This document shows positions 1 to 64,000 of a stretch of 64,000 bases of DNA, piece by piece. Below the pieces are notes generated by a model that was not told the origin of the DNA, ran no database searches, and saw only the letters and a list, made by a program, of their open reading frames with translations. The position numbers and the translations under genes were made by a program. The DNA is taken from NCBI RefSeq assembly GCF_010729895.1, contig NZ_AP022612.1:310001-374000 (forward strand). The letters are read 5' to 3'. The stretch comes from Mycolicibacterium confluentis (GTDB lineage Bacteria > Actinomycetota > Actinomycetes > Mycobacteriales > Mycobacteriaceae). Every line of letters begins with the position of its first letter. The stretch's first letter is position 1.

Positions 1-609
1 CAGTGCCGGACTGACGGCCACAATCGCGGCCGTGCGGGCCGGGCCCAACCGGCCGCCGAGCAGCAGGGCGCCGTAGCCGCCCATCGACCAGCCCAGAAAC
101 GCGACCCGCGACGTGTCCAGGCCCTGTGAATCCAGCATGGGGAGCAGTTCGTCGAGCACCATCGCGCCCGAATCCTCACCCGATGCCCGCCTGTGCCAGT
201 AGCTTCCGCCCCCGTCAACGGCGACCACGGCGAACGGTGGCAGGCCCGCTTCGACGGCCTGGGCCAAGCCCTGCTCGACTCCGCCGGCCATCACCGCGGC
301 GGCGTCGCTGCCTTTGCCATGCAGCGCGATCACCGGGCGAAGCGTGGACGTTTGGCCGGGCGGCCGCGCGATGGCCCAGTTGGTCGCGACACCGCCGCGG
401 GCGGCGGACACGAACGATCCGGTGCTCATCGTGGGCGCCGCCAAAGGCGGACTCAGCGGGGCAACTGGGGCCAAAGGGGCTGGTGGTGCAACAGGAGTGG
501 CGGTGGAGGGCTGTGTGCTCAGAACGCCGGATGCGGCATAGGCGCCCGCCGCGCCGGCGGCCGCACCCATCGCGAGACGCAGGACGGCGCGGCGGCTGAG
601 GTCTGCCAT
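1..609 (-). CDS. Tat-exported alpha/beta-hydrolase esterase (partial, Rv0774c-like)
   Basis: The reading frame is open from the ATG at 609 to the window edge, so only the N-terminal 203 residues are present. It starts MADLSRRAVLRLAMGAAAG, a twin-arginine signal (SRRAVL) with a hydrophobic, Ala-rich core and then a Pro/Ala-rich linker. Around residues 180-190 it has GWSMGGYGALLLGG, the GxSxG nucleophile elbow of the putative-esterase/antigen-85-like fold. The product is probably an exported serine esterase. It lies in the position of M. tuberculosis Rv0774c and is divergent from the TetR gene, with 67 bases between the starts. The remaining acid and His of the triad are outside the window, so the substrate cannot be judged. 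Confidence 0.8.
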   Translation of the reverse strand, partial: MADLSRRAVLRLAMGAAAGAAGAYAASGVLSTQPSTATPVAPPAPLAPVAPLSPPLAAPTMSTGSFVSAARGGVATNWAIARPPGQTSTLRPVIALHGKGSDAAAVMAGGVEQGLAQAVEAGLPPFAVVAVDGGGSYWHRRASGEDSGAMVLDELLPMLDSQGLDTSRVAFLGWSMGGYGALLLGGRLGPARTAAIVAVSPAL

Positions 610-676
610 ACCGGCCATCCTGCCATCGCGCAGGGGTTTGCCCGAAAACGCCCAGCGTGCCCTGGTGACTGGCAGC

Positions 677-1309
677 ATGCTCATTGTGACGGCAGCGGTG
701 ACTCCGAAAGGAGAACGTCGGCGGTGCGCTTTGGTCAGCGCCGCCGCCGATCTGCTGTCCGAAGGGGGATTCGAAGCAGTCCGGCACCGCGCCGTCGCCC
801 GGCGTGCCGGCCTGCCGCTCGCATCGACCACCTACTACTTCTCCTCGCTGGACGACCTGATCGCCGCGGCGGTCGAGTTCATCGGCATGCGGGAGGCCGC
901 GCAGCTGCGGACTCGCGTGGCCGGGTTGTCGAAGCGGCGCCGCGGTGCCGAGACGACGGCCGAGGTGCTCGTCGAACTGCTGGTCGATCACGAGGGCCTC
1001 GACACCGTCGCCTACGAGCAGTTGATCTCCCGCTATGAGCGGTACATCGCGTGCGCGCGCCAGCCCGCACTGCGAGACATCCAGCGCAGGATGCTGCAGC
1101 AGCGGACCGAGGCCGTGGGCGAGGCCGTCGAGCGTTCTGGACGCTCGGCGCGGCCCGAACTGATTTCAGCTCTGGTGTGCGCCGTCGATGGTGCCGTGGT
1201 GTCCGCGCTCATCGACGACTCGAGTTCGCCGCAGGAGACCGCACGGGCCACCCTCATCGACGTCATTGACGTGTTGGCGCCCTATGAGAGGCGCGCGCTG
1301 CCGGTGTGA
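677..1309 (+). CDS. TetR-family transcriptional regulator (Rv0775-like)
   Basis: The protein has 210 residues. The N-terminal helix-turn-helix covers roughly residues 10-65 (ALVSAAADLLSEGGFEAVRH, then VARRAGLPLASTTYYFSSLDDL), with the typical TetR YYFxSxDDL end of the recognition helix. The remaining helices form the ligand-binding domain. ATG 677 is preferred; a TTG at 638 in the same frame would add 13 unlikely residues. It is divergent from the esterase gene and may control it, or the APC permease that follows 108 bases downstream on the same strand. The ligand is unknown. Confidence 0.85.
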   Translation: MLIVTAAVTPKGERRRCALVSAAADLLSEGGFEAVRHRAVARRAGLPLASTTYYFSSLDDLIAAAVEFIGMREAAQLRTRVAGLSKRRRGAETTAEVLVELLVDHEGLDTVAYEQLISRYERYIACARQPALRDIQRRMLQQRTEAVGEAVERSGRSARPELISALVCAVDGAVVSALIDDSSSPQETARATLIDVIDVLAPYERRALPV

Positions 1310-1417
1310 GCCGAGTCCGGCACGGGTTGCTGGCGACTCGCCGGTTTGGGGCATTGATCCCGCATCGCGCGCGTCCGAGGCACATGATGGAGTCACCGCC
1401 AAGCCAGGGGAGGCAGC

Positions 1418-2845
1418 ATGACGGAGCCCGAGACAGCGACCGAACAGCCCGCGCTCAAGCGGGTCATGGGTCCGGGGCTGCTGCTGCTGTTCATCGTCGG
1501 CGACATCCTCGGCACCGGTATCTACGCGCTGACGGGCGACGTGGCCGCGGAAGTGGGCGGGGCCGCGTGGCTGCCGTTCCTGGTGGCGTTCCTGATCGCG
1601 ACCGTCACGGCCTTCAGCTACCTCGAACTGGTCACCAAATACCCTCAGGCCGCGGGTGCGGCGCTGTACGCGCACAAGGCTTTCGGCGTGCAGTTCGTGA
1701 CGTTCCTGGTGGCGTTCATCGTGATGTGCTCGGGGATCACTTCGGCGTCGACCGCGTCGAGGTTCTTCGCGGCGAACTTCTTCGTGGCCTTCGACTTCGA
1801 CTGGGGCAAAACGGGTGTCGTCGTCGTGGCCCTGGCGTTCATGGCCCTGCTGGCGATCGTGAACTTCCGCGGCGTCGGAGAGAGCGTCCGGCTCAACGTC
1901 GTGCTGACGATGGTCGAGATCACCGGTCTGCTGCTGGTGATCTTCGTCGGGTTGTGGGCGTTCACCGGGAGCGGCGCGGACGTCGACTTCTCCCGGGTGG
2001 TCGCATTCGAGACCACGTCCGAGAAGAACGTCTTCGTCGCCGTGACCACCGCGACGTCCCTGGCGTTCTTCGCCATGGTGGGCTTCGAGGACTCGGTCAA
2101 CATGGCCGAGGAGACCAAGGACCCCGTCAAGATCTTCCCCAAAGTGCTGCTGACCGGTTTGGGCATAGCAGGTTTCGTCTACGTGCTCGTGGCTGTGGTC
2201 GCGGTGGCGCTGGTACCGGTCGGCACGTTGGAGGCCAGTGACACGCCCCTGGTCGAGGTCGTCAAGGCGGGCGCACCGGGCCTACCGATCGAGACGATCC
2301 TTCCCTTCATCTCGATGTTCGCCGTCGCCAACACCGCACTGATCAACATGCTCATGGCCAGTCGTCTCATCTACGGGATGGCGCGCCAGCATGTCCTGCC
2401 GGCGGCGTTCGGCGTGGTGCACCCGACGCGGCGGTCTCCGTGGGTCGCGATCATCTTCACCACGCTGGTCGCCTTCGGATTGATCTTCTACGTCACCGCT
2501 TTCGCCAACAGCAAGGCGATCTCGGTGCTGGGCGGCACCACGTCGCTGCTGCTGCTCACGGTGTTCGCGATGGTCAACATCGCGGTGCTGGTGCTGCGAC
2601 GGGATGTGAAGGCTGTCGGGGGGAACTTCACCACGCCGACCGTGCTGCCGATCGTCGGATTCCTGACGTCGCTGTATCTGGTGACGCCGTTGTCGGGACG
2701 TCCTGCGCAGCAGTACATCCTGGCCGCGGTGCTGGTCGCGATCGGAATCGCGCTGTTCTTCCTCACGATGGCGATCAACAGGCAACTCGGCATCAAGTCC
2801 CCCGGCATCGTCGACCCCACCCATCTGGGGGAGGCGCCGGACTGA
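1418..2845 (+). CDS. APC-superfamily amino acid permease
   Basis: This 475-residue protein has about 12 hydrophobic segments. The first is GLLLLFIVGDILGTGIYALT, whose G-[ST]-GIY motif is the substrate-binding break of TM1 in APC transporters; GFEDSVNMAEETKDP matches the family's TM6 and loop signature. It probably imports or exchanges an amino acid or amine at the inner membrane. The start has a good ribosome site (GGGGAGG, four bases before ATG). It follows the TetR gene in the same direction, which suggests but does not prove regulation by it. It ends four bases before the stop of the convergent relZ gene. The substrate cannot be predicted. Confidence 0.88.
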   Translation: MTEPETATEQPALKRVMGPGLLLLFIVGDILGTGIYALTGDVAAEVGGAAWLPFLVAFLIATVTAFSYLELVTKYPQAAGAALYAHKAFGVQFVTFLVAFIVMCSGITSASTASRFFAANFFVAFDFDWGKTGVVVVALAFMALLAIVNFRGVGESVRLNVVLTMVEITGLLLVIFVGLWAFTGSGADVDFSRVVAFETTSEKNVFVAVTTATSLAFFAMVGFEDSVNMAEETKDPVKIFPKVLLTGLGIAGFVYVLVAVVAVALVPVGTLEASDTPLVEVVKAGAPGLPIETILPFISMFAVANTALINMLMASRLIYGMARQHVLPAAFGVVHPTRRSPWVAIIFTTLVAFGLIFYVTAFANSKAISVLGGTTSLLLLTVFAMVNIAVLVLRRDVKAVGGNFTTPTVLPIVGFLTSLYLVTPLSGRPAQQYILAAVLVAIGIALFFLTMAINRQLGIKSPGIVDPTHLGEAPD

Positions 2846-2849
2846 CGCC

Positions 2850-4580
2850 CTAACGCGTCAACCCGGCCTCACGCAGTCGCTCGAGCCTGGCCTCCAGCAG
2901 TGCGACGCGATGGGCGTTCCCGGACAGTTCGAGGTAGCGGCGGCCGAACGCCGCCAGCAGGACGTCGTCCAGGCGCCGGACCGCGCCAGCCGGATACCGG
3001 TAGGCCAGCGCGGTGTTCACCGCGGCGCCGTCCACGTCGGCCAGGGCCGACTCAAGGTCGTCGAGTGAGTCGACGCCCAACTCCACCAGCAGCCCCGAGA
3101 TCCAGCCGTAGTGGTCAGTGCGCGACCATCCGGCGTCGGGGAACCTGTTGCCCAGGTGTGTCGCCAGCACCGCGGTCGGGATACGCGGGTCGCTCGTCTC
3201 CTCGGCGACCCGGTCGGCGAGCGGCGCGGCGCGCAGGCGTTCCCGGATCGCGGAGAACTCCCGATCGGCCAGTTCCAGCAGACCCGCGGCCAGCGTGAAG
3301 CGGCGGTCGAGGTCGGGGGCGTCCTCCTCGGGGATGGACCCCTTGTATCGGACATCATGCTCGAACTCCGCCCACGCGTGCTGCAGGATCGTGCGGACCT
3401 GCACCGAGGCCGGCTGCTGCTCACCCTCGAGTGCGACGAGCAGATGCCGGCTGGCATAACCCCATCGGCCCTCGCTGGCCGTCTCCAAGCCCATGTCGCG
3501 ATCGTCGAGCATGCGCATCTCCTCGCCGAGGAGATTGGCCACGGCTGTGACGTCATCGCGCAGGTAGGTGATGACCCGCAGCCCCACCTGATCGGTGATC
3601 TCGGACAGCGGATCGGTGTAGAGGCGACGGCCGTCGATGCTGCGCTCGGCCTTGGCCGCGAACGATGCGACGGTCTTGGTCCGCCCCGTGACGCTGACGT
3701 AGTTGATGCCGGCGTCGTCGAGCAGGGTGGAGACGTGCTCGAGGTAGCGCTGCGTGGTGTCCTTGAGCGTGGGAACCCGCTGCGCGTACTCCGCGATCGC
3801 GTCGAGCACGGCCGGAGGTGTGGCCTCGCGCGGGGCAGGCTCGAGGTCGGGCGGCAGGGTCGGGGTGACGATGTAGCCGGTCTGGCCGTCTCCGTAGGTC
3901 GTCACGTCCTCGGGGCGCATCGTCGCGTACATGGCCACGTACGCGCACACCACCGCGTCGACGGGATCCTCGGCGCGGCGCAGTTCGCTCTTGCGTTCGG
4001 CGGTTTCGACCGTCTCGCGCAGTTCGGCCCACTGCTCGTTGTCGGTCACCCGAAGCGGCGGATCCCGGCGCGCGAGGTGCTCGACGTGGTCCATCAGGAG
4101 CAGCAGTTCGGCGCGCAACTGTGCGACGCTGCGGCCGGGTTTGGCCTTGTACTTGAGCGTGCGGCCGAGCCGGAAGAGGGCGATCGTCGCCGGGTGGGGG
4201 TACACCTCGATGGCGCGCCGGTCCGACGTCGAATCGGGGTCGATGTCCAGTCCGAGGTCCTGGGCGATGCGGGCGCCGCGTGGGGTGCCCGCGAACTCCG
4301 GCTTGCTGGTGTTGGCCGGATGCGCACCGGCCTGGAACCGGCCGAAGTCCGCGTTCAACTGCTTCTCGCAGGGCCTCTGGCCCGTCGGGTTGACCACGAT
4401 CAGCGGCGCGTCCACCGCGACCACGCACGGGCCGGACACGTAGGGCTGCAACGCGGCATGGATGCTGGCGTCGTCCTGGGCGGCGCCCAGACAGACCAGT
4501 CGCGCGGTTGCGCCGTCCACCACCGCGATCCCGGTGGGCTTGCGCTGTCCCCAGGCCAGATCCAGTCCGACGAAGTGCAT
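2850..4580 (-). CDS. relZ: RelZ: RNase H-like (DUF429) plus RelA/SpoT synthetase fusion
   Basis: This 576-residue protein joins two enzymes. Residues 1-225 are a DUF429/RNase H-like domain with likely metal ligands D6 (FVGLDLAWG), D57 (VAVDAPL), E125 (RAIEVYPHP) and D208 (EDPVDAVVCAY). Residues 265-415 are a RelA/SpoT synthetase: GRTKTVASFAAK (ATP-binding R/K set), ITDQVGLRVITYL, GYASRHL and QHAWAEFEHDVRYKG. There is no HD hydrolase domain. The C-terminal 150 residues are helical. The fusion matches M. smegmatis MS_RHII-RSD/RelZ (MSMEG_5849), reported to have RNase HII activity on R-loops and to make pppGpp or pGpp. ATG 4580 begins MHFVGLDLAWG; an in-frame upstream codon at 4634 would overlap purB. 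It is divergent from purB with 40 bases between. Confidence 0.92.
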   Translation of the reverse strand: MHFVGLDLAWGQRKPTGIAVVDGATARLVCLGAAQDDASIHAALQPYVSGPCVVAVDAPLIVVNPTGQRPCEKQLNADFGRFQAGAHPANTSKPEFAGTPRGARIAQDLGLDIDPDSTSDRRAIEVYPHPATIALFRLGRTLKYKAKPGRSVAQLRAELLLLMDHVEHLARRDPPLRVTDNEQWAELRETVETAERKSELRRAEDPVDAVVCAYVAMYATMRPEDVTTYGDGQTGYIVTPTLPPDLEPAPREATPPAVLDAIAEYAQRVPTLKDTTQRYLEHVSTLLDDAGINYVSVTGRTKTVASFAAKAERSIDGRRLYTDPLSEITDQVGLRVITYLRDDVTAVANLLGEEMRMLDDRDMGLETASEGRWGYASRHLLVALEGEQQPASVQVRTILQHAWAEFEHDVRYKGSIPEEDAPDLDRRFTLAAGLLELADREFSAIRERLRAAPLADRVAEETSDPRIPTAVLATHLGNRFPDAGWSRTDHYGWISGLLVELGVDSLDDLESALADVDGAAVNTALAYRYPAGAVRRLDDVLLAAFGRRYLELSGNAHRVALLEARLERLREAGLTR

Positions 4581-4620
4581 CGGTCTACTCTGCACCACCG
4601 GGCCGATAGGCTGTGTATTC

Positions 4621-6039
4621 GTGAGTATTCCCAATGTCTTGGCGGCGCGCTATGCCAGCGCGGAAATGGTCGCCATCTGGTCGCCCGAAGCCAAGATCGT
4701 CGCCGAGCGTCGGCTGTGGCTCGCCGTTCTGCGAGCGCAGGCTGAACTGGGCATCGCGGTCCCGGATGGTGTCGTCGCCGACTACGAGCGCGTGCTGGAG
4801 AACGTCGACCTGGCGTCGATCGCCGCGCGCGAGCGGGTGACGCGCCACGACGTCAAGGCCCGAATCGAGGAGTTCAACGCGCTGGCCGGGCACGAGCACG
4901 TGCACAAGGGCATGACCAGCCGTGACCTCACCGAGAACGTCGAGCAGTTGCAGATCCGGCAGTCGCTGGAATTGGTGTTCGCCCACGGCGTCGCCGTCGC
5001 GGCCCGGCTGGCCGACCACGCCGTGACCTACCGGGATCAGGTGATGGCGGGGCGGTCCCACAACGTCGCGGCGCAGGCCACGACGCTGGGCAAGCGGTTC
5101 GCCTCGGCCGCGCAGGAGACGCTGATCGCACTGCAGCGGGTCCGCGAACTGCTCGACCGCTACCCGCTGCGCGGCATCAAGGGCCCGATGGGTACGGCGC
5201 AGGACATGCTCGACCTGTTCGACGGGGACTCCGCCCGGTTGGCTGAACTGGAGTCCCGTGTCGCAGGGTTCCTCGGGTTCTCGACGGTGTTCGACAGCGT
5301 CGGCCAGGTGTACCCCCGCTCGCTGGACCACGACGTGCTCTCGGCGCTGGTGCAGGTCGGTGCGGGCCCGTCGTCGTTCGCGCACACCGTGCGCCTGATG
5401 GCCGGCCATGAGCTGGTGACCGAGGGTTTCGCGCCGGGGCAGGTGGGCTCGTCGGCCATGCCGCACAAGATGAACACGCGCTCGTGCGAACGGGTCAACG
5501 GCCTGCAGGTGGTGCTGCGCGGCTACGCGTCGATGGCCGCCGAACTGGCTGGCGCGCAGTGGAACGAGGGCGACGTGTTCTGCTCGGTGGTGCGCCGCGT
5601 CGCGCTGCCGGACGCCTTCTTCGCCATCGACGGACAGACCGAGACGTTCCTGACCGTGCTCGACGAGTTCGGCGCCTACCCGGCCGTCATCCAGCGCGAG
5701 TTGGACCGGTACCTGCCGTTCCTGGCAACCACGCGGATCCTGATGGCCGCGGTGCGCGCGGGTGTGGGCCGGGAGACCGCCCACGAGGTGATCAAGGAGC
5801 ACGCCGTGGCCGTCGCGCTGGCGATGCGCGAGCAGGGCCGCGAACCCGATCTCCTGGACCGGTTGGCCGCCGACTCGCGATTGCCGCTCGATCGTGCCGC
5901 CCTGGATGCCGCGCTGGCCGACAAGTCGGCGTTCACGGGTGCGGCCGCGGATCAGGTCGACGCCGTGGTGTCCAAAGTCGAAGAGTTGGTGCGCCAGCAC
6001 CCCGAGGCCGCGAAGTACACCCCGGGCGCGATCCTCTAG
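4621..6039 (+). CDS. purB: Adenylosuccinate lyase PurB
   Basis: PurB catalyses two steps: SAICAR to AICAR plus fumarate, and adenylosuccinate to AMP plus fumarate. At 472 residues it has the usual length for mycobacterial PurB. The fumarase/aspartase signature [18 protein letters not shown] is present, with catalytic-loop Ser in SSAMPHK, and so are [16 protein letters not shown] and [13 protein letters not shown]. The GTG start at 4621 is eight bases after TAGGCT (4607-4612), so the mRNA is probably leaderless. The longer in-frame ORF upstream is antisense to relZ and rejected. The CYP gene follows five bases downstream and is probably cotranscribed. Confidence 0.97.
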
Positions 6040-6044
6040 TAGAC

Positions 6045-7259
6045 GTGTTCACCGCGGAGATCGACCTCACCGATCTGGACAACTTCTCGGCCGGGTTCCC
6101 GCATGACCTGTTCGACCTGCACCGTCGCGCCGCGCCGGTGTTCTGGCACGAGGCAAGCGAGCACACGCCGGACGGCGAGGGGTTCTGGTCGGTGGCCACA
6201 CACGCCGAAACCCTTGCGGTGCTGCGTGATCCGGTGACCTTCTCGTCCGTCACCGGCGGCGCACGGCCCTTCGGCGGCACCCTGCTGCAGGACCTGGCGG
6301 TGGCCGGTCAGGTGCTCAACATGATGGACGACCCGCGGCACGCCGAGGTCCGGCGGCTGGTCAGCTCCGGGCTGACGCCGCGGATGATCGCCCGGGTTGA
6401 GGACGACCTGCGCATGCGGACCCGCAGACTGCTCGACGACGTGGCGCCCGGCGAACCGCTGGACTTCCTGGTTGAGGTCGCCGCCGAACTGCCGATGCAG
6501 ATGATCTGCATTCTGCTGGGAGTGCCCGAGTCGGAGCGGCACTGGCTGTTCGAGGCCATTGAACCGCAGTTCGACTTCGGCAGGGCCCGGAGCGCTTCGG
6601 TGGGGCAGTTGACCGCCGAGGAGGCCGGCTCTCGGATGTACACCTACGGCCAGGAGTTGATCGCCGCCAAGCGGGCCCAGCCGACCGACGACATGCTCTC
6701 GGTGGTGGCCAACGCCGTGGATCCCGAGTTGTCGGACCTGGAGCTCTACCTGTTCTTCAGCCTGCTGTTCAGTGCGGGCGCCGAAACCACCCGCAACGCC
6801 GTGGCGGGCGGCCTGCTGGCATTGATCGAGCATCCCGATCAGTACGCGCTGGTGCGCTCGGATCCCGGCCTGCTGCCGTCGGCGATCGAGGAGATGCTGC
6901 GCTGGACCTCGCCGTCACCATCGAAGCGTCGTACCGCCACCAGGGCGGTGTCGCTGGGCGGGTGTGCGATCGAGGCCGGGCAGAAGGTGCAGATCTGGGA
7001 GGGGTCGGCCAACCGCGATCCGCTGGTGTTCGACGAGCCCGAGCGGTTCGACGTGACCCGAAAGCCCAACCCGCACCTGGGTTTCGGCTACGGCGTGCAC
7101 TACTGCCTCGGCGCGAATCTTGCGCGGTTGGAGCTGCGGGTGCTGTTCGACGAACTGCTCACGCGGTACTCGGCGGCGCGGCTGACCGGGCCCGTCGAAT
7201 GGACTCGCAGCAATCGACACACCGGGATGCGGCACCTCTACGTCGCGTTCTCCGTGTGA
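6045..7259 (+). CDS. cyp126: Cytochrome P450, CYP126-like
   Basis: A 404-residue soluble bacterial P450. The haem-ligand loop is [20 protein letters not shown] (Cys thiolate), the I-helix oxygen groove is [12 protein letters not shown], and the K-helix ExxR region is EEMLRW. GTG 6045, five bases after the purB stop, gives an N-terminus [13 protein letters not shown] typical of this subfamily. Lying directly behind purB matches the Rv0777-Rv0778 order in M. tuberculosis, where CYP126 has been linked to purine-related regulation only by position. No redox partner gene is adjacent. The substrate is unknown. Confidence 0.9.
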
Positions 7260-7260
7260 G

Positions 7261-7324
7261 CGCCGAGATCGACACCAGGGCTGTGGAACCGCGCTCGCTC
7301 ACAGCCCTGGTGTCGATCTCGGCG
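7261..7324. terminator. 25-bp perfect inverted repeat between convergent genes
   Basis: Arms 7261-7285 and 7300-7324 are perfect reverse complements, with a 14-base loop at 7286-7299. The element fills the gap between cyp126 (ends 7259) and the convergent membrane-protein gene (ends 7327). No U-tract follows either arm, as is common for mycobacterial hairpin terminators. A bidirectional terminator is the simplest reading, although 25 uninterrupted pairs is unusually long. Confidence 0.8.
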
Positions 7325-7326
7325 GC

Positions 7327-7950
7327 TCATGGCATGGGGTGGCGGCGCAGGCCCGCCGAGCGCAGTTCGAGGTTGGCCAGGCCGCGCACCGCGATCGGAT
7401 CCTCCCGTCGCCACGCGCCGACAGGATCGACGCTCACCGCAGTCAGCTTGCGCAACGGGCGGTTCGCCAGCGCCCGCAGGGCCAGCAGCTGCTCGCCGGC
7501 CGGAGTCGCGGCCAGCGCGATCGCCGTCCACTTGCGTCGGAAGAACCGGATGCGCAGGTACAGCCACGGCCCCGCGACCGCGAGGATCGGCGTCGCGGCG
7601 ACCGCGATCGCCAGCACCCAGGCCAGCCAGGTCGCGGTGCTGTTGAGGCTGCTGCCCGCGCCGGCCAGATCGAGCGCGGCCTCGCTCGCGGCGTTCAGCG
7701 GCTTGCTCAGGTCGTCGCCGATCCACGGGACGCCGTCGACGCTGCCGCCCGCGGACTTGAGGTTCTCCGAGATCCCGTTGGCGCCGTCCTCGACCTGGCG
7801 ACCGACGCCCGCGATGGCGGAGACCGCGGCGTGCACCGCGACGCCGACCAGCACCCAGATGACGATCCAGCCGATCACCACGACGTCGCTGAGGAACTGC
7901 ATCAGGAATCGGTGCGGTCGGGTGGCGTAGGGGACATACCGGGAAGTCAT
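7327..7950 (-). CDS. Conserved membrane protein (Rv0779c-like)
   Basis: This 207-residue protein has a hydrophobic segment near residues 17-45 (FLSDVVVIGWIVIWVLVGVA) and two close segments near 105-135 (ATWLAWVLAIAVAATPIL, AVAGPWLYLRI). Between them is a polar, likely extracytoplasmic loop with small residues; a basic cytoplasmic C-terminus follows (FFRRKWTAIALAATPAGEQLLALRAL). I do not recognise a catalytic motif. The position between cyp126 and purC is that of Rv0779c. It is convergent with cyp126 and divergent from purC (58 bases between the starts). Confidence 0.75.
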   Translation of the reverse strand: MTSRYVPYATRPHRFLMQFLSDVVVIGWIVIWVLVGVAVHAAVSAIAGVGRQVEDGANGISENLKSAGGSVDGVPWIGDDLSKPLNAASEAALDLAGAGSSLNSTATWLAWVLAIAVAATPILAVAGPWLYLRIRFFRRKWTAIALAATPAGEQLLALRALANRPLRKLTAVSVDPVGAWRREDPIAVRGLANLELRSAGLRRHPMP

Positions 7951-8008
7951 GCTCTCGATCCCAACACGTCGGGCTCGTCGCCGTGGGGCATCCCGATAGG
8001 CTGGGCCG

Positions 8009-8902
8009 ATGCGACCGACCCTGTCCGACTATCAGCACCTGTCCAGCGGCAAGGTCCGCGAGCTCTACCGCATTGACGACGACACCCTGCTGTTCGTGGC
8101 CTCGGACCGGATATCCGCCTACGACTTCATCCTGGACTCGGAGATCCCTGACAAGGGCCGCATCCTCACCGCGATGAGCGTGTTCTTCTTCGACCTGATC
8201 GACGCGCCGAACCACCTCGCCGGCCCGCCCGACGACCCGCGCATCCCCGACGAAGTGCTGGGCCGCGCGCTCGTGGTGCAGAGCCTGGACATGGTCCCGG
8301 TGGAATGCGTCGCGCGCGGCTACCTGACCGGTTCGGGTCTGCTGGACTACCAGCGCACCGGCGAGGTGTGCGGCATCGCGCTGCCGACCGGGCTGGGTGA
8401 GGCCAGCAGGTTCGACGAGCCGATCTTCACCCCGGCGACCAAGGCCGAGATCGGTGAGCACGACGAGAACGTGGACTTCGCCGCCGTGGTCGGCCTCGTC
8501 GGTGCCGAGCGCGCCGAGCAGTTGCGGGACGAGACGCTGCGGATCTATAAGCAGGCCGCCGACCACGCGCTGACCAAGGGCGTCATCATCGCCGACACCA
8601 AGTTCGAGTTCGGCGTCGACGGCGACGGCGACCTGCGGTTGGCCGACGAGGTCTTCACGCCCGACTCGTCGCGGTACTGGCCCGCCGACACCTACAAGCA
8701 GGGTGTGGTGCAGCCCAGCTTCGACAAGCAGTTCGTGCGCAACTGGCTGACGTCGCCGGAGTCCGGATGGGACCGCTCGGGAGAGGCGCCGCCGCCACCG
8801 CTGCCACCGGAGATCGTCGAGGCCACCCGCGCGCGCTACATCGAAGCCTACGAACGGATCTCAGGACTGCGGTTCAACGACTGGATCGGACCGACCTCAT
8901 GA
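8009..8902 (+). CDS. purC: SAICAR synthase PurC
   Basis: PurC ligates CAIR and aspartate with ATP in step 7 of de novo IMP synthesis. Its 297 residues match the M. tuberculosis protein. The N-terminal ATP-binding [29 protein letters not shown] is diagnostic; [15 protein letters not shown] and [13 protein letters not shown] are the two PurC signature segments. ATG 8009 is six bases after TAGGCT (7997-8002), indicating a leaderless transcript. Its stop overlaps the ptrB start (ATGA), so the two are translationally coupled. Confidence 0.97.
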
Positions 8903-11037
8903 GCGACGCACTGACCCCGCCGGTGGCCAACCGAGTCGACAGCCCTCGCGAGTTCCACGGCGACGTGTTCAACGACCCCTACGAGTGGCTGCGGGACAAG
9001 TCGTCTCCCGAGGTGATCAGCCACCTCGAAGCCGAGAACGCCTACGCCGATGCCGTGACCGCATCGCAGGAGCCCCTGCGGCAGAGGATCTTCGACGAGA
9101 TCAAGGCCAGGACCAAGGAGACCGATCTCTCGGTCCCGACCCGTCGCGGCGACTACTGGTACTACGGCCGCAGCTTCGAGGGCAAGCAGTACGGCGTGCA
9201 CTGCCGATGCCTGGTGCGGGATCCCAGCGACTGGAGTCCGCCGGTGTTCGATGAGCACACCGAGGTCCCCGGCGAAGAGGTGCTCCTCGACGAGAACGTC
9301 GAAGCCGACGGGCACGACTTCTTCTCCCTGGGGGCGGCGACCGTGAGCCCCGACGCCGAGATCCTGGCGTATTCGACCGACACCGTCGGCGACGAGCGGT
9401 ACACGTTGCGGTTCAAGAACTTACGCACCGGAGAGATGTACCCCGACGAGATCACCGGCATCGGTGGCGGCGCGACCTGGGCGGCCGACAGTCGGACCAT
9501 CTACTACACCACCGTCGACGAGGCGTGGCGGCCCGACACCGTCTGGCGGCACCGCCTCGGCAGCGGACTGCCCGGCGAGAAGGTCTATCACGAACCGGAC
9601 GAACGGTTCTGGCTCGGCGTCGGGCGAACCCGCAGCGACGCCTACGTGATGATCGCGGCCGGGTCCAGCATCACCTCCGAGGTCTTCGTCGCCGACGCGT
9701 CCGACTCCGCCGCCGAGTTCACCAGCGTGCTGCCCCGCCGAGAAGGCGTGGAGTACTCGGTGGAGCATGCGGTCGTCGGTGGCCAGGACCGGTTCCTGAT
9801 CCTGCACAACGACGGCGCGGTGAACTTCACCCTGGTCGAGGCGCCTGTCAGCGATCCGACCGACCAGCGCACCCTGATCCCGCATGACGACGAGGTGCGC
9901 ATCGAGGGTGTCGACGCCTTCGCCGACCACCTCGTGGTCAGCTACCGCCGCGCCGCGCTGCCGCGAATCCAGTTGTGGCCCATCACCGCTGACGGCCAGT
10001 ACGGCACCGTCGAGGAGATCGCGTTCGAGTCCGAGCTCATGTCCTCGGGCCTGGCGGCCAACCCCAACTGGGAGTCACCGCGCCTGCGGGTGGCCGCGAC
10101 GTCGTTCGTCATCCCCGTGCGGATCTACGATCTGGACCTCGTCACCGGGGAACGGGTCCTGCTGCGCGAACAGCCTGTGCTCGGCGACTACCGGCCGGAG
10201 GACTACGAGGAACGCCGGGACTGGGCGACGGCACCCGACGGGGTCAAGATCCCGGTGTCGCTGGTGTACCGCAAGGGAATCGAATTCCCTGCCCCCACAC
10301 TGATCTACGGCTACGGAGCATACGAAGCCTGCGAGGATCCCCGGTTCTCGATCGCGCGGCTTTCGCTGCTCGACCGGGGTGTGGCATTCGCGGTGGCGCA
10401 CGTTCGCGGCGGCGGTGAACTCGGGCGGTTGTGGTACGAGCACGGCAAGTTGATGGAGAAGAAGAACACCTTCACCGACTTCATCGCCGCGGCCGAGCAT
10501 CTGGTCGACGAGGGGGTCACACGACCTCAGAACCTGGTGGCCCTCGGGGGCAGCGCGGGCGGTCTGCTGATGGGCGCGGTCGCCAACATGGCACCGCACC
10601 TGTTCGCGGGCATCCTGGCGCAGGTTCCGTTCGTCGACCCGTTGACCAGCATCCTGGACCCGTCCCTGCCGCTGACCATCACCGAATGGGACGAATGGGG
10701 AGATCCGCTGCACAACAGCGACGTCTACGCCTACATGAAGTCCTACTCGCCGTATGAGAACGTCGCGGCCAAGGACTATCCGGCGATCCTGGCGATGACG
10801 TCACTGAACGACACCCGCGTGCTGTACGTCGAGCCGGCCAAATGGGTTGCCGCCCTGCGGTACACCAAGACCGACGACCATCCGGTCCTGCTCAAGACCC
10901 AGATGACCGCGGGGCATGGCGGCATCAGCGGTCGGTACGAGCGCTGGAAGGAGGTGGCCTTCCAGTACGCCTGGCTGCTGGCCACCGCCGATCCCGAACG
11001 CTACGGCGCCGGGCAGGTCGGCGACCTGCTCTCCTGA
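8899..11037 (+). CDS. ptrB: Oligopeptidase B (S9A prolyl oligopeptidase family)
   Basis: This 712-residue protease has an N-terminal beta-propeller (about residues 70-400) that excludes large substrates and a C-terminal alpha/beta-hydrolase domain. The triad is Ser552 in [10 protein letters not shown], Asp638 in SLNDTRV and His673 in AGHGGISG, close to the spacing in E. coli protease II. It cuts small peptides after basic residues in the cytoplasm. The ATG overlaps the purC stop by four bases. In M. tuberculosis, as annotated, the equivalent gene is split in two (ptrBa/ptrBb); here it is one intact frame. Confidence 0.95.
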
Positions 11038-11059
11038 CGCCGGGTGCTAGCGTCGCGCC

Positions 11060-11548
11060 ATGAGCCTGAACGACATTGAGTTGACCACTCTCGACGGACG
11101 GGCGACCTCGCTCGCCGAGTACACCGATGGTGCCGTGCTGATCGTCAACGTGGCATCCAAGTGCGGCCTCACACCGCAGTACGCCGCGTTGGAGCAGTTG
11201 GCCCGCGACTACGGCGACCGGGGACTGACGGTGCTCGGGGTGCCGTGCAACCAGTTCATGGGGCAGGAGCCCGGCACGGCCGAGGAGATTCAGACGTTCT
11301 GCTCGACCACCTACGGCGTCACCTTCCCGCTGCTGGCCAAGACTGACGTCAACGGACCGGACCGGCACCCGCTGTACGCCGAACTGACGCAGACCGCCGA
11401 CGCCGACGGCGAAGCCGGTGACGTGCAGTGGAACTTCGAGAAGTTCCTGCTGGCCCCGGGTGGGACCGTGGTCAACCGATTCCGGCCGCGCACGGTTCCG
11501 GATGCCCCCGAGGTCGTCGCCGCGGTCGAGAGCGTGCTGCCCCACTAG
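11060..11548 (+). CDS. Glutathione-peroxidase-family thiol peroxidase (Cys type)
   Basis: This 162-residue protein has the GPx fold signatures NVASKCGLTPQY (peroxidatic Cys35 in place of selenocysteine), VPCNQFMGQEPG (Gln65) and WNFEKFL (Trp124, Asn125). Cys81 in EEIQTFC occupies the resolving-Cys position of thioredoxin-dependent GPx enzymes. It probably reduces hydroperoxides using thioredoxin or mycoredoxin, since mycobacteria lack glutathione. ATG 11060 lies six bases after TAGCGT (11048-11053), consistent with a leaderless mRNA. It follows ptrB by 22 bases. Confidence 0.9.
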   Translation: MSLNDIELTTLDGRATSLAEYTDGAVLIVNVASKCGLTPQYAALEQLARDYGDRGLTVLGVPCNQFMGQEPGTAEEIQTFCSTTYGVTFPLLAKTDVNGPDRHPLYAELTQTADADGEAGDVQWNFEKFLLAPGGTVVNRFRPRTVPDAPEVVAAVESVLPH

Positions 11549-11615
11549 CCGAATCGCCACCTGCAGTCCGGGTGTTCGACACCGTCTGGACACCTCGGAT
11601 TGCGATCCTGGTGGA

Positions 11616-12320
11616 GTGCCTGGGAAGTTGACGGTCTCCGTCTCGGCGATCGGTGCGCACACTCTGGACGCCGCGCACGCGTTCGCTGCCGAACTCGCCG
11701 CGCGCGGCGTGCCGGTGTCCCTTCTGGTGGCCCCCAGACTCAAGGACGGGTACCGCCTCGACGCCGACGCTGCCACGGTCGACTGGCTCCGTGTGCGCCG
11801 CGAATCCGGGGACAGCCTTGTACTGCACGGCTATGACGAAGCTGCGACGAAACGCCGCAGGGCCGAGTTCGCGGTGCTGCCCGCGCACGAGGCCAACCTG
11901 CGGTTGATGGCCGCCGACCGGGTGCTCGACCACCTCGGCCTACGGACCCGGCTGTTCGCCGCACCGCGCTGGTCAGTCTCGGATGGTGTGCGCAGTATGC
12001 TGCCGCGCAACGGATTCCGCCTTCTGATCGGCCCCGACAGCGTCACCGATCTGGTGCGCGGAACGGTCGAACGGGCCCGTGTGCTCGGCATCGGCGAGGC
12101 GTTTCTGGCCGAGGCGTGGTGGTGCCGCACTCTGGTGCTGTCGGCCGAGCGGACCGCACGCCGCGGTGGGACTGTGCGCCTGGCGGTCTCGGCGCGGCAC
12201 CTGCGCAGGCCCGGGCCTCGTCAAGCCGCACTGGACGTCGTCGACCTGGCCCTGCTGCACGGTTGCCTGCCCACCGTCTACCAGTGGGACAGCCCACCGC
12301 GTCTGAATCGAGTCGCCTGA
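11616..12320 (+). CDS. DUF2334 polysaccharide-deacetylase-like protein (Rv0784-like)
   Basis: The GTG at 11616 gives a 234-residue protein. It begins with a beta-strand-rich start, VSVSAIGAHTLDAAHAFAAE, followed by VSLLVAPRLKDGY and GDSLVLHGYDEAA, the HGxD/HGYDE pattern of DUF2334 proteins related to carbohydrate esterase family 4. Later segments RLFAAPRWSVSDGVRSMLPRNGF and LLHGCLPTVYQWDSPPRLNR fit that fold. The usual Asp-His-His metal set is only partly evident, so deacetylase activity is not assured. The longer frame from 11418 overlaps the peroxidase gene and is rejected. The next gene is the flavin dehydrogenase. Confidence 0.72.
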   Translation: MPGKLTVSVSAIGAHTLDAAHAFAAELAARGVPVSLLVAPRLKDGYRLDADAATVDWLRVRRESGDSLVLHGYDEAATKRRRAEFAVLPAHEANLRLMAADRVLDHLGLRTRLFAAPRWSVSDGVRSMLPRNGFRLLIGPDSVTDLVRGTVERARVLGIGEAFLAEAWWCRTLVLSAERTARRGGTVRLAVSARHLRRPGPRQAALDVVDLALLHGCLPTVYQWDSPPRLNRVA

Positions 12321-12347
12321 CGCCGACTGGCCGCTAGCCTAGGCGGC

Positions 12348-13988
12348 ATGGACGCTGACGTCATCGTGGTCGGGGCTGGTCTGGCAGGTCTGGTCGCCAC
12401 CTGCGAACTGGTGGAACGGGGCCGACGAGTCCTGGTCGTCGATCAGGAGAACAGTGCCAACATCGGCGGTCAGGCGTTCTGGTCGTTCGGCGGGTTGTTC
12501 TTCGTCGACAGTCCCGAGCAGCGACGCATGGGCATCCACGACAGCCATGAGTTGGCGCTGCAGGACTGGTTGGGCACCGCGGCGTTCGACCGCCCCGAGG
12601 ACCATTGGCCGCAACAGTGGGCGCACGCCTACGTCGACTTCGCCTCCGGGGAGAAGCGGACCTGGCTCAAGGAGCGCGGCCTGAAGATCTTCCCGTTGGT
12701 GGGGTGGGCCGAACGTGGGGGATACGACGCCCGCGGGCACGGGAACTCGGTGCCGCGATTCCACATCACGTGGGGTACGGGACCGGCGCTGGTCGACGTC
12801 TTCGCACGGCGGGTCAGGGAGCACTCCCTGGTGCGGTTCGCGCACCGCCATCAGGTCGACGAACTGATCGTCGAAGGTGGGGCGATCACCGGGGTGCGGG
12901 GGACTGTGCTGGAGCCCAGCTCTGCGGCCCGAGGCGTGGCGTCGTCGCGGAAAGCTGTCGGGGAATTCGAGTTCCGGGCCTCGGCGGTGATCGTCACGAG
13001 TGGGGGCATCGGGGGCAACCCGGAACTGGTGCGGAAGAATTGGCCGGCGCGGATGGGGCGTGTTCCCGAGCAGATGCTGGCCGGGGTGCCGGCCCACGTC
13101 GACGGGCGGATGATCGCGATCACCGAATCGGCGGGCGGGCGGGTGATCAACCGCGACCGGATGTGGCACTACACCGAGGGCATCACGAACTACGACCCGA
13201 TCTGGCCCAACCACGGCATCCGCATCCTGCCTGGACCGTCGTCGCTGTGGCTGGACGCGACCGGCAGGCGACTGCCCGGCCCGCTGTACCCGGGATTCGA
13301 CACCCTCGGCACGCTGGAGCACATCACCAAGACCGGTCAGGACTACACGTGGTTCATCCTCAACGCCCGGATCATCGCCAAGGAGTTCGGCCTGTCGGGG
13401 CAGGAGCAGAACCCCGACCTGACTGAACGCAGTGTGCGGCAACTGTTGTCCCGCGTGCGGTCTGGCGCTCCGGGCCCGGTGCAGGCCTTCGTCGATCGCG
13501 GCCCCGACTTCGTCCACCACACCACGTTGCGCGGCCTGGTGGAGGCGATGAACCGCCTGCCCGATGTGGTCGCGTTGGACTACGCCACGGTTGAGGCCGA
13601 GGTGACGGCGCGGGACCGCGAGGTGGCGAATTCGTTCAGCAAGGACGGGCAGATCACCGCGATCCACGGTGCACGGGCCTATCTGCCGGACCGGGTGTCA
13701 CGGGTGGTGGCACCACATCGGCTGACCGATCCCAAGGCGGGTCCGATGATCGCGGTCAAGCTGCACATCCTGACGCGGAAGACGCTGGGCGGTTTGGAGA
13801 CTGATCTCGATTCGCGCGTTCTTGGCAGCGCCGGCGATCCCGTGCCGGGGTTGTACGCCGCAGGTGAGGTTGCCGGCTTCGGCGGTGGTGGCGTGCACGG
13901 ATATCGGGCGCTCGAGGGCACATTCCTGGGCGGGTGCATCTTCTCGGGGCGGGCCGCGGGCCGGGGTGCGGCGCGCGACATCGGCTAG
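12348..13988 (+). CDS. FAD-binding dehydrogenase, KstD/fumarate-reductase type (Rv0785-like)
   Basis: This 546-residue flavoprotein starts DADVIVVGAGLAGLVAT, a GxGxxG dinucleotide site at residues 9-14. It closes with GLYAAGEVAGFGGGGVHGYR and LEGTFLGGCIFSGR, the C-terminal FAD-binding signature of the fumarate-reductase/3-ketosteroid-dehydrogenase family. The middle part (YVDFASGEKRTWLKERGL) is typical of the subfamily annotated FAD-binding dehydrogenase. A soluble oxidoreductase is likely; the substrate is unknown. TAGCCT (12335-12340) is seven bases before the ATG, suggesting a leaderless start, although AGGCGG could also serve as a ribosome site. Confidence 0.87.
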   Translation: MDADVIVVGAGLAGLVATCELVERGRRVLVVDQENSANIGGQAFWSFGGLFFVDSPEQRRMGIHDSHELALQDWLGTAAFDRPEDHWPQQWAHAYVDFASGEKRTWLKERGLKIFPLVGWAERGGYDARGHGNSVPRFHITWGTGPALVDVFARRVREHSLVRFAHRHQVDELIVEGGAITGVRGTVLEPSSAARGVASSRKAVGEFEFRASAVIVTSGGIGGNPELVRKNWPARMGRVPEQMLAGVPAHVDGRMIAITESAGGRVINRDRMWHYTEGITNYDPIWPNHGIRILPGPSSLWLDATGRRLPGPLYPGFDTLGTLEHITKTGQDYTWFILNARIIAKEFGLSGQEQNPDLTERSVRQLLSRVRSGAPGPVQAFVDRGPDFVHHTTLRGLVEAMNRLPDVVALDYATVEAEVTARDREVANSFSKDGQITAIHGARAYLPDRVSRVVAPHRLTDPKAGPMIAVKLHILTRKTLGGLETDLDSRVLGSAGDPVPGLYAAGEVAGFGGGGVHGYRALEGTFLGGCIFSGRAAGRGAARDIG

Positions 13989-14026
13989 CGGGGTTGGGGT
14001 GATCACCCCGGTCGCGCCGACGATTC

Positions 14027-14074
14027 TGTGCGGAATTGCATGCTTTCCAGCCGATTTAGCTGCAATTCCGCACA
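14027..14074. terminator. 14-bp perfect hairpin with GTGCGGAATTGC arms
   Basis: Arms 14027-14040 (TGTGCGGAATTGCA) and 14061-14074 pair perfectly around a 20-base loop. It lies between the convergent dehydrogenase (ends 13988) and P450 (ends 14132) genes, so a bidirectional terminator is likely. The arm sequence recurs in a related palindrome at 22072-22131. Confidence 0.65.
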
Positions 14075-14131
14075 TAACATGCGAGAAGGGGGTGAGGCGA
14101 GCAGGTGCCCGAGGCGAGAAGGGGTGGCCAG

Positions 14132-15322
14132 CTAGAACGTGATCCGCAACCGCTCCCAGCCACGCACCGTCGACGTCGGCGCCAACTGCGCGCTGTCGTA
14201 ATCGATGCCCCACTCAGGCCAGCGGTTGAGCAGTTCATCGAGCGCGACCCGGCCTTCGAGCCTCGCCAGGTTGGCGCCCAGGCAGTAGTGCAGACCCTTG
14301 CCGAAGGTCACGTGGCTGATGTTGTCGCGGTTGATGTCGAAGCGGTCCGGATCGGCGTAGCGACGGGGGTCACGGTTGGCCGCCCCGAACAGCAGCAGCA
14401 TCGCACTGCCCGCGGGGACGGTGGTGCCGTAGCACTCGAAATCGCGTGCCATGTAACGGGCCACGTGTGGGCCTGTCGGCTCGAAGCGCAGCGTCTCATC
14501 GATCGCGCGGTTGAGCAGTGAGCGGTCCTCGGCGATCTGCCGACGCTGGTCGGGGTGTTCGGCCAGCACCTTGGCCAGCCAACCGATCAGTCGTCCGGTG
14601 GTCTCATTGCCGGCACCCGCGACCACCTGCGTGTAGTGCAGCACCTCCTTGCGGGTCAGCTTGCGCTCGGTGCCGGTCTCGTCGGTGAACTCGACGTTGA
14701 GCAGGGCCGTCATCAGGTCGTCGGACGGATTCTTGGACCTCCACTCCACGTAGTCGGCGTAGATGCGGCCATCGGCGATCTTGTCGGCGCGAGCGACCTT
14801 CATCGGCGCCCCAGGCTTGGTCCGCAGGTTCGCGTCGTTGGCGTCGCGGACCGAGATCTGTTCGGACTCGGGGATTCCCAGCAGCATGCCGATCACCCGC
14901 ATGGGCATCATCGAGGCCAGATCGGCGATGATGTCGAAGCCGTCGGTGCCGACGTGCGGATCCAGGCAGCCGATGCAGAACTGTCGGATCTGATCCTCGA
15001 TCGCGGCCATCCGGCGCGGCGTGAACACCCGGGACATCAACCCGCGCAGCATCGTGTGGGTCGGCGGGTCCTCGAACATCATCACGCCCTTGGGCATGTC
15101 GAACTCGGATTTCACCAGTTCGAGGATGTCGCTCCGGGAGTTCGAGAACGTCTCCCAGTCGCCCAAGGCCTTCTCGACGTCGGAGTGCCGCGAGAGGGCC
15201 CAGAAGTCGTAGCGCTCGTTGTAGTAGAGCGGCGACTCCTCACGCAGCCGCGCGTAGGTCGGGTAGGGGTCGGCGACGATGCCGACGTCATAGGGGTCGT
15301 AATAGACTGCGGTGCTGGTCAT
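14132..15322 (-). CDS. Cytochrome P450
   Basis: A 396-residue bacterial P450 starting at ATG 15322 (MTSTAVYYDPYDVGIVADPY, the usual short actinobacterial N-terminus). The I-helix is VAGAGNETTGRLIGW, the ExxR region is IDETLRFEPTGPHVAR, and the haem loop is [19 protein letters not shown]. The start codon overlaps the stop of the upstream SDR gene (ATGA), so both proteins are made from one mRNA. An alcohol produced by the P450 could be oxidised by the mycofactocin-type SDR, a pairing common in mycobacterial terpenoid or sterol degradation. The substrate is unknown. It is unrelated to the CYP126-like gene beyond fold. Confidence 0.9.
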   Translation of the reverse strand: MTSTAVYYDPYDVGIVADPYPTYARLREESPLYYNERYDFWALSRHSDVEKALGDWETFSNSRSDILELVKSEFDMPKGVMMFEDPPTHTMLRGLMSRVFTPRRMAAIEDQIRQFCIGCLDPHVGTDGFDIIADLASMMPMRVIGMLLGIPESEQISVRDANDANLRTKPGAPMKVARADKIADGRIYADYVEWRSKNPSDDLMTALLNVEFTDETGTERKLTRKEVLHYTQVVAGAGNETTGRLIGWLAKVLAEHPDQRRQIAEDRSLLNRAIDETLRFEPTGPHVARYMARDFECYGTTVPAGSAMLLLFGAANRDPRRYADPDRFDINRDNISHVTFGKGLHYCLGANLARLEGRVALDELLNRWPEWGIDYDSAQLAPTSTVRGWERLRITF

Positions 15323-16155
15323 TTCAGCAGGCTCCCGGCGTCGATAGGCAGCGTCACGCCGGTCACGTACCGGGCCTCGTCGGACGCCAGGAACAGCACC
15401 GCGTTGCTGATGTCCACCGGTTGCACCCACGGGATCGGCATGACGTGGAAGGACTGGCAGATGGGCGCGAGGTCGTCCGGGCCCGGGTTCTCCAGGTCGG
15501 GCCGAAACAGGCGGTAGGTCTCCTCGTTCATCAACAGTGGGGTGTTCACGTGGGTGGGGTGCACGGTGTTGACGCGGATCATGTGCTGCCCGAGTTCGAC
15601 GGCCAGGGTGCGCATGATCCCGACGACGCCGTGCTTGGCCGCGACGTAGTGACCGACCTGCGGGTAGGCCTTGGTGCCGCCCACCGAACTGGTGATGATG
15701 ATCGACCCGCCTCGGCCCGCGGCGATGAGGTGCGGGATCGCGGCCTTCGCGGTCTTCCAGACGCCCGTGAGGTTGACGTCGATGGTCTCCTGCCAGCGCG
15801 GTTCGGCCATCTTGTGCAGCTTGACGCCCGTGGTGCCGATGCCCGCGTTGGCGACCACGACGTCGAGTCCGCCCAACTGCTCGACGCCGCTGTCGACCGC
15901 GTCCGCCAGCGCCTCGAACTCGCGGACATCGACCTGCGCGGTGACCACGCGTCGGCCCAGATCCTTGATCAGGCCCGCGGTTTCGGCCAGATCCTCGACC
16001 GTGGCGGCCGGTGCGGTCGAGTCAGGGAAACCGCGACAGATGTCGACCGCGATGATGTCGGCGCCCTCCTCGGCCAGGCGTACCGCGTGGCTGCGGCCCT
16101 GCCCCCGGGCGGCCCCCGTCACCAGGGCGATCTTGCCGTCGACTCGTCCCGCCAT
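15319..16155 (-). CDS. Mycofactocin-coupled SDR oxidoreductase
   Basis: This 278-residue SDR has TGAARGQGR (NAD-binding TGxxxGxG), NAGIGTTG, catalytic Ser in SSVGGTKAYPQVGHYVAAKHG with YxxxK, and a C-terminal YVTGVTLPIDAGSLL. The segment AEEGADIIAVDICRGFPDSTAP, with a long insertion after the second strand, is typical of the carveol-dehydrogenase-like SDRs whose NAD is non-exchangeable and recycled through mycofactocin. The ATG at 16155 has GGAGG four bases upstream; an upstream in-frame start at 16188 is less well supported. It heads a two-gene operon with the P450. Confidence 0.88.
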   Translation of the reverse strand: MAGRVDGKIALVTGAARGQGRSHAVRLAEEGADIIAVDICRGFPDSTAPAATVEDLAETAGLIKDLGRRVVTAQVDVREFEALADAVDSGVEQLGGLDVVVANAGIGTTGVKLHKMAEPRWQETIDVNLTGVWKTAKAAIPHLIAAGRGGSIIITSSVGGTKAYPQVGHYVAAKHGVVGIMRTLAVELGQHMIRVNTVHPTHVNTPLLMNEETYRLFRPDLENPGPDDLAPICQSFHVMPIPWVQPVDISNAVLFLASDEARYVTGVTLPIDAGSLLK

Positions 16156-16212
16156 TGCGCCTCCGAACGTCGTGCTGAGCAGTCGCACAACTTTAGCGGC
16201 GCGCGGGTGTCG

Positions 16213-16851
16213 CTAAAGCGAAATCGACTGTTCTTCGGTGAGCACCCGGAAATCGGTGTCGGTCATCTCGGACAGGCGGCCGTAGTAGATTCCGCGGGCC
16301 TCCGGCGCGACGATGCCCTGGTGGATCGGCACCGCGTGGGTGGGTGCGACGGCCCGGAGGAACTCGACGGCCTCGGAGATCTTCATCCACGGCGCCGCGG
16401 CGGGCGTGGCGAGCACGTCGACCGGTTCGTCGGGCACGAACAGGGCGTCGCCGGGGTGCATCAGGCGGGCGGGGTGCTCCCCGTCGCCGACGAGATAGGA
16501 GATGTTGTCGATGACGGGGATCTCGGGGTGGATCACCGCGTGGCGACCACCGACGCCGCGGATGGCGAGGCTCCCGACGGACAACTGGTCACCGACGTGG
16601 ACGGCCTTCCACTCGCCCCCGAGTTGTGCCGCCGTCTGCGGGTCGGCGTACAGCGCGGCCTGGGGGTTGGCTTCGACGAGTGCCGGCAGGCGAGCCGGAT
16701 CGGCGTGGTCGGGGTGCTGGTGGGTGATCAGGATGGCCGAGAGCCCGGTGATCCCCTCGAAGCCGTGCGAGAAGTTGCCCGGGTCGAACAGAATCGTCGT
16801 GTCGTCGAAGCTCGCCAGCAGGCACGAATGCCCGAAATGGGTCAGTTCCAT
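16213..16851 (-). CDS. Metallo-beta-lactamase-fold hydrolase (UlaG-like)
   Basis: This 212-residue protein begins MELTHFGHSCLLASFDDTTI, followed by DPGNFSHGF and ITHQHPDHAD, the HxHxDH zinc motif at about residues 43-49. Further ligands may lie in GGRHAVIHPE and PIHQGIVAPE. The overall pattern (FGHS, HxHxDH, MHPGDALF) is that of UlaG/ZnPC-type hydrolases acting on small cyclic or phosphorylated compounds. The substrate is unknown. It is divergent from the secreted-protein gene, with 47 bases between the starts. Confidence 0.82.
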   Translation of the reverse strand: MELTHFGHSCLLASFDDTTILFDPGNFSHGFEGITGLSAILITHQHPDHADPARLPALVEANPQAALYADPQTAAQLGGEWKAVHVGDQLSVGSLAIRGVGGRHAVIHPEIPVIDNISYLVGDGEHPARLMHPGDALFVPDEPVDVLATPAAAPWMKISEAVEFLRAVAPTHAVPIHQGIVAPEARGIYYGRLSEMTDTDFRVLTEEQSISL

Positions 16852-16898
16852 GCGTACGATTGTGCGCGCAGCGGGCGTCCGGGTGGGGGAGGAACCGA

Positions 16899-17552
16899 GT
16901 GCTTCGTGTGTTCTTGGCCGGCGTGCTGGGTGCCGGGCTGATCGCGGTGCCGGCCGCGCGCTCCGACCCGCAGACCTGCCCCCCGACCTGCGACCGAATC
17001 CCCGCGGCGGCGTGGATCGAACCCTGGGCCATCCCGATGAACACCACGCACCACTGGCCCCGCCCGGCGCAGGTGGCCGTGCCGGTGCCCGCTCCGCGGT
17101 TCAAGTTCGAGGAGATCTGCGCCACGCCGCCACCGCGCGACGATCCCCGTTCCTTCGCGGTCGCCGCCCGTGCCGCGGTGGCCTCGCCGCCCGGTCGCTG
17201 GAATCTGCAGGCGCAGGTGCTGCACTGGCGCGGTGACACCGGGCAGGGCGGCGCGTGGGCGATGCAGGTCCACGACGCGGCCGTGGCCGCGTTGCGGTCG
17301 TGTCAGGTCAGCGCGCCGCAGTACTCGCCGACGCTCACCACCGCCGACGACGGCCGATTTGCCGCGGTGATCAGCGGCCCGCACGTCGTGCATCAGTACC
17401 TGATCGCCGATCCGTTCAACAGCAGCGTCAGCGAGCTTGTGCTCTGGACCACTCCGGGGCCCGACGTCGCGTGGCCCCTGGTGCCCGACGACCGTGTGCT
17501 CGATGCCCTCGAGGCGGCGCTGTGCGGGGCCTACCTGGCGTCGTGTGGGTAG
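16899..17552 (+). CDS. Secreted protein of unknown function (Rv0787-like position)
   Basis: GTG 16899 with a GGAGG site upstream gives 217 residues starting VLRVFLAGVLGAGLIAVPAA, a Sec signal peptide probably cut near ARS-DP. The mature protein has a CPPTC pair near residues 32-36 and further Cys residues at the middle and end (EEICATPP, RSCQVSAP, ALCGAYLASCG), so disulfides are likely. I recognise no catalytic motif. The position just upstream of purS matches Rv0787 in M. tuberculosis, which I know only as hypothetical. Confidence 0.7.
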   Translation: MLRVFLAGVLGAGLIAVPAARSDPQTCPPTCDRIPAAAWIEPWAIPMNTTHHWPRPAQVAVPVPAPRFKFEEICATPPPRDDPRSFAVAARAAVASPPGRWNLQAQVLHWRGDTGQGGAWAMQVHDAAVAALRSCQVSAPQYSPTLTTADDGRFAAVISGPHVVHQYLIADPFNSSVSELVLWTTPGPDVAWPLVPDDRVLDALEAALCGAYLASCG

Positions 17553-17592
17553 AGTTGACCCGTCATTGACTGAGGAACGACAGGAGTCGCGC

Positions 17593-17832
17593 GTGGCCCG
17601 GGTGGTTGTGCACGTGATGCCCAAGGCCGAGATTCTCGACCCGCAGGGACAGGCGATTGTCGGCGCGCTGGGCCGGTTGGGCCACAACGGTGTGTCGGAT
17701 GTCCGCCAAGGCAAGCGTTTTGAACTCGAGGTGGACGACAGCGTCGACGACGACACGCTCGCCGAGATCGCCGAGTCACTGCTGGCCAACACGGTCATCG
17801 AGGACTGGACGGTCACGCGGGAGGCGCAGTGA
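17593..17832 (+). CDS. purS: FGAM synthase subunit PurS
   Basis: PurS is the small structural subunit of the three-part FGAM synthase PurSQL; it bridges PurQ and PurL and forms part of the ammonia channel. The 79 residues contain the signature [21 protein letters not shown] and [12 protein letters not shown]. The GTG start at 17593 is preceded by AGGAG. A -10-like TAGAGT lies at about 17548. Its stop overlaps the purQ start (GTGA), giving translational coupling. Confidence 0.95.
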
Positions 17833-18500
17833 CTCGCGTCGGTGTGATCACATTCCCCGGCACGCTCGACGACATCGACGCCGCGCGTGCGGCGCGGGCC
17901 GTGGGTGCCGAGTCGGTCAGCCTCTGGCACGCCGACGCCGACCTCAAGGGCGTCGATGCGGTGATCGTGCCCGGCGGGTTCTCCTACGGCGACTACCTGC
18001 GGGCCGGCGCGATCGCCCGGTTCGCCCCCGTGATGGGTGAGGTGGTGGCCGCGGCCAACCGCGGACTTCCGGTGCTGGGCATCTGCAACGGCTTCCAGGT
18101 GCTGTGCGAGGCCGGCCTGCTGCCCGGGGCACTGACCCGAAACATCGGTCTGCACTTCGTCTGTCGCGATGTGTGGCTGCGCGTGGATGCGACGTCGACG
18201 GCGTGGAGTTCGCGCTACGAACCCGGCGCCGAGATCCTGGTGCCGCTGAAGTCCGGCGAGGGCCGCTACGTCGCGAGCGACGCGGTGCTCGACGAACTCG
18301 AGGGCGAGGGCCGTGTGGTGTTCCGCTACGTGGAGAACCTCAACGGCTCGCAGCGCGACATCGCCGGCATCAGTTCGGCCAACGGTCGGGTGGTCGGTCT
18401 CATGCCGCACCCCGAGCACGCCACCGAGGCGCTGACCGGACCGTCGGACGACGGTCTGGGAATCTTCTACTCCGCGTTGGACGCTGTCCTGGCGGCCTGA
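17829..18500 (+). CDS. purQ: FGAM synthase glutaminase subunit PurQ
   Basis: This 223-residue class I amidotransferase supplies ammonia from glutamine to PurL. The nucleophile is Cys86 in [15 protein letters not shown], and the His/Glu pair lies in [10 protein letters not shown] near residues 194-196. [19 protein letters not shown] forms the oxyanion-hole region. The start GTG overlaps the purS stop. The 3' end overlaps the convergent HxlR-type gene by 34 bases. PurL is encoded 5.4 kb downstream. Confidence 0.97.
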
Positions 18501-18967
18501 GGCAGGTTCGCCCGGATCTCGATGTCGCGCGATTCGGCGGACTCGGGGTCGTCCGACGTCACACACACCCGCACCGCGCGCCCGTCGCCGTCGACGAAGT
18601 TCAGCGGGCCCCCGTCGGGTTGCAGGTGCTTGTCACCCCATTGAATGAGCGCCAGCAGGATCGGCAGCAGTTCCTCGCCGGCTGAGGTCAGCACGTACTC
18701 GTCGCGCACCCTGGCGCCGGGTTCCTGATACGGCGCGCGGGCGACGATGCCTGCCGCCTCGAGTTGCCGCAGCGCGCGGGAGACCGCGGGCGCGGATGCG
18801 CCGATCCGGTCGGTGAAGTCCTCGAACCGCCTGGTCCCGTAGAGACATTCCCGGACCACCAGGAAGGCCGTCTTGGTGCTCAGCAGGTCGAGCACCTTCG
18901 CGGCTGAACAGGCGTCGGTGCGCCACCGGCTGCGGTCCTGCAGGCGCCCCTCGAAGGTCATGGCCAT
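18467..18967 (-). CDS. HxlR-family transcriptional regulator
   Basis: This 166-residue protein has the HxlR winged helix: [37 protein letters not shown], then [20 protein letters not shown] and [16 protein letters not shown]. HxlR regulators typically sense electrophiles, aldehydes or redox state through Cys residues; here Cys20 (DACSAAK) is well placed. ATG 18967 lies six bases after TACACT (18974-18979 on this strand), so the mRNA is probably leaderless. It is divergent from the SDR/tautomerase operon and probably represses it through the repeats at 18981-19044. Confidence 0.85.
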
Positions 18968-18980
18968 CCACCCAGTGTAA

Positions 18981-19044
18981 CTAACGCTTGCATTACTCAG
19001 GTGAACATGCCTAGCATGACCTGACTAACGTAGGAATTACTCAG
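18981..19044. promoter_or_regulatory. Paired 20-bp direct repeats, putative HxlR operator
   Basis: CTAACG-N5-ATTACTCAG occurs at 18981-19000 and 19025-19044, with starts exactly 44 bp apart (about four helical turns), in the divergent gap between the HxlR gene and the SDR gene. The left copy covers the -35 zone of the leaderless regulator promoter; the right copy lies just before the SDR ribosome site. This is the layout of a dual autoregulatory operator. Confidence 0.65.
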
Positions 19045-19058
19045 ATGGGAGCAGGGGC

Positions 19059-19760
19059 ATGGTGGCTGTCGAAGACAGTGTGGTGGTGGTGACCGGAGGG
19101 CGGCGCGGACTGGGCGCCGCGATCGTCGACGAACTGCTGCGCCGCGGCGCACGCAAGGTGTACGCCACGGCGCGGGAGGACTATGTCGACGAAAGGCCGA
19201 ACGTGGTCACCCGTCGACTCGAGGTGACGTCGGAGCGGTCGATCGCCGAACTGGCCGCCGCGGCAACCGACGCCGAGATCGTGATCAACAACGCGGGCAT
19301 CCTGCTTCCCGGCGCACTGCTCACGGCCGAGATGAACGACGTCTCAACCACATTCGACGTCAACGTGTTCGGGCCGCTGCGGGTCACCCGGGCGTTCGCA
19401 CCCATCCTGGCGAGCCATGGTGGCGGGGCGGTCGTCAACGTGCACTCGGTGCTGGCCTGGCTCGGCGGCAGCGGCGCCTACGGCGCGTCCAAGGCGGCGA
19501 TCTGGTCGGTCACCAACTCACTGCGGACCGAACTCGCCGAACAGCGCACCCAGGTGCTCGGTGTGCACGCGGGTTTCATCGACACCGACATGGTCTCGGC
19601 GATCCCGCTGCCCAAGACCGCCCCGGCCGACGTCGCCCAACGCATCCTCGACGCCCTCGAGGCCGGCGCCAACGAGGTGCTCACCGACGACGCCACCGCA
19701 CAGGCCAAGGCGGCCCTGTCCGGGCCCGTCGAGAACCTGACCTTCGCCCTGTCCCACTGA
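19059..19760 (+). CDS. Short-chain dehydrogenase/reductase
   Basis: This 233-residue classical SDR has TGGRRGLGAAIVDELLRRG (cofactor motif), NNAGILLPG, and the catalytic HSVLAWLGGSGAYGASKAA (Ser, Tyr, Lys). It has no long insertion, so it is not of the mycofactocin type. It begins with a GGGAG ribosome site after the operator repeats, and the tautomerase gene follows after 15 bases, forming a two-gene operon divergent from HxlR. It probably detoxifies or metabolises a reactive carbonyl, a guess based on the regulator family. Confidence 0.88.
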   Translation: MVAVEDSVVVVTGGRRGLGAAIVDELLRRGARKVYATAREDYVDERPNVVTRRLEVTSERSIAELAAAATDAEIVINNAGILLPGALLTAEMNDVSTTFDVNVFGPLRVTRAFAPILASHGGGAVVNVHSVLAWLGGSGAYGASKAAIWSVTNSLRTELAEQRTQVLGVHAGFIDTDMVSAIPLPKTAPADVAQRILDALEAGANEVLTDDATAQAKAALSGPVENLTFALSH

Positions 19761-19775
19761 CCGAGGAGACCCGAC

Positions 19776-20201
19776 ATGCCACTGTGGACCATCCACCACA
19801 CCCCGGGTGTCTTCACCGACGCCGACAAGAAGGAACTGTCCGAACGCATCACCGACCGCTACGCCGAGGCCGGCCTGCCGCGGTTCTACGTCGTGACGGT
19901 CTTCAACGAGATCCCGCACGGCGACATGTATGTCGGCGGGGTCGCACCCACCGCCGGAGTTCGTGTGGTCATCGACCACATCGCGCGCCGTGCCGCCGAC
20001 CAGGCGCACCGGCACGGGATCGCGCGCTGGGTCCACGCGATCCTGGACCCGTACCTGAGCCGGCATCCGGACCTGCACTCGGAGTTCCACATCGACGAGA
20101 CCAGTGAGGACCTCTGGATGATCAACGGCCTGATCCCGCCACCGGCGCGCTCAGAGGCCGAGCAGCGCTGGGTGCGGGAGAACGCCGTCAGCCCGTACTA
20201 G
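19776..20201 (+). CDS. Tautomerase-superfamily protein, cis-CaaD-like
   Basis: This 141-residue protein starts MPLWTIHHTPGVFTDADKKE. Removal of Met exposes Pro1, the catalytic base of the 4-oxalocrotonate tautomerase superfamily, and the length matches cis-3-chloroacrylic acid dehalogenase-like members. Arg70 is at the cis-CaaD catalytic position, but the His28 position is Tyr (DRYAEAG) and the Arg73 position is Ala, so dehalogenase or hydratase chemistry of the cis-CaaD type is unlikely. Its stop overlaps the end of the convergent encapsulin gene by four bases. Confidence 0.78.
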   Translation: MPLWTIHHTPGVFTDADKKELSERITDRYAEAGLPRFYVVTVFNEIPHGDMYVGGVAPTAGVRVVIDHIARRAADQAHRHGIARWVHAILDPYLSRHPDLHSEFHIDETSEDLWMINGLIPPPARSEAEQRWVRENAVSPY

Positions 20202-20995
20202 GGGCTCAGCGCCACCGACGCCTCGGCGGTGTAGCACAGGAACGTCAGCGTCTCCTCCAGATACAGCTGCACCGTCTCGGCGTCGTGCGACAGGTAGCCG
20301 ATGCTGACGTCGGTGCCCAACTGCAGGTCGAAATCGCCTCCGCGGGTGGACAACACGAACGCGCCGTCGATGGCGGGCGCCCAGATGATGTCACCGTCGA
20401 CAAGCCTGTTGATGTGCTCACGGATCGGATAGCCGTGCGCGGTGGTCTCGCTGACCTGCGTGTAGATGTCGGCCGACAGCAGCACCGAGTATGGTCCGTC
20501 GACACCGGCCAACCGAAGCTCGCTCAGGGCTTGGGCGATGACGTCGGGGATCTCGCGCGGGTCCTCCGGGATCGCGAGGGCGGGGTTGGAACTGCACTTG
20601 CGGATGCCGCCGATCGAGGCCGCCTCGTATCCCTCGAAGATCGCGCGATCCTCGACGAACGCCAGCTTCTTCGCGGCATCCTTGACCGGATCCCAGTCCG
20701 AGTCCTGCGACCCGCGCTCGACGTCGTCGATGTCGATCCGCTTGACGGTGAACGGAACCCGCAACCGCACCAGTGGGCGGGCCTCACGCAGATGCGCGAC
20801 CACACCGTCGGACGGCGAGGCGACATCGAGCAGATGGCCCGTGCTGATGCCCGCGGTCACGGGGCCGCCGGGCTCGCTGACGTCCACGACGCGTCGGCCC
20901 GCCACATGGCGTTTGAAGGTGCGTGTCGCCTCCAATTCGATCTCTGCCCAAGCGGCGTCGGTGACCGGAGCCAGTTCGCGGTACAGGTTGTTCAT
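20198..20995 (-). CDS. Encapsulin shell protein (CFP29, family 1)
   Basis: This 265-residue HK97-fold protein is the mycobacterial linocin-M18/CFP29 encapsulin, which self-assembles into a T=1 nanocompartment. Characteristic segments are MNNLYRELAPVTDAAWAEIE, RTFKRHVAGRRVVDV, FEGYEAASIGGIRK and LSADIYTQVSETT. It overlaps the stop of the upstream DyP peroxidase gene (ATGA), so shell and cargo are translated from one mRNA. M. tuberculosis has the same pair (Rv0798c-Rv0799c). The compartment is implicated in oxidative-stress resistance. Confidence 0.97.
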   Translation of the reverse strand: MNNLYRELAPVTDAAWAEIELEATRTFKRHVAGRRVVDVSEPGGPVTAGISTGHLLDVASPSDGVVAHLREARPLVRLRVPFTVKRIDIDDVERGSQDSDWDPVKDAAKKLAFVEDRAIFEGYEAASIGGIRKCSSNPALAIPEDPREIPDVIAQALSELRLAGVDGPYSVLLSADIYTQVSETTAHGYPIREHINRLVDGDIIWAPAIDGAFVLSTRGGDFDLQLGTDVSIGYLSHDAETVQLYLEETLTFLCYTAEASVALSP

Positions 20996-22035
20996 TGAGG
21001 TTGTCCTTTCAGGCTGCCGATCGCCAACGAGCCGTCGTGGCGGGGAAGCGTCTGCGGTGCCGAATCCTCTTCATTCGCCGCCTCATCGGGCACCGGCGGG
21101 GGGTCGTCGAGGAAGTCGATCGAGGGGACGAAGAACATCCCGCCGGTCTTCGCGGTCGAGAAGTCCAGGATGCGGTCGGTGTTGCCCGGCGGGTTGCCGA
21201 TGAACATGTTGCGCAGCATCTTCTCGGTGACATCCGGGTCAGCGGAGTAGGCGATGTAGTACGTCCCGGAGTCGCCGTCGCCCAGCGTGCCGAACGGCAT
21301 GTTGGCGCGCACGATGTCGAGTTCGTTGCCGTCCTCGTCCACCAGGGTGTTCAGGGCCACATGGGAATTGGCCGGCTTGACGGCGTCATCGAGTTCGATG
21401 TCCTCGAGCTTGGTCCGGCCGATCACGAGTTCCTGCTCGGTGACACTCAGCGCGTTCCACGCCGCCATGTCGTGCGTGTAGCGCTGCACGTGCACATAGC
21501 TTCCGCCGGGGAAGTCCGCGAAATCCGGGTGGCCCTCGCCGATCTGGACGGCCTCGACGGCGTCGGCCCCGTCCGGGTTCTCGGTGCCGTCGACGAAGCC
21601 CAGCAGATCCCGCTGCTCATAGAACTTGAACCCGTGCACCTCGTCGACCACGGTGACCGCACCGGACATGGAGTCGAGGATCCGTCCGCCCAGTTCGTAA
21701 CAGACGTCCATGGATTCCGCCCGGATGTGGAAGAGCAGGTCCCCCGGAGTGGAGGGCGCCTGGTGGCGACCGCCGTCGAGTGCGACGAAGGGATGCAGCT
21801 TGGCCGGGCGCGGTCCGGCGAACAACCGGTCCCAGGCCGCAGAACCGATGCCGGCCACCACATTCAGGTGCGCCTGCGGGGTGCGGAAGCCGACCGCCCG
21901 CACCAGGCCGGAGATTCCGGTCAGCGCGTCATGCACCCGTGCCGCGGCGTCGTCGCCGTCGTCGATGGTCGCGACGAGGAAGATGGCGGCGGGGGTCAGT
22001 GGCGTGAGGATCGGTTGGGGTCTGCCGGTGGCCAC
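20992..22035 (-). CDS. DyP-type haem peroxidase, encapsulin cargo
   Basis: This 347-residue dye-decolorising peroxidase has the GxxDG motif GFVDGTENP (Asp149), the proximal haem His225 in PANSHVALN and the distal Arg243 in VRANMPFG. The C-terminus DGSLAIGSLKGQPQ contains the LxIGSLKG targeting peptide that docks cargo inside family 1 encapsulin shells, after a Pro/Glu-rich flexible linker (PPPVPDEAANEEDSAP). The GTG at 22035 is six bases after TAATGT (22042-22047 on this strand), so the operon mRNA is probably leaderless. Confidence 0.97.
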   Translation of the reverse strand: MATGRPQPILTPLTPAAIFLVATIDDGDDAAARVHDALTGISGLVRAVGFRTPQAHLNVVAGIGSAAWDRLFAGPRPAKLHPFVALDGGRHQAPSTPGDLLFHIRAESMDVCYELGGRILDSMSGAVTVVDEVHGFKFYEQRDLLGFVDGTENPDGADAVEAVQIGEGHPDFADFPGGSYVHVQRYTHDMAAWNALSVTEQELVIGRTKLEDIELDDAVKPANSHVALNTLVDEDGNELDIVRANMPFGTLGDGDSGTYYIAYSADPDVTEKMLRNMFIGNPPGNTDRILDFSTAKTGGMFFVPSIDFLDDPPPVPDEAANEEDSAPQTLPRHDGSLAIGSLKGQPQ

Positions 22036-22071
22036 CCGTTGACATTAATGCCCTCAGGCGCTCGACAATGT

Positions 22072-22131
22072 GCCGACTGCGCGGATTTGCCTGGTTTTCG
22101 GCCGAGAACGCGACAATTCCGCACACTCGGC
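22072..22131. repeat. Imperfect palindrome in divergent DyP/pepC region
   Basis: Arms 22072-22089 and 22114-22131 pair at 15 of 18 positions around a 24-base loop. The core TGCGCGGATTTG/CAATTCCGCACA resembles the hairpin at 14027-14074. Here the flanking genes diverge, so a terminator role is not expected; it may be an operator or a dispersed palindromic element. Confidence 0.5.
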
Positions 22132-22159
22132 GGCCGCTGAGAGGTGGCGGCAGGCGACA

Positions 22160-23425
22160 ATGGCAGCCATGTCTGCCAGCGCATCGGGCCTCTGCGAGTT
22201 CATCGACGCCTCGCCGTCGCCGTTCCACGTCTGCCGCACGGTCGCCGCGGCCCTGAGCGACGCCGGGTACATCGAACTCGAGGAGACCGACGCCTGGCCG
22301 GACTCGGGCCGCTTCTTCACAGTGCGCGCCGGATCGCTGGTGGCCTGGGACAGCAGCGGGGCTCCCGGCGGCGCGTTCCGCGTGGTCGGCGGGCACACCG
22401 ACAGCCCCAACCTGCGGGTCAAGCAGCACCCCGACCGCGCGGTCGCGGGGTGGCAGATGGTGGCGCTGCAGCCCTACGGCGGGGCCTGGCTGAACTCCTG
22501 GCTGGACCGCGAACTGGGGATCAGCGGACGGCTCTCGGTGCGGTCCGGGTCGGGGCTGCGGCATTCGCTCGTGCGCATCGACGACCCGGTGCTGCGCGTG
22601 CCCCAACTGGCGATCCACCTGTCGGAGGACCGCGCGGGAGTCAAGCTGGACCCGCAGCGACACGTCAACGCGGTGTGGGCGGTGGGTGAGAGACCCGGAT
22701 CGTTCCTGAGTGTCGTCGCCGACGCCGCCGGGGTCGACGCCGACGACGTCCTGGGCTTCGACCTGATGACGCACGACCTGACGCCCTCGGCGGTGTGGGG
22801 ACCCGGCGCGGAGTTCGTCAGCGCGCCCCGACTGGACAACCAGACCACCTGCTACGCGGGAGTGCAGGCCCTGCTGGACGCACCCGCCGGGGAGTACGTG
22901 CCCGTGCTGGCACTGTTCGACCACGAAGAGGTGGGTTCGACCTCCGACCACGGGGCCCAGTCCGACCTACTGATCACGACCCTGGAGCGCATCGTGCTGG
23001 CCGCGGGCGGCAGCCGCGAGGACTTCCTGCGACGCGTCGCGGGGTCGATGGTGGCCTCCGGCGACATGGCGCACGCCACGCATCCCAACTACCCGGACCG
23101 GCACGAGCCCGGCCATCTGATCGAGGTCAACGGCGGCCCGGTGCTCAAGGTGCAGCCCAACCTGCGCTACGCCACCGACGGTCGGACGGCCGCGGCCTTC
23201 GAGTTGGCGTGCCGTCAGGCCGGTGTGCCGCTGCAGCGCTACGAACACCGCGCCGACCTGCCCTGCGGTTCCACCATCGGGCCCATGACCTCGGCCCGCA
23301 CCGGCATCCCCACGGTCGATGTCGGGGCCCCGCAGCTGGCCATGCACTCCGCGCGTGAGCTGATGGGCGCGCACGACGTCGCGACGTACGCGGCTGCGCT
23401 GCGGGCCTTCCTGGCGCCCGCCTGA
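22160..23425 (+). CDS. pepC: M18 family aspartyl aminopeptidase
   Basis: The ATG at 22160 gives 421 residues (a second ATG at 22169 is possible). Di-zinc ligands of family M18 are visible: His and Asp in [14 protein letters not shown], Glu-Glu in [15 protein letters not shown], Asp in [11 protein letters not shown] and His in [14 protein letters not shown]. The enzyme removes N-terminal residues (often acidic) from peptides in the cytoplasm as a dodecamer. It occupies the Rv0800 (pepC) position, divergent from the encapsulin operon. Confidence 0.93.
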
Positions 23426-23468
23426 AACGCATCGCGGTCTGTCGGAGCCTTGGACTAGCGTCGCGGGC

Positions 23469-23819
23469 ATGACTCTGAGTGTGGCGATGGTGACAGTGGA
23501 CACGCACGATCCCGACCGGCTCGCGGCGTGGTGGGCCGAGGCGGTGGGCGGCACCACGTCGCCCGTGATGCCGGGCGAGTTCGTCACGGTGACGCTGCCG
23601 GACGGCGGCAACCTGGGATTCCAGCGCGTCGACGACCCGACGCCGGGGAAGAACCGGGTGCACGTGGACTTCACCGATGACGACATCGACGCCGCGGTGG
23701 CGCGGTTGGTGTCCCTGGGGGCGGTGGAGAAGGCCCGACAGAGCTTCGGCGACGAGTTCGCATGGGTGGTGCTGGAGGATCCCGACGGCAACGCGTTCTG
23801 TGTGGCGGCGGGGCACTGA
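23469..23819 (+). CDS. VOC/glyoxalase-fold protein (Rv0801-like)
   Basis: This 116-residue single VOC unit pair has VTVDTHDPDRLAAWWAEAVGG, LGFQRVDDPTPGKNRVHVDF and ARQSFGDEFAWVVLEDPDGNAFCV, the last being the typical C-terminal strand with DPxGNxFCV. Such proteins bind a metal or a small hydrophobic ligand; the function is unknown. ATG 23469 lies seven bases after TAGCGT (23456-23461), indicating a leaderless transcript. purL follows 66 bases downstream with its own promoter. Confidence 0.82.
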   Translation: MTLSVAMVTVDTHDPDRLAAWWAEAVGGTTSPVMPGEFVTVTLPDGGNLGFQRVDDPTPGKNRVHVDFTDDDIDAAVARLVSLGAVEKARQSFGDEFAWVVLEDPDGNAFCVAAGH

Positions 23820-23885
23820 CCTGCATCCGGCGCTGCCGAAGCGGGGAGAAACGCCCTGCTCGCCAGCGCTTACTAGACTGTCTGC

Positions 23886-26183
<2,298 letters not shown>

Positions 26184-26193
26184 CCTTGACGCC

Positions 26194-27924
26194 ATGACCG
26201 CGACGGGCGAGCGCACGGCTCCGCACCCGCTCCTGCTGTGGGCGTGGGGCCTGCTTCGCCTCGACTTCGTCGGTGTCGTGTTCGGTGCGCTGTTCTTCTG
26301 CCTGTCGATGACTCCGTCGCTGCTGCCGCGCAGTTGGGAGTTCGCCGGGCTGATCGGCGGCGTCAACGCCGCAATCGGCTACGGGGTCGGCGTCCTCGTC
26401 GGAAAGATTGTCCGGCACTTCGCGTTACGCAATCGCGATTGGTGGCCTCCGTCGAAGACGGTGCTGTGGCGGCTCAAGATCGTCAGCGTGGTCACCGCGA
26501 TCGGTGCGAGCCTGCTCATGGTGGCGCCCGCCGCGGCCTGGCAGCGTCAGGTGGCGGCGGTGATGGGCATGGAGGGCCCGGCGACGCTGGGGTACTACCG
26601 CACCCTGCTGCTGGCACTCGCGGTCGGCGGTGCGCTGATCGCGGCCTCGCGCGTGATCCTGGACCTGATCAGACTGGTCGCACGATTCCTGAAGCGGCGT
26701 TGGCAGATCAACGACGAGGTCGCGCTGTTCATCGGCACCGCGGTGGTGGTGATGCTGGTGGTCATGCTGATCAACGGTGTGCTCTACCGCGGGTTCCTGG
26801 CCGGAGCTTCTCGGGTCTTCCAACCGCAGAACGCCGCCACCCGAGAAGGTGTCGTGGCGCCGACCCAACCCGAAAGGTCGGGCAGCCCAGAATCATTCGC
26901 GCCGTGGGACACGCTCGGCTTCCAGGGCCGCAACTTCGTCGCGACCGGTCCCAGCGTCGAGGAACTGACCCGCGTCAACGGCAGGCCCGCCAAGGAGCCG
27001 ATCCGGGTCTACGCGGGCCTGCAGACCGCCGACACCGACGAGGGCCGGCTTGCGGTGCTGCTCAGCGAACTTCAGCGGACCCGGGCGTTCGAGCGCAAGG
27101 CCCTGATCATCGTGCCCACCACCGGAACCGGATGGGTCAATCCCGTCGCCGCGCGCTCGGTCGAGATGCTCTACAACGGCGACACCGCGATCGTCGCTCT
27201 GCAGTACTCCTATCTGCCCAGTTGGATCTCGTTCGTCGGTGACCAGGAGAAGTCCGTCACTTCAGGACGCATGCTGATCGACGCCGTGCAGGGACGGTGG
27301 GCCACGCTGCCGCCGGATCGCCGGCCCAAACTCATGCTGTACGGCGAGAGCCTGGGTTCGATGGCGGGCCAGGGGGCGTTCGGATTCCTGCCCGACGTGT
27401 CGCTGATGGGTTTCGACTCGGTGCTCTGGGTCGGACCGCCGCAGGCCAGCACGCTGTGGCGCGCACTCATCGAACGGCGTGACCCTGGCACCACGGAGGT
27501 CTCACCGCGTTACGACAACGGGCGCACGGTGCGCTTCTCGCAGGGGGCCGACGCGGAGGAGATCGCCCGCGACACCGCGGACCCGTGGGAGGGGACGCGC
27601 GTGCTCTTCCTGCAGCACGCGTCCGATCCGATCGTGTGGTGGTCACCGGACCTGATGTTCTCGCGGCCCGACTGGCTCATCGAACCGCCGGGCCGGGACC
27701 GCACCGCAGCCATGCGGTGGTATCCCTTCGTGACGTTCTCTCAGGTGGGCGCCGACATCTTCAACGCAGCGGGAGTGCCTGGGGGACATGGCCACAACTA
27801 CGGGCATTACGTGCTCGACGGCTGGGTGGCGGTAGCGCCGCCCGACGGGTGGACCCCCGCCGACACCGAGCGCATTCGGAACGCCCTGGACAAGGCCGCG
27901 GCCGAGGACGGGCCGGAGACCTGA
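26194..27924 (+). CDS. Membrane-anchored alpha/beta-hydrolase (Abhydrolase_9 family)
   Basis: The ATG at 26194 gives 576 residues. The N-terminal 200 residues carry four to five membrane segments (FVGVVFGALFFCLSMTPSLLP, IGGVNAAIGYGVGVLVG, LKIVSVVTAIGASLLMVAPA, ALFIGTAVVVMLVVMLINGVL). The C-terminal domain has the nucleophile elbow LYGESLGSMAG and ends with GVPGGHGHNYGHYVL, which may carry the catalytic His. This is the two-domain architecture found in actinobacteria (as in Rv1069c). Its substrate is unknown, possibly lipid. The start lies 10 bases after purL, and the stop overlaps the next gene by one base. Confidence 0.85.
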   Translation: MTATGERTAPHPLLLWAWGLLRLDFVGVVFGALFFCLSMTPSLLPRSWEFAGLIGGVNAAIGYGVGVLVGKIVRHFALRNRDWWPPSKTVLWRLKIVSVVTAIGASLLMVAPAAAWQRQVAAVMGMEGPATLGYYRTLLLALAVGGALIAASRVILDLIRLVARFLKRRWQINDEVALFIGTAVVVMLVVMLINGVLYRGFLAGASRVFQPQNAATREGVVAPTQPERSGSPESFAPWDTLGFQGRNFVATGPSVEELTRVNGRPAKEPIRVYAGLQTADTDEGRLAVLLSELQRTRAFERKALIIVPTTGTGWVNPVAARSVEMLYNGDTAIVALQYSYLPSWISFVGDQEKSVTSGRMLIDAVQGRWATLPPDRRPKLMLYGESLGSMAGQGAFGFLPDVSLMGFDSVLWVGPPQASTLWRALIERRDPGTTEVSPRYDNGRTVRFSQGADAEEIARDTADPWEGTRVLFLQHASDPIVWWSPDLMFSRPDWLIEPPGRDRTAAMRWYPFVTFSQVGADIFNAAGVPGGHGHNYGHYVLDGWVAVAPPDGWTPADTERIRNALDKAAAEDGPET

Positions 27925-28559
27925 TGTCCGGCGATCAGCGCGGCGCAAAGGCTGCCGCGGTGGGCCTGGGTACGGCGCTGGTCGTGTGGAGCACGACGGC
28001 CGGTCTGCAGATTCCGGGCCGGCGCCATCCGCTGATCCAGGCCGCGCTCGGCACGGCGCTGGCGCTGAGCGTGCATGCGCCTCTTGGGGTGCGTGGCGCA
28101 GCGCTGCGCAGCGGTGTGCGCTGGGGCGCGCTGGGTGCCGCTGTCGTGACCGCCGGTGTCGCCGCGACCACTGCGGTCCCGATCATCCAGGCCGGGATGG
28201 CGGCGCGCGATCTGCCGACGCCGCAGTGGAAATGGCTGGTTTACGAGATTCCGCTCGGCACAGTGTGGTCGGAGGAGTCCGCCTACCGGGCCGCGCTGGG
28301 CACGCTGGCAGAGGTCGGGTTCGGCCCACGGGCGGGCAGACTGCTGCAGGCCACGGCGTTCGGCCTGTCGCACGTCGTCGATGCGCGCGGTGCGGGGGAA
28401 CCGGTGCTGGGCACCGTCCTGGTGACGGGGGTGGCCGGATGGGTGTTCGGGTGGTTGGCGCACCGATCGGGCAGCGTCGTCGCGTCGGCGTTGACTCATC
28501 TGGCGATCAACGAGGCGGGCGCCGTCGCCGCCGGATGGGTGCAGCGCCGGGCGGTCTGA
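27924..28559 (+). CDS. CPBP-family intramembrane metalloprotease (Rv0804-like)
   Basis: This 211-residue, mostly hydrophobic protein has the three CPBP/CAAX-protease motifs: SEESAYRAAL (EExxxR), AFGLSHVVD (FxxxH) and ALTHLAINEAG (HxxxN). These place a glutamate-activated catalytic site inside the membrane. The ATG overlaps the stop of the membrane hydrolase (TGATG), so the two are coupled. Roles in the family range from prenyl-protein processing to bacteriocin immunity; none can be assigned here. Confidence 0.87.
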   Translation: MSGDQRGAKAAAVGLGTALVVWSTTAGLQIPGRRHPLIQAALGTALALSVHAPLGVRGAALRSGVRWGALGAAVVTAGVAATTAVPIIQAGMAARDLPTPQWKWLVYEIPLGTVWSEESAYRAALGTLAEVGFGPRAGRLLQATAFGLSHVVDARGAGEPVLGTVLVTGVAGWVFGWLAHRSGSVVASALTHLAINEAGAVAAGWVQRRAV

Positions 28560-28561
28560 CT

Positions 28562-28987
28562 TCAGACGTCACGGCTGTCGAATTGCAGCAGATGCGGTTC
28601 GGTCTCCAAGTCGTCGATGCCGAAACTGATGATCCGCCGCGGCGTGATTCGGATGATCGCGGTGTCCAGCGCGTCGCCGTTGGGTTCCACAGTGGGGGAG
28701 CGGGTTTCGGCCTGCTCGGCGGTGCCGCGGATCTCCAGGCAGCGCACCCGCCACGGGTCGCGCGAGGCGATATCGTCGACGACGAACGCCACGGCGCTGT
28801 GGTGCTCGAGGTTTCGGTACTTGCGGCTTTTCGACATGCTGTACCCGTGGATGTCGATGGTGCCCAACTCGGCGTTGTAGGTGAAGCCGACCGGACTGTT
28901 CTGCAGTGTGCCGTCGGGGGCGATCGTCGCCAATCGGCCCAGCGCGACGTTCGCCATGTAGTCGATCTCGTGCTGTTTGAAGGTCAT
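28562..28987 (-). CDS. PPOX-class (F420/flavin) oxidoreductase
   Basis: A 141-residue split-barrel protein: MTFKQHEIDYMANVALGRLATIAPDGTLQNSPVGF, DIHGYSMSKSRKYRNLEHHSAVAFVVDD and RCLEIRGTAEQAE. The Gly-Arg-Leu-Ala-Thr strand and the K-x-R-N segment are typical of pyridoxamine-phosphate-oxidase-like, F420-binding mycobacterial proteins. A GTG at 28996 could extend it by three residues. It is convergent with the CPBP gene (two bases apart). Confidence 0.82.
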   Translation of the reverse strand: MTFKQHEIDYMANVALGRLATIAPDGTLQNSPVGFTYNAELGTIDIHGYSMSKSRKYRNLEHHSAVAFVVDDIASRDPWRVRCLEIRGTAEQAETRSPTVEPNGDALDTAIIRITPRRIISFGIDDLETEPHLLQFDSRDV

Positions 28988-29029
28988 AATCGCCACGCTA
29001 TGACCTGAACTTTGGTTGAGGTCAATGGG

Positions 29030-30226
29030 TCACGGATTGATGGTGTACTCGCCGACCTGGCGGCCCCACACGTAATCGACGAACATCGGTTGTCCGAGTT
29101 CGAGGTGGTTGTAGGGCGCGATGCTCGCCCCGGTGTCCACGACGAGATAGGGCGCAGGCCAGAGTTCTCGGGTGATGGACTGCCAGCAACCCGGCCGCCC
29201 GCCCGGCCCGCCTTGGGCGTTGATCCTCGGCAGGTTGTCGGGGTAGATGTAGGGCGGTTCGGCGCCGTTGACCCCGCCCCCGCTGACGCTGCTCAACGAG
29301 TAGCCGTTCGAGCCGAGAGCGCCTGCGACGCGGGGAGCCACCTGCGCGTAGTTGCGGATCGTGCAGAACAGGGACGGGCTGTGCCGGTCCAGCACGGTGG
29401 ACGTGGAGACGAGGTCGGCGGCCGAGCGCAGCAGGTAGGGGGCGGTGTGGTCGAACACGTCGGCGGCCGTGCTGCCGAACCCGATCGAGGCCAGCAGGGC
29501 CGCATCGAGCGCCCCGCGCAGTCGATGCACCGAACCCGCGGTGGTGGCCGCGTCGGCCAGGGCGTCCCACAACTGCGGTCCGGAGGCCGTGTAGACATCG
29601 GCCAATTCAGCCAATCGGACGGTGTCGTAACGAAGTTGGGGCAGTCGAGGGATCACGGCGTCGAAAGCCTGATTGGCCGACGCCCAGGTCTGCGGCCAGG
29701 GGGACCGTTGACCGGTCAGGGCGTCGGCGAGCGCCGACAGTGTGGTGTTGAGCCGCACCGGATCGACCTGCTCGGCGATCGACATGATGGTCTCGAACAG
29801 TGTGTTGAACTCGGTGGTCACAGCACTGACGCGGATCACCTCTGTGGGCGAGATCGGTTGCGGTGAAGGATCTTCCGGCGAGGTGAACGACACATACTTG
29901 TTGCCGAAGACCGTCGTGGCGGTGATGTCCACGCGAGCGTTGGACGGCACGATGCGGGCGTAGCGGGGCACCACGGCGAGGGTCAGCTGGGCCATGGTGT
30001 TGCCCTCGACGTCAACGGCGTCCACCGCGGAGACCCGGCCGATGTCCACGCCATTGAGGGTGACCTTCGCGCCCGGATCCATCACCAGTCCGGCGCGGTC
30101 GGCATGCAGACGCAACTGGGTCGTGGGTGTGAACGCACCGCGAAACTGGCCGTAGGTGATTCCGACGGCCCCCACCATCAGCAACAACAGCACCGCGCCC
30201 GCTGCCCGGCGCCGAGCCCCGTCCAT
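29030..30226 (-). CDS. Orphan MCE (MlaD-type) lipid-transfer protein
   Basis: The ATG at 30226 gives 398 residues: an N-terminal membrane anchor (AAGAVLLLLMVGAVGITYGQF), then the MCE/MlaD domain (LRLHADRAGLVMDPGAKVTLNGVDIGRV, VDITATTVFGNKYVSF), a helical part (VDPVRLNTTLSALADAL) and a Gly/Pro-rich C-terminus. Such proteins form hexameric channels that move lipids or sterols across the mycobacterial envelope, usually as sets of six with YrbE permeases. Here a single gene stands alone. TAGGTT eight bases before the ATG hints at a nearly leaderless start. Confidence 0.87.
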   Translation of the reverse strand: MDGARRRAAGAVLLLLMVGAVGITYGQFRGAFTPTTQLRLHADRAGLVMDPGAKVTLNGVDIGRVSAVDAVDVEGNTMAQLTLAVVPRYARIVPSNARVDITATTVFGNKYVSFTSPEDPSPQPISPTEVIRVSAVTTEFNTLFETIMSIAEQVDPVRLNTTLSALADALTGQRSPWPQTWASANQAFDAVIPRLPQLRYDTVRLAELADVYTASGPQLWDALADAATTAGSVHRLRGALDAALLASIGFGSTAADVFDHTAPYLLRSAADLVSTSTVLDRHSPSLFCTIRNYAQVAPRVAGALGSNGYSLSSVSGGGVNGAEPPYIYPDNLPRINAQGGPGGRPGCWQSITRELWPAPYLVVDTGASIAPYNHLELGQPMFVDYVWGRQVGEYTINP

Positions 30227-30244
30227 CGTCTGAGAACCTAGGGT

Positions 30245-30667
30245 ATGGCCGCCCGTCGCACCGCTGATCCGGCAAAGACGCGCGCCGCGGTGGCGGCACT
30301 GGCCCCGTGGCTGCGCGACGAGAACACAACCGCGCCGGCGCGCACCGAACTCGCCGAGGCCGTGCGCCTGACCGCGCGAACCCTGGCCGCGGACGCCCCT
30401 GGAGCGTCCGTCGAGGTCCGCGTCCCGCCGTTCGTGGCGGTGCAGTGCATCGAAGGCCCGCGGCACACGCGGGGCACCCCGCCGAACGTCGTGGAGACCG
30501 ACGCCCGCACCTGGCTGGGTCTGGTGACGGGGCTGCTGACGGTCGACGACGCGGTCGCGACGGGCCGGTTGACGCTCTCGGGTGCGCGTGCGGGCGAGGT
30601 GGCCGCCTGGCTCCCGTTGCTCCCGGGTGTGCTCAGCGGAAGTACGGATACTCCTGCACCCAGTTGA
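30245..30667 (+). CDS. SCP-2-like sterol-carrier family protein (Rv0807-like)
   Basis: A 140-residue protein with RTELAEAVRLTARTLAADAPGASVEVRVPPFVAVQCIEGPRH, then TPPNVVETDARTWLGLVTGLLTVDDAVATGRLTLSG, the actinobacterial SCP_3 pattern: the WL/GLxxxDxAxxxGRLxxSG end resembles the lipid-binding SCP-2 fold. It occupies the place of Rv0807, just upstream of purF in M. tuberculosis. The ligand is unknown. It diverges from the MCE gene (18 bases) and its 3' end overlaps the convergent DoxX-like gene by 35 bases. Confidence 0.8.
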   Translation: MAARRTADPAKTRAAVAALAPWLRDENTTAPARTELAEAVRLTARTLAADAPGASVEVRVPPFVAVQCIEGPRHTRGTPPNVVETDARTWLGLVTGLLTVDDAVATGRLTLSGARAGEVAAWLPLLPGVLSGSTDTPAPS

Positions 30668-31970
30668 ACCCTCGGTTGAGCAGGGTGAAGTCGGTGGGGT
30701 CGGTGCGGAGGAGATTGATCCGAACGGGCCGGCCGGCCAGTTCACCCTCCAGGCGCAGCCCGTCGCCGCCATCCCGCGTGAACGCGAACGTCGCGGCGGT
30801 CTCCGGCGCGGTGATCGTGAGGGTGTGCGCCTGTGGGTCCACTTCGGCCGGAACCGTCACCAGCCTGCCGTCGACGCGCTGAATGGTCGCCGCGCCAGCG
30901 GTGTCGATGGCCAGACGTCCCCAGCGGTGCTCGTCGGTGGCCAGCGGTGGGACCGCCGCGCCGTCGCGCTCGAACTCGGTGACGTTCCAGATCCCGTGCA
31001 GCGGTGGTTCCGGGCTGCCGCCGCCGTACTCGCGCCACGCGGTCCAACTGGTGAACGCCGATCCCACGAGCATCCATGCGCCGAGCAGCACCTGCGCCGT
31101 CACCGCGATGTGGTTGGCCCGGCCGGAGTCGAACAGCGCCGGCTGCGTCGGCGGTTCGGTGGCCCGGTGCAGCACCAGGAAGTCGACCAGCCGGCGGATC
31201 TGCGGAGCCAGCAGCACCAGGGCCAGCGCCAGCAGGTGAAACGACAGGATCTTCACCGGGACGTCGAACGTCATGTTCAAGACGAACACCTGGCCCATGC
31301 AGGCCGCGCTGACCAGCGCTCCCAGCGTCGCGGTGCGCGGTGCGAACAGCAGCAGGCCGCCCAGCACCTCGGCCGCACCGAGCAGCATCTCGTACGGGTG
31401 GGACGAGCCGACCTGCAGCCAGAGCACCGACGCTGGGCTGAAATCGCCGTAGGGCTGGAGCAGCGCGCTCAGTGGTGGCGCGGGCATCTGGGTCGGGATC
31501 AGCTTGGCCATGCCGTAGAACAGCATCTGCCCGCCCAGGCACAGCCGCAGAAAGGTCAGGAACCATGCCTGCAGGCGCGGGTACGCACGCCTGCGCCGGT
31601 CCAGGACGCTCCACACCGCGGTCGCCACCACCGCCACCACCAGCAGGCAGAACGCCATCACCCAGATCGCGGCCTGGTCACCGCTGCCCGAATCGAGGTG
31701 CAGTTCGGCCTCGACACCGAAGACCGTGCGGCCGACCCAGCCGAAGACTGGCGCCAGCGTCGCCATCTGCCAGAGGACGGCACCGTCGGGCAGCCAGTGC
31801 GAGATCGGGCCGGTGAATGCGTAGGAGATCTGGGCGAAGAGCAGGCAGAACAGTCCGAAGTAAACGACACAGAAGCGGAACGCGAGGCGCGTGATTGGGT
31901 GCCAGGAGGGTGCGGCGCCGTCGTCATCGGTCGTGATCTGCTTCACGTCGTCGGTGTCGACCGCACTCAC
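30633..31970 (-). CDS. DoxX-like multi-spanning membrane protein
   Basis: This 445-residue protein has about seven hydrophobic segments in its first 330 residues (FRFCVVYFGLFCLLFAQISY, AAIWVMAFCLLVVAVVATAVW, WFLTFLRLCLGGQMLFYGMAKLIP, LGGLLLFAPRTATLGALVSAA, ILSFHLLALALVLLAP). A soluble C-terminal beta-rich domain follows (about 100 residues). The R-[LF]-xxG-xxMLFYGMAKL segment resembles DoxX-like proteins linked to redox stress. The function is unknown. The GTG start is 290 bases from purF on the opposite strand. Confidence 0.72.
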   Translation of the reverse strand: MSAVDTDDVKQITTDDDGAAPSWHPITRLAFRFCVVYFGLFCLLFAQISYAFTGPISHWLPDGAVLWQMATLAPVFGWVGRTVFGVEAELHLDSGSGDQAAIWVMAFCLLVVAVVATAVWSVLDRRRRAYPRLQAWFLTFLRLCLGGQMLFYGMAKLIPTQMPAPPLSALLQPYGDFSPASVLWLQVGSSHPYEMLLGAAEVLGGLLLFAPRTATLGALVSAACMGQVFVLNMTFDVPVKILSFHLLALALVLLAPQIRRLVDFLVLHRATEPPTQPALFDSGRANHIAVTAQVLLGAWMLVGSAFTSWTAWREYGGGSPEPPLHGIWNVTEFERDGAAVPPLATDEHRWGRLAIDTAGAATIQRVDGRLVTVPAEVDPQAHTLTITAPETAATFAFTRDGGDGLRLEGELAGRPVRINLLRTDPTDFTLLNRGFNWVQEYPYFR

Positions 31971-32210
31971 TGCGCCCCCTCGGTTCGGTTTCGGTGGTCG
32001 CCAGCCGATGCTACCCGGAGGGCTGATGCGAACCGGGTCTCAGTTCTCTGAATGCGCTGTGCAGCAAGGTATCTGGTGGGATTCGCCTGCGTGCGGCGTC
32101 GTATTCGTGGCGGACTGTGTCATATTCACGGCGATGTGAGATTGGCCACCGAGGGCACGCATCGGGCGCAAATTTGGTTGCACGTGGACGTCGCGGTCGT
32201 GAACTGGCCG

Positions 32211-32216
32211 TAGACT
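32211..32216 (+). promoter_or_regulatory. purF -10 box TAGACT
   Basis: TAGACT at 32211-32216 is a good mycobacterial -10 element. The purF GTG lies 45 bases further on, but a TTG follows after exactly six bases, the leaderless spacing seen at the other pur genes in this window. Confidence 0.55.
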
Positions 32217-32222
32217 TGAGCC

Positions 32223-32264
32223 TTGTCACCAACCCCCTCGTCAGGGAGCAGCCCGCAAACGTGA
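32223..32264 (+). CDS. Possible leaderless 13-codon upstream ORF of purF
   Basis: TTG 32223 opens a 13-codon frame (MSPTPSSGSSPQT) whose stop TGA at 32262-32264 overlaps the purF start codon as GTGA. TAGACT is six bases upstream. It could couple purF translation to upstream reading. TTG is a rare leaderless start, and the peptide has no recognisable feature beyond Ser/Pro richness, so this is tentative. Confidence 0.3.
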   Translation: MSPTPSSGSSPQT

Positions 32265-33811
32265 CCGAACAACCGATCGACCTCGAGAATTCCCCCCGTG
32301 AAGAATGCGGCGTGTTCGGAGTCTGGGCACCCAGCGAGGATGTCGCCAAGCTGACCTATTACGGCCTCTATGCGCTGCAGCATCGCGGCCAGGAGGCCGC
32401 AGGCATTGCGGTGGCCGACGGCACGCAGGTTCTGGTCTTCAAGGATCTCGGCCTGGTCAGCCAGGTATTCGATGAGCAGACTCTGGCCGCCATGCAGGGC
32501 CATGTCGCCATCGGGCACTGTCGCTACTCGACCACGGGTTCGACCACCTGGGAGAACGCGCAACCGGTGTTCCGCAACACCACCGCGGGCACCGGCGTCG
32601 CACTCGGGCACAACGGCAACCTCGTCAACACCACAGAGCTGGCCGCACGCGCTCGCGAGGCGGGCGTGATGGGAAGCGCCGGCACCCCGTCGGCGACCAC
32701 CGACTCCGACATCCTCGGCGCGCTGCTCGCGCACGGCGCCGCGGATTCGAGCCTCGAACAGGCCGCCCTGGAACTGCTGCCGACCGTCCGTGGCGCGTTC
32801 TGCCTGACCTTCATGGACGAGAACACCCTGTACGCGGCGCGCGACCCCTACGGCGTGCGCCCGCTGTCGCTGGGACGCCTGGATCGCGGCTGGGTGGTGG
32901 CCTCGGAGACCGCGGCACTCGACATCGTCGGTGCGTCCTTTGTCCGCGACATCGAACCCGGTGAACTGCTGGCCATCGACGCCGACGGCGTTCGGTCCAC
33001 CCGCTTCGCCAACCCCACCCCCAAAGGCTGCGTCTTCGAGTACGTCTACCTCGCCCGCCCCGACAGCACGCTGGTCGGGCGGTCGGTGCACTCCACCCGC
33101 GTGGACATCGGCCGGCGCCTGGCCCGCGAGATGCCGGTCGACGCCGACCTGGTGATCGGGGTCCCGGAATCCGGCACCCCGGCCGCCGTGGGCTACGCGC
33201 AGGAGTCGGGCATCCCGTTCGGACAGGGCCTGATGAAGAACGCCTACGTCGGGCGCACGTTCATCCAGCCCTCGCAGACCATTCGCCAACTGGGCATCCG
33301 GCTCAAGCTCAATCCGCTGCGCGAGATGATCCGCGGCAAGCGGCTCGTGGTGGTGGACGACTCGATCGTGCGTGGCAACACCCAGCGCGCCCTGATCCGG
33401 ATGCTGCGTGAGGCGGGTGCCGTCGAGGTGCACGTCCGCATCGCCTCCCCGCCGGTGAAATGGCCCTGCTTCTACGGCATCGACTTCGCCTCACCGGCCG
33501 AACTGATCGCCAACGCGGCCAACGCCGAGGGCACTCAGGACGACATGATCGACGCCGTGCGGCACGCGATCGGCTCCGACTCGTTGGGCTACATCTCGCT
33601 GGACGGCATGATCAGCGCCACCGAGCAGCCCGCAACCCGCCTGTGCTGCGCCTGCTTCGACGGCGTCTACCCGATCGAACTTCCCAGTGAGACTGCGTTG
33701 GGCAAGAACGTCATCGAACACATGCTCTCGAATGCCGCACGCACCGGCGGAGCGCCGGTTAGCGTTGGGCAATCCGACAACGACAACGCTTCTGCACTGC
33801 GGCGCCCGTAA
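32261..33811 (+). CDS. purF: Amidophosphoribosyltransferase PurF
   Basis: PurF commits PRPP and glutamine to purine synthesis. GTG 32261 gives 516 residues with a 15-residue propeptide before the catalytic Cys16 (SPREECGVFGVWAPSE). The N-terminal Ntn glutaminase contains GHCRYSTTGS and GHNGNLVNT; the C-terminal domain contains the PRPP loop VVVDDSIVRGNT. Conserved Cys residues in PKGCVFEY, VKWPCFYG and RLCCACFDG are the 4Fe-4S ligands of the B. subtilis-type enzyme. The ribosome site is weak. A frame extending upstream to 32117 crosses the promoter and is rejected. Confidence 0.95.
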   Translation: MTEQPIDLENSPREECGVFGVWAPSEDVAKLTYYGLYALQHRGQEAAGIAVADGTQVLVFKDLGLVSQVFDEQTLAAMQGHVAIGHCRYSTTGSTTWENAQPVFRNTTAGTGVALGHNGNLVNTTELAARAREAGVMGSAGTPSATTDSDILGALLAHGAADSSLEQAALELLPTVRGAFCLTFMDENTLYAARDPYGVRPLSLGRLDRGWVVASETAALDIVGASFVRDIEPGELLAIDADGVRSTRFANPTPKGCVFEYVYLARPDSTLVGRSVHSTRVDIGRRLAREMPVDADLVIGVPESGTPAAVGYAQESGIPFGQGLMKNAYVGRTFIQPSQTIRQLGIRLKLNPLREMIRGKRLVVVDDSIVRGNTQRALIRMLREAGAVEVHVRIASPPVKWPCFYGIDFASPAELIANAANAEGTQDDMIDAVRHAIGSDSLGYISLDGMISATEQPATRLCCACFDGVYPIELPSETALGKNVIEHMLSNAARTGGAPVSVGQSDNDNASALRRP

Positions 33812-35382
33812 CCCGGCGGGTAGCCGCGGTTGTCCTCACCGCGCTGCTGGCCGGTGGTTGTGGGCTGGGGCGCCCCAACGACGCCGTCAGTGGTGAGTAC
33901 CTGACCGTCGGCACCACCGACAAGGTCGCGACGTTGGATCCGGCGGGGTCCTACGACAACGGGTCCTTCCAGGTGATGAACCAGGTCTACGGGTTCCTGA
34001 TGAACTTCGTGCCCGGCACGGGTGAACTCAAGACCGACCTCGCCGAGCACTGTGAGTTCTCCGCGCCGACGGTCTACACCTGCGTGCTGAAGCCAAACCT
34101 CAAGTTCGCCAACGGCAACGAGCTGACATCCTCGGACGTGAAGTTCTCGTTCGACCGCGAGAACGTCATCAACGACCCCAACGGTCCGCAGTCGCTGCTG
34201 GCCAACCTCGCTCACATCGCGACCCCGGACCCGCTCACGGTGGCGTTCACGTTGAAGCTGCCCAACGACCAGACGTTTCCTCAGGTGCTCGCGACCAACG
34301 CCGGGCCGGTGGTCGACGAAGAGGTGTTCCCGCCGGATGGGCTGTTGGACGACAACGCGATCGCTGAGGCTGAACCCTTCGCCGGGCCGTTCACCATGAC
34401 GACCCACCGCAAGAATGAACTCATCGGACTCAAGGCCAACACCGAATACCGCGGCCTGCTGGGCGAGCCGAAAACCCAACTGGTGGGCCTGAAGTACTAC
34501 GCCAACAGCGACAACCTGAAACTCGACATCGCCAACCGTGCCATCGACGTGGCGTGGCGCAGCCTGTCTCCCACCGACATCGAGGGCCTGCGCAGAAACC
34601 CGAACCTCGTGGTGCACGAAGGTCCCGGCGGTGAACTGCGCTACATCGGGTTCAACATGGTGACCATGCCGGGATCCACCCCGGAGCAGAAGCTCGCCGT
34701 CCGTCAGGCGGTCGCATCGTCGATCAACCGCGAGGCGCTGTCCCGAGATGTCTACAAGGGCACCTACTCACCGGCGTATTCCGTTGTGCCGGAGAGCATC
34801 GCGGGCGCCAACGAAGCGTTCAAGGACATCTACGGCGAGAAACCCGACGTGGCCAAGGCGCGGCAGTACCTGGAACGCGCCGGTCTCCCCATCCCGGTTC
34901 GGCTCAACCTGCAGTACAACCCCGACCACTACGGCGTCTCCTCGTCGGAGGAGTACGCGGCGATCAAAGGCCAGTTGGATGCCACGGGCCTGTTCGACGT
35001 GAACCTGCAGTCCACCGAATGGGTCACCTACACCAAGGAGCGCGTCGCCGACGCGTACCCCCTGTACCAGCTCGGCTGGTTTCCCGACTTCCCGGACGCC
35101 GACAACTACCTGACCCCGTTCTTTCTGCCGGACAACTTCGTGGGCAACCACTTCGAGGACGATGAGATCACGAAGTTGATCACGGAGGAGGCCACCGAAG
35201 CCGACCCGGGGCGACGCACGGCGATGATCGGGCGGATCCAGGATCTGATGGCAAGCAGCCACATCTCCACTCTTCCGCTGCTCACCGGGAAGCAGATTGC
35301 TGTGGCGGGCAAGGACATCGACGGTGTGCTGCTCGACAAGTCGTTCAAGTTCCAGTTCACGCCGCTGAGGAAAGTCTCATGA
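33808..35382 (+). CDS. Peptide-type ABC transporter substrate-binding lipoprotein
   Basis: A solute-binding protein of family 5 (DppA/OppA type) with LTVGTTDKVATLDPAGSYDNGS, then VYTCVLKPNLKFANGNELTSSDVKFSFDRE and RQAVASSINREAL. In-frame sequence upstream of the first canonical codon (TTG 33934) encodes RRVAAVVLTALLAGGCG, a lipoprotein signal with lipobox LAGGC, so the real start must be further upstream. No ATG, GTG or TTG exists between the in-frame stop at 33760 and 33934. The best position is GTA 33808, overlapping the purF stop as GTAA (see finding). It is first of a four-gene transporter operon. Confidence 0.85.
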   Translation, partial: VTRRVAAVVLTALLAGGCGLGRPNDAVSGEYLTVGTTDKVATLDPAGSYDNGSFQVMNQVYGFLMNFVPGTGELKTDLAEHCEFSAPTVYTCVLKPNLKFANGNELTSSDVKFSFDRENVINDPNGPQSLLANLAHIATPDPLTVAFTLKLPNDQTFPQVLATNAGPVVDEEVFPPDGLLDDNAIAEAEPFAGPFTMTTHRKNELIGLKANTEYRGLLGEPKTQLVGLKYYANSDNLKLDIANRAIDVAWRSLSPTDIEGLRRNPNLVVHEGPGGELRYIGFNMVTMPGSTPEQKLAVRQAVASSINREALSRDVYKGTYSPAYSVVPESIAGANEAFKDIYGEKPDVAKARQYLERAGLPIPVRLNLQYNPDHYGVSSSEEYAAIKGQLDATGLFDVNLQSTEWVTYTKERVADAYPLYQLGWFPDFPDADNYLTPFFLPDNFVGNHFEDDEITKLITEEATEADPGRRTAMIGRIQDLMASSHISTLPLLTGKQIAVAGKDIDGVLLDKSFKFQFTPLRKVS

Positions 35383-36473
35383 CCGTCACCGTGGACACCG
35401 GTCCCAGCGCGGCCCCGGACCCGGCGACTCGCCGCGGTGGGCAGTCCCGGTTCGGCGCGTTGTCGCGCTACCTCGGGGTGCGGGCCCTGCTGATCATCCC
35501 GACCGCGTGGTTCCTGGTGACACTGGTGTTCTTCCTGATGCGCGGCATCGGTGACCCGATCACCGCGGCGGCGGGCGGACGCCTGACCCCGGCGCAGATC
35601 GCCGAACGCAAGGCCGAAGCCGGATTCGATCGTCCGCTGCTGACGCAGTACTGGGAGTACATCGCGGGCCTGTTCCGCGGTGACTTCGGCACCACGCTGA
35701 CGGACCGCAGGCCGATCACCGACATCCTGTTGGTCAACGGCGCCGCCACTCTGGAGCTGGCGTTCTGGTCGCTGCTGATCGCCTTGGCTCTGGGAATTCC
35801 CTTGGGGCTCTTCGCCGCCACCCACCGGGATCGGTGGGCCGACGTGAGCCTGCGGCTGCTCGCGGTGCTTTTCTACGCCGCTCCGGTGTTCTTCGTCGGC
35901 ATGCTGGGAAAGCTGCTGTTCTCGGTCAAGCTCGGCTGGCTGCCCGCATCGGGGCGGTCGAGCGCCTCCACGGAGATCGCGCTGTCGGAGGTGCGACCGC
36001 AGACCAACATCATGATCGTCGACGCGATCCTCTACGGCGACTCGACCTACATCATCGACGTGCTGTTGCACGCGATCCTGCCGGCGCTGGCGCTCGGACT
36101 GCTGACGGCCGGGGTGTTCCTGCGGTTGGTTCGCGTCAACATGCTCCAGACGCTGCGGTCCGGATACGTCGACGCCGCCAAGGCCCGCGGCCTGTCCCCG
36201 GGCGTGGTCACCCGCAGGCACGCGTTCCGCAACGCGCTGGTGCCAGTGGTGACCGTGATGGGCATGCAGGTCGCGCTACTGCTCGGCGGCGCGGTGCTCA
36301 CCGAGACCACGTTCGAGTGGAACGGCCTGGGACTGCAGTTGGCGCATTATCTTTCGGCGCGGGACTTCGTTGCGGTACAGGGCATCGTGACCATCATCGC
36401 GCTGATCGTCGCGGTGATGAGTTTCGTGATCGACCTGGCGGTGGCGTTGATCGACCCGAGAGTGCGGTTCTAG
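35379..36473 (+). CDS. Peptide-type ABC transporter permease (DppB-like)
   Basis: This 364-residue inner-membrane permease has an N-terminal segment YLGVRALLIIPTAWFLVTLVFFL, an external loop with FDRPLLTQYWEYIAGLFRGDFG (hallmark of DppB/OppB) and five further spans. The cytoplasmic EAA loop is YVDAAKARGLSPGVVTRRHAFRNALVPV. The ATG overlaps the substrate-binding-protein stop (ATGA). It pairs with the next permease and the double ATPase to import peptides, or possibly nickel or other ligands. Confidence 0.93.
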   Translation: MTVTVDTGPSAAPDPATRRGGQSRFGALSRYLGVRALLIIPTAWFLVTLVFFLMRGIGDPITAAAGGRLTPAQIAERKAEAGFDRPLLTQYWEYIAGLFRGDFGTTLTDRRPITDILLVNGAATLELAFWSLLIALALGIPLGLFAATHRDRWADVSLRLLAVLFYAAPVFFVGMLGKLLFSVKLGWLPASGRSSASTEIALSEVRPQTNIMIVDAILYGDSTYIIDVLLHAILPALALGLLTAGVFLRLVRVNMLQTLRSGYVDAAKARGLSPGVVTRRHAFRNALVPVVTVMGMQVALLLGGAVLTETTFEWNGLGLQLAHYLSARDFVAVQGIVTIIALIVAVMSFVIDLAVALIDPRVRF

Positions 36474-36475
36474 TC

Positions 36476-37432
36476 ATGACACAGGCGGCCGGAATCGAGA
36501 CCATCGTCGTCGGGATCCCCAAGCGGCGGTCCTTCCCGGGCCTGGGCCTGCTGCGGTCGACGCACGGGCTGCAGCGCGCGACGCTCATCGCGGGCCTCGT
36601 GCTGGTGGCGGCCTTCATCCTGATCGCGATCTTCGCGCCGCTGCTCGCGCGTTACGGATTCGCCCAGACCGGCGCCGACGGCGTCGAATTCGCCCGCCAG
36701 CAGGCCCCTTCGGCGGAACACTGGTTCGGCACCTCGGTGCGAGGCGAGGACGTGTACTCCCGCGTGATCTACGGTGCCCGCACAGCGCTGATGGTGATCG
36801 TGCTGTCCCTGGTGATCTCGTTGGTGGTCGGGGTGGTGCTGGGCCTGGTGTCCGGCTACCTGTCGGGATGGCTGGACCGGGTTCTGGTCCTGGTGATGGA
36901 CGCGCTGTATGCCATGCCTTCGCTGCTGCTGGCGATCGTGGTGTCGGTGGTGCTGGCGGCCGGGCAGTCGGGCACCGTGGGCGGCATCCTGTCCGCGTCG
37001 GTGGCCATCATGGCGGTCTTCGTACCGCAGTACTTCCGCGTGGTGCGGAACGCGACCGTGGCGATCAAGGGCGAACCGTTCGTCGACGCGGCGCGTGTGA
37101 CGGGTGCCAGTACGTCGCGAATCCTGTTCCGGCACATTCTGTCCAACGTGACGTCCTCGCTGCCGGTGATCATCACGCTCAACGGGGCCGAGGCGATCCT
37201 GACGCTGGCAGGCCTGGGCTTCCTCGGTTTCGGGATCGAGCCGACCCAGGCCGCCGAATGGGGATACGACCTCAACAAGGCGCTGTCAGACATCTCCAAC
37301 GGCATCTGGTGGACGGCCGTGTTCCCCGGCGCGGCCATCGTGCTGGTGGTGCTCGGCATGACCCTGGTCGGTGAGAGCGTCAACGAGGCTCTGAACCCGC
37401 TGCTGCGCACCCGCCGGTCGGAGGGCAGATGA
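36476..37432 (+). CDS. Peptide-type ABC transporter permease (DppC-like)
   Basis: This 318-residue permease has six spans. HWFGTSVRGEDVYSRVIYGARTAL is the DppC/OppC signature (HxxGTDxxGRDxxSRxxxGxRxSL) and FVDAARVTGASTSRILFRHILSNV is the EAA loop. ATG 36476 lies two bases after the DppB stop; the longer in-frame extension overlaps the previous gene. The stop overlaps the ATPase start (ATGA). The four genes are tightly coupled and surely one operon. Confidence 0.93.
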   Translation: MTQAAGIETIVVGIPKRRSFPGLGLLRSTHGLQRATLIAGLVLVAAFILIAIFAPLLARYGFAQTGADGVEFARQQAPSAEHWFGTSVRGEDVYSRVIYGARTALMVIVLSLVISLVVGVVLGLVSGYLSGWLDRVLVLVMDALYAMPSLLLAIVVSVVLAAGQSGTVGGILSASVAIMAVFVPQYFRVVRNATVAIKGEPFVDAARVTGASTSRILFRHILSNVTSSLPVIITLNGAEAILTLAGLGFLGFGIEPTQAAEWGYDLNKALSDISNGIWWTAVFPGAAIVLVVLGMTLVGESVNEALNPLLRTRRSEGR

Positions 37433-39087
37433 CCGAAACCACTCAGTCCGCACCGGCGCTGTCGTTCCAGAGACTGTCGGTCAGCTTTGCGACCGACGCA
37501 GGTTCCGTCCGCGCCGTCGACGAGGTGTCGTTCGACGTCCAACCCGGCGAAGTGCTTGCGGTGGTGGGGGAGTCGGGCTCGGGGAAGTCAGTGTCATCGC
37601 GGGCCGCGATCGGTCTGCTGCCCGACACCGCTCGGGTCAGTGGCACCGTGCTGCTGGGGGACCGCGACGTCGCCACGCTGTCGGACAAACAGTTCACGGC
37701 GTTGCGCGGCAAGGACATCGCGATGGTGTTCCAGGAACCGGGCGCCGCACTGGATCCGCTGTTCACGGTGGGCTACCAGGTCAGTGAGGCCGTACGTGCG
37801 CACTCGGACATGAATCGCCGGGAGGCCCGGGAACGCGCGATCGAACTGCTGCGCCTGGTCCGTCTGCCCGACCCCGAACATCGCTACGACTACTACCCGC
37901 ACCAGTTGTCCGGCGGCCAGAAACAGCGCGTGGTGATCGCCACCGCGATCGCATGCGACCCCGCCGTGATCATCGCCGACGAGCCGACCACGGCCCTTGA
38001 CGTCACGGTGCAGGCCGAGATCCTCGAACTGCTGCGCGACCTGCGTGACCGGATGGGCAGTGCGATAGTCCTGATCACCCACAACATGGGCGTGGTGGCC
38101 GACCTGGCCGACCGGGTGGTGGTGATGAACGCCGGCAGGGTGGTCGAGATCGCCTCGGTGGAGAAGCTTTTCGACGAACCGGAGGCCGATTACACGCGCA
38201 CGCTGCTCGACGCCGTGCCCCATCTGGGGCAGGGGCACACCGGGAAGGCCGCGACGGACGAGGACGCCCCGGTGGTGCTGGAGGTCAGCGGACTGACCGT
38301 GCAGTTCCCCGGCCCAATCGGCGGCGCGCCGTTCAAAGCAGTCGATAACGTCAGCCTGACGGTGGCGCGCGGGCGAACCCTGGGTCTGGTGGGTGAATCG
38401 GGTTCGGGCAAGTCGACGATCGGCCGCTGTGTCGCGGCGCTGCAGAAGCCGACGTCGGGCACGGTCACGATCCTCGGTCAGGAGATCACGGGTCTGAGCC
38501 AGCGCGCACTGCGGCCCGTGCGAGGCAGGTTCGGGTTCGTCTTCCAGGACCCCGCGACGTCACTGAATCCTCGCCTGCGCGTGGGTGACTGCGTCGCCGA
38601 ACCCCTGTTGGTGCACAAGGTCGCCAAGGGCGAGAAGCTGCGGACGCGGGTGACCGAACTGCTCGATGCGGTAAGGCTGCCCAAGGACACCGCTGAGCGC
38701 TACCCGCACGAACTCTCCGGCGGCCAGCGTCAGCGCGCCAACCTGGCCCGGGCCCTGGCGCTTGGACCGGACCTGCTGGTCGCCGACGAACCGACCAGCG
38801 CACTCGACGTGTCCGTGCAGGCCTCGGTGCTGGACCTCTTCGAGGAACTGCAGCGGGAGTGGCAGTTCGCCTGCCTGTTCATCAGCCACGACCTCGCGGT
38901 CGTCGACCGACTGGCCGATGAGATCGCGGTGCTGCGCGACGGGGTGCTGCAGGAGGTCGGCACCCCCGACGCCATCCTGCGCAACCCGCAGACCGAGTAC
39001 ACCAGGCGACTGGTGGCCGCCGTGCCGGTGCCCGACCCGGCCGAGCAGCGCCGACGACGCGAGGCGTCGGCCGGGTTGTTCGACTGA
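37429..39087 (+). CDS. ABC transporter ATPase with two fused nucleotide-binding domains (DppD-DppF)
   Basis: This 552-residue protein carries two complete ABC domains in tandem. Domain 1: Walker A GESGSGKSV, signature LSGGQKQRV, Walker B VIIADEPTT. Domain 2 (from about residue 280): GESGSGKST, LSGGQRQRA, LLVADEPTS. Each has the oligopeptide-type C-terminal extension (NPQTEYTRRLVAAVPVPDP in the second). It powers the DppB/DppC pair. The fusion replaces separate dppD and dppF genes, as is common in mycobacteria. It ends one base before the convergent Rossmann-fold gene. Confidence 0.95.
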   Translation: MTETTQSAPALSFQRLSVSFATDAGSVRAVDEVSFDVQPGEVLAVVGESGSGKSVSSRAAIGLLPDTARVSGTVLLGDRDVATLSDKQFTALRGKDIAMVFQEPGAALDPLFTVGYQVSEAVRAHSDMNRREARERAIELLRLVRLPDPEHRYDYYPHQLSGGQKQRVVIATAIACDPAVIIADEPTTALDVTVQAEILELLRDLRDRMGSAIVLITHNMGVVADLADRVVVMNAGRVVEIASVEKLFDEPEADYTRTLLDAVPHLGQGHTGKAATDEDAPVVLEVSGLTVQFPGPIGGAPFKAVDNVSLTVARGRTLGLVGESGSGKSTIGRCVAALQKPTSGTVTILGQEITGLSQRALRPVRGRFGFVFQDPATSLNPRLRVGDCVAEPLLVHKVAKGEKLRTRVTELLDAVRLPKDTAERYPHELSGGQRQRANLARALALGPDLLVADEPTSALDVSVQASVLDLFEELQREWQFACLFISHDLAVVDRLADEIAVLRDGVLQEVGTPDAILRNPQTEYTRRLVAAVPVPDPAEQRRRREASAGLFD

Positions 39088-39088
39088 C

Positions 39089-40417
39089 TCAGTGGGTTTT
39101 CACCGACGGCTCACCCGACGCGAGCAGCGCCGAGATGCGTCGGTGCAGCAGGCGGCGCCGGAACGGCCACACCGTGGCGGCGTAGACCTGCCCCAGTAGC
39201 CCGCGGGGGACCAGGACGCTGCGGTGTCCCACCGCGGCGCGTCCGCCCTCGCCGGAGGCCGTGCTCAGTTCGAGCCGCACCTGTCCCATCGGCTGGCGGG
39301 CGCCGAGCACCAGCGTGCCCTCGGGCCCGTTCGCGACGGTTCGCCAGCCGCGTCCGACGCCCTGGCTCACCCGGCGCAACGCGGACGTGGTGTCGGTTCG
39401 GGTGGCGGTCGAGTGGGTCGCGACCCGCGCGTGCGCGCCCGACCATGTGGGATCACTGGGCAGCGGGTCGGCGGGGTCGGCCGACCACGCCGGTTCGAGG
39501 TCCGCGCGGGTCTGCTGGGCGAGCGCGCGCTCGACCGCGTCGCGGTAGCCGGTGAGCCCGCCGGGCCGCGGCGGGATCACGGCGTCGATGTCGTGCTCAT
39601 CGCAGACCGCGTCACAGTGCAGTGACTCCACCAGCGGACGCGCCAACCCCGACGGGATGGGCGTGACCAACCCGACCCACCAACTGGCGATCGTCGGCGT
39701 CAGCCACGGCAGCACCAGGATCCGGCGCCGCCGCAGCCGGGCCACCTCCGCGTAGACCTGCATCATGTCGCCGTACCGCAGCACGTCGGGGCCGCCGACG
39801 TCCCACGCGCGGGTCTGTGGGAACGGGGCCGTCGCGGACTGCGCCAGATAGTGCAGTACGTCGCTCACCGAGATGGGCTGAATCTTGTTGTGCACCCATT
39901 TCGGTGTCGTCATCACCGGCAGTCGGTCGGTGAGGTGGCGAATCATCTCGAACGACGCCGATCCCGCGCCGACCACGACGCCGGCCTGCAGCACCACGGT
40001 CTCCACGCCTGAGGCCATCAGCGTCTCGCCGACCAGCGTGCGGGACTCCAGATGCGGCGACAGATTCGCATCGCAGGGATGCAGGCCACCCAGATAGACG
40101 ATGCGGGCGACGCCCATCTCCTTCGCGGCCGCCGCGACGTTGCCTGCCGCCGTCCGCTCGGCGTCCGCGAAGTCCGAAGCCGTGCCCATCGAGTGGACCA
40201 GGTAGTACAGGACGTCGACGCCGTCGAAGGCCTCCCGCAGCGACTCGGGCTCGGCGAGATCTCCACGCACCACCTCCACGTCGTCGCGCCACGGCACCGC
40301 CGAGAGCTTGTCGGGGTTGCGCACCAGCGTGCGCACCTGATGGCCCTCGGCGAGCAGCACCGGCGTCAACCGGCTGCCGATGTAGCCGGTGGCACCGGTG
40401 ACCAGACAGCGAGACAG
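39089..40417 (-). CDS. NAD(P)-binding Rossmann protein, atypical SDR
   Basis: The protein (442 residues from CTG 40417) begins LSRCLVTGATGYIGSRLTPVLLAEG, the NmrA/atypical-SDR cofactor motif TGATGYIG, followed by HSMGTASDF, RIVYLGGLHP and DVGGPDVLRYGDMM. The C-terminal 150 residues resemble the DUF2867 part common in such two-domain actinobacterial proteins. The first canonical start is TTG 40369, which would delete the whole TGATGYIG motif. CTG 40417 has AAGGAG six bases upstream, so it is the likely true start. Function unknown; it diverges from purM. Confidence 0.8.
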   Translation of the reverse strand: MSRCLVTGATGYIGSRLTPVLLAEGHQVRTLVRNPDKLSAVPWRDDVEVVRGDLAEPESLREAFDGVDVLYYLVHSMGTASDFADAERTAAGNVAAAAKEMGVARIVYLGGLHPCDANLSPHLESRTLVGETLMASGVETVVLQAGVVVGAGSASFEMIRHLTDRLPVMTTPKWVHNKIQPISVSDVLHYLAQSATAPFPQTRAWDVGGPDVLRYGDMMQVYAEVARLRRRRILVLPWLTPTIASWWVGLVTPIPSGLARPLVESLHCDAVCDEHDIDAVIPPRPGGLTGYRDAVERALAQQTRADLEPAWSADPADPLPSDPTWSGAHARVATHSTATRTDTTSALRRVSQGVGRGWRTVANGPEGTLVLGARQPMGQVRLELSTASGEGGRAAVGHRSVLVPRGLLGQVYAATVWPFRRRLLHRRISALLASGEPSVKTH

Positions 40418-40577
40418 AGCCGTCTCCTTCCCTTCGTCGACCCATATGTGATTCGGAGCCGCGCCGCGTTCGGATTGCCCGAACCAGCGCGCAGGAAACG
40501 ATCGCGTGGGGTCCGCGTGGCCTCGGTGTCAAGGTCCGGCTGTCGAGCCACCGCGCCGACCGGTAGATTGAGGCGCG

Positions 40578-41660
40578 ATGACCGATCGTGCTGAAGACCC
40601 CGTTGTTCCTGCCATCTCGTACGCGTCGGCCGGGGTCGACATCGAAGCGGGCGATCGTGCTGTGGAACTGTTCAAGCCGCTCGCGGCGAAGGCGACCCGG
40701 CCCGAGGTCCGTGGTGGCCTCGGCGGCTTCGCGGGCCTGTTCGCCCTGCGCAGTGGCTACCGTGAGCCCCTTTTGGCCTCGTCGACGGACGGCGTGGGCA
40801 CCAAGCTCGCCGTCGCACAGGCCATGGACAAACACGACACCGTCGGCCTCGACCTGGTCGCGATGGTGGTCGACGACCTCGTGGTCTGTGGTGCCGAGCC
40901 GCTGTTCCTGCAGGACTACATCGCCGTGGGCCGCACGGTCCCCGAGCGGGTGCAGGCCATCGTGGCCGGCATCGCCGAGGGATGTGTGCAGGCCGGGTGT
41001 GCTCTGCTGGGCGGCGAGACGGCCGAACATCCCGGGCTGATGGAGCCCGACCACTACGACATCTCCGCCACGGGCGTCGGCGTCGTCGAGGCCGACAACG
41101 TGCTGGGCCCCGACCGCGTCCGTCCCGGCGACGTGATCATCGCGATGGGGTCCTCAGGCCTGCACTCCAACGGCTATTCACTGGCCCGCAAGGTGCTGCT
41201 CGAGATTGACCGGATGAACCTGGCCGGCCACGTCGAGGAGTTCGGCCGCACGCTCGGTGAAGAACTCCTGGAGCCAACCCGGATCTACGCCAAGGACTGC
41301 CTGGCCCTGGCGGCCGAGACTCAGGTCCGCACGTTCTGCCACGTCACCGGCGGCGGGCTCGCGGGCAACCTGGAACGCGTCATGCCTCCGGGCCTGGTGG
41401 CCGAGCTTGATCGCGGCACCTGGACGCCCGCACCGGTGTTCGGGATGATCGCGCAGCGCGGACGGATCGAGCGCGCCGAGATGGAGAAGACGTTCAACAT
41501 GGGCGTCGGCATGGTGGCCGTCGTCGCGCCGGAGGACACCGACCGCGCGTTGGCCATCCTGACCGCCCGCCATCTGAACTGCTGGACGCTCGGCACTGTC
41601 AACAAGGGCACCAAGGACGGCGAGCGCGCCACGCTGGTGGGCCGCCACCCGCGGTTCTAG
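40578..41660 (+). CDS. purM: AIR synthetase PurM
   Basis: PurM closes the imidazole ring (FGAM to AIR) in step 5 of purine synthesis. The 360 residues include SYASAGVDIEAGDRAVE, LLASSTDGVGTKLAVA, GCALLGGETAEHPGLM, GLHSNGYSLAR and HVTGGGLAGNLERVMP. ATG 40578 lies eight bases after TAGATT (40564-40569), suggesting a leaderless or nearly leaderless mRNA, so it need not depend on the purF promoter 8 kb upstream. Confidence 0.97.
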   Translation: MTDRAEDPVVPAISYASAGVDIEAGDRAVELFKPLAAKATRPEVRGGLGGFAGLFALRSGYREPLLASSTDGVGTKLAVAQAMDKHDTVGLDLVAMVVDDLVVCGAEPLFLQDYIAVGRTVPERVQAIVAGIAEGCVQAGCALLGGETAEHPGLMEPDHYDISATGVGVVEADNVLGPDRVRPGDVIIAMGSSGLHSNGYSLARKVLLEIDRMNLAGHVEEFGRTLGEELLEPTRIYAKDCLALAAETQVRTFCHVTGGGLAGNLERVMPPGLVAELDRGTWTPAPVFGMIAQRGRIERAEMEKTFNMGVGMVAVVAPEDTDRALAILTARHLNCWTLGTVNKGTKDGERATLVGRHPRF

Positions 41661-41744
41661 ACACCCGCAGTTCTAGACACCCGCTGTGCTCGGCATCCGC
41701 GGTCGGTCAACACCCGCTGTGCTCGGCATCCGCGGGTCGGTCAA
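41647..41744. repeat. Short tandem duplications after purM
   Basis: Two nested duplications abut the purM stop. A 16-base unit ending in GTTCTAG (ACACCCGCNGTTCTAG pattern) occurs about twice from 41647 to 41677, including the end of purM. A 33/34-base unit (starting CACCCGCTGTGCTCGGCATC) is repeated head to tail at 41678-41710 and 41711-41744, differing by one inserted G. No hairpin is obvious. The rest of the gap to 41851 holds no gene I can support. Confidence 0.75.
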
Positions 41745-41851
41745 TCTGCGCGCGGGGTTCTAAGCGAAAGTGAACCGGACGTCAGCACCCAGTCGGCTGG
41801 ACCGACCGACCGTGGTGCGCTGAGGTGCCGAGGGGTGTGGAAACGGGACAG

Positions 41852-42037
41852 TTAGCGGCGCCAGCTGTCCTCGTCATCCCTCCAAGAATCGTCGGCTAAC
41901 CCGTCGTCGAGCGCGTTGTTACCGCTCTCCGACCCGGCCAGCTCGCGCTGAAGCCGCTCAAAATCGGTTTGTGGAGAGCTGTACTTAAGCTCTCGTGCAA
42001 CCTTGGTCTGCTTTGCCTTAGCCCGGCCGCGGCCCAT
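41852..42037 (-). CDS. DUF3073 small protein (Rv0810c-like)
   Basis: This 61-residue protein starts MGRGRAKAKQTKVARELKYS, the invariant basic N-terminus of DUF3073, followed by TDFERLQRELAG and an acidic, Trp-containing tail (DDSWRDDEDSW). The family is restricted to actinobacteria, normally next to purM, and its function is unknown; the basic head suggests nucleic-acid contact. Its leader holds the hairpin at 42061-42088 and a GGGGGTTCCCCC palindrome directly before the ATG. Confidence 0.9.
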   Translation of the reverse strand: MGRGRAKAKQTKVARELKYSSPQTDFERLQRELAGSESGNNALDDGLADDSWRDDEDSWRR

Positions 42038-42060
42038 GGGGGAACCCCCTCGCGCAATAA

Positions 42061-42088
42061 CGGAGCGGCCCGAAATCAGGCGGCTCCG
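42061..42088 (-). promoter_or_regulatory. Hairpin in the DUF3073 leader
   Basis: CGGAGC and GCTCCG arms (42061-42066 and 42083-42088) with a further three-pair inner stem enclose the loop CGAAATCA. It lies 24 bases upstream of the DUF3073 start on the minus strand, followed by a GGGGGTTCCCCC palindrome that covers the ribosome site. Structure-controlled translation is possible. Confidence 0.4.
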
Positions 42089-42180
42089 ATCTGTGTCTGT
42101 TTATTGTCCTGCGACCACTTTACCGTGCCCTGTGGTCGTCCGCTGGCAGGCCCGGGCGCGGCGGGCGTCACACCTGGTCC

Positions 42181-43281
42181 TCACTGGCCCCGCGAACGCC
42201 CCTGAAGCTGGTTGATGGCCGCCCGACCGGCCCCGATGCCGTCGGCCGGGGGCAGGGAGTCGGCGTCGATGGCGGCCGCCACCTCGACGTCACCGCCGGT
42301 GGTCAGAGGTGTCTCGGCCGGAAGTCCCCGTTTGAGCAGTGCCAGGGCGATCGCACCCTCGTCGACGTGGTCGACCACGGTGCCCAGCCGTCCGACCGCG
42401 CGTCCGCCCGCAAGCAGGGGATCGCCGGTTGCCGGACGATCGGCTTCCCCGTCGAGGTGGAGCAGGGCCAGCATCCGCGGCGGCTTGCCGAGGTTGTGCA
42501 CGCGGGCCACCGTCTCCTGTCCGCGGTAGCACCCCTTGTCCAGGTGCACGGCGCCCGTCCCGGGGCCGCCGATCCAGCCGACCTCGTGCGGGATGGTCCG
42601 TTCGTCGGTGTCGACGCCGAGTCTGGGGCGTACGGCGGCCACGCGGTGCGCCTCGTAGGCCCACACACCCGCCGGGCGCACCCCGGCGTCGCCCAGACGG
42701 GCCAGCCAGTCCGCTTTGGCCTCCCGAGGGACCAGCAGATCGATCTCCGGGGGTCCGTCCGGCGTGCTGGGCATCCGACGGACGAAGCCGCCGTCGGCCA
42801 GCGGGGTCGCGAACATCACGTCGGGCAGGGCGGGGATCCCAAGGGCCGCCAGCACGTCGGCGTCGGCCAGCCTGGGACCGATCAGCGACAGCACCGCGAA
42901 GTCGGCGGCGGCGGGCTTCACGTCGGCCCAGAACACCATCTTCGTAAGGAAGTTCAGCAGCGGTTGCGCCCGCCAGGGCTCGGTGTCCAGGTGGGTCACC
43001 CCGCCGAGCTCAGTCTGGATCCAGTGGTCTTCGACGCGTCCCTGACCGTCCAGGCTCAGGTTCTGCGTGCTGGCCCCGTCGGGCAGTGCGGCCACGTCCT
43101 GGCTGGAGATGGTGTGCAGCCAACTCTGCCGTTCGGGGCCGGTGAGCGTGAGGACGCCGCGATGCGAGCGGTCGATCACCACCGCCTCGTGCGCCGCGGC
43201 GCGCTGCTCGCCCAGCGGATCGCCGAAATGCCACACGGCGCCCGAGTCGGGACCGTCTTCAGGTGCGGGGACAGCTGACAC
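42181..43281 (-). CDS. ygfZ: YgfZ/GcvT-like folate-binding protein (Rv0811c-like)
   Basis: A 366-residue protein of the YgfZ family, which uses tetrahydrofolate in the repair or assembly of Fe-S enzymes. The family signature KGCYRGQETVARVHNLGKPPR is present near residue 250, with RSHRGVLTLTGPERQSWLHTISSQD in the N-terminal GcvT fold. The GTG start at 43281 is six bases after TAGAGT (43288-43293 on this strand), so it is probably leaderless. It is divergent from the pabC-like gene, and the two promoters lie within 38 bases. Confidence 0.92.
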   Translation of the reverse strand: MSAVPAPEDGPDSGAVWHFGDPLGEQRAAAHEAVVIDRSHRGVLTLTGPERQSWLHTISSQDVAALPDGASTQNLSLDGQGRVEDHWIQTELGGVTHLDTEPWRAQPLLNFLTKMVFWADVKPAAADFAVLSLIGPRLADADVLAALGIPALPDVMFATPLADGGFVRRMPSTPDGPPEIDLLVPREAKADWLARLGDAGVRPAGVWAYEAHRVAAVRPRLGVDTDERTIPHEVGWIGGPGTGAVHLDKGCYRGQETVARVHNLGKPPRMLALLHLDGEADRPATGDPLLAGGRAVGRLGTVVDHVDEGAIALALLKRGLPAETPLTTGGDVEVAAAIDADSLPPADGIGAGRAAINQLQGRSRGQ

Positions 43282-43319
43282 AGGTCAACTCTACGGACCA
43301 CCGCCTAGGCTGTGTGCCC

Positions 43320-44186
43320 ATGGCGGTGGTGGTGACTCTCGACGGCGAAGTGCGCGATCCCGACGTGCCCCTGCTGCACGCCGACGATCTGGCCGCGGTG
43401 CGCGGGGACGGCGTGTTCGAGACGCTGCTGGTGCGCGAAGGCCGGCCCTGCCTTGCCGAGGCGCACCTGGCGCGCCTGGCGAACTCGGCCGCCATGCTCG
43501 ACCTGCCCGCGCCCGATCTGGTGGCGTGGCGGGCGGCCATCGACAAGGCCGCTGTCGAATGGTCGGCGCAGACGCAGGATGAGGGGGCACTGCGACTGGT
43601 CTACTCGCGCGGTCGCGAAAGCCTGTCCCTGCCGACGGCCTATGTGACTGTGAATCCCCTGGCGAAGCGCGTGTACGCCGCGCGGCGCGCGGGGGTGAAG
43701 GCCGTGCTGCTCGACCGGGGGCTGCCCGTCGCGGGAACCGACTCGATGCCCTGGCTGCTGGCGGGCGCCAAGACGCTGTCGTACGCCGTGAACATGGCCG
43801 CACTGCGGCACGCGGCGACGCTGGGTGCCGACGAGGTGATCTTCGTCAGCTCCGACGGCTACATCCTCGAAGGACCGCGATCGACCGTGGTGATCGCCAC
43901 CGACATCGACGGCAAGCCCGGGTTCCTGACACCGCCGCCGTGGTATCCGATCCTGCGAGGCACCACCCAGCAGGCGTTGTTCGAGGTGGCTCGCGCCGAG
44001 GGGTATGACTGCGACCTGCAGCCCCTTCGCCCCGCTGATCTGTTTGCGGCCCAAGGTGTTTGGCTGATCTCGGCGATCACGCTCGGGGCTCGGGTGCATA
44101 CCCTGGACGGCCAGTCGCTGCCGAGTTCGGGGCTGGCCCGCGAGTTCGCGGGCATGGTCGACCGGGCCATCACCGCTGCGCGCTGA
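43320..44186 (+). CDS. pabC: Aminodeoxychorismate lyase-like PLP enzyme (Rv0812-like)
   Basis: This 288-residue class IV aminotransferase-fold protein has DDLAAVRGDGVFETLLVREG near the start, the PLP Lys in LLAGAKTLSYAVNMAALRHA, and the cofactor-phosphate region SSDGYILEGPRSTVVI. It probably makes p-aminobenzoate from aminodeoxychorismate for folate, although a D- or branched-chain aminotransferase role is possible. Being divergent from the folate-dependent YgfZ gene supports the folate link. ATG 43320 is eight bases after TAGGCT (43306-43311). Confidence 0.85.
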   Translation: MAVVVTLDGEVRDPDVPLLHADDLAAVRGDGVFETLLVREGRPCLAEAHLARLANSAAMLDLPAPDLVAWRAAIDKAAVEWSAQTQDEGALRLVYSRGRESLSLPTAYVTVNPLAKRVYAARRAGVKAVLLDRGLPVAGTDSMPWLLAGAKTLSYAVNMAALRHAATLGADEVIFVSSDGYILEGPRSTVVIATDIDGKPGFLTPPPWYPILRGTTQQALFEVARAEGYDCDLQPLRPADLFAAQGVWLISAITLGARVHTLDGQSLPSSGLAREFAGMVDRAITAAR

Positions 44187-44201
44187 GCGAACGAAAATCC
44201 C

Positions 44202-44239
44202 TTGTACCTCCGGGACTGCGCGAGTACGGTCGGCCGTAC
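44202..44239 (+). promoter_or_regulatory. Sigma-A-type promoter overlapping a palindrome
   Basis: TTGTAC (44202-44207) and TACGGT (44225-44230) are 17 bases apart, a standard -35/-10 arrangement. The palindrome GTACGG-TCGG-CCGTAC (44224-44239) covers the -10 box and the expected start site near 44237, as an operator would. It sits 15 bases after the pabC-like gene and points away from it. Confidence 0.55.
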
Positions 44240-44408
44240 ACAGGGAAGGAGGTGGTCCGACAAATTGAGTGACGTATGGACATGTGAGGTGGCTGCCCGC
44301 TAGCAGCACCAGGCGAGGAAATTCACCTGCGCGCGCTGGCGAATTCCAAGCAGCCACCCGGCCCCCGAGCCCTCGGTCTGTCCAAACCGGAACACGGCTC
44401 GGGGGCCG
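44237..44408 (+). ncRNA. Candidate structured small transcript with 12-codon ORF
   Basis: From the predicted start near 44237 the transcript has AAGGAGGTG (44246-44254), close to full anti-Shine-Dalgarno complementarity. TTG 44265 opens a 12-codon ORF (MSDVWTCEVAAR, stop at 44301-44303). A stem GGTGGCTGC (44288-44296) pairs with 44350-44358 and encloses GC-rich inner sequence. A 13-bp terminator hairpin follows. The ORF end lies inside the long stem, as in attenuators, but no downstream gene on this strand is available. I cannot match it to a known RNA family. Confidence 0.5.
44359..44408. terminator. 13-bp perfect terminator hairpin
   Basis: Arms 44359-44371 (CGGCCCCCGAGCC) and 44396-44408 pair perfectly around a 24-base loop. 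It closes the transcript that begins near 44237 and may also stop minus-strand transcription coming from the nitrobindin/lipoprotein operon. The stretch 44409-44572 beyond it holds nothing I can support. Confidence 0.75.
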
Positions 44409-44572
44409 CTCCATGTCTGGGCTCAGTCTCACGACGGGGGTGGGCGCCAGAGACCGGCGGAGTGCCCCCTTGTCCGCGCTCCTATGCGCGAGATCTGCGT
44501 CGTGGTCGTGGAAGCCGCCGATTCCGGGGCTCAGGCAGCCATCACGTCGATCTCGCCGATGGCGCCCGGAAT

Positions 44573-44851
44573 CTACGGAGCGGCGGGGCCGGGGCCCAGC
44601 GGGCTGCAGGCCTGCATGGCCTTGTCCCAAGTGGCCGGGTCCACACCCGGCGGGGGTCCGGCGGGCGACACCGCGGACTCGTCGATCCCATGCTCATGCA
44701 GGCAGTGCGCCAGCGACCCGTGTTCGGACGTGTCTGGGGCGTGACTTGTCTCGGTGGGATCGGCCGGGGTCGGTTCGGACCCACACCCCACGAGCGTCAG
44801 CGCAGCGGCGACCCAGCCCGCCGCGAACACACGGGTACGACATGACTGCAC
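44573..44851 (-). CDS. Small secreted lipoprotein
   Basis: The GTG at 44851, with GGGAG seven bases upstream, gives 92 residues: VQSCRTRVFAAGWVAAALTL followed by the lipobox LVGC (Cys23). The mature part is short, Pro/Thr/Glu rich, with two Cys (AHCLHEHG and MQACSPLG). The segment CLHEHGIDES resembles the small actinobacterial lipoproteins that carry C-x-x-x-H-G repeats. It is 25 bases after the nitrobindin gene and probably last in that operon. Function unknown. Confidence 0.7.
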   Translation of the reverse strand: MQSCRTRVFAAGWVAAALTLVGCGSEPTPADPTETSHAPDTSEHGSLAHCLHEHGIDESAVSPAGPPPGVDPATWDKAMQACSPLGPGPAAP

Positions 44852-44876
44852 AGATATCTCCCTGGTCAGCGCCGGC

Positions 44877-45605
44877 TCAGCCGACGTATCGAGACAGGCG
44901 GGCCGACAGGTGCGGCACCAGACCGCCGTCGGCGTCGACCCGTTCCTCGACGTAGGCCAGGTCGCCGCCGTCGATGATGCCGTACAAACGCTTGGCGCCG
45001 CCGACCAGGACCCCGGACTTGCTGCGCGCCAGCGCATCGGTCACCAGTTCCCACGAGGACTGGTTGAGGGGACGGCCGTAGAACAGTTCGATGTAACCCG
45101 TGGAATGCGCGAGCAGAAGTTCGATGGCCTGCGACTCGCTGGGGTCGTTCGAGTCGGCGACGAAGCGCCAGTAGCCGGTTTCGCGAAGCGCATGCTCCCG
45201 GTAGCCGCCCTCGTCGTCCAGGTGCCAGGACCGGGCTTCCCAGTTCAGGTAGTCGGCACCGTCATGAGAGACGACGATCTGCTGTCCGAAGCGGTAGTCG
45301 CCGTGCGGACCTCGGCCCTCGCCCTCACCGCGCCACACGCCGATCAACGGCAGCAGCGCGAGCAGCGCATCGTGCAGATCCGCGCCTTCCCGAAGGTTGG
45401 CGGTGTCGGCAGGTGCCGGAAGGTCGTCGAAGACCGGGATGTTGCGCGCCGAGGTGGCCTTGGCGCGTTCGGCCGCAGCGGCGACCGCGCGGTCACCTGA
45501 ACCAGGGGTCGCGCGGACACCTGAGTCGGGAGTCGCGCGGTCCTCTGAGTCAGCGCGGTCGCCTGAGTCGGGGGTCGCGCCGGGCACGGCGTCGCTGCCG
45601 GGCAT
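44877..45605 (-). CDS. Nitrobindin-family haem protein (Rv0813c-like)
   Basis: The C-terminal 165 residues form the THAP4/nitrobindin beta-barrel: [20 protein letters not shown] (GxWxGxGxG), [24 protein letters not shown] and the final [11 protein letters not shown], whose His is at the haem-ligand position. Nitrobindins bind ferric haem and isomerise peroxynitrite. The N-terminal 60 residues are a low-complexity Asp/Ser/Arg/Ala stretch built from repeats ([18 protein letters not shown]), absent from the core fold. ATG 45605 lies seven bases after the small membrane-protein stop, so the two share an operon. Confidence 0.85.
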
Positions 45606-45612
45606 CAGCCGG

Positions 45613-45711
45613 TCAGGACTCGTCCGAGATCAGCCGGTACAGCGCGTACAACGCGAACCACGTGATGACCGCGGCGGCCGCGACGAGCATGAATTCGAAG
45701 AACAGAACCAC
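45613..45711 (-). CDS. 32-residue leaderless membrane protein
   Basis: The GTG at 45711 opens a 32-codon frame: [32 protein letters not shown], one transmembrane helix with a short charged C-terminus. TAGACT (45719-45724 on this strand) is seven bases upstream of the GTG, the leaderless spacing. The nitrobindin gene follows after seven bases. Function unknown; short one-helix proteins of this form ending in R-L-x-x-D-E-S occur next to nitrobindin genes in mycobacteria, as far as I recall. Confidence 0.7.
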
Positions 45712-45748
45712 AGCGGTGAGTCTAGTTCGTGACGTCTGCGCCAGTCGC

Positions 45749-45799
45749 GCCGGTCCCCGCTCACGAGTGCGAAATTGCTCACTCGCGGCGGGAACCGGC
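45749..45799. terminator. Nested hairpin terminating the sulfur operon
   Basis: Outer arms 45749-45760 and 45788-45799 pair at 11 of 12 positions; inside, CGAGTG (45764-45769) pairs with CACTCG (45780-45785). It lies 10 bases after the sseC stop on the minus strand and upstream of the next leaderless promoter, as expected of a terminator. The loop GCGAAATTGC resembles the GTGCGGAATTGC motif at 14027. Confidence 0.7.
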
Positions 45800-45808
45800 T
45801 TCAAGCGA

Positions 45809-46111
45809 CTAAGCGACCTTGACGTCAACCTCGTGGATGCCGGCGCCGGTGGGGGCCACCACGACATCGCCGTTGCCGACCTTCGACAGGGCCCGCACGC
45901 GCCAGGTGCCCGGCGCGGCGAAGAACCGGAAGTCACCGGTGGCAGACGCGACGACCTCAGCGGTGAACTCGTCGGAGGAGTCGAGCAGCCGGACGAACGC
46001 GCCGCCCACGGTCTGACCGGCGTCGTCGACCACGCGACCGGTGATCACGGTCTCCTTCTCCAGGTCGACACCTGCGGGCACTGCCTGTCCTTGCTTAGGG
46101 GCTGAGCACAT
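45809..46111 (-). CDS. sseC: SseC-type sulfur metabolism protein (DUF1416)
   Basis: The ATG at 46111 gives 100 residues: MCSAPKQGQAVPAGVDLEKE, then VITGRVVDDAGQTVGGAFVRLLDSSDEF and FRFFAAPGTWRVRALS, a small carboxypeptidase-regulatory-like beta sandwich. In mycobacteria sseC always follows the thiosulfate sulfurtransferase gene, here five bases downstream of its stop, and is assumed to act with it. Its biochemical role is not established. It is last in the operon, before the hairpin at 45749-45799. Confidence 0.92.
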   Translation of the reverse strand: MCSAPKQGQAVPAGVDLEKETVITGRVVDDAGQTVGGAFVRLLDSSDEFTAEVVASATGDFRFFAAPGTWRVRALSKVGNGDVVVAPTGAGIHEVDVKVA

Positions 46112-46116
46112 GTTTC

Positions 46117-46950
46117 TTAACTTCCCAACTCGATCGGGGCACCCACCAGGGAGCCGTATTCCGTCCAACTGCCGTCGTAGTTCTTGACGTTCTGGTGGCC
46201 CAGAAGTTCCTGCAGCACGAACCAGGTGTGCGACGAGCGCTCACCGATGCGGCAGTACGCGATGGTCTCCTTCTTGCCGTCCAGGCCGGCCTCGGCGTAG
46301 AGCTTGGCCAGATCCTCGTCCGACTTGAAGGTGCCGTCCTCGTTGGCCGCCTTGCTCCACGGCACGTTGATGGCCGTCGGGATGTGGCCGGCGCGCTGGC
46401 TCTGCTCCTGCGGCAGGTGGGCCGGGGCCAGGATCTTGCCGGAGAACTCGTCGGGAGAGCGCACGTCGACCAGGTTCTTCTCGCCGATGGCCTTGATGAC
46501 CTCGTCGCGGAACGCACGAATGCTGTTGTCGGGTTCCTTGGCGGAGTAGCTGGTCTGCGGGCGCGAGACGGCATCGGCGGTCAAGGGGCGACCGTCGAGT
46601 TCCCACTTCTTGCGACCGCCGTCGAGGAGCTTGACGTTCTCGTGGCCGTAGAGCTTGAAGTACCAGTACGCGTACGCCGCGAACCAGTTGTTGTTGCCGC
46701 CGTAGAGAATCACGGTGTCGTCGTTGCTGATGCCGCGCTCGGACAACAGCTTCGAGAACTGCGCGGCGTCGACGAAGTCGCGCTTGACGGGGTCCTGCAG
46801 GTCGGTCTTCCAGTCCAACCGGACGGCGCCGGCGATGTGGCCGGTGTCGTAGGCGCTGGTGTCTTCATCGACCTCGACGAAGACAGTGTTCGGCGCCTCG
46901 AGATTGCTCTCGGCCCAGTCGGTGGAGACCAGGACATCGGAGCGTGCCAT
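46117..46950 (-). CDS. cysA2: Thiosulfate sulfurtransferase (rhodanese) CysA2/SseA type
   Basis: A 277-residue tandem-rhodanese protein, the same length as M. tuberculosis CysA2. The active-site Cys233 lies in YCRIGERSSH in the C-terminal domain; the N-terminal domain is inactive (ILYGGNNNWF has no Cys). DTGHIAGAVRLDW and RAGHIPTAINVPW mark the two rhodanese folds. It transfers sulfane sulfur from thiosulfate to acceptors. It lies in the operon controlled by the polycysteine ORF, between the DUF4395 gene (35 bases upstream) and sseC. Confidence 0.95.
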   Translation of the reverse strand: MARSDVLVSTDWAESNLEAPNTVFVEVDEDTSAYDTGHIAGAVRLDWKTDLQDPVKRDFVDAAQFSKLLSERGISNDDTVILYGGNNNWFAAYAYWYFKLYGHENVKLLDGGRKKWELDGRPLTADAVSRPQTSYSAKEPDNSIRAFRDEVIKAIGEKNLVDVRSPDEFSGKILAPAHLPQEQSQRAGHIPTAINVPWSKAANEDGTFKSDEDLAKLYAEAGLDGKKETIAYCRIGERSSHTWFVLQELLGHQNVKNYDGSWTEYGSLVGAPIELGS

Positions 46951-46985
46951 GAAGTGGGTCCTTTCGATTGCGGTGCGTGGGGTTG

Positions 46986-47447
46986 TTAAGCGGTGACTCG
47001 TGTCCGCCGCAGACGAGCGACGAACGGGTAGATCTGGCAGCCGAGGCAGATGCCGAAGGCCGCATTGAGAAACGCCGCGAACAGTGCGAACGCGGTGGCA
47101 GTGAGGCCGAGCGGGGCGCTGCCCAGGGCGAAACCGGCGGTGCCGACGACCGCGAAGACGAACCCGACCAACTGGGCGAACTTCAGCGGCGGGATCGGCT
47201 CACGTTCGGTCACCGGTCCCAGACGGGGCGCCACCAGGCTGGCGAAGATGCGGCCGAAGGGGTGCCTGCGCGGTCCGAGCGAGGCGCCGACGGCGAAGAC
47301 CACGGCCTGCACACCCAGCAGCGTCGCCGCGGCCGCCGTGCTGAACGAGGAGATGAGCAGCGTGGCGATCAGGACGGTTGTCGTCACCCAGGCGACGAAC
47401 CTGGGGCCTCTGACATCGACCTGATCGGGTGTGTTGACGTTCGACAT
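46986..47447 (-). CDS. DUF4395 membrane protein
   Basis: The ATG at 47447 gives 153 residues with four hydrophobic segments (FVAWVTTTVLIATLLISSF, ATLLGVQAVVFAVGASLG, FAQLVGFVFAVVGTAGFALG, LTATAFALFAAFLNAAFGIC). The C-terminal GICLGCQIYPF carries a CxxC pair just outside the last helix, as in DUF4395 proteins linked to thioredoxin or rhodanese genes. It is first protein-coding gene after the polycysteine leader ORF. A membrane step in sulfur or redox metabolism is likely but unproven. Confidence 0.85.
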   Translation of the reverse strand: MSNVNTPDQVDVRGPRFVAWVTTTVLIATLLISSFSTAAAATLLGVQAVVFAVGASLGPRRHPFGRIFASLVAPRLGPVTEREPIPPLKFAQLVGFVFAVVGTAGFALGSAPLGLTATAFALFAAFLNAAFGICLGCQIYPFVARLRRTRVTA

Positions 47448-47536
47448 AAAGGTGCTCCTGCTGTGTTGTCTTTGGACTGGGCGCGAACAGGCCACAGAGG
47501 CTGCTCGCGGGGTGCGCGCGAAGAGCGCGCAGCGAC

Positions 47537-47626
47537 TCAGCGGCAACAACAACAGCAACAGCCCGCGACGCGGCACAGATCAACTGCGCGGCGCTTGGTG
47601 AGCGAAAGCTCAATGCGGGCTGACAC
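47537..47626 (-). CDS. Leaderless polycysteine uORF, cysteine-responsive attenuator
   Basis: GTG 47626 opens a 29-codon ORF beginning VSARIELSLTKRRAVDLC and ending AGCCCCCCR: six consecutive Cys codons just before the Arg and stop. TAAGCT (47634-47639 on this strand) is seven bases upstream of the GTG, so it is read from a leaderless mRNA. The next gene, DUF4395, starts 90 bases further. This is the polycysteine leaderless ORF known in M. smegmatis to hold ribosomes when charged Cys-tRNA is scarce and so raise expression of the downstream sulfur genes. Confidence 0.88.
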   Translation of the reverse strand: MSARIELSLTKRRAVDLCRVAGCCCCCCR

Positions 47627-47633
47627 GCCGGAC

Positions 47634-47639
47634 AGCTTA
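47634..47639 (-). promoter_or_regulatory. -10 box of the sulfur operon
   Basis: TAAGCT on the minus strand at 47639-47634, seven bases before the GTG of the polycysteine ORF. It lies 17 bases after the thiX stop, so the sulfur operon can be transcribed independently of lmeA-thiX. Confidence 0.75.
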
Positions 47640-47655
47640 CCCAATGAGACCGTGA

Positions 47656-48078
47656 TCAGGCCAATAGCGGTTCGAGCGCTGACCGCAGGTCACCGGCATT
47701 GGGGACCCCGGTGGTCCGGTAGCGCGGGTGGCCGTCGCGATCGAAAATGATCGTTGTCGGCAGTGACAGCACCGAAAGCCGCCGTGCGGCCTCCGGATTG
47801 TCGTCCATATCGATCTCCACATGGGCGACCGACGGCAGTTCGGCGCACACCGTGTCGACGACCCGGCGGACGGCGGCGCAGGGTCCGCACCACGTCGCGC
47901 TGAAGTGCAGAACCGTCGGCCCGGTGTCGGACAGGCCCAACCCGGTCGTGTCGACGTTGGCGGCCTTGGCGGCATCACGCAGCATCCCCGAACGCAGCGT
48001 GATCAACCGTCCGACGAGATATCCGAGGGCCAGAACGGCGATCACGATGACGATCGTGAGGCCAGCAGATGTGTTCAT
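47656..48078 (-). CDS. thiX: Membrane-anchored thioredoxin ThiX
   Basis: This 140-residue protein has an N-terminal anchor (LTIVIVIAVLALGYLVGRLI) and a thioredoxin domain with the active site ATWCGPCAAVRR (Cys64, Cys67) and the cis-Pro region SLPTTIIFDRDG. It corresponds to Rv0816c. It probably reduces disulfides at the membrane. The ATG overlaps the lmeA stop (ATGA), so the two are cotranslated. It lies directly upstream of the sulfur-operon promoter. Confidence 0.93.
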   Translation of the reverse strand: MNTSAGLTIVIVIAVLALGYLVGRLITLRSGMLRDAAKAANVDTTGLGLSDTGPTVLHFSATWCGPCAAVRRVVDTVCAELPSVAHVEIDMDDNPEAARRLSVLSLPTTIIFDRDGHPRYRTTGVPNAGDLRSALEPLLA

Positions 48079-48911
48079 GATTGTGTGAACTCCGCCAGCG
48101 TGATGGTCAATCCCTCGGTGATCCCCTCAATGATCACATCCGATCCGCGGGCACCCTGGCTGGTCGGTGCGACGCCGAACGGCAGGCGCTGGTCGGGCAG
48201 GCGGGCCGCGAACGCTGCCAGCACTGCGTCGCGGTTCTCCTCGGGCACCTCCTGATCGGCGGTGCCGGGGCCGGTGAGCACCTCCGTCGGCGTGAACACC
48301 AGCGTCGTGCGTTCCGGACCCTCGATCGAGAGGTCCACCGAGACGCTGACCCGCTCTTCCAAGCCGGCCGACTTCGGCGTCGCGGTGAACACCAGGCCCT
48401 GGCTGCCCGAGATGCCGGATTCGGTGGTGCCGCCCGTCGCATCGTTGGATTCGCGGGTCGGTGCCTCCACCATCAGGTCCTTGAGTCCCATGAACGCCCC
48501 GAGGTGGGCGGAGTCGATGATGATGCGACTCTCAATCTTGCCGATCGGAAGCGGCGCTTCCGGCCTGACCAGCCACGATGCGTCCGTCAACCCGACCGAG
48601 TGCATCGTGGCCTCAAGTGAGGCGCGGCCGACGTGCCGGTGCTCGACGTCGTTCGCCTTGATCTCGACCTCGTCGTAGTGGTGACGCATGGCCTGCGGAC
48701 TGAACGGAAACCCCAGGATGGCCACCGACGGATCCCACTGCAGATGCGCGGCGTTGCGAACCGCGCGGGACAGGCGGTACTCGGCGAGGATCGCAGCTCC
48801 GAAGTCCACGGCAATCGCCGCGAGCACGACGGTCAGCACGGCCACAGCGCTCCGGGTCACGAATCTCCGCACGCCGCCATTGTGTCCTACCTGCGCCTCA
48901 TGGCCGTTCAA
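48075..48911 (-). CDS. lmeA: LmeA, lipomannan elongation factor (DUF2993)
   Basis: A 278-residue envelope protein: a short polar N-terminus, the membrane segment [22 protein letters not shown], then the DUF2993 lipid-binding domain ([50 protein letters not shown]). In M. smegmatis the gene at this place (MSMEG_5785; Rv0817c) is LmeA, required for mannan-chain elongation of lipomannan under stress. A GTG at 48869 (VRRFVTRS) is an alternative start. It is divergent from glnR. Confidence 0.88.
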
Positions 48912-49017
48912 CAGGGCTGATCGACGGGCGTCAGGTTATCGTTATACGAACCTGGTCGGTAACGACGATGTGTCGGCCATGAATCTAGGGGATCACCCCT
49001 GGTCTCTGGAGGCCCTG

Positions 49018-50696
<1,679 letters not shown>

Positions 50697-50722
50697 AGGC
50701 TCACAGCCTGCCGCCATCCGGC

Positions 50723-50751
50723 GTTCACGCAGCTGTTCACTCCACGTTCAC
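50723..50751 (+). promoter_or_regulatory. PHO box (RegX3) upstream of pstS
   Basis: GTTCAC occurs three times, at 50723-50728, 50735-50740 and 50746-50751, spaced 12 and 11 bases. This is the direct-repeat layout (7-mer plus 4-base spacer) bound by the SenX3-RegX3 response regulator in mycobacteria under phosphate starvation. The pstS start is about 90 bases downstream. Confidence 0.75.
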
Positions 50752-50839
50752 CCGCCATCGGGGTTCTGTCCATCACCAGCGCATACGTTGCCGATGAATG
50801 GCAACAGCAGGCACTTGTGGCACACAGAAAGTGGGTTCG

Positions 50840-51961
50840 GTGAAGCGCAACACCATGGGCAGGTCTGTCCTGACTGCGATCTCGGCGACGGCCGTCGCGG
50901 GTCTGGCCCTCACGGCATGCGGCAGCGACAACAACACTCCCGCGGGCACGACGGCGACCGGCACGGCGTTGGGTGCGGCCAACTGCGAGGGCAAGAACAC
51001 CCTCACCGGTGAGGGTTCGACGGCGCAGCAGAACGCCATCGCACTGTTCAACCAGGCGTGGGGGCAGGCCTGCCCGGGCAAGAACCTCGCCTACAACCCC
51101 ACGGGGTCGGGCGCCGGGCGCGAGCAGTTCATCGCCAAGAACGTCGACTTCGCGGGTTCGGACTCGGCCCTCAAGGACGAGCAGGTCCAACAGGCCGCCG
51201 CACGCTGCGGCGACAACCCGGCGTGGAACCTGCCGCTGGTGTTCGGCCCCATCGCCCTGGCCTTCAACGTCGACGGCGTCGACAGGCTCGCGGTCAACGC
51301 CGACCTGTTGGCCAAGATCTTCGGTGGCCAGATCACCAGGTGGAACGACCCCGCGATCGCGGCCCTCAACGAGGGCGCGACACTGCCCGACACCCCGATC
51401 ACGCCGATCTTCCGTTCGGACTCCTCAGGCACCACCGACAACTTCCAGAAGTATCTGGAGACCGCGGCTCCGGAGAGTTGGACCAAGGGAGCGGGCAGCG
51501 AGTTCCAGGGTGGTGCCGGCGAGGGCGCGCAGAAGTCGGCGGGCGTCGTGCAGGCCGTGCAGTCCACCCCCGGATCGATCGGTTACGTCGAGAAGGGTTT
51601 CGCCGAGCAGGCGGGGGTGCCGTTCGCCCAGATCGACACTGGCAGCGGCGCCGTCGAACTGACCGACGAGTCGGCCGCCAAGGCGATCGACGCGGCCACG
51701 TTCGCCGGCGAAGGCCACGATCTGGTGCTCGACCTGGCGTCGCTGTACGGCACCACGGAACCCGGCGCCTATCCGCTGGTCCTGGCCACCTACAACATCG
51801 TGTGCTCCAAGGGGTACGACCCCGACACCGCCGCGGCGGTGCGTTCCTTCATGACGGTGGCCGCCAACCAGGGCCAGAGCGGCCTGTCCGCTGCGGGCTA
51901 CGTTCCGCTGCCGGATAAGTTCAAGGAACGCCTCACCGCGGCAATCGACGCCATTGCGTAG
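50840..51961 (+). CDS. pstS: Phosphate-binding lipoprotein PstS
   Basis: From GTG 50840 the protein has 373 residues with signal VKRNTMGRSVLTAISATAVA and lipobox LTAC (Cys27). The mature part has LTGEGSTAQQNAI, YNPTGSGAGREQFI and FRSDSSGTTDNF, which form the phosphate-binding pocket (Thr/Ser, Arg, Asp). It captures phosphate outside the membrane for PstCAB. ATG 50855 is an alternative start. Three PHO boxes upstream mark phosphate control. M. tuberculosis has only pstB (phoT) at this place, so a full operon here is a difference. Confidence 0.95.
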   Translation: MKRNTMGRSVLTAISATAVAGLALTACGSDNNTPAGTTATGTALGAANCEGKNTLTGEGSTAQQNAIALFNQAWGQACPGKNLAYNPTGSGAGREQFIAKNVDFAGSDSALKDEQVQQAAARCGDNPAWNLPLVFGPIALAFNVDGVDRLAVNADLLAKIFGGQITRWNDPAIAALNEGATLPDTPITPIFRSDSSGTTDNFQKYLETAAPESWTKGAGSEFQGGAGEGAQKSAGVVQAVQSTPGSIGYVEKGFAEQAGVPFAQIDTGSGAVELTDESAAKAIDAATFAGEGHDLVLDLASLYGTTEPGAYPLVLATYNIVCSKGYDPDTAAAVRSFMTVAANQGQSGLSAAGYVPLPDKFKERLTAAIDAIA

Positions 51962-51998
51962 TACCCCCTGCGAATCGGCACGGATGCGGTGAGGATGT

Positions 51999-53066
51999 AT
52001 GACCAGATCTACTAGTGACAGGATCGGCGATGGTGTTGCTGTGACGACTCCTAATCCGGCCGATGCAGGCTCCGGAGAGGTCATCGCTTCACCGTTCCCC
52101 GAGCCCGAGCCGATCTCGACCGACCCCGGCCGTGGTGCCAGGGTTCGCCTGGGTGACCGAGTCTTCCGCTGGCTGGCGGAGGGCTCGGGCATCCTCATCA
52201 TCGCGCTGATCGCCGCCATCGGCCTGTTCCTGTTGTGGCGGGCCATCCCGGCGTTGTCCCGCAACGAGGCCAACTTCTTCCTGTACGGCGGAAACTGGGT
52301 CACCACCGACACGTCGGCGATGAAATTCGGCATCCTGGATCTGCTTCAGGTGACGGTGTTCGTGTCGGTGTTCGCGTTGATCCTGGCCATGCCGGTGGCG
52401 CTGGGAATCGCGGTCTTCCTGACGCAGTACGCACCGCGACGCGTCGCCGGTCCGCTGGCCTATCTCGTGGACCTGCTGGCTGCTGTGCCGTCGATCATCT
52501 ACGGCGTGTGGGGTCTGTACGTGCTGGCCCCGGTGCTGCAGCCCTTTGCGCTGTGGCTCAACGAATACCTGGGCTGGCTGTTCCTGTTCGCCACGGGCAA
52601 CGCCTCGGTGGCCGGCGGTGGAACCATCTTCACGGCGGGCATCGTGCTCGCGGTGATGATCCTGCCGATCATCACGGCCGTCACCCGTGAGGTGTTCGTG
52701 CAGACTCCGCGTGGGCAGATCGAGGCCGCGCTCGCGCTCGGCGCCACCCGGTGGGAGGTGGTCCGGACGACGGTGCTGCCGTTCGGCATGTCCGGGTACA
52801 TCAGCGGGGCGATGCTGGGGCTGGGCCGAGCGCTCGGCGAGACCATCGCGCTGCTGATCATCCTGCGCGGCACCCAGAAGGCGTTCGGGTGGTCGCTGTT
52901 CGACGCCGGCTACACGTTCGCGAGCAAGATCGCCGCGGCCGCTTCGGAATTCAACGACCAGTACAAGGCAGGCGCTTACATCGCGGCAGGTCTGGTGCTG
53001 TTCATCCTGACATTTGTGGTGAACTCACTGGCCCGCGCGGCGGTCGCTGGGAAGGGCAAGTCATGA
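51999..53066 (+). CDS. pstC: Phosphate ABC transporter permease PstC
   Basis: A 355-residue permease with a long hydrophilic N-terminus and six membrane helices, starting ILIIALIAAIGLFLLWRAIPAL. YLVDLLAAVPSIIYGVWGLYVL and the cytoplasmic loop QIEAALALGATRWEVVRTTVLPFG are PstC hallmarks. GTG 52041 is a possible shorter start. The stop overlaps pstA (ATGA). It forms the channel with PstA. Confidence 0.95.
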   Translation: MTRSTSDRIGDGVAVTTPNPADAGSGEVIASPFPEPEPISTDPGRGARVRLGDRVFRWLAEGSGILIIALIAAIGLFLLWRAIPALSRNEANFFLYGGNWVTTDTSAMKFGILDLLQVTVFVSVFALILAMPVALGIAVFLTQYAPRRVAGPLAYLVDLLAAVPSIIYGVWGLYVLAPVLQPFALWLNEYLGWLFLFATGNASVAGGGTIFTAGIVLAVMILPIITAVTREVFVQTPRGQIEAALALGATRWEVVRTTVLPFGMSGYISGAMLGLGRALGETIALLIILRGTQKAFGWSLFDAGYTFASKIAAAASEFNDQYKAGAYIAAGLVLFILTFVVNSLARAAVAGKGKS

Positions 53067-53980
53067 CCAGTTCCGTATTGGACCAACCGGTCAAGGCCCG
53101 CACCTTCCAGGGCGTGAGCACGCGCCGCCGGATCACCGACAACGTGGCCACGGTTCTGGTGTCGCTGTCGGTGCTGGTGGCCCTGGTGCCGCTGGTGTGG
53201 GTGCTCTACTCGGTGGTTTCCAAGGGCATCGGGGCGGTCACCTCGAGCACGTGGTGGTTCAACTCCCAGTCCGGTATGACGGCGTTCGCCGCGGGCGGCG
53301 GCGCGTACCACGCGATCGTGGGCACGCTGCTGCAGGGGCTGGTCTGCGCGGTCATCTCGATCCCGGTCGGGGTGTTCGTCGGGATCTACCTCGTCGAGTA
53401 CGGCGGCGGCACGCGGATGGGCAGAATCACCACGTTCATGGTCGACATCCTCACGGGCGTCCCCTCGATCGTGGCCGCGCTGTTCATCTACGCGCTGTGG
53501 GTTGCCACGTTCGGATTTCAGCGGTCGGGGTTCGCGGTGTCGCTGGCCCTGGTCCTGCTGATGATCCCGGTGATCGTGCGCTCCACCGAGGAGATGCTGC
53601 GCATCGTTCCGATGGACCTGCGTGAGGCCAGTTATGCGCTGGGCGTGCCGAAGTGGAAGACCATCGTGCGCATCGTCATTCCCACGGCGCTGTCGGGAAT
53701 CGTCACCGGCATCATGCTGGCTCTCGCTCGTGTGATGGGGGAGACCGCACCGCTGCTGATCCTGGTGGGTTATGCGCAGGCCATCAACTTCGACATGTTC
53801 GGCGGTTTCATGGGTTCGCTGCCGGGCATGATGTACGACCAGACCTCGGCAGGCGCGGGCGCCAATCCGGTGCCCACCGACCGCCTCTGGGGCGCGGCAC
53901 TGACCCTGATCGTGCTGATCGCCATTCTCAACATCGCGGCCCGCTTCGTCGCGAAATTCTTTGCACCGAAGAAGGTTTAG
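53063..53980 (+). CDS. pstA: Phosphate ABC transporter permease PstA
   Basis: The ATG at 53063 gives 305 residues and six helices. TFMVDILTGVPSIVAALFIYAL and LREASYALGVPKWKTIVRIVIPTALSG are typical of PstA, and ALARVMGETAPLLILVG is its conserved helix. It overlaps the pstC stop (ATGA) and precedes pstB by nine bases. The longer frame from 52751 overlaps pstC and is a shadow. Confidence 0.95.
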   Translation: MTSSVLDQPVKARTFQGVSTRRRITDNVATVLVSLSVLVALVPLVWVLYSVVSKGIGAVTSSTWWFNSQSGMTAFAAGGGAYHAIVGTLLQGLVCAVISIPVGVFVGIYLVEYGGGTRMGRITTFMVDILTGVPSIVAALFIYALWVATFGFQRSGFAVSLALVLLMIPVIVRSTEEMLRIVPMDLREASYALGVPKWKTIVRIVIPTALSGIVTGIMLALARVMGETAPLLILVGYAQAINFDMFGGFMGSLPGMMYDQTSAGAGANPVPTDRLWGAALTLIVLIAILNIAARFVAKFFAPKKV

Positions 53981-53989
53981 GAGTCCGTC

Positions 53990-54766
53990 ATGGCAAAACG
54001 TCTGGACCTCAAGGACGTCAACATCTATTACGGGTCGTTCCACGCCGTCGCCGACGTCTCGCTGTCGGTGCCGCCGCGCAGCGTCACCGCGTTCATCGGC
54101 CCGTCCGGGTGTGGCAAGTCCACGGTGCTGCGCACCCTGAACCGCATGCACGAGGTCATCCCCGGCGCCCGAGTCCAGGGGTCGGTGCTGCTCGACGGCG
54201 ACGACATCTACGCATCCGGAGTCGATCCGGTCGGCGTGCGCAAGACCATCGGGATGGTCTTCCAGCGGCCGAATCCTTTCCCCACCATGTCGATCCGCGA
54301 CAACGTGGTCGCAGGTCTGAAGTTGCAGGGGGTGCGCAACCGCAAGACGCTCGACGAGACCGCGGAGCGGTCACTGCGCGGCGCCAACCTGTGGAATGAG
54401 GTCAAGGACCGCCTCGACAAGCCGGGCGGCGGGCTGTCCGGCGGTCAGCAGCAGCGCCTGTGCATCGCCCGCGCCATCGCGGTGCAACCCGACGTGCTGC
54501 TCATGGATGAACCGTGTTCGGCGCTGGATCCGATCTCGACGCTGGCGATCGAGGATCTGATCGCCCAGTTGAAGCTCGACTTCACCATCGTGATCGTCAC
54601 CCACAACATGCAGCAGGCCGCGCGCGTCAGCGATCAGACCGCGTTCTTCAACCTCGAGGCCACCGGAAAACCGGGCCGGCTCATCGAGATCGACGACACC
54701 GAGAAGATCTTCTCCAACCCCACCCAGAAGGCCACCGAGGACTACATCTCCGGCCGCTTCGGCTGA
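53990..54766 (+). CDS. pstB: Phosphate ABC transporter ATPase PstB (PhoT)
   Basis: A 258-residue ATPase with Walker [13 protein letters not shown], signature [14 protein letters not shown], Walker [14 protein letters not shown] and switch His in [18 protein letters not shown]. The protein is the syntenic counterpart of M. tuberculosis phoT (Rv0820). It drives PstCA and, with PhoU, takes part in phosphate signalling to SenX3-RegX3. The ATG follows an AGGAG site. The operon ends at the hairpin 54779-54818. Confidence 0.97.
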
Positions 54767-54778
54767 GTGTCGCCGCGA

Positions 54779-54818
54779 ACGACAGTGGGCCCCTGCTTCC
54801 GCAGGGGCCCACTGTCGT
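54779..54818. terminator. 18-bp perfect hairpin between pstB and phoU
   Basis: Arms 54779-54796 and 54801-54818 pair perfectly around a TTCC loop, a very stable structure between the convergent pstB and phoU genes. It should terminate transcription from both sides, although no U-tract follows. Confidence 0.9.
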
Positions 54819-54826
54819 GGGGTGGA

Positions 54827-55498
54827 TCAGTGCGCCTTGTACAGGTCGTGCTCCAAGGTGGGATAGCTGCCGGTGACCTGGAAGATGACCCGCCGGGCCA
54901 CCTCGACGGCATGGTCGGCGAAGCGTTCGTAGAACCGGCCGAGCAGCGTCACGTCGACGGCCGCGGCCACGCCGTGCTTCCACTCCCGGTCCATCAGCAC
55001 CGAGAAGAGGTGACGGTGCAGATCGTCCATCGCATCGTCCTCTTCGCGGATGCTGGCGGCCTTCTGCGGGTCTCGCGACAGGACCACCTCCTGGGCGCTG
55101 TTGCCCAGTTCGACCGCCAACCGGCCCATCTCGGCGAAGTAGCCGTTGACCTCTTCGGGAAGGGCGTGCAGCGGATGACGCCGACGGGCGATCTTGGCCA
55201 CGTGCAGCGCGAGCGCGCCCATGCGGTCGATGTCGGCGACCATCTGGATCGAGCTGACGATCGCGCGCAGGTCGCCTGCCACGGGGGCCTGCAGCGCCAG
55301 CAGCACGAACGCGCTCTCCTCGGCGGTCTCGCTCATCGCCGTGATCTGGTCGTGGTCGGTGATCACCTGCTCCGCGAGAACCAGGTCAGCTTGCAGCAGC
55401 GCCTGAGTGGCGCGCTCCATGGCACGTCCGGAGAGTCCGCACATCTCTCCAAGTTGGGCCGTCAGGGCTTCAAGCTGCTCGTGGTAAGCGGTCCGCAT
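54827..55498 (-). CDS. phoY2: Phosphate signalling protein PhoU (PhoY2)
   Basis: The ATG at 55498 gives 223 residues of two three-helix bundles. Metal-binding motifs appear as [24 protein letters not shown] and [23 protein letters not shown] (E/DxxxD). PhoU proteins restrain SenX3-RegX3 when Pst imports phosphate; mycobacterial PhoY2 also affects drug tolerance. TAGGCT (55506-55511 on this strand) is seven bases before the ATG, so the mRNA may be leaderless. A RegX3-like box lies at 55545-55562. Confidence 0.94.
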
Positions 55499-55544
55499 GG
55501 CTTCCAGCCTACGGTGCGGCCACGGCATTAGACACGATGTGCAG

Positions 55545-55562
55545 GGTGAACGGCCGATGAAT
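55545..55562 (-). promoter_or_regulatory. Possible PHO box upstream of phoU
   Basis: On the minus strand ATTCATC-GGCC-GTTCACC (55562-55545) matches two RegX3 7-mers with a four-base spacer; only the first base departs from GTTCAYC. TCTAAT (55527-55532) could be the -10 box it serves. It would place phoU under the same phosphate control as pst. Confidence 0.5.
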
Positions 55563-55571
55563 GGCGGGCCG

Positions 55572-57692
55572 CTACTCGCAGCTGATGTCGGCCCCGTTGG
55601 TGACGGTCAGGTCCTCCGGCAGGTGCGTGGGAGTGGACTTGACCCGGTGCACGACGGTCACGGTCCGCTGCGATCCGCTGGGCGGGGGAGGGCTGACGGC
55701 GGAGTAGTCGGACCCGAGCACGACCTGGACCTCATCGCCCAGGCCGGTGACCCGCTCGATGCGCGGAGTGCCCAGCGAGGCCGCCACGGTGGCCGCGGCC
55801 TGCTCATTTCCGGGCGAGTACTGCACCGTCGTCTCGGTGAGGGCCTCGGGGTAGTCGTCGGGAGTGTCGACGTTATAGCCGTAGCTCTGGAGGTCGTTGC
55901 TCGCCGTCGAACCCAGTCCGCTGGTGTCGGTCGAATTCGACACGTGCACGCTGATCTCCTGCGGCTCGGTCGTGATCGCGCTGACCTCTTCGGTGGTCGC
56001 GGCCATCTCCTGGACCGGGTCCTCGCCGTCCGCGTTGAGCTCGGAGGTGGCGTCGGTGGTCGTCGTCGCCTCGGTGGTCTCCGTCGTCTCCGCGGCGGTC
56101 ACCGGGGTGGTCGTCGCGTTCTGGTCGTTCTCACCGGGCAGGGGGTCGTCGTTGATGATCGCGTCGAACAGCGCGCGGATGTCCTCGGTGCGGGGCTGCT
56201 CGTTGCCCCACTCGTCGGCGTACCCGGTGGTGGGAACGGTGACAAAGGTGATCCGGCCCGCCGACACGCCCTGCAGTGACTGACCGAGCTCCACGAGGTC
56301 CTTGGTGGTCAGGTTGTCGACCGAGCTGTCGTTGATGAACATGTTGACGACGTTGTTGAGCTTGCTGAGCGAGAAGAAGGTCTCCTTGGAGATCAACGAC
56401 CGCAGCAGCGACGACAGGAACAACTGCTGGCGCTTGATGCGGCCGTAGTCACCGTTGACCTCGGTGGTGACCTGCCGGGCCCGCACATAGTTCAGTGCCG
56501 TGGTGCCATCGACCATCTGCCGGCCGGCAACCGGCAGCACCATCCCGAGTTCGTAGTCCTCCAACGGCGTGGTGCTGCACACCTCGACGCCGCCGAGGGC
56601 GTCGACCATCTTGGCGAAGCCGGCGAAATCCACGGCCATGAACCGGTTGATCGACAGCCCCGAGATCTTCTGAATCACCTTGACCAGGCACTTGGGCCCG
56701 CCGAAAGCGTAGGCGGAGTTCAGCTTCGACTCGGTGTAGACCTCTTCGGGCCCGTAGGTCTCGGTGGTCTCGTCGTAGACGGGGCCGTACTGGCCGGTCG
56801 CGGCGTTCCAGGCCTCGCACTGCTGCGGGGTGATGGCCAGGTCACGGGGGAACGACACCGCGACGACGCGCTTACGGTCGGCCGGGATGTTGACCAGGAT
56901 CACGCTGTCCGACCGTGCGCCGTCGGCGTCCGACGTGCTTCCCGCGCCCATGTCGCTGTTCTGACCGTAGCGGCTGTCGACGCCGACGATCAGGAAGTTC
57001 TCATCGCCGAACTGGGCGTTGGGGTCCACGATGTCGCGAGAGTTCAGGTCCAGTGCCGCGACGTTGTTGAGTCGATTGTTCTTCGCCGTCGTCCACTGCC
57101 AGGCGCCGCCGGTCAGCACCAGCGCGAGCACCGCGAACATCGCGGCGAGCGAACGGCCCGCCAGCAGGATCGATCGGCGGCCACGCGGCGCGCTCGGCTT
57201 CGTCTTCGGCGTGACCGGGGCGTTGTCGGAGAGATCGGGCAGCGGCTCCGCGCCTGCGACCGGGAGGATCGCGGTGGCCGGTTCGTCCTCGACGTCCCGG
57301 CGCCGTCGGGGGGCGAGCGCGAACTCGGGGAGTTCGGCCTCGTAGGCCGACACCGTGGGGATGGTCGGCGGGTCGTCCTGATCGTCGAGGTGGCGGGACC
57401 TCCCGGCGCTGGACGCTGGTGCGTCGTCCGCATCGTCGTCCGCATCGTCGTCCGCGGGCGTCTGCAGAATCCTGGGGATGTCGCCGGTGACCCTGGCGAT
57501 CAGGTCGGCGACCGTGATTCCGTCGGTGTGGTTGCCGGTGGGAACGGGTTCCGGTGCGTCGGACGCATCCGATGCGCGTTCCCACGGCGCGGCGTCTGGC
57601 TTGGGCCGCGGAGTTCGGGTAAGCCACTGGTTGTCACTGTGCGGGTCGGGCGCACGGTGCTGGCCAGGAGTGGCGCTGTCGCCGTCACTCAT
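55572..57692 (-). CDS. LytR-CpsA-Psr (LCP) cell-wall ligase
   Basis: This 706-residue protein has a long cytoplasmic, acidic N-terminus (about 190 residues), one membrane helix ([21 protein letters not shown]), the LCP domain ([86 protein letters not shown]) and a C-terminal LytR_C domain after a Thr-rich linker. LCP enzymes attach arabinogalactan to peptidoglycan. It corresponds to Rv0822c. The N-terminal DADDDADDA stretch is encoded by repeated CATCGTCGTC. It starts 204 bases after dus. Confidence 0.92.
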
Positions 57693-57880
57693 GTCCGTAT
57701 CCGGCCTCCGAATTTCCGTGAGGTCTCACTCAGCGTGCGCGGGCAGCGCCCAATGGGTGCCTGTCGACGCTGACAAACACAAACGTTCCTTATGTCTTTA
57801 GCAGTCCAGACCCGCCGCGCGCCACCGGAGCGAACTGGAACAGGTTCACATCGTACTGAGACAACCTGAGACGTCCGATG

Positions 57881-57895
57881 TCGAGAACGTCTCGA
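57881..57895. repeat. 15-bp palindrome TCGAGA-ACG-TCTCGA
   Basis: Perfect palindrome two bases after the dus stop in the LCP/dus gap (57693-57896). Close copies of GTCTCAG/CTGAGAC lie just beside it (57857-57872). It could be a weak terminator for dus or an operator for the LCP gene. No gene is visible in this 204-base gap; it should hold the LCP promoter. Confidence 0.4.
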
Positions 57896-57896
57896 T

Positions 57897-59075
57897 TCAG
57901 CCACCGGAGTGCATAGCGTCAGCCCCCTCGGGCACCGTGCAGTCATCGGGGTCATCGAGCCATCCCTCGGGCAGCGAGACCTTGGACGGTGAGCCCTGAC
58001 GGCCGCGAGGACCGCTGCCCACCTCGGGGAACGGTGCCGACGCCTCAAGGTTGCCCAGCAGTCGGTCGAGTTCGTCCAACGTCTTCACCAGCGCCAGAGC
58101 GCGCCGCACATCGGAGCCCGCCGGGAAGCCGTGCAGGTACCAGGCGACGTGCTTGCGGATGTCCCGCATGCCCTTGTCCTCGCCGAAGTGGTCGGCCAGC
58201 AGCACGGCATGGCGACGGATGATGTCGGCCACCGCACCGAGGTTGGGTGGGGTGGGCGCAGGCGCTCCCGTGAACGCCGCCGATAACTCGGCGAACAGCC
58301 ACGGCCGCCCCAGGCAGCCTCGGCCGATCACCACGCCGTCGCAGCCCGTGGCGGCCATCATGGCCAGCGCGTCGCTGGCGTCGAAGATGTCGCCGTTGCC
58401 CAACACGGGGATGCTGCGGACGTGCTGTTTGAGCGCTGCGATGCGATCCCAGTCGGCAGCCCCGGAGTAGCGCTGCGCGGCGGTTCGGGCGTGCAGCGCC
58501 ACGGCCGCGGCGCCCTCCTGCTCAGCGATGCGGCCCGCGTCGAGGAAGGTCAGGTGTTCATCGTCGATGCCCACCCGGAACTTCACCGTCACGGGGATCG
58601 TGGTGCCTTCGGTGGCGCGCACCGCGGCCGCCACGATCTGGCCGAACAGCTTTCGCTTGTACGGCAGTGCGGCACCGCCGCCGCGGCGGGTGACTTTGGG
58701 GACGGGGCAGCCGAAGTTCATGTCGATGTGGTCGGCGAGGCCCTCGTCAGCAATCATCTTCGCCGCCGCATAGGTGTTTGCCGGGTCGACCGTGTACAGC
58801 TGCAGCGACCGGGGTGACTCCTCCGGCGCGAACGTCGTCATGTGCATGGTCACCGGGTGCCGCTCGACGAGCGCGCGGGCGGTCACCATCTCGCAGACGT
58901 ACAGCCCGCTGACGGTCCCGACCATCTCCTGCTCGAGCTGTCGGCAGAGGGTGCGGAATGCGACATTTGTCACACCGGCCATCGGGGCCAGCACGACGGG
59001 GCTGGGCAATGCGAACGGACCGATCCGCAGTGCGGATCGGTCCGAAGGCTGTGCCGCCTGGAGGCGGTCGGTCAG
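57897..59075 (-). CDS. dus: tRNA-dihydrouridine synthase (DusB type)
   Basis: A flavin enzyme reducing uridine in tRNA. It has SPVVLAPMAGVTNVAFRTLC, HIDMNFGCPVPKVTRRGGGAAL (catalytic Cys), HARTAAQRYSGAADW and VVIGRGCLGRPW. The first canonical start, TTG 59009, would remove LRIGPFA, which aligns with the E. coli DusB start MRIGQYQL. The frame is open upstream to CTG 59075, which overlaps the desA1 stop as CTGA and gives 392 residues starting LTDRLQAAQPSDRSALRIGPF. I place the start there with reserve. It forms an operon with desA1. Confidence 0.9.
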   Translation of the reverse strand: MTDRLQAAQPSDRSALRIGPFALPSPVVLAPMAGVTNVAFRTLCRQLEQEMVGTVSGLYVCEMVTARALVERHPVTMHMTTFAPEESPRSLQLYTVDPANTYAAAKMIADEGLADHIDMNFGCPVPKVTRRGGGAALPYKRKLFGQIVAAAVRATEGTTIPVTVKFRVGIDDEHLTFLDAGRIAEQEGAAAVALHARTAAQRYSGAADWDRIAALKQHVRSIPVLGNGDIFDASDALAMMAATGCDGVVIGRGCLGRPWLFAELSAAFTGAPAPTPPNLGAVADIIRRHAVLLADHFGEDKGMRDIRKHVAWYLHGFPAGSDVRRALALVKTLDELDRLLGNLEASAPFPEVGSGPRGRQGSPSKVSLPEGWLDDPDDCTVPEGADAMHSGG

Positions 59076-60079
59076 GAGGCCGCTGATGATGTCGACACCA
59101 ACAGGTTCTTCATGGCCTTCTTCTCGGCCACCTTGCGCTCACGCTCGAGGCGACGCTGCTTGGCGACCTCGAACTTCACGCAGGTGTCCTCGAGCTCCTT
59201 GATCAGCTCGCCGAGTTCGTCGCGCAGTCGCGCGCCCTCACCGGAGAAGTCCTCGCGCTCGAAGATGCGCCACTTCTTCAGCACCGGCATCACGACATCG
59301 TCGAGGTGGATGCGCGGGTCGTAGACACCGCCGACGGCGATGATGACGGCCTTGCGGCGGAAGTCCGGCACGGTGTACCCGGGCATCTTGAAGTTGGTCA
59401 GCACGCGGTGCAGTGAGGTCATCGCCTGGTTGGGGGCGATGTCCAGACCCGCGGCGCTGACGTCGCGGTAGAAGATCATGTGCAGGTTCTCGTCGGCCGA
59501 CACGCGCTGCAGCAGCTGGTCGGCGACGGGGTCCTTGCAGGCCTTACCGGTGTTGCGGTGCGACACACGGGTGGCCAGCTCCTGGAACGACACGTACATC
59601 ACCGAGTCGAACAGGCTCTCGGCGAACAGGTCGCCCTGCTGGTTCTGGCCCGGCGAGAAGCCGCGGGTCACCTGCTCCATGCGGGTGATCTCAAGCTCGA
59701 CCGGGTCGACCGCGCGGGTGGCCAGCAGGTAGTCGCGCAGGGCGATGCCGTGCCGGTTCTCCTCAGCCGTCCAGCGGTTGACCCAGAAGCCCCACGGTCC
59801 GTCCATCGAGAAGTTCATCGCGATCTCGCGGTGATACGACGGCAGGTTGTCCTCGGTCAACAGGTTCTGCACCATTGCGGTGCGGGCCACCTCGTCGAGC
59901 TTGGACTCGTCGGGGTCCCAGTCCTGGCCGCCGAGGGCGTAGAAGTTCTTGCCGTCCGACCAGGGGATGTAGTCGTGCGGGTTCCAGTCCTTCGTCATCT
60001 TCATATGACGGTTGATCTGCTGCTCGACGACAGGCTCGAGCTCGTGAAGAAGTTGCAGGTCGGTCAGGTCTTGCGACAC
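59072..60079 (-). CDS. desA1: Acyl-ACP desaturase DesA1
   Basis: A 335-residue ferritin-fold di-iron enzyme that desaturates acyl-ACP during mycolic-acid synthesis. Ligand motifs TAEENRHGIALRDY and SADENLHMIFYRD (ExxH) are both present. GTG 60079, with GGAGG five bases upstream, matches the M. tuberculosis N-terminus (SxxLTDLQLLHELEPVVE); ATG 60091 would add four residues. The upstream region has two TGTGTACCG repeats. DesA1 is essential in mycobacteria and repressed by the TetR-type MadR elsewhere in the genome. Confidence 0.95.
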   Translation of the reverse strand: MSQDLTDLQLLHELEPVVEQQINRHMKMTKDWNPHDYIPWSDGKNFYALGGQDWDPDESKLDEVARTAMVQNLLTEDNLPSYHREIAMNFSMDGPWGFWVNRWTAEENRHGIALRDYLLATRAVDPVELEITRMEQVTRGFSPGQNQQGDLFAESLFDSVMYVSFQELATRVSHRNTGKACKDPVADQLLQRVSADENLHMIFYRDVSAAGLDIAPNQAMTSLHRVLTNFKMPGYTVPDFRRKAVIIAVGGVYDPRIHLDDVVMPVLKKWRIFEREDFSGEGARLRDELGELIKELEDTCVKFEVAKQRRLERERKVAEKKAMKNLLVSTSSAAS

Positions 60080-60094
60080 GACACCTCCCATTTA

Positions 60095-60133
60095 TGTGTA
60101 CCGCGTGGTTGCAGTCAATATATCTGTGTACCG
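60095..60133. promoter_or_regulatory. TGTGTACCG direct repeats in the desA1 promoter
   Basis: TGTGTACCG occurs at 60095-60103 and 60125-60133, 30 bases apart (near three helical turns), flanking the -10-like TATATT on the minus strand (TTGTTT, 18 bases, TATATT). They are good candidates for the operator of the acyl-CoA-responsive regulator of desA1; I cannot confirm which protein binds. Confidence 0.45.
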
Positions 60134-60183
60134 GAGTATCAAACAAGTTCACCCCCGGCATGTCGGCATTGATGCATGGCGCT

Positions 60184-60768
60184 TCAGGCGCTGTTGGCCC
60201 CCATGAGCAGAAGCTCGACGCAGTAGTCGATGAACTGTTCCCTGCTGGCCGCGAGGCGTCCGTTGAGGTAGGCCGAGAACAATGCAGTCAGGCCTCCGAT
60301 CAGGCTCGTCGCGGTCATGGCCTGCACCACCGGATCGGTGATCGTGGTGAGTTTGCGCTGGAGCAGGTCGATGAAGTTCGGCATCCACTCCGAACCGCAG
60401 CGGCTCAGCACCGGTTCGGCCTCCGGAGCCAGCAGCAGGGCACGGCCCCGGACTGGGTCATCGACCATGAGGGCGACGAACTTCTCGACAGCTTCGCGTG
60501 CCGACGTGGCGGGCGCGAGTGCGCCCATGGCCTGGGTGCACACCTCGGCGTACGCCGCGCGCACGAAGTCGTCGCGGTCCTCGAAGCTCTCGTAGAAATA
60601 GCGTTCGGTGAGTCCGGCGTGTCTGCAGACCGCTCGCACCGTGATGGCCGGTCCGGCGACACCGCCGAGGAGTTGGACGCCCGCGGCGATCAGGGCGTCG
60701 CGGCGGCGGGCAGGCCGGTCTCGAAGGGGAACGCCGGCCCAGCGGCTGCTGCGTTGACCGGACGTCAC
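60184..60768 (-). CDS. TetR-family regulator (Rv0825c-like)
   Basis: The GTG at 60768, with AGGAG four bases upstream, gives 194 residues. The helix-turn-helix is RRDALIAAGVQLLGGVAGPA followed by TVRAVCRHAGLTERYFYESFEDRDDF, ending in the typical YFYESFxxRDxF. The C-terminal domain has Cys residues at CTQAMG and SRCGSEW. It is divergent from the MpaB-like gene, and the ACAA-CAC-TTGT palindrome between them is a likely operator. It may also act on desA1, 104 bases downstream. Confidence 0.85.
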   Translation of the reverse strand: MTSGQRSSRWAGVPLRDRPARRRDALIAAGVQLLGGVAGPAITVRAVCRHAGLTERYFYESFEDRDDFVRAAYAEVCTQAMGALAPATSAREAVEKFVALMVDDPVRGRALLLAPEAEPVLSRCGSEWMPNFIDLLQRKLTTITDPVVQAMTATSLIGGLTALFSAYLNGRLAASREQFIDYCVELLLMGANSA

Positions 60769-60789
60769 GTCACTCCTAGTATTCACATT

Positions 60790-60813
60790 GACAACACTTG
60801 TAGTCAGATTGTC
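60790..60813. promoter_or_regulatory. Palindromic operator candidate between TetR and MpaB-like genes
   Basis: ACAA-CAC-TTGT (60791-60801) is a perfect 11-base palindrome. GACAA (60790-60794) and TTGTC (60809-60813) form a wider dyad in the 68-base gap between divergent starts. TetR-type regulators usually autoregulate through such a site. Confidence 0.45.
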
Positions 60814-60836
60814 TGCATCGACTGATCGGAAATTGC

Positions 60837-61838
60837 GTGACTCAAGATACGACTGACCTCGACCCCGTTGCCAGTACTGAGTTGGCGACAGGCTGCCCGA
60901 TGTCGGCCACCGGGTACGAAACGCCCCCGACCCCGCTGGGTCCCGACTCTCTGACGTGGAAGTACTTCGGCGACTGGCGCGGCATGCTGCAGGGTCCCTG
61001 GGCTGGGTCGATGCAGAACATGCATCCTCAGTTGGGCGCGGCCGTCGAGGAGCATTCGATCTTCTTCCAGGAGCGCTGGCCGCGCCTGCTGCGGTCGTTG
61101 TATCCGATCGGCGGCGTGGTGTTCGACACCGACCGCGCCCCGATGACCGGCGCACAGGTGCGCGACTATCACGTCGACATCAAGGGTGTCGACGCTGCGG
61201 GGCGCCGCTATCACGCGCTCAATCCCGACGTCTTCTACTGGGCGCACTCGACGTTCTTCGTCGGCACGATCATCGTCGCCGACCGTCTGTGCGGCGGTAT
61301 CACCGAGGACGAGAAGCGTCAGCTGTTCGAGGAGCACGTCCAGTGGTACTCGATGTACGGCATGAGCATGCGTCCGGTGCCTAAGACATGGGAGGAGTTC
61401 CAGGCCTACTGGGACCACATGTGCACCGAGGTTCTTGAGGACAACAAGGCCGCGCGCGACGTGCTGGACCTGACCGAACTGCCCGCGCCGCCATTCGCGG
61501 CGTGGATTCCCGACTGGCTGTGGAAAGCGCAACTGAAGCTGCTGGCGCCGTTCTTCGTCTGGTTCACCGTCGGCCTGTACCACCCCGCAGTGCGAAAGCG
61601 CATGGGCTACAGCTGGTCGCGGCGTGACGAGTGGCTGCATCGCCGGTTCGGCCAAGCCGTGAACCTCGTGTTCACCCTGCTGCCCAAGCGCAGGCGTATG
61701 CATCCCCGGCCCCGCGCCGGATGGGACCGCGCGACCGGCCGCATCCCCGCCGACACGCCGCTGCCCGAGACGCCCGCGCGCAACCTGCCGCCAATCGGGC
61801 ACCGCGACAACGGCATGCACTACTGCCCCAAGGTGTAG
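60837..61838 (+). CDS. MpaB-like oxygenase-family protein (DUF2236, Rv0826-like)
   Basis: This 333-residue helical protein belongs to the DUF2236/latex-clearing/MpaB family: TWKYFGDWRGMLQGPWAGSMQNMHPQLGAAVEEHS, YHALNPDVFYWAHSTFFVGTI, EEHVQWYSMYGMSMRPVPKTW. The His residues in MHPQLG, YWAHS and EEHVQ are those expected around a b-type haem. The reaction is unknown; relatives cleave isoprenoids or act in fungal meroterpenoid oxidation. The start is GTG 60837. It is divergent from the TetR gene, its probable regulator. Confidence 0.85.
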   Translation: MTQDTTDLDPVASTELATGCPMSATGYETPPTPLGPDSLTWKYFGDWRGMLQGPWAGSMQNMHPQLGAAVEEHSIFFQERWPRLLRSLYPIGGVVFDTDRAPMTGAQVRDYHVDIKGVDAAGRRYHALNPDVFYWAHSTFFVGTIIVADRLCGGITEDEKRQLFEEHVQWYSMYGMSMRPVPKTWEEFQAYWDHMCTEVLEDNKAARDVLDLTELPAPPFAAWIPDWLWKAQLKLLAPFFVWFTVGLYHPAVRKRMGYSWSRRDEWLHRRFGQAVNLVFTLLPKRRRMHPRPRAGWDRATGRIPADTPLPETPARNLPPIGHRDNGMHYCPKV

Positions 61839-61913
61839 CCCGGCGCGTTGAACGGGCGGCGTCACCCTCTCGTGATCTGATGGGAGCACCGGTGAGTGCA
61901 GGGGGTGAGACGA

Positions 61914-62045
61914 ATGACCGCGATGACTGTTGCGTGGGTTTTCGGCCCGTTCCTTGCCCTCGCCTACGCCGTCCTCGTCCTTCGCGGGGCGACGCTCCTG
62001 GGCCGGTTCTGGGAGCGCCGTCATCCGTCTGGCGGCCGTCGCTGA
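61914..62045 (+). CDS. 43-residue single-helix membrane ORF
   Basis: The ATG at 61914 opens a 43-codon frame with a GGGGGTGA site nine bases upstream: VAWVFGPFLALAYAVLVLRG forms one hydrophobic helix, followed by a strongly basic tail ([13 protein letters not shown]). It lies 75 bases after the MpaB-like gene and 64 before the kinase. The composition looks like a genuine small membrane protein, but I know no family for it. Confidence 0.4.
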   Translation: MTAMTVAWVFGPFLALAYAVLVLRGATLLGRFWERRHPSGGRR

Positions 62046-62109
62046 CCGACGAGACACGGTGACGCACGGTTGGCATCCGGCGAACGGGCCTACGACTACG
62101 GTGGAACCC

Positions 62110-63213
62110 ATGTTCGCCCCCGAACTGCTCGGCGGCCGCTACGAGCTGCGGGGAGTCCTCGGGCGTGGCGGCATGGCCGAGGTTCGCGAGGGCTGGGACA
62201 CCCAGACGGGACAGTCCGTGGCGATCAAGCTGCTCTACCCGGGCTTCGACAACAATCCGGATTACCTGCGCAGATTCTGGTCTGAGGCGCAGTCGGCGGC
62301 GGCGCTGCGCCACCCCAACATCGTCACGGTCTACGGCAGCGGCGAACACAACGGCCTGCCATTCATCGTGATGGAACGGCTCCCCGGCAACAGCCTGGCG
62401 GACCTGATCGCCCACGGCCCGGTGCCGCCGGACTACGTCCGCAGGATGCTCATCGACGTGTTGTCGGCGCTGTCGACGGCGCACGCGGCCGGCGTCATGC
62501 ACCGTGACATCAAGCCCGCGAACATCCTCTTCACGCAGACCGGGGACGCTCAGGTGGCCGACTTCGGATTGGCCAAAGGCCCCGACACGCACCGCACCGA
62601 CACGGGCCAGATCATGGGCACCATGGCCTATATGAGCCCCGAGCGGCTCGCGGGCAATCCCGCGACCGTGGCCGACGATCTGTACGCGGTCGGCGTGGTC
62701 GGCTGGGAGGCGCTGACCGGACGCCGGGCGTTCCCCGAGGAGAACCTGGTGGCGCTGGCCAAGGCCATCACCGAGCAGCCACCGCCGCCGGTGTCGGTGC
62801 TGCGGCCCGACGTGCCGGTGCAGCTGGCCGCGATCGTCGACCGCGCGATGGCTCGCGACGCGTCGCTGCGCTTCCCAAGCGCCGAGGTGATGCGCGCCGA
62901 ATTGGCCGACGTGTACGGCGATCCCGTCACCGGACCGATCCCCGTGCCGCAGGCGCCGCAGGCCATGCCGGTCTCGCCGTGGCATCCGATCACCGCGCCG
63001 GTGCCGCTGCTCGCGCCGAGGCGTCGCTCGGGCCGGCTCGTGCTGTTGTTGGCGGTGCTGCTGATCGCGCTCATCGTGGGAGTGGTCGCGTTCGTGCTGG
63101 GGGCCTCGACGCAGCGCTCCGTCGACATGGGCCGGGCCTCAGTGGCGCCGGTCGATGTCCTCGACGTAGCCGCGGCCGGTGACGTCTTGGCCCCACCAGG
63201 CGGCGGTGGCTGA
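62110..63213 (+). CDS. Membrane-bound Ser/Thr protein kinase (Pkn type)
   Basis: The 367-residue protein starts FAPELLGGRYELRGVLGRGG (P-loop), with Lys40 in VAIKLLYP, HRDIKPANIL (catalytic Asp133), DFG (Asp151) and MSPERLAG. A Pro-rich linker precedes one membrane helix (RLVLLLAVLLIALIVGVVAFVLG). The outside tail is only about 40 residues, so there is no PASTA or sensor domain. ATG 62110 is preferred; GTG 62101 and 62059 are in frame. M. tuberculosis has no pkn gene at this place. The partner and substrates are unknown. Confidence 0.9.
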   Translation: MFAPELLGGRYELRGVLGRGGMAEVREGWDTQTGQSVAIKLLYPGFDNNPDYLRRFWSEAQSAAALRHPNIVTVYGSGEHNGLPFIVMERLPGNSLADLIAHGPVPPDYVRRMLIDVLSALSTAHAAGVMHRDIKPANILFTQTGDAQVADFGLAKGPDTHRTDTGQIMGTMAYMSPERLAGNPATVADDLYAVGVVGWEALTGRRAFPEENLVALAKAITEQPPPPVSVLRPDVPVQLAAIVDRAMARDASLRFPSAEVMRAELADVYGDPVTGPIPVPQAPQAMPVSPWHPITAPVPLLAPRRRSGRLVLLLAVLLIALIVGVVAFVLGASTQRSVDMGRASVAPVDVLDVAAAGDVLAPPGGGG

Positions 63214-63243
63214 TCCGCTGACGAACCCGGCGCCCTGGTACAG

Positions 63244-63524
63244 CTAGCCAGTCGCGGGCTTGCCATGGCGGGCATCTGCCTCCGCCATCAACAGTGCCTC
63301 CGCCTCCCCACGCGGGCAACCCGAACGCAGCAACATGGTCAGCACGACGCGGGCTTTGATACCGGTCAGCTGGCCCGACGGGATGCAGCCGCGCTCAATG
63401 AGGTCGAGTTCGGCTCCCGGTGAGGCGTAGGTGTTCTCGAGTACGGCGCCGGCCCTCCCGGTGAGGCGTAGACGACGGGGATGACGCGTGCGACCTCGCC
63501 GAGCGCCGCGGCGGTGGCAGTCAT
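63244..63524 (-). pseudogene. C-terminal remnant of an L-asparaginase
   Basis: From ATG 63524, TAAALGEVARVIPVVYAS reads as the middle-to-C-terminal part of an actinobacterial L-asparaginase; then the frame breaks. In another frame AGAVLENTYASPGAELDLIE, RGCIPSGQLTGIKARVVLTM and LLRSG continue the same family to the TAG at 63244-63246. The N-terminal catalytic half is missing. The break lies between two copies of a 16-base sequence, 63414-63429 and 63455-63470. The gene is decayed. Confidence 0.6.
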
Positions 63525-63554
63525 GCGGCGTCTTTCTTCCGTAGTTTGTCGGGC

Positions 63555-63607
63555 GTGATCACCGATTGAGCATTTGTGATCACATCGTGGCGGAATCTGA
63601 TCACAAA
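63555..63607. promoter_or_regulatory. Three GATC-centred palindromes at 21-bp spacing
   Basis: GTGATCAC at 63555-63562 and 63576-63583 and CTGATCAC at 63597-63604 are each 21 bases apart. The last two also form the arms of a larger inverted repeat TTTGTGATCA/TGATCACAAA (63573-63582, 63598-63607). This looks like an operator for a dimeric regulator that stacks on one DNA face. No adjacent gene is clear. Confidence 0.45.
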
Positions 63608-64000
63608 CTCCGAGATGGCGCGCGCTGGATGGGGCAGATCACACCGACACGGGTATCGCCGGTGTCGGTGCAGTGCGCACGGCGCGGCGAATTGTTTGCT
63701 GCTGGACTGCTCGGCGATGTCGAACCAGTGCAGCGGGGTTGGTGTGGCCTGCCGCAGGCGGGTGGGTGGCGATCAGTGGCACAGGATCAGGTGTTCGCGC
63801 AGATCGCAGACCTGCGACGCACGAGCTGATTCACCCGAAGTGTCGCCTATCACAACGGAATTGCCCCGGCTGCGGTACCGGTACGACGCTCGTATCCTCA
63901 CCGGGACCAGGGACCGCAGTCGCGCATCCGATGTGGCCGCCGAGCCCAGCGGAGTGCGGCGGTGGGCCCAGTGCGCCGCGCCGATCTTCGGGTTGCTGTC
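63608..64000. other. No confident gene at the right end
   Basis: Open frames exist on both strands (plus 63566-63829; plus from GTG 63840 to the edge; minus from the edge to about 63774), but none has a ribosome site with a recognisable domain. The minus frame SNPKIGAAHWAHRRTPLGSA and the plus frame LPRLRYRYDARILTGTRDRS are similarly GC3-rich, so composition does not decide. Together with the asparaginase remnant this is decayed or recently rearranged sequence. Confidence 0.5.

Follow-up and report, generated by a model that had tools for sequence, protein, structure and literature searches.

What does an RNA do that is tightly folded, ends in its own terminator and carries a reading frame of only 12 codons? 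The question is raised by positions 44202–44408 (plus strand) of a 64,000-nucleotide stretch of DNA from Mycolicibacterium confluentis (contig NZ_AP022612.1, positions 310,001 to 374,000), the whole of which is called the window here. The original prediction, made from the letters alone, had listed a promoter, a palindrome over the start site, AAGGAGGTG, a TTG-initiated ORF at 44265–44303, a 9-bp stem (44288–44296 with 44350–44358) and a 13-bp terminator, all of which were found where it had placed them. Its observation is confirmed, and its interpretation, which ranged from a small regulatory or peptide-encoding dual-function RNA to a leader that had lost its gene, is partly supported.

A known family of Actinomycetota RNAs

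The unit had been thought to belong to no known family, which proved to be wrong. With cmscan it matched Rfam family RF02471 (Ms_IGR-5, "Actinobacteria sRNA") with 178 bits (E 1.2e-41), exceeding the curated cut-off of 45 bits, and the match was complete (model 1–184 of 184, window 44238–44414). Elsewhere in the window, at 59694–59761 on the plus strand, there is a match to Rfam family RF01781 (ASdes) with 87.7 bits. The name Ms_IGR-5 presumably originates from Li et al., whose Hfq-based screen is described in a review (available part of PMC4109619). In M. smegmatis the transcript ncMSMEG15794c was placed on IGR-5 (PMC10454040), in S. lividans Ms_IGR-5 was listed with RNA-seq support (PMC8079986) and in S. 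avermitilis it was one of two Rfam-matched sRNA units (PMC8780764), each as given in the available part of the source. The family is therefore already known; the design deduced below, an ORF together with a box complementary to 16S rRNA, was not found described in the literature searched, which left most subscription papers outside and yielded no ORF, function, target, partner or phenotype for Ms_IGR-5.

Matches to RF02471 were found in 54 of the 61 genomes of a search among relatives (M. confluentis included), in 181 of 198 genomes of the genus, in 192 of 296 genomes of the class and in 56 of 296 genomes drawn from the phylum, 32 of these 56 lying above the cut-off. Conservation outside the species, which had been named beforehand as a check, thus extends over genus, class and phylum. 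In 52 of the 54 genomes of the relatives search the match was the only one, and in the other two the second match was the terminator part on the opposite strand. Judged from these genomes, Ms_IGR-5 is most likely a stand-alone structured sRNA of Actinomycetota, present in many genomes across the phylum.

Seventeen of the 198 genus members gave no match, and several copies are damaged. An insertion-sequence end used to pick out M. tuberculosis among the 198 occurred in 8 genomes and was thus unspecific. In one genome (G691; L305, L316) a transposase-like ORF of 353 codons splits the RNA gene into halves at the CTAG of which the stop codon is part; in another (G617; L308) the 5′ part is gone and the terminator part alone remains, directly behind the promoter region; and two 3.3-Mb genomes (G641 and G672; L306, L307) harbor decayed copies in which the 16S box is ruined and much of the terminator lost. 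In the decayed copy L306 the short frame is, by eye, still open. Because of the genomes without a match and the interrupted, truncated and decayed copies, Ms_IGR-5 is to be regarded, on comparative grounds, as useful and not indispensable, being dispensable in places. A carried mobile element was considered and rejected, since the exact pattern had no match in IMG/VR and none in phage records; among 72,556 plasmid records one matched, a 2.66-Mb record of Nocardia farcinica.

For the counts that follow, homologues were matches to the RF02471 covariance model, which favors the conserved box and biases the sample in this respect. All 54 matches of the relatives search were taken, together with those from 88 of the 192 class-search genomes (7 of these shared with the relatives search) and all 31 matches from the phylum search that lie outside the class. 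The main count is 166 distinct sequences (135 of the class and 31 of other classes); a first ORF tally held 128 class sequences, 7 being added later, one tally held 165 owing to a length limit, and the 62 sequences left after thinning formed the alignment for the structure counts. Matches of the genus search were only counted, the sequences read being those that also occurred in the relatives or class searches plus five copies. The decayed, split and truncated copies (L305–L308, L316) are in no sequence count, their four genomes being among the 181 genus matches.

Promoter, helices and 16S-tail box

The promoter consists of TTGTAC (44202–44207), a spacer of 17 bases and TACGGT (44225–44230), and the −10 spacing predicts A44238, or a base close to it, as the first of the RNA (44238–44414, plus strand). 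In 147 of the 166 homologues, which is beyond chance, a −10 hexamer TANNNT has its first base 12 or 13 bases ahead of model position 1, and in 113 of them the first T of a TTG falls at −37 to −35; as far as the alignments tell, the promoter is fixed in place relative to the RNA. The palindrome GTACGG-TCGG-CCGTAC over the start site is present at 44224–44239 and in this genome was correctly noticed; it is not a general feature, however, being broken in several relatives (L002, L005, L008) in which the −10 box is kept. The description as a self-contained structured transcription unit was right. The predicted folding energy of 44237–44410 is −81.7 kcal/mol versus −65.5 kcal/mol (sd 4.5) for 200 shuffles, only one of them as low (z −3.58).

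The fold comprises five helices, P1 to P5, with 37 pairs that were named by hand and partly read off the same sequences on which they were scored. Across the 62 sequences 89.1% of the cells were paired, compared with 78.7% in shuffles and 35.7–40.8% in slid versions, and 217 cells showed double changes versus 60.2 in shuffles, so that covariation, the other check named beforehand, was also found. RNAalifold on the same wide alignment predicted only 3 pairs and did not recover the named structure; single-sequence folds of the 5′ domain contained all four P2 pairs in 75 of the 166 sequences and a P1-like pair in 102.

P1 joins CACA at 44239–44242 to UGUG at 44283–44286 (codons 6–7). In the 62 sequences 96.3% of its cells were paired and three of the four pairs changed on both sides; at the 5′ end ACAC, ACGC, ACCA and ACCG occur, each with matching partners at codons 6–7. 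The Rfam structure line lacks P1, P2 and P3, and since it leaves both sides of P1 unpaired, the search did not impose this helix, which by its covariation is a new outer helix. P2 (GUCC, 44255–44258, with GGAC, 44278–44281) holds the start codon in its loop; 94.0% of its cells were paired, and it is nearly invariant with hardly any covariation, which is in keeping with the position of its 5′ strand inside the 16S box described below. Where this strand reads AUCC (8 of 166 sequences), a G-U pair with 16S rRNA becomes A-U, and in 7 of the 8 P2 acquires a mismatch.

P3 pairs 44288–44296 (codons 8–11) with 44350–44358 (GCAGCCACC; CAGYCACC), a strand that would be freed if a ribosome covered the end of the ORF; this is the 9-bp stem of the original prediction, and 5 of its 9 counted pairs showed changes on both sides. 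P4 pairs 44298–44304 (codon 12 and the stop) with 44335–44341; three of the four pairs counted had both-side changes, and the three further pairs that L009 forms are not shared generally. A conserved segment resembling GGCGAAUUCC occupies 44338–44347, between P4 and the 3′ strand of P3. P5 is the 13-bp terminator hairpin (stem 44359–44371 with 44396–44408), in which 11 of 12 counted outer pairs changed on both sides and whose inner loop GUCC (44380–44383) is near-invariant (G 55, U 57, C 57 and C 55 of 62). This loop is complementary to the GGAC of P2. A pseudoknot between the two is not claimed, because its 3 double-change cells (93.2% of cells paired) are equaled or exceeded by slides of −1 and −2 (3 and 5, respectively); single suggestive cases are L217 and L297 (GGAU/AUCC) and L260 (CGAC/GUCG). 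Rejected, too, was the 5′ helix of the Rfam line (model 14–19 with 55–60), which would sequester the Shine-Dalgarno sequence: none of its six pairs changed on both sides and 89.8% of its cells were paired, the same as in shuffles, a result that concerns the Rfam structure line, not membership in RF02471 by score.

Directly behind the 5′ strand of P1 lies a 16-nt box, GGGAAGGAGGTGGTCC (44243–44258), an extended Shine-Dalgarno sequence that is complementary, with three G-U pairs, to the whole 3′ tail of 16S rRNA, GGATCACCTCCTTTCT, with which both 16S rRNA genes examined in M. confluentis end. Fifteen positions pair in all 166 sequences and the outermost, sixteenth, in 160, so that each homologue has 15 or 16 contiguous pairs, well beyond the core; past the edge of the box pairing drops to 156 and then to 56 of the 166. 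Where a minority base occurs in the box, 16S pairing is kept in 199 cells and broken in 6. The predicted duplex with the 16S tail is on average much stronger than the 5′ domain's own fold (−29.5 versus −10.2 kcal/mol), and it is the stronger of the two in each of the 166 sequences.

Among 42,652 stretches of 22 bases (taken every three bases on both strands), the box is the strongest 16S-tail site of the window. The second-best complement, GGGAGGTGGTCC at 52744–52765, lies inside a 355-codon ORF (51999–53066) that by eye reads like a phosphate-transport permease. The sequence AGGAGGTGRTCC occurs five times in the M. confluentis genome: in Ms_IGR-5, twice antisense to 16S gene ends and twice inside ORFs, one of 233 codons (window 54827–55528, minus strand) and one helicase-like of 653 codons. 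In 21 genomes the 16-base pattern RGRRRGGRGGTGRTYY occurred at 47 sites versus 3 for the reversed pattern; sorted by hand, 22 were the exact 16S complement, 18 were RF02471 matches and 7 were others. The one of these in M. confluentis lies opposite to where a PheT-like ORF ends and is followed by no fitting start.

These findings raise the question whether the RNA could simply be a trap for the 30S subunit. Leaderless mRNAs are common in mycobacteria; they would be spared, while the 16-nt duplex would cover the anti-Shine-Dalgarno tail and lower initiation on SD-led mRNAs, the ORF serving to let the caught ribosome leave. Such a role would account for a complementarity that spans the whole free tail, more than a Shine-Dalgarno sequence needs, for the minority bases that preserve it, and for the own-genome sites of AGGAGGTGRTCC, where the 16S antisense strands and two ORFs are the only company of Ms_IGR-5. 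A trap needs no 12-codon frame, however, and the frame, with its start and its stop, is conserved no less strictly than the box; in our opinion the trap is on the unlikely side.

The 12-codon frame

The ORF (MSDVWTCEVAAR; 44265–44303, plus strand) begins with TTG, ends with TAG and runs first through P2 and P1 on their 3′ sides and then through P3 and P4 on their 5′ sides. That it is real, as had been supposed, is borne out by its homologues. When the seven starts of translation table 11 were allowed, it was open, in frame and in the same place in all 135 class members (shuffle mean 34.0) and in 27 of the 31 sequences from other classes (shuffle mean 5.6); with ATG, GTG and TTG only, the numbers were 133, the other two having ATC and ATT (shuffle mean 14.9), and 16 (shuffle mean 2.5). 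The maxima in 300 loop shuffles were 26 of 135 for three starts and 48 for seven. By the same rule frames 1 and 2 gave 2 and 0 class members with three starts and 4 and 0 with seven; in the other classes, where CTG, ATT and ATC are among the starts, they gave 3 and 1, and 5 and 2. Under a looser rule that made no demand on the stop position, frame 1, too, offered an upstream start (121 of 128 class sequences), the length not being constant. Four of the 31 distant sequences fail: in L273 the anchor is misplaced and an ATG ORF lies in its other frame, in L280 and L287 ORFs are open in another frame relative to GAGG, and L262 has none.

In the first tally ATG, GTG or TTG stood at the shared start position in 126 of the 128 class sequences, the ORF being 12 codons long in 120 and 13 in 6 and ending with TAG (122), TAA (3) or TGA (1); the remaining two have ATC and ATT there (by eye). 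Within the genus the start is TTG in 44 of 46, GTG in one, ATT in one and never ATG, and in the other 89 class members it is TTG in 38, ATG in 36, GTG in 14 and ATC in one. In the 135 class members the spacing from the Shine-Dalgarno sequence to the start varies from 9 to 13, and the distance from the start to codon 8 is 21 bases (130) or 24 (5) and nothing else; therefore single-base insertions and deletions are tolerated before the start and only those of three bases after it. Judged by these homologues the ORF is conserved to phylum depth.

Could the frame be a by-product of constraints on the RNA and not be translated at all? Codons 5–12 lie mostly in helices, and UUGA at the start is a conserved part of the Rfam consensus. 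Such constraints do not explain, however, why the start is TTG, ATG or GTG and in some cases ATC, ATT or CTG, why all three stops occur and why only three-base changes in length are found behind the start, so that we consider an untranslated frame scarcely credible.

A dual-function RNA, in which the 12-residue peptide itself acts, calls for a conserved coding frame, and such a frame is what the sequences of the phylum contain. Moreover, at codons 6, 8 and 9 T, E and V are found in 96, 99 and 99 of 99 distinct ORFs, respectively. The constant residues, however, are encoded within P1, P2 and P3, whereas the amino acids of codons 2–4 range widely (at codon 2 S, I, N, Y, H, C, K and others). In these three codons the first two positions vary about as much as the third, and pairs of ORFs one base apart differ there by 8 non-synonymous and 2 synonymous changes; codons 5–12 follow the helices. 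No sign of amino-acid selection on the peptide was seen in codons 2–4, and in codons 5–12 any such sign is confounded by the helices. Because the peptide is free to vary outside the helices, it seems from the alignments that translation, not the peptide, is what selection keeps, and an active peptide appears distinctly improbable to us.

That ribosomes read the frame has strong comparative evidence in its favor, and ribosome reads on Ms_IGR-5 homologues were reported for M. abscessus and M. smegmatis (available part of PMC4974804). They are not proof of translation because many classical ncRNAs also give such reads, of which the authors warn (PMC4974804).

Neighbors, proposed mechanism and known systems

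In the window a gene for a folate-binding GCV_T protein precedes that of a class-IV aminotransferase upstream of the RNA, and genes for a THAP4-like heme-binding protein and a rhodanese lie downstream on the other strand; no gene follows on the strand of the RNA, as had been said. As to the hint that a place beside folate and Fe-S genes may be a clue, the neighbors are shared beyond mycobacteria (e.g. a folate-binding ORF in Blastococcus and Geodermatophilus). Folate-binding, PabC-like and THAP4-like genes are found near the RNA in several orders. The association is not general: a GC-by-position rule, used to select ORFs in the flanks, which were limited in length, placed folate-binding (41), THAP4-like (35) and PabC-like (31) ORFs near the RNA, at least one of them in 58 of 180 loci, of which 120 had been chosen by an exact sequence pattern, among the matches listed, and 60 came from the class search (15 of these 60). 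In the remaining loci the RNA, by the same rule, stands without shared neighbors, as far as the flanks reach. The set may be an old shared neighborhood; a role of the RNA in cis for these neighbors was rejected because they are shared in 58 of the 180 loci only.

An ORF, helices and a terminator are the usual parts of an attenuator read by ribosomes, and by a simple ORF rule 96 of 167 loci have their nearest downstream ORF on the strand of the RNA. In the other 71, however, this ORF is on the opposite strand, the downstream families differ by lineage, and the commonest of them, THAP4-like, has the opposite orientation in all 35 of its loci, as it has in the window. A conserved same-strand gene behind the terminator was not found in the 167 loci. 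Nothing suggests a leader whose gene was lost. That the RNA attenuates a gene downstream, or is what remains of such an attenuator, is in our view very improbable.

By comparison of its homologues, then, Ms_IGR-5 has a promoter at fixed distance, the fold P1–P5, a 12-codon ORF and a 16-nt box for the full 16S tail. The explanation that we consider best, and of which we are about half persuaded, is a stand-alone structured sRNA worked by ribosomes, in which the act of translation, not the peptide, would switch the form of the RNA. A 30S subunit would be caught by its whole 16S tail, and the duplex, by taking the 5′ strand of P2, would set free the start codon that the P2 loop holds. Initiation would occur at an often weak codon, and reading of the 12 codons would unzip P1, P2, P3 and finally, at the stop, P4. 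By the time it halts within P4, the ribosome would have cleared four strands, the 3′ ones of P1 and P2 and the 5′ ones of P3 and P4, and the closed form would have become an open one in which the 3′ strand of P3 (CAGYCACC) is free for another partner or for turnover. The output would be this freed strand or the occupied ribosome itself, the latter being the trap considered above. Going further, one may envisage a phylum-wide regulator of the ribosome that grips the initiating 30S subunit with its complement of the 16S tail, gauges free 30S by the reading of its 12 codons and, in covering the anti-Shine-Dalgarno sequence, shifts the balance of SD-led versus leaderless translation, a proposal that is, on sequence evidence, rather unlikely.

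Ms_IGR-5, listed as an ordinary sRNA, contains a 12-codon ORF conserved to phylum depth and a selected complement of the whole 16S tail. If translation does switch it, actinobacteria, antibiotic producers and mycobacteria among them, have an RNA that is operated by ribosomes at initiation. A structure different from the one in use is suggested for RF02471. The positions of start, stop and 16S box offer direct and cheap mutants with which the design is directly testable.

Translated regulatory RNAs, as proposed here for Ms_IGR-5, are represented by RNAIII of S. aureus and by dual-function RNAs like it; the peptides of these are longer and have a function, whereas that of Ms_IGR-5 varies. In rnTrpL of Sinorhizobium the trp operon follows, whereas no constant gene lies downstream of Ms_IGR-5. 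Like Ms_IGR-5, rnTrpL/peTrpL, a leader-peptide attenuator that also acts in trans, has a short ORF and a terminator that gives rise to a small RNA (PMC7298713, available part). The regulatory starts of infC, cvfC1 and ccpN in S. aureus resemble that of Ms_IGR-5 in combining a very strong, extended Shine-Dalgarno sequence with weak or non-canonical start codons; according to the available part of the source (PMC13009471) they begin normal genes, whereas in Ms_IGR-5 a 12-codon ORF lies in a folded sRNA behind a complete 16-nt complement of the 16S tail.
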